DNA of 23,589 bases from a virus. The stretch covers positions 1 to 23,589 of the IMG/VR virus record IMGVR_UViG_3300042006_000142; one strand, given 5' to 3'. The first letter of the stretch is position 1. Each line of letters starts with the position of its first letter. The translations under genes and the position numbers were made by a program. The notes below the pieces were generated by a model, which saw only the letters and a list, made by a program, of their open reading frames with translations, was not told where the DNA came from and did no database searches. Shown here in pieces: positions 1 to 23,589 of the stretch.

Positions 1-26
1 CCGAATCAGGTGCCCTACAAAGCAAT

Positions 27-34
27 CAAGGAGA
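27..34 (+). promoter_or_regulatory. RBS of rsmE overlapping a near-consensus RsmA/E site
   Basis: CAAGGAGA covers the Shine-Dalgarno sequence of rsmE and matches the Rsm core CANGGANG at all but the last base. Because the site overlaps the ribosome binding site, autorepression by Rsm proteins is plausible. This is inferred from the motif alone. Confidence 0.45.
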
Positions 35-39
35 AGACC

Positions 40-234
40 ATGCTGATACTCACCCGCAAAGTCGGTGAAAGCATAAACATTGGTGATGACATCACGATCA
101 CCATCCTCGGAGTCAGCGGCCAACAAGTCCGCATCGGCATCAACGCTCCGAAAAACGTGGCAGTGCACCGTGAAGAAATTTACCAACGCATCCAGGCCGG
201 CCTGACCGCTCCGGACAAGCCGCAAACACCCTGA
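40..234 (+). CDS. rsmE: CsrA/RsmA-family translational regulator, RsmE type
   Basis: This 64-residue protein is the usual length for the CsrA family. It starts with the conserved [12 protein letters not shown], followed by the strands containing [15 protein letters not shown] and the RNA-binding segment [12 protein letters not shown]. Family members dimerise and bind GGA motifs in mRNA leaders to block or alter translation; in fluorescent pseudomonads they are counteracted by the Gac-controlled small RNAs RsmX/Y/Z. The match to RsmE rather than RsmA rests on my recall of the C-terminal wording (QAGLTAPDK). The reading frame is open upstream to base 10, but the ATG at 40 is chosen because the family begins at MLIL and AAGGAG lies 6 bases before it. 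It is a chromosomal flank gene, not part of the prophage. Confidence 0.95.
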
Positions 235-250
235 GCCACTTTGCATTACG

Positions 251-285
251 TAGCCAGTCCTATTGCCGTCGCGCAAGACTGGCTA
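251..285 (+). terminator. Hairpin downstream of rsmE
   Basis: A perfect 9-bp inverted repeat (TAGCCAGTC, 17-base loop, GACTGGCTA) begins 17 bases after the rsmE stop. There is no T-tract, so it is a poor intrinsic terminator and may instead be a 3'-end stabilising hairpin. Confidence 0.35.
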
Positions 286-453
286 AAGATTCACGCGCCG
301 TTTAGCCATCCGCATTTCACCCCGCTGGGCACGGCGCCTGAAGCACACTGACTCCTTTCACTTGTCACTCCCTCCTTTCTTGCGCCGATATTACCTTTCA
401 CTCCTGGAGCTGGCTGTCGGACGTTTCCGATAGAGCACGGAGAATTTCGCCTT

Positions 454-909
454 CTAAGCGAATATCACCCCACGCGCCATGCCTGTCGCCGCGACCATCA
501 TCAGGATTAGCAGCAGCGCTTCAACATGACTGATTCGCGCGTACAACTTCGCACGCCCGGCTTCAGGCGCTACCCCGCGCGACGATGCGATGCGCCATTT
601 GATCAGCGTGATCATGGGTGCAAGCTCTATCAGCAGGATCAGCACTAACAACGTCATCTTCAGATGAAACAGCGGCTGATGGAGGTAATAGTCAGAGCCT
701 TTCTCGTAACCACCAAACGCACGCATCGCTCCGGTAATAAGCAGCGTCAAAGCTGAAAGCCCCCAGAGGTTATCCGCGAGCAGCACGCGCTTGAGCTCTC
801 CCGTGCCCGCCGAGAGCTGGCTGAACGCTGTGCCGCGCGTCAGTACCGCCCAGAAAGCCAAGGCAAACGCGAATAGATGAACAGCCGCAAGGATCCACTG
901 ACTCAGCAT
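454..909 (-). CDS. DUF2214-type small integral membrane protein
   Basis: This 151-residue protein has four hydrophobic helices, at roughly residues 5-25, 45-65, 82-105 and 128-150. Small polar loops contain RGTAFSQL and the YYLHQPLFHLK segment before helix 3. The pattern and wording fit the DUF2214 family, whose function is unknown. The ATG at 909 has GGGAG about 8 bases upstream. The gene is monocistronic here and convergent with rsmE. It belongs to the chromosomal flank. The family assignment is from memory of conserved segments, not a profile search. Confidence 0.8.
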   Translation of the reverse strand: MLSQWILAAVHLFAFALAFWAVLTRGTAFSQLSAGTGELKRVLLADNLWGLSALTLLITGAMRAFGGYEKGSDYYLHQPLFHLKMTLLVLILLIELAPMITLIKWRIASSRGVAPEAGRAKLYARISHVEALLLILMMVAATGMARGVIFA

Positions 910-1020
910 CGACGCACTCCCTTACAAAGAGTTGAAAATCGGCCAGTCAGTAGTAGACGAAAAAGCGGGGCCTCGCTTGGAGCTGACGGCGAGACAGATG
1001 CCAAACGCCAAAACGCAGGC

Positions 1021-1058
1021 AAAAAAAATCCCAAGCAGCTGATGGAAGCTTGGGATTT
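1021..1058 (-). terminator. Strong intrinsic terminator (minus strand)
   Basis: AAATCCCAAGC at 1026-1036 pairs perfectly with GCTTGGGATTT at 1048-1058 across an 11-base loop. On the minus strand the stem is followed by a run of eight T (1028-1021). No recognised minus-strand gene ends just upstream of it, so the transcript it stops is not obvious. On the plus strand only a short T-run follows. Confidence 0.75.
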
Positions 1059-1314
1059 AAAAATGCATAAACCGTGGTGGTGAACGCGGAACGGATGTTA
1101 CTTAAATTCCCAATATGCAACAAGGCTTTTTCGATAACCGGTTGGAGAAAAATAGCTGTAAGCCTTTGGATATTCAGGTGTTTTCAACAACGAAATGGTA
1201 GAAAAACGCACCAAAATGGCGCTTGATCACTTTGCCCAAATAGTAATGAATGGAGAGCTGATCAGAGCGAAGCGGAAATGACTGGGAACAAGCGTTGCGC
1301 AAATCGCAGACAAC

Positions 1315-1343
1315 AAAAAAGGGCCCACCTTTCGGTGAGCCCT
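1315..1343 (-). terminator. Intrinsic terminator downstream of tRNA-Val
   Basis: AGGGCTCACC, loop GAAA, GGTGGGCCCT (one G-T pair) followed by six T on the minus strand. It lies about 30 bases beyond the CCA end of the tRNA-Val fragment, so it is probably the original tRNA transcript terminator, now separated from its promoter by the prophage. Confidence 0.85.
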
Positions 1344-1373
1344 TCTAGACCGCCCAGCAGAGCGGATTTTGTT

Positions 1374-1422
1374 TGGTAGGCGCGATTGGACTCGAACCAA
1401 CGACCCCCACCATGTCAAGGTG
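1374..1422 (-). other. Attachment site: 3' half of tRNA-Val(GAC)
   Basis: Read on the minus strand these 49 bases are the anticodon arm (CACC TTGACAT GGTGG, anticodon GAC), variable loop, T arm with GGTTCGAGTCC, and acceptor strand ending CGCGCCTACCA. The 5' half, which should continue with GTGCTCTAACC on the plus strand, is missing; the match ends at 1423 and unrelated sequence begins. This is the usual result of tyrosine-integrase insertion into a tRNA 3' end. The complete tRNA is expected at the other prophage boundary, rebuilt with the phage-borne copy of this segment. The exact crossover point cannot be set without that boundary. Confidence 0.9.
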
Positions 1423-1614
1423 ACCCCGAAACAAGCGCAACCCATTGATGAATAAGGAAAACACACCCAAATTGACAGAGTCAGAAACTGACGTTACCCG
1501 CTATAAGAATCAACAACTTAGCGCTGTATTTTCCTACAGTACTCTGCCCTTCCCCGGCGTTCTGCCGATCAAATCTCCCTCTGCTATTCTGGGTTCTTCC
1601 ATGGAGGACACCCG

Positions 1615-1824
1615 ATGCCGAACTCAGATCTACTCCCTTCCCTGCTCGCCAAGATCAACGAAAACCAACTTGCCCTTGAAGCCGCCATCATGGAACTCAC
1701 CCTCTGGGTCGAGCAGCGCGGATCAGCCGATGTCGCCGAAAATGTCCGAAGCTCTCTGGCCGCGCTTGATCGGAATGAAGAATTCATCAAAATGACCTTG
1801 GCTGTTTTGACGACGCCCGACTGA
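1615..1824 (+). CDS. Small hypothetical protein near the attachment site
   Basis: This 69-residue, probably helical, soluble protein begins MPNSDLLPSLLAKINEN and has no signal peptide, membrane segment or metal motif. The ATG follows GGAGGA by 6 bases, a strong ribosome binding site, and the overlapping frame that starts at 1445 has none. It is the first prophage gene after the attachment site and lies upstream of the LexA-boxed pair. I do not recognise a function. The intergenic 1423-1614 contains a GTCAG-AAA-CTGAC palindrome at 1480-1492 but no well-spaced promoter that I can defend. Confidence 0.7.
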   Translation: MPNSDLLPSLLAKINENQLALEAAIMELTLWVEQRGSADVAENVRSSLAALDRNEEFIKMTLAVLTTPD

Positions 1825-1865
1825 CAGCTCGTCGCCTCACCCTCGCCCACCCTGCGCGCCTCGAT

Positions 1866-1885
1866 TACTGTATATGCAACCAGTA
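1866..1885 (+). promoter_or_regulatory. LexA (SOS) box
   Basis: TACTGTATATGCAACCAGTA has the CTG-N10-CAG core, with flanking TA on both sides making outer arms TACTG/CAGTA. The left half CTGTATAT is the gammaproteobacterial consensus. It ends 11 bases before the ATG at 1897. A TCGATT/TATTAA pair with a 17-base spacer at 1861-1889 would place the box inside the promoter, where LexA would block polymerase. The promoter elements are weak matches; the box itself is strong. Confidence 0.85.
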
Positions 1886-1896
1886 TTAAACAAGGC

Positions 1897-2268
1897 ATGC
1901 CTGTGGACCCCCTCTATATAGAAGACACCGACGATTGGCTCGGCAACCCGACCCCGCTCGAAACGTGCCGACACCAGCTCAGGATGTACGAGAACGAGTT
2001 CGAAGCGCTCACTCTCAAGCTCGATCGAGCGCTGGCGAATATCGAAGGCTTGGTCAGAGACAATGACGTGCTCAGGCTGGAGAGGGACTCTCTCAAGGCC
2101 AAACTTCAGTACGCCGAAGGGGATTTATTGAGCGAGAGGCGAAGATTCGCCGACGTCGAGCACAACAGAAGCTATCTGTTCAATGAAAACCAGCGCCTGC
2201 TCCGAGAAGCTCGAGACCGGGAGGAGATGACGGGTCATTGCGAATGCTGCGCCGAAAAAGGTTTGTGA
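1897..2268 (+). CDS. Coiled-coil protein under a LexA box, unknown function
   Basis: This 123-residue acidic protein has a long heptad-like helix (about residues 27-110) rich in Leu, Glu and Arg, and a Cys-containing tail, HCECCAEKG, at the C-terminus that might bind metal. The start at 1897 is close to the LexA box and has only a weak AAGG 3 bases before it, so a downstream start such as 1984 is possible. It lies 54 bases upstream of the SRAP gene on the same strand, and the two probably form one SOS-induced transcript. I do not recognise the family. Confidence 0.7.
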   Translation: MPVDPLYIEDTDDWLGNPTPLETCRHQLRMYENEFEALTLKLDRALANIEGLVRDNDVLRLERDSLKAKLQYAEGDLLSERRRFADVEHNRSYLFNENQRLLREARDREEMTGHCECCAEKGL

Positions 2269-2322
2269 CGAAGCCAGCGCTGGCGGGTCTACGCTGAATC
2301 AGATCCAGCCGAGGGCATGGCA

Positions 2323-3006
2323 ATGTGCGGACGACTTTCCCAGTACAGCGGCATTCACGACTTCGTGGCGGCGCTCAGCATGCCGAACGCGCTCATCAAC
2401 TCGACCGGCGAGCAGCCCTTCGAACGGTACAACGCCGCGCCGACCACTCAGCTCGCCCTCTTCCACCAGGAGGGCGAGTTTCTGCACGCAGACATGGTTC
2501 GCTGGGGATGGCGCCCGCACTGGGCAAAAGACCGCGCCGCGCCAATCAACGCCCGCGTAGAGAAAGTCGCCCACGGCCCGTTCTTCCGCGCGATCTGGCC
2601 GCACCGGGCAATCATCGCGATCAACAACTGGTTCGAGTGGGTCGATGAAGGTGGACCGAAGAAGCAGCCCTACCTGATCCGGCATCGGGACCAATCCCCG
2701 ATTCTCTGCGCCGCGATCGGCCAATACCTCAACGAAGAGCACGAACCCGGCGAGCACGACGGCTTTGTGATCATCACCGCCGACAGCGCCGGCGGCATGG
2801 TCGACGTGCACGATCGGCGCCCTGTCGTTCTACGGCCAGAGCTTGCCCGGGAATGGCTGGACCCGGCCACGCCGAAAGAACGCGCGGAACAAATGGTGCT
2901 GCATGAGGGGGAGCCTTCCGAGGCTTTCGAATGGTTCAAGGTCGACCGTGCTGTCGGTAATGTTCGCAACCAAGGGCCGGAACTGATCCGCCCCGTCAGT
3001 GCGTGA
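2323..3006 (+). CDS. SRAP (YedK/HMCES-type) abasic-site DNA-protein crosslinking protein
   Basis: This 227-residue protein belongs to the SOS response-associated peptidase family. Such proteins use Cys2, after removal of Met1, to form a thiazolidine crosslink with abasic sites in single-stranded DNA, protecting them from strand breakage. All key residues are visible: MCGR at the start, Asn37 in NAAP, Asn75/Arg77 in NARVE, Glu105 in WFEW and His163 in VDVHDRRP. A start at 2317 would place Cys at position 4 and leaves one base after GAGGG; the ATG at 2323 gives Cys2 and a 7-base spacing, so it is preferred. The gene follows a LexA-boxed gene and converges with Rz, overlapping its end by 11 bases. 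Confidence 0.95.
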   Translation: MCGRLSQYSGIHDFVAALSMPNALINSTGEQPFERYNAAPTTQLALFHQEGEFLHADMVRWGWRPHWAKDRAAPINARVEKVAHGPFFRAIWPHRAIIAINNWFEWVDEGGPKKQPYLIRHRDQSPILCAAIGQYLNEEHEPGEHDGFVIITADSAGGMVDVHDRRPVVLRPELAREWLDPATPKERAEQMVLHEGEPSEAFEWFKVDRAVGNVRNQGPELIRPVSA

Positions 3007-3499
3007 TATCTCGCACATATGCCTGGCACGCCTGCAACGCGATCAGTCCGCGGTCGCCGGTGTCGGTGATGGCGATAATTCGTTGAGCATGCGCCGGGTC
3101 AAGACGGGCTCGTACGGTTGCATGATCCACGCCGCCGGCGCCAGTGGCTTTTGGCACGTCACAGCCACTGGCTGAATCCGCGTCGATGAGGACTGACAAC
3201 CGCAGATCAGCAGTGGCAAGGCGATCGCGCAGACGATCTTGGTCACGTTGGGCATCATTCAATTTCCTGTAATAGGTTTGCTCACTGGCAGCCAGCTTCT
3301 GCTCGAGCGCCAGCCGCTTGTCGTGCTCGGCCTTCTGCGCATCGGCGCCGGCCGTAACAAGTTGGTTCAGCGTCTCGCCGTGCAACCTGGCCTGCTCAGC
3401 CAACCGCCCGCCGTAGCGCCAGTCCTGAAACTGCCAAGCGGTGCCGAAGCCGGCGAGCACCAGAGCCAGCACGCCGATCAACCGCCACGGAACGGTCAC
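2996..3499 (-). CDS. Rz: Rz inner-membrane spanin
   Basis: This 167-residue protein starts at a GTG (VTVPWRL) that overlaps the endolysin stop codon as GTGA. An N-terminal membrane anchor (about residues 6-22) is followed by a periplasmic coiled coil (about 35-110), as expected of the i-spanin that links with Rz1 to fuse inner and outer membranes at the end of lysis. The open frame runs further upstream, but that part lies in the endolysin gene and has no membrane anchor at its start. Rz1 is nested inside in another frame. The 3' end overlaps the convergent SRAP gene by 11 bases. Confidence 0.9.
   Translation of the reverse strand: MTVPWRLIGVLALVLAGFGTAWQFQDWRYGGRLAEQARLHGETLNQLVTAGADAQKAEHDKRLALEQKLAASEQTYYRKLNDAQRDQDRLRDRLATADLRLSVLIDADSASGCDVPKATGAGGVDHATVRARLDPAHAQRIIAITDTGDRGLIALQACQAYVRDITH
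3043..3258 (-). CDS. Rz1: Rz1 outer-membrane lipoprotein spanin, nested in Rz
   Basis: This 71-residue protein is read in a different frame and lies wholly inside Rz. It has a short signal peptide with the lipobox LLICGC, making Cys21 the likely lipidated residue, and a Pro-rich C-terminal part, both typical of o-spanins. AGGA lies about 6 bases before the ATG at 3258; a second ATG follows at 3255. It partners Rz across the periplasm. Confidence 0.9.
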   Translation of the reverse strand: MMPNVTKIVCAIALPLLICGCQSSSTRIQPVAVTCQKPLAPAAWIMQPYEPVLTRRMLNELSPSPTPATAD

Positions 3500-4029
3500 G
3501 CCAGCACCTCGCGCGCCTTCTTCCAGATTTCCAGACGATCCTGCAATCCATTCAACCCGCCGTTGATCCGCCGGGTGATAGTGTTGAACTCGTCCCGATC
3601 GGCCAAATCGTTCAACCCCTTCTGCTTCCAGAACCACGCCGCAGACATCGCCGCATGCTGAGGAAGCTCAAGCAGTTCGGGATGATTGATCAGGTCAAGA
3701 CCCAGCGCCTCGCCGCACTTGGCGTAGTTCGCCCGGCCGGTGATCTGGACCAGGCCGCGACCGCAATACTTCCGACCGTCGCCTGGAACGGTATTGCCTA
3801 GGTCCTCGCGCCCCTCATACCCGCGCTGGGCGGTGGTCGGCCCCCAGATCTCACGAACGTAGCGCAGCTGTCCTGATTCATGGCCGATTTGAGCAATGAA
3901 CGCGGCGGCGCGCTTCGGACCTACGATCTGGTAGTGCTGCATAGCGGTGTTTAGGGCGGAAACAAAAACGCCCGCTTGAGTGCGGGCGTTCGGGAGGATT
4001 TGAAGCAATTGTTTCTGGGTGATAACCAT
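3496..4029 (-). CDS. Endolysin, GH19 chitinase-like peptidoglycan hydrolase
   Basis: This 177-residue protein has the family 19 glycosidase signature: FIAQIGHESGQL with the candidate catalytic Glu51, a second Glu at 60, and GRKYCGRGLVQITGRANY, which forms the substrate groove. It has no signal peptide, so release should depend on a holin, but none is encoded beside it. The ATG at 4029 is preceded by GGAGA. It overlaps the Rz start by 4 bases. A perfect 9-bp hairpin with a T-tract lies within codons 14-21 (separate entry). The acyltransferase gene upstream is in the opposite direction, so this cassette either has its own promoter in the 90-base gap or is read through from the fibre genes. Confidence 0.93.
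   Translation of the reverse strand: MVITQKQLLQILPNARTQAGVFVSALNTAMQHYQIVGPKRAAAFIAQIGHESGQLRYVREIWGPTTAQRGYEGREDLGNTVPGDGRKYCGRGLVQITGRANYAKCGEALGLDLINHPELLELPQHAAMSAAWFWKQKGLNDLADRDEFNTITRRINGGLNGLQDRLEIWKKAREVLA
3967..3990 (-). terminator. Intrinsic-terminator-like hairpin inside the endolysin gene
   Basis: On the minus strand AACGCCCGC, loop ACTCAA, GCGGGCGTT is followed by TTTG and TTT. The 9-bp GC-rich stem with T-tract matches an intrinsic terminator, yet it encodes endolysin residues 14-21. It may be an attenuator or simply a by-product of the amino-acid sequence. Confidence 0.5.
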
Positions 4030-4076
4030 AAGGTCTCCGATAGACTCGTCCGGTTGATTGAAGTAAATTGCCGCCT

Positions 4077-4099
4077 ATTTGTGGCAGATCCGCACAAAT
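4077..4099. promoter_or_regulatory. Dyad in the divergent endolysin/acyltransferase gap
   Basis: ATTTGTG at 4077-4083 and CACAAAT at 4093-4099 form a perfect 7-bp inverted repeat around a 9-base centre, 19 bases before the acyltransferase ATG. It could be an operator or an mRNA hairpin controlling that gene. No convincing -35/-10 pair was found in the gap. Confidence 0.35.
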
Positions 4100-4118
4100 A
4101 TTCAGAGAACAGATATTT

Positions 4119-5222
4119 ATGGATGCACATAAAAATATTGACATGCAATGCTTGCGCGCCATTGCTGTGATCATGGTTGTGATGCAGCATTACAAAGTAA
4201 GGCTGCCGACAACACAAAGTTATGTAGATATGTTCAACAGCCTATCCCTTTGGACGGGCGTCGATGTATTTTTTGCTCTTTCTGGATTTCTGATTTATAA
4301 ATCTATCAATTCCGAGCTCGCAAAGAATCAAACGCGAAAAGCTGCTGCTATTTCTTTCTCAAGAAAGAGAATAAAGCGACTAGTTCCGGCATTGGTGCTC
4401 GGACTACTTGTCTCTATAGCGGTGTCTGCGGTTAGTTTTAGTTCGCCAAACCATGATCCTCTAAAAATATCTACTGGCGCCATCATGGCGCTGCTAGGCG
4501 TTTCTAATTTTTACTGGTCGGCGTGTGTTGGTGGAATTTTGAACTACTGTGGGAACCCAGACTTTAACGGGGTAACCTGGTCACTAGCGCTTGAATGGCA
4601 GCTCTATGCCGCGACCTGCATTCTCATCTGCGTTCTTGGAAACAGGAGGGCTGTCGCCATTGCACTTGCGGCGTCTTTGCTGCTTTCGATTTGGCCGGCA
4701 CCTTCGTTCTCAATCCTATGGGTGACTAGGTCGCTCGCGTTTTTTCTCGGGTGTTTGATAGGGATGCTGAGCGTCGGCCGCGACTTTACATTGTCACGCC
4801 CAGCCTCTCTGTGCGCCCTACTCGCAGGTCTAACTCTCTGCATCCTATCTCCTATATACGCTAGCAAAAATATTACACTTCTGTTGATAGGTATCGGCGG
4901 AGCGCTCTGCTTGATTTCTTCCGTTAGCAACAAGCTTTTTAGCAAAAAATCCGTTATCACGGAGCTGCTTACTTGGATAGGTGATAGGTCTTACTCAGTG
5001 TACCTGCTGCACTTGCCATGTATTCTCCTTACCCGAGAGATTCTGGTTTTTGCAGGACTCAACCAAAACAACTGGATTGGTATTTTAGCTGGACTGACGA
5101 TATCGATTCCCTTGATCGCCTTTGCGTCCAATGCCTCCTATAAATTTATAGAGCAGCGCTTTATAAAAAGCATTGCAAACGGAGAGACCCAATCCCGAGC
5201 AATAACAGAAAAAAATCTTTAA
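4119..5222 (+). CDS. Acyltransferase-3 family membrane protein (probable surface-polysaccharide acetylase)
   Basis: This is a 367-residue multi-pass membrane protein. Arg13 and His24 form the R-x10-H motif of the acyltransferase-3 (OafA-type) family within LRAIAVIMVVMQHY, followed by GVDVFFALSGFLIYKS and, near the C-terminus, DRSYSVYLLHLPCIL. About ten hydrophobic helices are visible. Phage members often acetylate O-antigen and change the host's phage sensitivity or serotype; the substrate here is inferred. The frame is open from 4068, but ATG 4119 gives the family N-terminus. The gene is AT-rich compared with its neighbours and opposes the morphogenesis operon, both signs of a separately acquired lysogenic-conversion gene expressed in the lysogen. 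Confidence 0.9.
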   Translation: MDAHKNIDMQCLRAIAVIMVVMQHYKVRLPTTQSYVDMFNSLSLWTGVDVFFALSGFLIYKSINSELAKNQTRKAAAISFSRKRIKRLVPALVLGLLVSIAVSAVSFSSPNHDPLKISTGAIMALLGVSNFYWSACVGGILNYCGNPDFNGVTWSLALEWQLYAATCILICVLGNRRAVAIALAASLLLSIWPAPSFSILWVTRSLAFFLGCLIGMLSVGRDFTLSRPASLCALLAGLTLCILSPIYASKNITLLLIGIGGALCLISSVSNKLFSKKSVITELLTWIGDRSYSVYLLHLPCILLTREILVFAGLNQNNWIGILAGLTISIPLIAFASNASYKFIEQRFIKSIANGETQSRAITEKNL

Positions 5223-5242
5223 GCAGCCACTATAAAGCACAT

Positions 5243-5276
5243 ACCATTGCAAACGGTTGGTTACCATAGCAATGGT
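5243..5276. repeat. Inverted repeat in a convergent gap
   Basis: ACCATTGC at 5243-5250 pairs perfectly with GCAATGGT at 5269-5276 in the 57-base gap between the convergent acyltransferase and fibre-assembly genes. It has no T-tract but may act as a weak bidirectional terminator. Confidence 0.35.
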
Positions 5277-5279
5277 TGG

Positions 5280-5618
5280 CTACACTTCAGGGATTACAGG
5301 CCAATCCGGGGTGCTCGGCCACCCTTCCCTTTCGGGGGTTTTGCCTAATGCGCTTCGGTACCTTTTCAAAATTCGCAGCTTTGCAAGATCGGCATCGGTT
5401 ATCTCGCCGATGTCGTAATCATCCTGTAGCGGCTGAACAGCCCTGTTCGCGCCTGAGATTCTCGAGTCAAGCTCCGATCTTGCCGACAGTTCTGCACGTT
5501 CAAGGTCTATAGCGTCAAGCAACCATTGTGGGATGTGCTCCACCTGAGTTTCGTTTTCCGCAATCTCCCACCCATCCCCGATTGCTCTCCAGCCATTACT
5601 GGTAATTGCATAAGGCAT
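5280..5618 (-). CDS. Tail fibre assembly protein (Tfa-like)
   Basis: This 112-residue protein resembles the C-terminal part of phage tail-fibre assembly chaperones: helical ERAELSARSELDSRISGAN, then LQDDYDIGEITDADLAKL and LKRYRSAL, ending with a Trp-Pro-rich tail (WPSTPDWPVIPE). It starts 2 bases after the fibre stop and is therefore almost certainly co-translated with it. Such proteins help fold or trimerise the cognate fibre tip and are usually exchanged together with it. Confidence 0.85.
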   Translation of the reverse strand: MPYAITSNGWRAIGDGWEIAENETQVEHIPQWLLDAIDLERAELSARSELDSRISGANRAVQPLQDDYDIGEITDADLAKLRILKRYRSALGKTPEREGWPSTPDWPVIPEV

Positions 5619-5620
5619 GA

Positions 5621-6769
5621 TTATCTCTCCGAACCGTAGCCACGAATATCTAAAATCGTTCCGCCTGTTACAGTGCCAGCATGGACATATACAAACACTT
5701 GTTCCGCCGTGCAGATAATGGGGGCTAAAACTCTCGTATTTTGCGTAACGCTAAGCAGCATCGTATCAAAAGCTATACCAATATTGAGTGTGTTACCGAT
5801 AGCGGAATAAACTTGCATCAACGAACGCCGTGTTGTCGGTGGTATCGCGGAAACACCGGATACAACGGTGGCGCCTGTTGCCGTGCCGTTGTTCAGTATT
5901 GGGTATAGTGCGTTCATATCTATGTAATTTACATAATCGTATGCCCATACAAATGGGCGCAATCCGCTATTCCCAGCGCGTAGTGCCGATATAAAGCGGC
6001 GGCTTGAGTCTCCTGTCTTTACCTTGGCCGTGCCAGAATAACCAGCAGGTACTGTGGTCGAAAGCTCGTAGGCTGCTGTGCCCGAGTTGTTATAGATATA
6101 CAGGTAATACCAAGTGTTGCTGGACAGTGAGAGCCCTGACAGGGTAACGACTGGAGAAGTAATGCACTTAGCTAACGACGGAATATACGCAGAGCCTGGC
6201 GTGATGGTTATGGAGGTAGCATTCAGCCAAAGAGGAATCAACCCATCAATATAGCCGTCACCAACACCACCCTGTGTAGAAGTAAGTGCGACCGTTAAGC
6301 CAGATAATGCTGTGATGTCAGAGTTCGCCCCGGACTTTGCGGCTCCCAGAGTGGTGCGCGCGGCGGGGGCATCAGGATCATTCAACATGCCTTGGATAAA
6401 CACCGACAGATCAGTGATCCCGGTGCCGCCCTTGTTCGCCGGCAAAATGTCGTAGTTGCCAGTGGTGCCGAGCGCCGCCAGCTTTTCCCCGTAGCTGTTG
6501 AGAATGGCGCGCACCTGATCAGACAGATCCTTCTGATAACCCTGCACCGGCATGATCGAGTAAAAACCGCCAGCCACTGTCGGGCCTTCGTAGTTCGGAG
6601 AGATCGACAATGCAGTGTTGCTGGCGATGTTGGTCACCTCATACCAGCGACCGTCCGGCCCGCGAAAACCATCGCCGACCCGGCTGTTGGCAATGAAAGC
6701 AGTGCCTGTGCCTATTACCGCATTGGAATTTTGGGTGACAGAGACCGTTCCCGTCTTATACCAGGGCAT
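5621..6769 (-). CDS. Tail fibre protein
   Basis: This 382-residue protein begins MPWYKTGTVSVTQNSNAVIGTGTAF, a common N-terminus of siphophage fibres, has the NKGGTG and AARTTLGA repeats near residues 115-150, and a Ser/Thr/Gly-rich beta-strand C-terminus expected to bind the receptor. The ATG follows AGGA by about 9 bases. The first third is GC-rich like the other structural genes, while the part below about 6300, the assembly gene and the acyltransferase are visibly more AT-rich. This suggests the receptor-binding end was exchanged as a block. Confidence 0.85.
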   Translation of the reverse strand: MPWYKTGTVSVTQNSNAVIGTGTAFIANSRVGDGFRGPDGRWYEVTNIASNTALSISPNYEGPTVAGGFYSIMPVQGYQKDLSDQVRAILNSYGEKLAALGTTGNYDILPANKGGTGITDLSVFIQGMLNDPDAPAARTTLGAAKSGANSDITALSGLTVALTSTQGGVGDGYIDGLIPLWLNATSITITPGSAYIPSLAKCITSPVVTLSGLSLSSNTWYYLYIYNNSGTAAYELSTTVPAGYSGTAKVKTGDSSRRFISALRAGNSGLRPFVWAYDYVNYIDMNALYPILNNGTATGATVVSGVSAIPPTTRRSLMQVYSAIGNTLNIGIAFDTMLLSVTQNTRVLAPIICTAEQVFVYVHAGTVTGGTILDIRGYGSER

Positions 6770-6790
6770 GGAGTGCGTCCTATAAATGGG

Positions 6791-7471
6791 TTATGCGGCT
6801 TGTTTTGCAAACACTGCCGGCAGGAAGAAAGCGAAGGGGTTCGATGCCGCGATGGTGATGGCGTAGAGCGTGCTGTTGGGGAAATCCCACCAGCAATAAA
6901 GTTCGCGAGGGATGCCGCTCCCCGAAGTCATTGGCATGCCGAATGTGTTGAGCAACATGTACTCGTTCTCAGGGAAGTTGAACGGGACGCTGTAGAAGAT
7001 TCGCGTCAGGCCCTGAGGGGTGGTGTCGTAGCGAACATACGTCCAGTTCTGGAATGCTCGGGTAAACGTTGCGTTCGGAGTGCCCGAGTCAAACAGCAGC
7101 TTGCTGGCGCCATCCCACAAACGCATCCCGTATTGAGCGACAGGCTGAGCCCCAAAGGCGGCAACGAAATAACGCCCATTCAACCCGGCAACGCTGACGT
7201 CGTATGCCCTGACATAGAAGCCAGTCCAGTTGCCCGCAGAGCCGATAAGACTCATGCGGCAAAGTCCCGCCACTCCGTTGATAGTGTCCGGTCGTACGAA
7301 TACAAGCGGTGGCTCTTGGGATGTGACCGGCCGCGCGAACGTGGTAACCGATCCAAGCCCAGACTCTTGGTTCGGTGCGTATCGCCCTGAAGCGATGACC
7401 ATCAGTCGTGCAAACTCTGAATCCAAAGTCACGACGTTATTGTTGTTTGTGAACTGAACGCCGTAGCTCAT
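6791..7471 (-). CDS. Tip-associated structural protein with two YG-type modules
   Basis: This 226-residue protein starts MSYGVQFTNNNNVVTLD at an ATG overlapping the previous stop (TGATG). The frame extends upstream but only as antisense-like, Arg-rich sequence overlapping the preceding gene. It contains a second similar segment, QYGMRLWDGASKLLFDSG, at about residues 108-125. It ends in a hydrophobic stretch (NPFAFFLPAVFAKQAA). Its position between J and the fibre suggests a tail-tip or baseplate component, perhaps joining fibre to tip. Function not established. Confidence 0.8.
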   Translation of the reverse strand: MSYGVQFTNNNNVVTLDSEFARLMVIASGRYAPNQESGLGSVTTFARPVTSQEPPLVFVRPDTINGVAGLCRMSLIGSAGNWTGFYVRAYDVSVAGLNGRYFVAAFGAQPVAQYGMRLWDGASKLLFDSGTPNATFTRAFQNWTYVRYDTTPQGLTRIFYSVPFNFPENEYMLLNTFGMPMTSGSGIPRELYCWWDFPNSTLYAITIAASNPFAFFLPAVFAKQAA

Positions 7472-7794
7472 CAGCTCCACCTCATTACTATCAAGCGCAT
7501 GGTTCCAGACGACGTGGTGCTCGCCGCGTACGTCCGGGTGTAGTTGTAGACGCGGACGACTCCGTCGAGCATCTCGGTTTCGAACTGCATCTGATTCTGC
7601 GAATAGGTACCGATCGGAATGACGATTGCCGTCCCGTTGCCAGGGCCTACACCGGGAACGGCGAAGTCCTGCGTTCCTTTGCTCGCCCCAAGCGCGAAGG
7701 TCACCTGGACTGAAAGCGCGACTCGTATCGTGAACGAGTTCTCGTCCAACTGGAGCGACCCGTCGGCGCCCCATATCCTCATGCCATAACTCAT
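7471..7794 (-). CDS. Small tip-associated protein (YGMR module)
   Basis: This 107-residue protein starts MSYGMRIWGADGSLQLDENS at an ATG that overlaps the J stop codon as ATGA; the frame runs a few codons further up into J without a start advantage. It is a single beta-rich domain without a signal peptide. Its N-terminus resembles both the start and the middle of the next gene's product (MSYGVQF and YGMRLWD), so the two genes probably arose by duplication. It is likely a tail-tip accessory protein. I do not assign a biochemical role. Confidence 0.8.
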   Translation of the reverse strand: MSYGMRIWGADGSLQLDENSFTIRVALSVQVTFALGASKGTQDFAVPGVGPGNGTAIVIPIGTYSQNQMQFETEMLDGVVRVYNYTRTYAASTTSSGTMRLIVMRWS

Positions 7795-10700
7795 GCGTTC
7801 AGATTCCCCCACTGATAGCGCTTCACGCCGTTCTCATCGAACACCTTGCCGCCGTTGTTGTTGATGACCTGACGAGCGCCACCGCCCAACGGGCTGTTCA
7901 GCTCGAAGTTGCCAGCCTTGTCGATACGCCAGCCCTGAACACCGGCGATGTAGTTGTCAGACTGAATGAAGAAGCCGATCTTGGCGTTTCCGATCGATGC
8001 GTCCTGAATGAACGCAGCATTCATGAACACCTGCCCGCCCTGCACAGCGAACGGCACCGCAATGGCGCCGCCGGCAATGGTGTTGACGATGGCGAAGCGG
8101 TCAGCGCTGACCAGAAACTGGCTCTGGAGCCCGGCGCCGGTGTTCTCGATCCCGAGGCCAATGCCCGCCGCGACGTACTGCCCATTCGCCGTAACCTGCA
8201 TTTTCACCGACCACATCGTGCTCAGCTTGCCGGCGGTGTCCGCGTAGGCTGTTGACGTCTGCTGAATGGCCGCAGAGTTTTGCCCGACGGAAGCATTGAG
8301 CTGCTCGATCTTCGTCGCGGTCGCCGATTCGTTAGTGGCCACCACCTGTTCAAGCTCGGTGATGTTCGCCGCGTTCTCACCAATCTTCGCGTCGAAGGTC
8401 GTCACACGCCTTGCCATTGCCTCGTTCTCGGAGGCTCTAACCTTCGATTCGGAAGCGATCGCCGCAGTGCTGGTGTAGCTTTTGATCGCGTCCGCGAGAT
8501 CGCCAGCGCCGTCATCGTCTCGGTAGGAGGCGCGAAGGGCTTCGAAGGCCGTGGCTTGAGCAGTGACCTCTCCGTCGAGCTCGATAATCTCGGCGGTGTT
8601 GGTTGCCACCTGCTGGGCAAGACCGTTCGCAGTCTCAACGGTCTGCCCGACATCGAGCCAGTAGAGCGGATTCGGCGGATGAGTTCCGATCGGTACCGGG
8701 CCGGTGGCTTGGTAGATCCGCTTGCCCTGCACCACCAGGTCGTACTCTTCATAGGTGGCGTCCGGGTCGTAGCCTTTCAGGCCGTCGAGCGCATCGATCT
8801 GCGCCTGCAGGCCGGGAATCTTCTCGATTTCTGCCAGCAGATCCTCGCCGAGTTCCGTTTCGGTGATTTGTCCGGCGATCATTTCCAGAATGGCGGCGGC
8901 ATCCGAACTGGATTGACCCTGCACGCCAAGCCCGATCGGATACCACGGACCGATGTTGCCGATCTTGTCGACGATTCGCCCCCAGAAGTAGAAGGTCACG
9001 CCGGCGCGCAGGCCGAGCATGGAGAAATCGCTTTGCGGATAGGCCAGGTCTGTCAGCTTGGTCGCAGCTTCCAGCTCAGTCGTCGGCCCGTACCAGATCT
9101 CCGTGCGCTGGCTGTCCTCGGCCCCAGCAGGGAATCCCCACTTGAGGTAAATGCCGAACAGCAGCGGCGTGGCAGTCAGGAACGCCAGCGCCGGGGGCAG
9201 CCCCTGCTTACCGCTGAGGTTGGTCAGGATCGAGTTTCGCCACGGCGACGTGATGTCGAAGGCGCTCACCGCGCGCACCCGTGCCACATATGCGCCAGCG
9301 TAGATGCCGACGACGTCCACGTTGGTCATCCCGGTGCGCTGCAGCTTGATCCAGTTGCCGCTGTCCTTGCGCCACTCCACGTCGTAGCCGACCGCGCCAT
9401 CCACGGCCGGCCAAGTGATCGTCATGGTGGCCACGGCCAACCCCTGAACAACCGATGAAGTCGACGACAGCGAAACACTCGCCGGCGCCGGAACAACGGT
9501 GATCGGGATCACACTGATCGGGCGCTCTTCCAAGCGGGCGCCGGTGTCGATGAATGCGAACTTGCTCGGCTCGAACTGGAGCGCACTGATTTCGTAGTCA
9601 CCCTCGGTGGTGCGCTTGGTGCGAAGCACGCGGTACAGCGGGATAGCTAAGTCATCGGCATCGAGCGCCCATTGCAACTGCGCAACGGGCGGTTCGCTGT
9701 AGGCGACCGTGACAGTGACGGAGCGGCCGTTGACGCTTTGCACTGTGCGGCCTTCGGCGCGGCCGCCCGGGAGGTTGATGATCAGTCGATCACCGGCCTT
9801 GGCCTGGGTATCGCGATCAAGCGTGATAACCCGACCCGCCACCGCCGAGATCCGACCGCCGACTTCGCGACCAGCTAGCAGCGAATCCGCCACTGGGATG
9901 ATGTGTCCGGGCAGCGGGATCACGCCCTCCATACCGGTCTTGAACGAGACGGTGCGGTCTTGGTTGTTGCTGAGGATCGCCCACTTGCCACGGCGCTGGG
10001 CCTCAGATGCGCGGGTGCAGCCAATGGCGCTCAGCTCGGTGGGCCGGTCGCCATAGCGGCGCTGGAGATCCAGGTCGGCGAACGGAATGACATCGGTGTC
10101 GTAGTTGTTCGCTGGGTTGTCGTAGCTGACCAGCGCCCGGGTGTAACGGGTCTTCGCCGAGGCGCTGCCGTAGGAGAACTTGCCGTCGATCACGTTGGAA
10201 CGGGTGAAGACGTAGTCGAAGTCCTGCGCGCGCGGCATGTCAGCCTGCATCACAAGTTGACCCTGCGCCCAGTACGTCATGCCCCGGTAAATCGCCGAGA
10301 TGTCGCGCAGCAGCGACCATGCATCAGCCTTGCCCTGCAGGTTCATGTCACAGAGAAAGCGCGGTTCCTGGCCGCCCAGTCCGTTCGGCACCAACTGGTC
10401 GCAGTATTGGGCAATGCGGTACAGCTCCCACTTGTCGACCATGAACGGCTTGATGCGCTTGCCCAGGCCGAAGCGGTCTTCGGTGCAGATGCCGTAGGTG
10501 ATCCACGCCGGGTTATTGGTCCAAGCCGACTTCATCGAACCATCCCACGTCCCGGTGTAGGTGCGGGCGATCGGGTCGTAGTTGCTCGGGACCATCCAGC
10601 GGCGCGCCTTGCAATTCACAGTGACGGCCGGGATGTTGGTGAACTGCTCGGCGTCGAATTCGATGTAGAGCAGTGCAGTGTTCGGATAGCGCAGCTTGGC

Positions 10701-11357
10701 GTCGATAACTTCGGTGTAACCGGCCACCAGCATGGTGTCGGCGATCTTGTTGGTGTTCTGGTTCGGCGTCAGGCGGCGCACGCGGATCTGCCAGCCAGTC
10801 GTGGCGTCGGGCAGATCGATGCGGCGGGAGCGCTCGTAGCGCGTGGTGGTCTTGCCGTCGACTGCATCCACCAACACCTGCTGATACGCGCCGCCATCGG
10901 TAGCCACGTCGATTGCGTACTCGATGCGGTAACCGCCGACATTGCCCTGGTCATCGGAGCGTTGCAGCGCCGGCCAGGCCAAACGCATGCGCACGGCGGA
11001 AAGCTGGGTGTTGGTGATCGAGCGCACCCACGGCGAATCGCTGCGCAGCTCAATGTTCAGCGACGTCTCGTTCTCCACGGACGGAATGCCGGGGATGTAA
11101 GTCTGATCCACCGAGCCCGGGCGCCAGTCCCACTTCACGTTCGGGAAGTTGTAGTTGCCGCTGGCATCTCGGATCGGCGTGTTGTCCAGGTAGATGTCGT
11201 AATCGGTTGGGACGCTGTCGAACTCTCCCTCGCCCACGGCGATCAGCAGCTTGGCCAGGTTGGTCGAGCGCAGGCTGTCACTGGCTTCGGTCGGCGACTT
11301 CGGCTTGCTGCTGCCGCCCTTCTCGCCGTGGATGTCGATCTTTGCTGGTGCGCCCAT
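7791..11357 (-). CDS. Tail tip / host-specificity protein J
   Basis: At 1188 residues this matches lambda J in size and place in the operon. The N-terminal part (from GEGEFDSVPTDYDIYLDNTP to about residue 600) is the conserved tip hub, then fibronectin-like segments (about 620-820, with VAGVFV-free but regular FN3 wording such as GYDVEWRKDSGNW), an aromatic KRIYQATGP...YWLDVG segment near 890-905, a helical linker, and a C-terminal DUF1983-like part (about 1048-1090) with ANGQYVAAGIGLGI and SQFLVSADRFAI. The ATG follows TGGAGGA. J forms the central tip and contacts the receptor. A terminator-like hairpin lies directly ahead of its ribosome binding site. Confidence 0.95.
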   Translation of the reverse strand: MGAPAKIDIHGEKGGSSKPKSPTEASDSLRSTNLAKLLIAVGEGEFDSVPTDYDIYLDNTPIRDASGNYNFPNVKWDWRPGSVDQTYIPGIPSVENETSLNIELRSDSPWVRSITNTQLSAVRMRLAWPALQRSDDQGNVGGYRIEYAIDVATDGGAYQQVLVDAVDGKTTTRYERSRRIDLPDATTGWQIRVRRLTPNQNTNKIADTMLVAGYTEVIDAKLRYPNTALLYIEFDAEQFTNIPAVTVNCKARRWMVPSNYDPIARTYTGTWDGSMKSAWTNNPAWITYGICTEDRFGLGKRIKPFMVDKWELYRIAQYCDQLVPNGLGGQEPRFLCDMNLQGKADAWSLLRDISAIYRGMTYWAQGQLVMQADMPRAQDFDYVFTRSNVIDGKFSYGSASAKTRYTRALVSYDNPANNYDTDVIPFADLDLQRRYGDRPTELSAIGCTRASEAQRRGKWAILSNNQDRTVSFKTGMEGVIPLPGHIIPVADSLLAGREVGGRISAVAGRVITLDRDTQAKAGDRLIINLPGGRAEGRTVQSVNGRSVTVTVAYSEPPVAQLQWALDADDLAIPLYRVLRTKRTTEGDYEISALQFEPSKFAFIDTGARLEERPISVIPITVVPAPASVSLSSTSSVVQGLAVATMTITWPAVDGAVGYDVEWRKDSGNWIKLQRTGMTNVDVVGIYAGAYVARVRAVSAFDITSPWRNSILTNLSGKQGLPPALAFLTATPLLFGIYLKWGFPAGAEDSQRTEIWYGPTTELEAATKLTDLAYPQSDFSMLGLRAGVTFYFWGRIVDKIGNIGPWYPIGLGVQGQSSSDAAAILEMIAGQITETELGEDLLAEIEKIPGLQAQIDALDGLKGYDPDATYEEYDLVVQGKRIYQATGPVPIGTHPPNPLYWLDVGQTVETANGLAQQVATNTAEIIELDGEVTAQATAFEALRASYRDDDGAGDLADAIKSYTSTAAIASESKVRASENEAMARRVTTFDAKIGENAANITELEQVVATNESATATKIEQLNASVGQNSAAIQQTSTAYADTAGKLSTMWSVKMQVTANGQYVAAGIGLGIENTGAGLQSQFLVSADRFAIVNTIAGGAIAVPFAVQGGQVFMNAAFIQDASIGNAKIGFFIQSDNYIAGVQGWRIDKAGNFELNSPLGGGARQVINNNGGKVFDENGVKRYQWGNLNA

Positions 11358-11374
11358 GCTTTCCTCCAGGCATT

Positions 11375-11398
11375 AAAAAACCGCCTCTTGGGCGGCTT
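11375..11398 (-). terminator. Terminator-like hairpin directly upstream of J
   Basis: On the minus strand AAGCCGCC, loop CAAGA, GGCGGTTT, with wobble pairing at the base and a run of six T (11380-11375), then TGCCTGGAGGAAAGC and the J start. The same arrangement precedes gene I (12404-12424). It should stop transcripts arriving from the right unless antitermination operates. Confidence 0.7.
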
Positions 11399-11487
11399 AA
11401 TGGCATTTCTCTAAAAATCGTGATGATAGAATTCGCATGCTGAGCCCTCCTACGATGAGGCGCTCGACTCAGTCATCAAGGAAATAA

Positions 11488-11772
11488 GTGCTGATGAAAA
11501 AAGCTCCAGCTTGGCTACGAACAATCCTTTCGCTTCCGGTGTACGCAATTTCAGCCGTGCTGTGGATTTTCACTGCATACACAATCATCACCTCTTCGGT
11601 AAAAATGCTCTCCAGATATGTAACGCCCCAACAGATTGGTCAGGGATTTGCCGAATTGATTTTCGCTCTAGTGTTTGCCGCAGTTGGTAGCGGATTATGG
11701 ATGCTTGCCAGGTACATTCGGACCTCAAACTTTAAGAAGCAACCGCGCCCTTCCGCCTCCCCTCAGTCATAA
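11488..11772 (+). CDS. Small two-helix membrane protein (accessory gene)
   Basis: This protein of 92-94 residues has two membrane helices, at about residues 12-35 and 53-77, and a basic tail (RYIRTSNFKKQPRP). AAGGA lies 5 bases before a GTG at 11488 and 11 bases before an ATG at 11494 (MKKAPAW); the ATG is more natural as a protein start, the GTG has the better spacing. It is on the plus strand, opposite to flanking I and J, and its end is 5 bases from the end of I. Candidates are a superinfection-exclusion membrane protein or a holin-like protein; the sequence does not decide. Confidence 0.65.
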   Translation: MLMKKAPAWLRTILSLPVYAISAVLWIFTAYTIITSSVKMLSRYVTPQQIGQGFAELIFALVFAAVGSGLWMLARYIRTSNFKKQPRPSASPQS

Positions 11773-11777
11773 ACTTT

Positions 11778-12386
11778 TTACACTTTGTCCTCAGCCAGGA
11801 TGGAGGCTGAGATGATCATGCCGCCCCACCGGCGTTCGCCGATGCAGATCGGTACCGGGTTGCCGCTGGCGGTGGTGTTCTTGGCGCTGCCGAAGGCATA
11901 GGACGGGGAGTTCTCGGGGGATGCGCTTTGCTTCAGGCCTGACGCCTGCGGGCTGAGCATTTGGATGACGCCGCCGATCGCCATAGACGCGCCGGCCGCA
12001 TACAAAAACGGCGATGCGGCTGCAAACGGAGTGAATGACAGTACATAGGCTGCGGCGATCATCACTGTGCCGATGATGGTCTGCAGTCCGCCGGCGCGCT
12101 TGCTCCCGGAAATCACCGGAACAATGCGAATTTCACGCGTACCGCCGAGATCGAATCCGTCCATTCCGATGTTTGCGCGATTCCGGAAGATCGCAAACTT
12201 CAGCCCAAGGCGCTCCAGTCGTTTAATCTCATCGGCGAAACCATCAATGGTCGCATTGAGCGCACGGAACACCTCCATGGCCGATCCGCCGTCGAGAAGG
12301 AACGTCTTGCTCCGAAAAAACTTCTTTGCAAGCGAGCCGGACAACATGACTTTCGTCATTGGCGTGTAGGTAATTGCTGAGCACAT
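11778..12386 (-). CDS. Tail assembly protein I (lambda I-like)
   Basis: This 202-residue protein has an N-terminal domain with KVMLSGSLAKKF and ALNATIDGF, a central Gly/Ala-rich hydrophobic stretch (about residues 98-150, containing GTVMIAAAYVLSF), and the C-terminal segment SASPENSPSYAFGSAKNT leading to NPVPICIGERRWGG, characteristic of the lambda I family that acts with K, L and J in tip assembly. The ATG is preceded by TGGAGA at about 5 bases. It follows the lipoprotein gene and its terminator, and is separated from J by the plus-strand membrane-protein gene. Confidence 0.9.
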   Translation of the reverse strand: MCSAITYTPMTKVMLSGSLAKKFFRSKTFLLDGGSAMEVFRALNATIDGFADEIKRLERLGLKFAIFRNRANIGMDGFDLGGTREIRIVPVISGSKRAGGLQTIIGTVMIAAAYVLSFTPFAAASPFLYAAGASMAIGGVIQMLSPQASGLKQSASPENSPSYAFGSAKNTTASGNPVPICIGERRWGGMIISASILAEDKV

Positions 12387-12403
12387 GCCATTCTCCAGGC
12401 AAT

Positions 12404-12424
12404 AAAAAACCGCCCGGAGGCGGT
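12404..12424 (-). terminator. Terminator between the lipoprotein gene and I
   Basis: On the minus strand ACCGCC, tetraloop TCCG, GGCGGT, then a T-run (12409-12404) and ATTGCCTGGAGA, the ribosome binding site of I. It starts 5 bases after the lipoprotein stop codon. Its downstream half is almost the same as the unit ahead of J. Confidence 0.75.
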
Positions 12425-12428
12425 CTGT

Positions 12429-12851
12429 TCAGAGAGTCGTGGGCAGTATGTCTATCTGCCCATCGCCCCCGGTGAAAACTCGGTATTTCTTGACCGCGCC
12501 GTCTTTCACGATCGCTTCGCGCTCCACTCGGTCCGCGCCCATGGAGCAGATTCCAGATCCGGTGTATGCCGCACCGACTGAAAACGAATCAGGCGGTAGA
12601 TAGAACGATGCCTTCTGGCCTGGGTCGAGCTTGGCGGCCTGCTTGCCATCGATGAAAACGGCCATTGAACAAAGGCTTCCAGTCTGCCCAGAGTCGCGGA
12701 TCACTTGCAGCGTCCCATATGCCCCAGATGGCTTGGACTGGTAGGCCGACAGCTGACTTGCCGGCGCCTGCTTGGCTTCATTGGAAGGCGTCGGCGAAGT
12801 CGCACACCCCGCCAACAGCGCTACAGCCAGCGCTCCTACGATCAATTTCAT
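12429..12851 (-). CDS. Phage-encoded lipoprotein (accessory gene)
   Basis: This 140-residue protein has a signal peptide MKLIVGALAVALLAGC with lipobox LLAGC, so Cys16 is the likely lipidation site; residue +2 is Ala, which predicts outer-membrane sorting. The mature part has a beta-rich domain with VFIDGKQAAKLDPGQKASFY, similar in style to DUF2846/PEGA-type surface domains (recall only). The ATG at 12851 has GGAG at 8 bases; the 12 residues upstream have no such site. A terminator follows the stop at once, and another precedes the gene, so it is a self-contained unit. Phage lipoproteins in this position, such as Cor of N15/phi80-type phages, block receptors against superinfection; that role is only inferred. 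Confidence 0.85.
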   Translation of the reverse strand: MKLIVGALAVALLAGCATSPTPSNEAKQAPASQLSAYQSKPSGAYGTLQVIRDSGQTGSLCSMAVFIDGKQAAKLDPGQKASFYLPPDSFSVGAAYTGSGICSMGADRVEREAIVKDGAVKKYRVFTGGDGQIDILPTTL

Positions 12852-12904
12852 GCAGGTCACTCCTGTGGGAAAGCTGCAAGATATCACTGGCGCTGGCGGA
12901 AAAG

Positions 12905-12930
12905 AAAAAGCCCGGCGCTGGGCCGGGCTT
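12905..12930 (-). terminator. Intrinsic terminator after the 59-aa gene
   Basis: On the minus strand AAGCCCGGC, loop CCAGC, GCCGGGCTT followed by TTTCTTTTTC. The 9-bp perfect stem starts 9 bases after the stop codon of the small gene at 12940-13119 and lies between it and the lipoprotein gene. Confidence 0.85.
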
Positions 12931-12939
12931 CAGTGGATT

Positions 12940-13119
12940 TTATTGCCGCTGTGTTACGCGAATATCAGTGATATTGCACCCGGGACTTTCGTCAGCTGCC
13001 CGGATATGAGCAAGGCGCTCAGCCTCTGGCTGGGATGATGCTTTGACCTCAAAGCCCCTGCTGCCGGTAGTTCCATCGGAGCGCTTCTTCCAGCTGTAAC
13101 GCACACCGTAATAATTCAT
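12940..13119 (-). CDS. 59-residue hypothetical protein (short gene)
   Basis: This short open frame encodes a basic protein beginning MNYYGVRYSWKKRSDG and ending NITDIRVTQRQ. GGAG lies 8 bases before the ATG (GGAGTGACAG-ATG), and a strong terminator follows the TAA by 9 bases, which together make a genuine gene likely. There is no membrane segment or metal motif. It sits with the lipoprotein gene in the accessory cluster between K and I. A small DNA- or protein-binding role is possible but not shown. Confidence 0.7.
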   Translation of the reverse strand: MNYYGVRYSWKKRSDGTTGSRGFEVKASSQPEAERLAHIRAADESPGCNITDIRVTQRQ

Positions 13120-13305
13120 TCTGTCACTCCTTGGCTATTCACACTGTATAGATCCCTAATCTGTAAACCATGACACCACCAGCCCACGCCTGAACTGTAT
13201 ACCGATTCCTGTCCGCCCATCCAGCGTGGATGGAATGCCAGTGGCGGAACTTGATCCATGCGTAGTAGCGTTTCGCCTCCAAGCAAAGCCAAAGGAAGGA
13301 TACAC

Positions 13306-13569
13306 ATGGCCCTTTTCACAGAAGAAACTGTGCAATATCTTGAAAAAACAAGATCGGCTCCAACGCTGCTAGGGGGAGCGCTTTGGACCACGATTTATGA
13401 CATCGGAGACACGGTTCCTGCGTCGGGGATCTATCGCTGCGAGGGGTGCGGTCATGAGATCACATCAAACAAGGATGACCCCTTCCCGCCACAGAATAAG
13501 CACCAGCACACCGGTAATTCCAAAGCGGTGAAGTGGCGTCTAATCGTCAAGACCGAAACCAAAGGATGA
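13306..13569 (+). CDS. Small Cys/His-rich (zinc-ribbon-like) protein
   Basis: This 87-residue protein starts MALFTEETVQYLEKT at an ATG preceded by GGAAGG at 6 bases; the frame is open back to 13258 without a comparable site. A central SGIYRCEGCGHEITSNKDD segment gives C-x2-C-x-H, followed by PPQNKHQH, a possible Cys2His2 metal site, though the two halves are only about 20 residues apart. The fold is otherwise short beta strands (VKWRLIVKTETKG at the end). It is on the plus strand, opposite to the tail genes, within the accessory cluster. The pattern looks familiar from small bacterial proteins of unknown function; no reaction is assigned. Confidence 0.7.
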   Translation: MALFTEETVQYLEKTRSAPTLLGGALWTTIYDIGDTVPASGIYRCEGCGHEITSNKDDPFPPQNKHQHTGNSKAVKWRLIVKTETKG

Positions 13570-13574
13570 CGGAT

Positions 13575-13610
13575 TCCCCAGTCCTTTGCCTGCAAGCCCA
13601 AGGACTGGGA
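13575..13610 (+). terminator. Hairpin after the Cys/His-rich gene
   Basis: CCCAGTCCTT at 13577-13586 and AAGGACTGGG at 13600-13609 form a perfect 10-bp stem starting 8 bases after the stop codon. The flanking ATT gives no real T-tract, so termination would be weak; it may protect the mRNA 3' end. Confidence 0.5.
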
Positions 13611-13649
13611 TTGCGCCAATTTCGGCGCGCTTATGACCTAGAGGTCAAT

Positions 13650-13901
13650 GTGAGTACTGATCAAGTTGTACTGAATCAACAATTGGTGGATGCGGTCAAT
13701 GCCCATGGATCCGACATTCAAAGCCTAAACTGCGTTATTTCTGGCTTGGTACACCAATTGGCTCAAACACAAGGAAACTCAGGCCTTGATGCAGCTCGAG
13801 ATTATGCAATTCGAGTTGCGGAAAACATGCCCAGGAACTCCCTTGTAAAGCCAAACCCTCAGGCTATTCGCGACCTTTTCAATGGTCACAAAGCGGGGTA
13901 A
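13650..13901 (+). CDS. Hypothetical protein, accessory gene
   Basis: This 83-residue protein is read from a GTG with GAGG 5 bases upstream, beginning (M)STDQVVLNQQLVDAVNAHG. The longer frame from 13533 would run through the preceding hairpin and overlap the Cys/His-rich gene, so the GTG is preferred. It looks mostly helical and soluble, with ARDYAIRVAENM in the middle and a polar C-terminus. Its 3' end overlaps the end of the convergent J-like mini-gene by 23 bases. It probably shares a transcript with the gene at 13306. Not recognised. Confidence 0.6.
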   Translation: MSTDQVVLNQQLVDAVNAHGSDIQSLNCVISGLVHQLAQTQGNSGLDAARDYAIRVAENMPRNSLVKPNPQAIRDLFNGHKAG

Positions 13902-14097
13902 AGCCAAGCGCTTGCTCCAGCCGCGAAAGCCGACGCTCCAGCAGGTCGGCTTTCTCCTGCGACTCTTTGCCGAAATCCTCCGGCAGCGCAATACCAAAAT
14001 TTTCAGCTGAAACCAACATCTGGCTCGCGGCCAACCCAACACCGATACCGGCAACAATGGTTTTGCCATTGGCAGCTTCTTCAATTTTCAAATGCAT
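13879..14097 (-). CDS. 72-residue protein related to the C-terminal segment of J
   Basis: The protein has a hydrophobic-beta core, ANGKTIVAGIGVGL, then SQMLVSAENFGIALPED, then a short helix (KADLLERRLSRLEQALGF). The core lines up with J residues about 1048-1090 (ANGQYVAAGIGLGI ... SQFLVSADRFAI), with about 17 identities over 33 aligned positions and one gap in the mini-protein. It therefore looks like a free-standing DUF1983-like module. The second ATG (14097) is preferred: GGAG lies 6 bases before it but directly abuts the first ATG at 14103. It follows K by 24 bases and is presumably coexpressed with it. A tail-tip part or J-binding factor is plausible; no function is known to me. Confidence 0.75.
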   Translation of the reverse strand: MHLKIEEAANGKTIVAGIGVGLAASQMLVSAENFGIALPEDFGKESQEKADLLERRLSRLEQALGFTPLCDH

Positions 14098-14121
14098 ATT
14101 CATCTCCTGCGGGAATCCGCG

Positions 14122-14886
14122 TTATGTGTTCGATTGTGCATCTTTGTGCCTGAGGATCAGTCGCGTGCGATCGAGCCACGGCCCGCCGATGACAATGACC
14201 TCAGATGGCCTGCCATACAGGTGGTGCAGCAGGAACGGCCCGGGGCCGAAAGTCGCTGCGTCCTCACCCGGCAGCGCCGGATCGGCGCCGAGGAATATCC
14301 CGGCGTGGTTCGGGTAAACCGTGCGCCCCACTTCCATCACAATCATGTCGCCGCGTTGCGGCTGGTCGACGCGGAAGAAGCCGGCAGCCTCGTAGCTCGC
14401 TTCGTACAGGCTGGTGTTTTCCTTGCTCTCCCACCAGCCATCGGCGCGCTTGAAGGCTTCGAACTCCAGCCCCCACTCGCGCTTGTACCAATCGGCGCAC
14501 ACCTGCCAGCAGTCCCACGCCCCGTGCACAAATGGCCGTTTCAGCAGCGGCACCTCGCCGGTCGGCACGATGGTGCGCAGGTCACCTTCTGGCCAGCTTA
14601 GGATGTGCCAGGGCATCTCCATCGCTTCGCACATGGCGAGGTCGCGCGGTGACGGCCTGCTGGTGGCGTCCGGATGCGAATGCACAACGCCAATCACTTC
14701 GCCCACTTCTTCGGCCGCCGCGTACTGCTCGGGATCGATTCGAAACTCTTCGTTGGGCTCAGTAGAGACGTTGGTGCAGGGGAAATATTGTTGCTTGCGC
14801 CCGATCGCCAGTAGCAGCCCGCAGCACTCTTTCGGGTACTCGGCCGCCGCGTGCGCCTGGATCGCGTTCAAGATGTGCTTTCGCAT
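14122..14886 (-). CDS. Tail assembly protein K: JAMM peptidase plus NlpC/P60 hydrolase
   Basis: This 254-residue protein has two domains. The N-terminal JAMM/Mov34 metalloprotease domain is complete: Glu20, His69 and His71 (HSHP), and Ser79/Asp82 in the S-x2-D step. The C-terminal NlpC/P60 domain (from about 115) has the candidate catalytic Cys126 in AWDCWQVC and His194 in PNHAGIFLG. In lambda, K is needed for tip maturation and may cut peptidoglycan during DNA entry. GGAG stands 5 bases before the ATG and lies within the end of L, which stops 1 base upstream, so translation is coupled. Confidence 0.93.
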   Translation of the reverse strand: MRKHILNAIQAHAAAEYPKECCGLLLAIGRKQQYFPCTNVSTEPNEEFRIDPEQYAAAEEVGEVIGVVHSHPDATSRPSPRDLAMCEAMEMPWHILSWPEGDLRTIVPTGEVPLLKRPFVHGAWDCWQVCADWYKREWGLEFEAFKRADGWWESKENTSLYEASYEAAGFFRVDQPQRGDMIVMEVGRTVYPNHAGIFLGADPALPGEDAATFGPGPFLLHHLYGRPSEVIVIGGPWLDRTRLILRHKDAQSNT

Positions 14887-14887
14887 G

Positions 14888-15637
14888 TCAACTCCGTGCG
14901 ATCAGGGAAACGGCCGGGAAGCCACCAAATGGCAGCGGGTTGCCCTCGCCGAAGCGCGGAATGCAGCCCTTGCCCAGCGTGGCGTCACATTGGTCTAGCT
15001 CGGGATTATCGGTGATAACGCCATCCTTCGTGACGTACGGGCCGGTGTAGCCGCAGTTCGGCCCCCGGTAACCGCCGGTGAGGCACCAATGGCAAAGCGT
15101 CGTGGCCTGCCGCCCGATCGACTCATTGCCCACGTCGCCCGGGCTGGCCAACTCCCAACTGACGTTTTCCCCGTCCTCGTTCGTTTTCTGGTCGATGTAC
15201 CAGACCTCAATCGTCTCTTGGGTTGGGTCTGCCGTGGGGTTCCCGGCGGGAAAGTTGGCGGCATCGAGGTAGCTGCCCAGCGTGTGGCGCATCGTCAGCT
15301 TAAACTCGAGCAGATCTTCGAACGCCAGACAGAGCGCGGTGATGCGCCCGTTTACGTTGCCCACAGACAGAGTCGGCCGAACCGCCGTACCGTCGCCGTT
15401 CGCCTCGATGCCGTCGATCTGCATCGGCCACGCGCTGTATTCGTTGCCTTGCCAGTAAATGGCCTTCGCCGGCAGTTGGTCGGCATCGGCGCCGGCGGCG
15501 ATCAGCTCGGCCGGCGTGTGCGGTATCGCGTGCCCGTGGAAGCGCAGTATGTCCGCGCCGTACTCCGTGCCGTCCAACTCAAAAAGCAGCACTTCGCTGC
15601 CAGGTTCAAGCACTTGGATGTCACTGATCAGCGGCAT
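14888..15637 (-). CDS. Minor tail protein L (lambda L-like, likely Fe-S)
   Basis: This 249-residue protein starts MPLISDIQVLEPGSEVLLFELD at an ATG with AAGGGG about 6 bases upstream. The C-terminal third contains clustered cysteines, LCHWC, GPNCGYTG, LDQCDATLGKGCIPRFG, a pattern shared with lambda L, which carries a 4Fe-4S cluster. It caps the tape-measure tip complex between M and K. Gene order and the Cys pattern make the call firm; cluster binding is inferred from the family. Confidence 0.92.
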   Translation of the reverse strand: MPLISDIQVLEPGSEVLLFELDGTEYGADILRFHGHAIPHTPAELIAAGADADQLPAKAIYWQGNEYSAWPMQIDGIEANGDGTAVRPTLSVGNVNGRITALCLAFEDLLEFKLTMRHTLGSYLDAANFPAGNPTADPTQETIEVWYIDQKTNEDGENVSWELASPGDVGNESIGRQATTLCHWCLTGGYRGPNCGYTGPYVTKDGVITDNPELDQCDATLGKGCIPRFGEGNPLPFGGFPAVSLIARS

Positions 15638-15646
15638 AGTTGCCCC

Positions 15647-15985
15647 TTATGGATGGAATGCCCGCTCGAACGTGGCGGTGAGTTTGAAGACCCCGCCACC
15701 CATTGGTGTGGGAGCGGGATTTTTGCAGGTGAATAGCCCGAGCTCGCCGAGCGGCGTTGTCCACAGAAAAGCCTTTGCGCCAGCGTGCCGGTCGAGGAAC
15801 TTCATGATCTCCAGCACCTTGGCCTTTCGACCTGAGCAGGTGATCGGATAGGAGTCCTCCTTGTTGTTCGGGCCGTCGCCAACGCTCTGCGCATAGCCGC
15901 CGCCGAACTTAGAGGTGCGCACCCGATAGGTGATTTCGGGTGCCTCACCGCGCTCGGTTGGCCAGGTGAATTTCTCGATGGCCAT
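15647..15985 (-). CDS. Minor tail protein M (lambda M-like)
   Basis: This 112-residue protein begins MAIEKFTWPTERGEAPEITY and includes VRTSKFGGGYAQSVGDG and the C-terminal VFKLTATFERAF, typical of the phage minor tail M family, which is needed to finish the initiator complex of the tail tip. The ATG overlaps the tape-measure stop (TGATG) with GGGAGGG upstream; the frame runs on into the tape-measure gene and is discounted there. It lies between H and L as in lambda. Confidence 0.92.
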   Translation of the reverse strand: MAIEKFTWPTERGEAPEITYRVRTSKFGGGYAQSVGDGPNNKEDSYPITCSGRKAKVLEIMKFLDRHAGAKAFLWTTPLGELGLFTCKNPAPTPMGGGVFKLTATFERAFHP

Positions 15986-18900
15986 CAGGCCCTCCCATTG
16001 GCATTTCGAAAGCTGGTGCCGCCCGCTCGCCAAGAGTCAGCGACGGCTTTCTCGGCTACAGCCTGCATTTGCGATTGAAGGTTTTTCGAGAGCGCTTGCT
16101 GGTCGATCTGCATGTCTTCAGACCCACGGTCCTCAGTTACCACCGTGACCGGCGCGCTGATGCTGATCGTAGTCCCCGAACCGCCACCAGCAGCGAGAAC
16201 GCCAAGCTTGCCGCTGGAAGTCCGGGTCAGTGGCATGATCGCCTCCGGCCCTGCCTCCCCCATTACCCCCGCCCTGCCGCCGGCCATCCCGAAAGCTGTC
16301 GGCGTGCTGACGATGCTGTTGGTGAAAGCGCCGCCGTTGGCAAACATCTGCACACCCGACGACCAGGCACCGCCCAGCGCCTGCGGAATGTAGCTGCTGG
16401 AATAGCCCACCGAGGATGCGCCGAGATTTGAGGACGTCGCGCCAGCCGATCCAGCCGCCAGCCCATTGCCGCCACTACCGCCGGTGAAGTAACTGGTGGC
16501 AGCGCCGACGAGGCTGCTCAGCAATGCCGAACTGGCCTGACGCGTCGCGATGCGCGCCATATCCGCCAGAATCGACTTGGTGAAGTCAGCGAACGACAGC
16601 TTCCCGGTCATGGCGAAGTTGACGACTGCGTCCTCCATCGAGCTGAAGGCGTTACCGAACAGAGTTTTCGTCTGGCCGGCTATGTTGCTCGCCGAGTCCA
16701 GGTAATTGGCCCAGGCCGACGTTGCGCCCTTGGTCCAGTCCCCTTGAGCTTTCTCGACATCGGCGTAGTTCTGCCGAATCTGATCGGTTGCGGCCTTGTT
16801 CGCATCCGCGAGCGCCTGCGACTTCCGAGAGAATTCCTCTTCCGACATGTTGCGGGATGGGTCAGATCGCTGATTTTCCAGCTCGAGCGATTGCTGAGCG
16901 AACCGATCTTGCTGGCTGTCCAGTTCACCGTTCAGGGCGTTCTGCCGATCACCCTGGCCAACGCCAACTACCGCCCGCTGCCCTGCCAGTTCCAGTGCTC
17001 GCTGCTGCTGGCTCAAGGCCTGAACGTAGGAGGAAATCGCTCGCTCCTGCTTCGTCAGCCTTCCGGTTTCGCTGGTAGCGAGCACTTCGAGCTGGCTATC
17101 AGCTTCCTTTTGGGCCTTGACCATGCCGGCGCGAGCATCGGCGATCTTCTGGTCCAGCTGAATGCTTTGCGCGGCGGAGGTGGTCTTTTTCGCCTTCGCA
17201 GCTTCAAGCGCGGCGATTTCTGCCTCGTAGGCTGCGGTCACCTCGTCGCGCTCGTTACCGATGATCGCTTCGCGCTTCAGAGCGTAGTCGGCTTGGGAAA
17301 CGAGCCCAGCCTTCTGCGCTGCGTCCAGTTCCTTCTGAGCGTTTTTGTATTCAGCACTGATGGCTACCAAGTTGTTCTTGGCGTCGTTGAAGCTGGTCAG
17401 ATCAACCTGGGCGCCTGCCGTTTTCGCATCTTTGAACTGGTCGTTGATGTTCGCCAGGTTTTTGTCGATCGCCGCCTGATTCAGGCGAGGATCGTTCGGG
17501 GCGACCTTGCGGATGTCTTCGAGCTGACGCTTGTATTCCTTGATCGCCTCGGTGCGCTTCTGCTCGTTCGTCCACGCCGATTTGGTGAGAGCGTCGACCT
17601 TCGCCATCGACGAGACGGCATCGCCTTGGGCCTTTGCCTGCTCACCTTGCCACTTGGCGATATCGGCTTCTGCGGCCTGCTGGTCCTCCAGCATGTTGAG
17701 CCGATTTTGATAGAGGTCGATCATCTCCTGCTTGTTCTGGAACAGGCCTACGTCGCCCGCCTGAGCGCCCGCCAAGTCACGGCGGGCTTGCTCGATATCA
17801 GCGCCAATATCGGGACGCCCGATATTTTTCAGATTGTCGGCCGCCCGGGCGACGGCGTTGTAGCCCCTCTCCCAAAAGCTCAGATTCTCGAGGATCCGCG
17901 GAGTGCGCTCGTTGATCGCATCGGCGAACGATTCGGTGGCCAGCTTGACGGCGCCGGCATGGTCGCCCTGCTTCTCCAGTGCGGTAATCTGCGAGTAAAC
18001 CGACGCAGTGAGATAGTGGTACTGCTCATTCAGCGCGGCAGATGCCGTGACCGGGTCGTCGGCGAGCTTGGCGAACTCAGCGACAGTCTCACTCACGGCC
18101 TTGCCGGTCGCTTCCTGCATAGACACCGCGGCTTGAGTGATACCCGTAAAGCTCTCGCCAGCAATCTTTCCATTGCCGGCCAGCAGGGCGAGAACCTCAG
18201 CGGCTTGCCCGGTTGTGCCGACAGTTGCGCTCACCTGGCGCGCCATATCGCCGAGCTGTCCAGCACTAACACCGGCGTAATTGCCGGTCAGGATCAGCGA
18301 TTTGTTGTAGCTATCTTGTTCCTCGCTCCCCTTGTAGAAAGCGTATGCCAACCCACCCACCGCGGCAGTGGCCAGCGCCAGCGGGCCGAGAATCGCCAGC
18401 AAGCCCGCCGCGCCCTCACCCGCCCCGGCGCCCAACTGAGCAACAGCACGAACGCCGCTTCCCCAGTCGCCCGACGACAGCGCATTCCCCAGCTGAACCA
18501 CGTTTTCCTGCGCCTGACGCGAGCCGAGGCGCAACTTTTCGAAGCCGGTGGTGGTTTTGTTGAGCTTGTCGTAGTCCTTGTCGATCTTTCCCAGGGCGGT
18601 GTTGTACTCGTCTTGGCTGATGCGGCCGGCATCCAAGTGTTTGCCGAGCTGCTCTACCTGCGCATCGAGTTTCGCCAGCGCCGCGCGTGCTGGGTCAATT
18701 GCGCCCAACAGGCTATTCAGCGCCTTCTGCTCATCCATGGCCGACTTGGCCAGCGCTACCTGTTGCTTGTCGAGCTGCGCCGATATCTTCGCGGCCTCAG
18801 CTTCGCCATAGGCGCCCGTCTTGGTCAGCTTCGCCAATGCTTCACGTTGTTTCGCGAGATCCTGCGTGGTCTTGGCGTTGGTAGAGAGCGATTTCTCCAG

Positions 18901-19035
18901 CGCCTGCATTTCGTTCATCAACGAAACGGCGGACTGCTCGGCGCGGCCGCCGGCCTTCGCCATTTCATCCAGGCTGGTTTTGGCCTGAATAGCGTCGGCC
19001 GAGTCGATCTTGACGCCGAGTTCTGCAATGTTCAT
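15985..19035 (-). CDS. Tail tape measure protein (lambda H-like)
   Basis: This 1016-residue protein starts MNIAELGVKIDSADAIQAKT and has long helical regions with many Ala, Lys, Glu and Gln residues, a hydrophobic Gly/Ala stretch near 205-240 (AGLLAILGPLALATAAVGGLAYAFY), and the C-terminal lambda-type segment around FADFTKSILADMARIATRQASSAL and AGPEAIMPLTR. It sets tail length and enters the cell with the DNA. At about 0.15 nm per residue a tail of around 150 nm is expected. The ATG has AAGGTGAG upstream. The stop codon overlaps the start of M. Confidence 0.95.
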   Translation of the reverse strand: MNIAELGVKIDSADAIQAKTSLDEMAKAGGRAEQSAVSLMNEMQALEKSLSTNAKTTQDLAKQREALAKLTKTGAYGEAEAAKISAQLDKQQVALAKSAMDEQKALNSLLGAIDPARAALAKLDAQVEQLGKHLDAGRISQDEYNTALGKIDKDYDKLNKTTTGFEKLRLGSRQAQENVVQLGNALSSGDWGSGVRAVAQLGAGAGEGAAGLLAILGPLALATAAVGGLAYAFYKGSEEQDSYNKSLILTGNYAGVSAGQLGDMARQVSATVGTTGQAAEVLALLAGNGKIAGESFTGITQAAVSMQEATGKAVSETVAEFAKLADDPVTASAALNEQYHYLTASVYSQITALEKQGDHAGAVKLATESFADAINERTPRILENLSFWERGYNAVARAADNLKNIGRPDIGADIEQARRDLAGAQAGDVGLFQNKQEMIDLYQNRLNMLEDQQAAEADIAKWQGEQAKAQGDAVSSMAKVDALTKSAWTNEQKRTEAIKEYKRQLEDIRKVAPNDPRLNQAAIDKNLANINDQFKDAKTAGAQVDLTSFNDAKNNLVAISAEYKNAQKELDAAQKAGLVSQADYALKREAIIGNERDEVTAAYEAEIAALEAAKAKKTTSAAQSIQLDQKIADARAGMVKAQKEADSQLEVLATSETGRLTKQERAISSYVQALSQQQRALELAGQRAVVGVGQGDRQNALNGELDSQQDRFAQQSLELENQRSDPSRNMSEEEFSRKSQALADANKAATDQIRQNYADVEKAQGDWTKGATSAWANYLDSASNIAGQTKTLFGNAFSSMEDAVVNFAMTGKLSFADFTKSILADMARIATRQASSALLSSLVGAATSYFTGGSGGNGLAAGSAGATSSNLGASSVGYSSSYIPQALGGAWSSGVQMFANGGAFTNSIVSTPTAFGMAGGRAGVMGEAGPEAIMPLTRTSSGKLGVLAAGGGSGTTISISAPVTVVTEDRGSEDMQIDQQALSKNLQSQMQAVAEKAVADSWRAGGTSFRNANGRA

Positions 19036-19062
19036 CGACTCACCTTAAATAGATGCCCGCGT

Positions 19063-19386
19063 TTACGGGCTGTTTTCCCTTTCCTCTACCATGACGCGCA
19101 GGGCTTCGCCTTCCAGCACCTGAAGGTCAGGAAAGATTTCAGCGAGTTTCTTTTTCTTGATGCCGAGGAAATCGGCCACGTCGCGGATGCTGCTGTAGTC
19201 GAGACCAATAGCGCCGCCGGCGCCGACACGCCACTGAGTGGACATCCTGTTGAACAGGAGGAAAGCAGGCCAAAGGCATGGCCAAACCTCGAACTCCTCT
19301 TCAATGTCCTCAGCGTCCAACCCAAATGCGGCAAGTTGTTCCGCATTCGGCGGAGGCTCATACATGGCTCGGGCGGCGCGAATCAG
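19063..19386 (-). CDS. T part of the G-T tail assembly chaperone (made by -1 frameshift)
   Basis: This 107-residue extension is entered by a -1 shift at GGGAAAC at the end of G, giving a fusion of about 233 residues. The added part begins LIRAARAMYEPPPNAEQ and continues with DAEDIEEEFEVWPCLWPAF and STQWRVGAGGAIGLDYSS, matching DUF1799-type phage tail assembly chaperones. An internal ATG (MYEPPP, 19365) has no good ribosome binding site, so the frameshift is the likely route. In lambda the T part binds tail-tube protein V and G the tape measure, and their ratio matters for assembly. The next gene is the tape measure. Confidence 0.88.
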   Translation of the reverse strand: MIRAARAMYEPPPNAEQLAAFGLDAEDIEEEFEVWPCLWPAFLLFNRMSTQWRVGAGGAIGLDYSSIRDVADFLGIKKKKLAEIFPDLQVLEGEALRVMVEERENSP

Positions 19387-19763
19387 TTTCCCGTGCGGGC
19401 CTTGGCGTAGGCTGCCTGGTAGGCATTTACCACGGCCTCGGTTGCACCGTGGCAAGACGTCACCAGCGCCTTGATGCCCTCGTCGTCGAACTTGTCATCG
19501 AACTCCCAGCCAACAACCAGATCCTTGATCTGCTGAACTTGGTTTTCGGTGTCGGCCGCAACGATTTGAGACATCGTAGGCTTGTCGCCGACCTGCTCGA
19601 GGCTTTGCTTTTGTCGCTGATTCCATCCATCAAACAGCGCGGCAAGTTCGATGCGGTCTCGATATTTGAAGGTGAATTCCACCTTCACCGCGTCTTGGCC
19701 AACTACCGGGACCATCACCGCACCGGTGAATGTGGGCGCTTGCGCAATCTTGAACTTCGCCAT
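19383..19763 (-). CDS. Tail assembly chaperone G
   Basis: This 126-residue protein begins MAKFKIAQAPTFTGAVMVP and includes VEFTFKYRDRIELAALFDGW and DLVVGWEFDDKFDDEGIKAL, a pattern of siphophage tail assembly chaperones upstream of tape-measure genes. It binds tape measure during assembly and is absent from the virion in lambda. It begins 2 bases after the V stop. The last codons contain the slippery heptamer, so most ribosomes stop here and a minority make the G-T fusion. Confidence 0.9.
   Translation of the reverse strand: MAKFKIAQAPTFTGAVMVPVVGQDAVKVEFTFKYRDRIELAALFDGWNQRQKQSLEQVGDKPTMSQIVAADTENQVQQIKDLVVGWEFDDKFDDEGIKALVTSCHGATEAVVNAYQAAYAKARTGN
19386..19392 (-). promoter_or_regulatory. 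Programmed -1 frameshift site GGGAAAC
   Basis: On the minus strand, codons ACG GGA AAC TGA end gene G. The heptamer G GGA AAC fits X XXY YYZ exactly in the zero frame and immediately precedes the G stop. After slipping by one base, reading continues in the T frame. Lambda uses GGGAAAG at the corresponding point. Confidence 0.9.
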
Positions 19764-19765
19764 GA

Positions 19766-20437
19766 TCAGGCCCCGCCGCCAGCTGCGACCGGCGCGCGAT
19801 ACGCTGTGATTTCAGCATTGATGGTAAAGCCAAAGGAAACGGCTGCACCTTCGTTGCGCACCAGCGTCGGGGTTTTGTTGAAGGATGCATAACCGGCGTA
19901 ATAGATCGTTTTGCCGTTGGGCAGCGACATACGCAAGATGCGCACTTCTTTCTCTCGATCGGCTTTATCCAGTTCTTCATACCAGGCCAGGCTGTCATCG
20001 TCAGCCAGCTGGAAAGCGAACGCCTGCGCATTTTTGGTGGTCGGGATCTGCTTGTCACGCCGCGCTTCGAGCGGCGCGTAAGTCCAGTATTGCTGCTCGC
20101 CGCCGGACATGGAGTTGCCGATAACCTGGTTGACGGCTACCCAGCCGGTCACTTTCTTCGCGGTACCGCCACTGATGCCATCGGGAAAGAAAGCCACATT
20201 GGACGTGTCGATGCCTTCCAGGGTGAATGCGCCCGCCGCCGCGTTGGATACGCGCACGGCGCGCTCGTTGATGTCCTCCCAGCCGGAGGTGATTAGAAGA
20301 ATATCGCCATTGGCGAAGCCGTTTGCGGCGCTGGTAGCGACACCCGGGTTCGCGTTGCTGATTGCCGAAATAATCTTCGCGGCGGCGAATCCGCTGGAAA
20401 TTGAAAGCGTCGCCCCGTTGGGGAAGTAAACAGACAT
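19766..20437 (-). CDS. Major tail tube protein V
   Basis: This 223-residue protein starts MSVYFPNGATLSISSGFAAAK with AGAGGA about 8 bases before the ATG; the frame is open 9 codons further without advantage. It includes the segment QYWTYAPLEARRDKQIPTT and a C-terminal beta sandwich with YYAGYASFNKTPT and FGFTINAEITAY, consistent with lambda V-type tube subunits that form stacked hexamers. A terminator-like hairpin stands between U and this gene. Confidence 0.9.
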   Translation of the reverse strand: MSVYFPNGATLSISSGFAAAKIISAISNANPGVATSAANGFANGDILLITSGWEDINERAVRVSNAAAGAFTLEGIDTSNVAFFPDGISGGTAKKVTGWVAVNQVIGNSMSGGEQQYWTYAPLEARRDKQIPTTKNAQAFAFQLADDDSLAWYEELDKADREKEVRILRMSLPNGKTIYYAGYASFNKTPTLVRNEGAAVSFGFTINAEITAYRAPVAAGGGA

Positions 20438-20464
20438 GGGTTTTCCTCTTTGCAGAAATGACAA

Positions 20465-20484
20465 AACCCGCGCAGAGGCGGGTT
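20465..20484 (-). terminator. Terminator-like hairpin between U and V
   Basis: On the minus strand AACCCGC, loop CTCTGC, GCGGGTT followed by TTGTCATTTC. The stem is GC-rich but only 7 bp and the T-tract short, so it would be partial. It may also shield the 5' end of a processed V mRNA. Confidence 0.55.
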
Positions 20485-20506
20485 CAGGATTTGCCCAACG
20501 GGCGGG

Positions 20507-20926
20507 TTATGGCGTGGTGTCGGAGCGGTATGAGAACGACAGCGGGACGGTGTAGGTTGAATCGCCTGTGATGCCTGGGCCGACATCAACAGGCGTCATG
20601 GGCGTAACTACAAAACCGTTCTTCACGTCGCGCACATAAAGCGGAAATAACGCGATGAGCTCGGCAGCAATAGGGTTGGTTTTCGCTTTACCGGTGCCGG
20701 CCGGGGAAATGATGCTGACCTGGAACACGCCGGTATACAGCCGGTGGTCTCCCCCGAGCGTGTTGCTGGCCGTGTCGCCCGGGATGGTGAACGCCCGCAG
20801 GTAAGTCTCGCCCGCTGTGGGTGTGTAGGGCATGTTCTCAAAAACGATTTTCAGCTTCTCCGGCCTGGCATTGTTCCAAGCGATCAGCTTTGCCTCGTAG
20901 ATTGAGGCGATGATGACGTGACTCAT
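20507..20926 (-). CDS. Tail terminator protein (lambda U-like)
   Basis: This 139-residue protein begins MSHVIIASIYEAKLIAWNN, has the ENMPYTPTAGETYLRAF segment and GVFQVSIISPAGTGKAKTN, and matches the U family (DUF4128-type) that caps the tail tube after it reaches its length. The ATG overlaps the Z-like stop (ATGA), implying coupling. Order Z-U-V agrees with lambda. Confidence 0.9.
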   Translation of the reverse strand: MSHVIIASIYEAKLIAWNNARPEKLKIVFENMPYTPTAGETYLRAFTIPGDTASNTLGGDHRLYTGVFQVSIISPAGTGKAKTNPIAAELIALFPLYVRDVKNGFVVTPMTPVDVGPGITGDSTYTVPLSFSYRSDTTP

Positions 20927-21507
20927 ACCTGGTTATTCCTGATGGCCTCCAACACGATTTGCTGGAAGCGAGCCACGGTTACCCGAACCATGCCGCCGGG
21001 GGCCTGGGTCGAATGGCCAAACTCCAGCGGAATCGCATAGGGCAAGTTGTTGATGATGTAGGCCATCTGGCCAGCGGTGAAGTCACTCATTGCGGCGACC
21101 AGCGCAGCAGTGGTTTCGGCGCCGCTTGGGTCTACCTCGTCAAAGGTGACGTTTTCGACTACGCCGAGCGAGATGTGCCAGTTGGCACGGAACCGGCCGC
21201 CGACGTAGCCTTCTGGCGCCTTGACGTCCATGCCGTCGTTAAACTTGCGGCCTTTCTTGAGCCTGCCCCCTTTGGTCAGGTTGGCCGGATCGCTGCGCAG
21301 CGCGGCGTTGTGTTCGTAGACAGCCTTGTTGTACTCGGTCGCCACTGCGTTCTGCGCCCAGATCTCCGGGTTGCCCACGGGAGACATGCGGATCAGGCTG
21401 CTGCCGACCTCGATGATTATCTCGCGCACACTGGCGTCGATGGCTTCGCTGGTCTGAGCGGCGAACTCGGCTAGGCTCAGGGCGAAGCTGCCGGATTGAG
21501 CGGCCAT
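20923..21507 (-). CDS. Tail completion / head-tail joining protein (Z or HK97 gp10-like)
   Basis: This 194-residue protein has an N-terminal helix (SLAEFAAQTSEAIDASVREI), the motif SPVGNPEIWAQN, and the sequence GGRFRANWHISLG with C-terminal PYAIPLEFGHSTQAPGGMVR, typical of the Z/gp10-type family that finishes the tail for joining to the head. GAGG stands 8 bases before the ATG. It follows the preceding gene with 1 base between and overlaps U by 4 bases. Confidence 0.88.
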   Translation of the reverse strand: MAAQSGSFALSLAEFAAQTSEAIDASVREIIIEVGSSLIRMSPVGNPEIWAQNAVATEYNKAVYEHNAALRSDPANLTKGGRLKKGRKFNDGMDVKAPEGYVGGRFRANWHISLGVVENVTFDEVDPSGAETTAALVAAMSDFTAGQMAYIINNLPYAIPLEFGHSTQAPGGMVRVTVARFQQIVLEAIRNNQV

Positions 21508-21508
21508 G

Positions 21509-21901
21509 TCATTTCCTCAGTTGCGCAGTCCACGTTGCATCAGCAGGGTCCGCAGACACGTTCATCACCCGCAACCCGTTGACGATATCGCCGATGGCGG
21601 GCTCGGCCGGTGCAGTTGTTGGCAAGCCCGCCTCCGAAACGAACAGCTCGTTTTGCAGCACCAGTAGCTTCTTGTCGGTGGTTTGGATCAGTGAGCCGTC
21701 GATTTCCTTGGACAGGTAGCTGCCCAAGACGCCGCGCCCCATGTAAGTGATGGTGGTCTCCGGCGTCTCGCCGCCCAGGTCGGGGTCATACTCGCCCGCG
21801 ACCTTACGCACACCGGTCACCGGCTTGACCGCGTCAGCCAAGCCATCGGGATCGTCGAACGCCTCGGCCATTTCAGCCTGAATCTCTTCGCGCATACTCA
21901 T
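21509..21901 (-). CDS. Probable head-tail joining protein (lambda FII position)
   Basis: This 130-residue protein begins MSMREEIQAEMAEAFDD; AAGGA lies about 8 bases upstream of the ATG, and the frame is open slightly further into the previous gene. The C-terminal part is beta-rich (LLVLQNELF, VNGLRVMNVS, ATWTAQLRK). Gene position, directly before Z and two genes after the HeH protein, corresponds to the head-tail joining genes of lambda-like phages. The family match is by position and general character, not by a firm motif. Confidence 0.75.
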   Translation of the reverse strand: MSMREEIQAEMAEAFDDPDGLADAVKPVTGVRKVAGEYDPDLGGETPETTITYMGRGVLGSYLSKEIDGSLIQTTDKKLLVLQNELFVSEAGLPTTAPAEPAIGDIVNGLRVMNVSADPADATWTAQLRK

Positions 21902-21903
21902 GA

Positions 21904-22281
21904 TCAGATCCTTTTCAGCATCATCACGCCGGAGCGCTTGATCCAAGGTTCCAGTAGCGCCAAGGCGAAGTTCACACCCGCCGACTGATCAGTAGATCCG
22001 GCCACGTAGGTCTTGCTCACGGACGTGCCGGACTGAGCCGAAACGGTTTTGCTCTGCACTTCCTTCTGCGTGGCCATGTACAACTTGCCCGCCGCCGCTT
22101 CTTTGGCGACCTGGGCGCCGGCTGTTTTGATCTCGATCGGAACCGGATCGGAAACAACCCGCTTGATCTTGGCCGTAAGCCAGGCGTTAGCCATGGTCAC
22201 AGCAAGGACCGGATCACCGGTGCCGGCCCAGCCAGGACCAAGCGAAGCGTCAACATCGGCAACGGTGATGAAGTCGGTCAT
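21904..22281 (-). CDS. Probable head-tail connector / adaptor protein
   Basis: This 125-residue protein starts MTDFITVADVDASLGPGW, continues with TMANAWLTAKIKR and QVAKEAAAGKLYMATQKEV, and ends with LLEPWIKRSG. The helical, Ala-rich composition with an N-terminal VADVDASLG element resembles the small adaptor proteins (HK97 gp6-like role) found between capsid and tail genes. Function is inferred from place in the operon; there is no catalytic motif. Confidence 0.7.
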   Translation of the reverse strand: MTDFITVADVDASLGPGWAGTGDPVLAVTMANAWLTAKIKRVVSDPVPIEIKTAGAQVAKEAAAGKLYMATQKEVQSKTVSAQSGTSVSKTYVAGSTDQSAGVNFALALLEPWIKRSGVMMLKRI

Positions 22282-22291
22282 GTGCGCGTCC

Positions 22292-22597
22292 TTATCCCTT
22301 CGGCACCAAGGCCTGGAGGTCTTCTTTCAGTGCGTTGGATTCGAAGGCGATGCCTTTACTGGTGAGCCACTCTTTCAGCTCCGGCACCTTCATTTTCAGA
22401 GGGTCGGTTTCAGCATTTTCAGGCTCCTTGCCGTCCGAAACTTTGATGCCCGCCGCTTCGTATGCATCGTAAATCTCAGGCGCATCACCCTCGATGACCA
22501 CCTCAGTGGCAGTGCCAATGACGCCGAAGAATTCGCTCAGCAGGCGGTAGCACACGCCGCGCTCTTTGCCCGGTTTGTCCGTATAGATAACTTTCAT
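22292..22597 (-). CDS. HeH/LEM-domain small protein after the capsid gene
   Basis: This 101-residue protein begins MKVIYTDKPGKERGVCYRLL. Its C-terminal 35 residues (LKMKVPELKEWLTSKGIAFES and NALKEDLQALV) form a helix-extended-loop-helix (HeH/LEM) motif, which in relatives binds DNA or proteins. The ATG follows GAGGTGA by about 3 bases. Its place, right after the capsid gene, corresponds to lambda FI, a packaging-related protein; that role is a guess by position. Confidence 0.8.
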   Translation of the reverse strand: MKVIYTDKPGKERGVCYRLLSEFFGVIGTATEVVIEGDAPEIYDAYEAAGIKVSDGKEPENAETDPLKMKVPELKEWLTSKGIAFESNALKEDLQALVPKG

Positions 22598-22655
22598 GAG
22601 TCACCTCAAATGCAGCCCGGCGCCCATGCAGACGCCAGGGTAAGTGAAGGCCGGG

Positions 22656-23589
22656 TTACGGCGTGGTGGTACCGCTGATGACAGCGGCAAATGGGACCTG
22701 CTTGCGGCTGAACACACGTTCCCAGTTCGCAGCAGCGGCGTACTGGGTCGCGGTCGGGCTGAGGTTCTGAGCCTCGGAGCCTTTCCAGCTGAAGCCCGCA
22801 GGCTGGAGGATGTACGTCTTCCGCTCCCACAGCACCTCAGCACCGCCGCCATTACCGCCGCCCGGTTTGCGCTCGATCTCTACCGGCACCTTCGGCGTGC
22901 CTTCGCCGTAGCCGAACGCGCCTTGGCCGAAGAACACCGACAGATATTTGCCGGCGCCGTACACCAAGCCATCGTCCATGAACACTGGCTTACCCAGGTA
23001 GGTGGCAAGGATGATCTTGCCGTCGGAGTCGCGCAGATACTCGATGAGGTCCTGCTTGACCATTTGGTTCATCACCACCGAATGCACGCCGATCGCACCA
23101 AACTGGTCGGCAGCATCGCCGGCGGTGAACGCTGCGTCTTGGAAGGCGTTCGCACTGATGGTCGCGCCTGCGTCGATCACCATGTCACCGCCGTTGTTGG
23201 CAATGTTTGAGGCGATGATGCCGCGCGCGGCGCCGAGAGCGTAACGCTGCCACTGGCGAGTCCAGTAGGTGCCGAAGCGGTTGCGGATCTGCTGCTGAGG
23301 CTCGCTGTTTGCCAGTTCAGCGGTCAGGTCGGCCACGCCATAACCTTTGTTGAGGTACAGGACGCGAGCACGCATGCTGTCCTGAGTGACTTTGCCGACT
23401 TCGCCCTGGTCGTTCGGGTCATCGTTGCTGATGTTCGGGGCTTCATCAGCATTGAGATCCTGCCAGTAGCTGATCTCGGCGGTGCCTTGGCTGCCGGAAG
23501 CGATAGCGTCCAGGACAGGCGAGCGAGTAACGATACCCGACTCGTAGACAGCGGTTTTTTCCGGGCTGTTTACCGGCTCCAGCGAGGCG
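22656..23589 (-). CDS. Major capsid (coat) protein, 5' part missing
   Basis: The open frame runs through the window edge, so about 310 C-terminal residues are visible and the start lies beyond 23589. Visible segments include EISYWQDLNADEAPN, VADLTAELANSEPQQQIRN, YWTRQWQRYALGAARGIIAS and QFGAIGVHSVVMNQMVKQD, which fit the major coat protein family with the FWQDL and DLA pattern found in many siphophages. The ATG at 23375 is internal. The gene is followed by the HeH-protein gene about 60 bases downstream. It forms the icosahedral head shell. Confidence 0.9.
   Translation of the reverse strand, partial: ASLEPVNSPEKTAVYESGIVTRSPVLDAIASGSQGTAEISYWQDLNADEAPNISNDDPNDQGEVGKVTQDSMRARVLYLNKGYGVADLTAELANSEPQQQIRNRFGTYWTRQWQRYALGAARGIIASNIANNGGDMVIDAGATISANAFQDAAFTAGDAADQFGAIGVHSVVMNQMVKQDLIEYLRDSDGKIILATYLGKPVFMDDGLVYGAGKYLSVFFGQGAFGYGEGTPKVPVEIERKPGGGNGGGAEVLWERKTYILQPAGFSWKGSEAQNLSPTATQYAAAANWERVFSRKQVPFAAVISGTTTP

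Follow-up and report, generated by a model that had tools for sequence, protein, structure and literature searches.

A mini-protein gene resembling a segment of tail tip protein J and its convergent, leader-preceded partner: a putative antidote and blocker pair in a lambda-like tail operon

Analysis of a viral sequence of 23,589 nucleotides (IMG/VR record IMGVR_UViG_3300042006_000142; hereafter the window) revealed, within its tail-tip operon, two small convergent genes which we read, with a slight balance of probability in favour, as a defence and self-protection pair: the plus-strand gene P0007 would encode a blocker of tail tip protein J expressed in the lysogen, and the late-strand gene opposite it a mini-protein acting as a J-mimicking decoy. 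The observations behind this reading are the pairing of the two genes, their convergence, the leader of the partner, the mobility of the pair, the likeness of the mini-protein to J, and the recurrence of such likeness, with different pieces of J, in unrelated cassettes. The window represents a lambda-like tail region, in which genes for the tape measure protein, M, L, K, the mini-protein, a plus-strand pair, a lipoprotein, I and J follow one another (Table 1). An earlier note on this DNA had located the mini-protein gene directly after K and before I; K indeed adjoins it, but the plus-strand pair and the lipoprotein gene precede I.

Table 1. Location of the mini-protein cassette, its elements and its neighbours in the window
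Feature	Position	Strand	Basis, assignment or occurrence
Tail tip protein J, 1188 aa	7791..11357	-	inferred target of partner P0007
J segment 1051-1090, resembled by the mini-protein	8088..8207	-	sequence alignment
Lipoprotein gene (phrog_890), between cassette and I	12429..12860	-	at 60/109 leader loci
Small Cys-containing gene (phrog_15514), directly upstream of the leader	13306..13569	+	at 25/109 leader loci
Conserved structured leader of P0007	13571..13649	+	sequence and structure comparison
Convergent partner gene P0007, 83 aa, GTG start	13650..13901	+	predicted lysogen-expressed tail-assembly blocker
Mini-protein gene (P0001, 74 aa)	13879..14103	-	predicted late-expressed counter-defence protein, J mimic
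Conserved C-terminal helix of the mini-protein, residues 44-65, KESQEKADLLERRLSRLEQALG	13909..13974	-	family alignment, predicted structure
Inverted repeat AAAGCCGAC-n10-GTCGGCTTT in the mini-protein coding sequence	13926..13953		sequence, codon comparison
J-like segment, mini-protein residues 5-38, matching J 1051-1090	13990..14091	-	BLASTP, profile
Tail gene K, upstream neighbour of the mini-protein gene	14122..14886	-	annotation searches

The mini-protein open reading frame encodes 74 residues (MNMHLKIEEAANGKTIVAGIGVGLAASQMLVSAENFGIALPEDFGKESQEKADLLERRLSRLEQALGFTPLCDH); the 72 residues counted previously are those read from an inner ATG at 14097. In a BLASTP comparison with J of the same window, residues 5-38 aligned with J 1051-1090 with 17/40 identities (43%), 25/40 positives, an E value of 5e-7 and a gap of six residues, in agreement with the likeness to J residues of about 1048-1090, interrupted by a short insert in J, that had been recognized by eye. 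The mini-protein also matched a profile made from 50 non-redundant C-termini of J (E ~1e-6), and the Pfam family PF09327 (Phage_Tail_Tip, the C-terminal domain of J) matched its residues 5-39 (E 0.0014; 18.8 bits, below the gathering score of 22 bits). This match covers model positions 22-62 of 139 (~40), with the rest of the domain missing, and both score and coverage are too low for the mini-protein to be a family member. The similarity is thus confined to one short segment, and the description of the product as a single-module copy of J was abandoned; its C-terminal half, helix 44-65 included, has no J match. The predicted structure of the mini-protein alone consists of a strand pair (residues 6-9 and 15-18) in an N-terminal half modelled at low confidence, and of the helix, which corresponds to the helical tail proposed before. 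The region of J that corresponds to the mini-protein segment is covered by solved structures of lambda J. Matches were also found to PHROG families 37353 (E 1.8e-16), 27580 (E 1.5e-9) and 37385 (E 4.1e-5), for which no function is recorded, while none of the defence models listed in PADLOC was matched by the mini-protein, its partner or the two neighbouring gene products.

The mini-protein has relatives in phage records, in genomes and in IMG/VR; their C-terminal helix is conserved, their N-terminal half variable. The helix region is the most conserved part of the family, with L54, L55, E56, L59, R61, E63 and L66 being invariant, and is probably an oligomerising coiled coil or the part that binds the partner. 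Most members of the window's family carry another, FAF-type N-terminus, whose likeness to J is weak (E from 0.014 to 0.1 or worse), and for this reason the profile-profile comparison of the whole family with J gave only E 0.11; single-sequence and J-profile searches are the informative tests of J likeness here. Nearly identical partners (loci L007 and L012) accompany mini-proteins of both N-terminal types, and so, judging from these sequences, partner specificity may reside in the conserved helix. The same association, together with the high conservation of the helix, speaks for a different, rather unlikely arrangement, in which the two genes are still blocker and antidote, the mini-protein neutralises its partner through the C-terminal helix, and the J-like segment, instead of serving as a decoy, attaches to J or brings the antidote to the assembling tip. 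In unrelated cassettes, however, the C-terminal half is different or absent (mini-proteins of 42-60 aa at L138, L141 and L099), and it is the J-like segment that recurs across them. The decoy step could be wrong and the pairing of blocker with antidote right.

The mini-protein gene evolves as a protein under selection, as follows from the comparison with its nearest relative, in which dN/dS is ~0.16 for the whole gene and ~0.14 for the J-like part; values well below 1 also hold within the family. Its coding sequence contains a perfect inverted repeat with arms of 9 bp, in which the codons AAA GCC GAC and CTT are nearly invariant; from its sequence, this repeat looks like a terminator of the convergent gene placed inside the coding sequence, while it was not detected in a terminator scan. 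The near absence of nucleotide variation in these codons speaks for the view that the mini-protein is the relic of a J duplication, or a frame kept open only by its overlap with the convergent gene and the terminator-like hairpin. Such an origin is nevertheless highly improbable, given that the low dN/dS (~0.14-0.16) extends to the part outside the overlap and that a likeness to J has arisen convergently in several unrelated late genes. Among relatives in which the repeat is imperfect, G-U pairs tend to preserve pairing on the partner strand.

The 3' ends of P0007 and the mini-protein gene overlap by 23 bp. Each of the 26 loci in the initial collection has a small opposite-strand gene that converges on the mini-protein gene and overlaps or touches its 3' end, the partners belonging to three families with no detectable similarity between them. 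Depending on the locus, the pair is located ahead of the tape measure gene or at the M/L, K/I or I/J junction, and with such a varied position in the tail operon it can be considered a movable two-gene cassette. The P0007 model comprises a long and a short helix (mean pLDDT of 85), and Foldseek found no match for it among viral structures at E<=0.001. The earlier note had considered the mini-protein an exchangeable tip subunit, a J chaperone or a decoy blocking the tips of competing phages. As a virion or assembly component, with the opposite gene as an unrelated passenger moron, it would be well placed in a tail operon, and both its J likeness and a helix able to oligomerise would be accounted for; the invariable presence of the convergent gene (26/26 loci), the leader, the recurrence of the pair at varying operon positions, and a J site that follows the partner family (see below) make this role improbable. 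It is more improbable still that the mini-protein is itself a weapon, a dominant-negative J fragment spoiling the tips of co-infecting phages by means of its J-like segment and potentially oligomerising helix, because expression of a late-strand gene would be restricted to the time when the phage produces its own J; moreover, the constant convergent partner would be left without a reason. The decoy idea was therefore retained with its direction reversed, the better reading being that the mini-protein protects the phage's own J from the resident blocker encoded opposite.

Unrelated partner families have in common one leader of ~75 nt before the start codon. In the window it consists of a hairpin CCCAGTCCTT..AAGGACTGGG, a hairpin GCGCC..GGCGC, and a Shine-Dalgarno sequence lying within a TGACCT..AGGTCA palindrome. 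At least 119 IMG/VR contigs contain a 30-base part of the leader, nearly always 70-75 nt ahead of a start codon, and the genes behind it belong, among the matches listed, to ~20 unrelated families of small proteins. The consensus structure contains two hairpins and a weak third one at the Shine-Dalgarno sequence, with compensatory change in 4/20 pairs; Rfam has no family for it. With a covariance model, the leader was detected in 52 of the 299 genomes that belong to the same genus as Pseudomonas sp. CHM02. Around the 109 leaders listed, all tail-gene matches (564/564) lie on the opposite strand; 86 of the 109 leader genes face K, and 64 of those 86 have gene I behind them. A scan for consensus sigma-70 promoters found no site for the partner gene. 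At many leader loci the DNA upstream of the leader is conserved as well and represents a candidate promoter or operator; the elements CTGTACGAATCCCCAGTAACGC...TAGTAGCCTCTTGCC precede many leaders, e.g. L066 and L088. The small Cys-containing gene directly upstream of the leader is probably co-transcribed with the leader gene and is possibly a third gene of the cassette. The leader sequence allows further cassettes to be found directly, and may serve as bait for new morons.

The J likeness is not limited to the window's own family. A total of 157 late-strand open reading frames with a ribosome site, some of them alternative starts or 3' ends of K, face leader genes, and 16/157 matched the profile of J C-termini at E<=0.01 and 24/157 at 0.05, compared with 0/15,700 and 3/15,700 shuffled controls, respectively, and with 0/157 reversed sequences. 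Partner proteins yielded no match (0/109) even at 0.1, while ~26 of the 2,597 other late-strand frames matched, those that were read being pieces of J genes. When the facing frames were searched with profiles for the tape measure protein, M, L, K, I, the tube protein and others, no mimic was found, and all matches proved to be 3'-terminal parts of the actual K, tape measure or chaperone genes. The matched sites of J are 818-852, 976-1064, 1024-1075, 1048-1091, 1093-1127 and 1117-1160, and the site tracks the partner subfamily, with a mean distance of 12.9 residues within a subfamily against 82.6 under shuffling (0/10,000 permutations, a result inflated by the common descent of pairs). Two examples in which the likeness can be followed by eye are WRVLMVKHPQTGVYYAAGIKLG, corresponding to WSVKMQVTANGQYVAAGIGLG in J, and VAVPFLVRGDGRIYLNAATIKDLTVTNAKL, corresponding to IAVPFAVQGGQVFMNAAFIQDASIGNAKI in J. 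In a further set of 33 frames from genomes of other species, which partly represent families already in the first set, 4 matched J at E<0.001, compared with 0/6,600 shuffles. Several leader genes are opposed by a late gene without J likeness, or directly face K itself. At L061, L065 and L106, the protein encoded on the late strand is similar to J 818-852, a stretch well removed from the C-terminal sites to which the other cassettes correspond.

By analogy with known tail-assembly systems, we infer that the product of the plus-strand gene acts as blocker and the mini-protein as its antidote. During lysogeny, the genes of the plus strand would be transcribed apart from the late operon, behind the shared leader, so that the helical partner of 83 aa would be present. 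When another lambda-like phage makes its tails, the partner would bind the C-terminal fibre part of the J protein of that phage, and assembly of the tail tip would stop. Once the resident prophage turns lytic, late transcription through K would produce the mini-protein, displaying the J segment that the partner recognises. Lambda J is a trimer, and for this reason the helix of the mini-protein may oligomerise the mimic, giving an assembly that resembles the J trimer; the mini-protein is probably oligomeric. The mimic would then titrate the partner, leaving the phage's own J free to assemble. Since the J likeness is repeated and site-specific, the sequences suggest that the antidote copies the patch of J to which the blocker binds.

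Two tail-directed systems of this kind have been characterized. In phage JBD26, Tab is a blocker encoded opposite to the late genes under its own promoter, anti-Tab is an antidote in the late operon, the two show evidence of direct binding to each other, and the target is the tape measure protein (Patel et al. 2024, PMC10884400). In phi80, Tai blocks tail assembly, with escape mutants in the C-terminal part of J, and Ati is its late-expressed antidote, located in a noncontiguous operon (He et al. 2024, PMC11364771). The authors of both studies foresaw that more such systems exist (PMC10884400; PMC11364771). The layout of the window matches that of Tab/anti-Tab, with small convergent genes, a 3' overlap (47 bp in JBD26, JN811560), an opposite-strand blocker of 83 aa and a late-strand antidote. 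In contrast, the JBD26 pair is inserted between the small and large terminase genes and aims at the tape measure protein, whereas the window pair follows K, at the tail tip, with J as the putative target. The cassette also resembles Tai/Ati, and the J C-terminus, through which Tai acts, may be the target here too, as is suggested indirectly by mini-proteins that mimic C-terminal pieces of J. Tai is a protein of ~205 aa encoded before the packaging module. No homology was detected between the window pair and Tab or anti-Tab (hhalign probability ~1%; phmmer E>=0.08), nor did Tai significantly match any partner protein. Ati did not match the J profiles that mini-proteins match and is without resemblance to phi80 J, and no sequence mimicry of the tape measure target was seen in anti-Tab. 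Because sequence homology was not found, the window cassette is regarded as working like the Tab and Tai systems and not as a member of either. A search of the open literature, with subscription papers and preprints lying outside it, retrieved nothing on the leader, the cassette or the mimicry beyond the Tab and Tai papers and reviews citing them.

Extended to all leader loci, the data lead us to the tentative proposal, held at slightly less than even confidence, that Pseudomonas prophages draw on interchangeable J-directed blockers preceded by one leader RNA, each family having its own patch on J and its own patch-mimicking antidote. If true, one could read from the antidotes where on J each blocker binds, and the cassettes would constitute a large modular set of Tab/Tai-like systems in Pseudomonas prophages. 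An antidote that copies the binding patch of the target is, for tail blockers, unreported in the open literature searched, and it makes the J piece of each blocker a testable question.

Some leader genes form groups of their own. One family, with a GQTxFPYxxxT-like motif (L052, L063, L092, L096, L123, L137, L171, L172, L182 and L188), faces a conserved late protein (DVQDGRAEYLLSGPY) without J likeness. Another leader-driven family of ~200 aa (L064, L119, L144, L146, L165, L179 and L183) has no significant homology to Tai; its members carry a motif resembling the RNxxAH of HEPN proteins, which Tai likewise contains (MRNDLAHN). Finally, the product of the lipoprotein gene (phrog_890) that separates the cassette from I may act as a surface exclusion factor.
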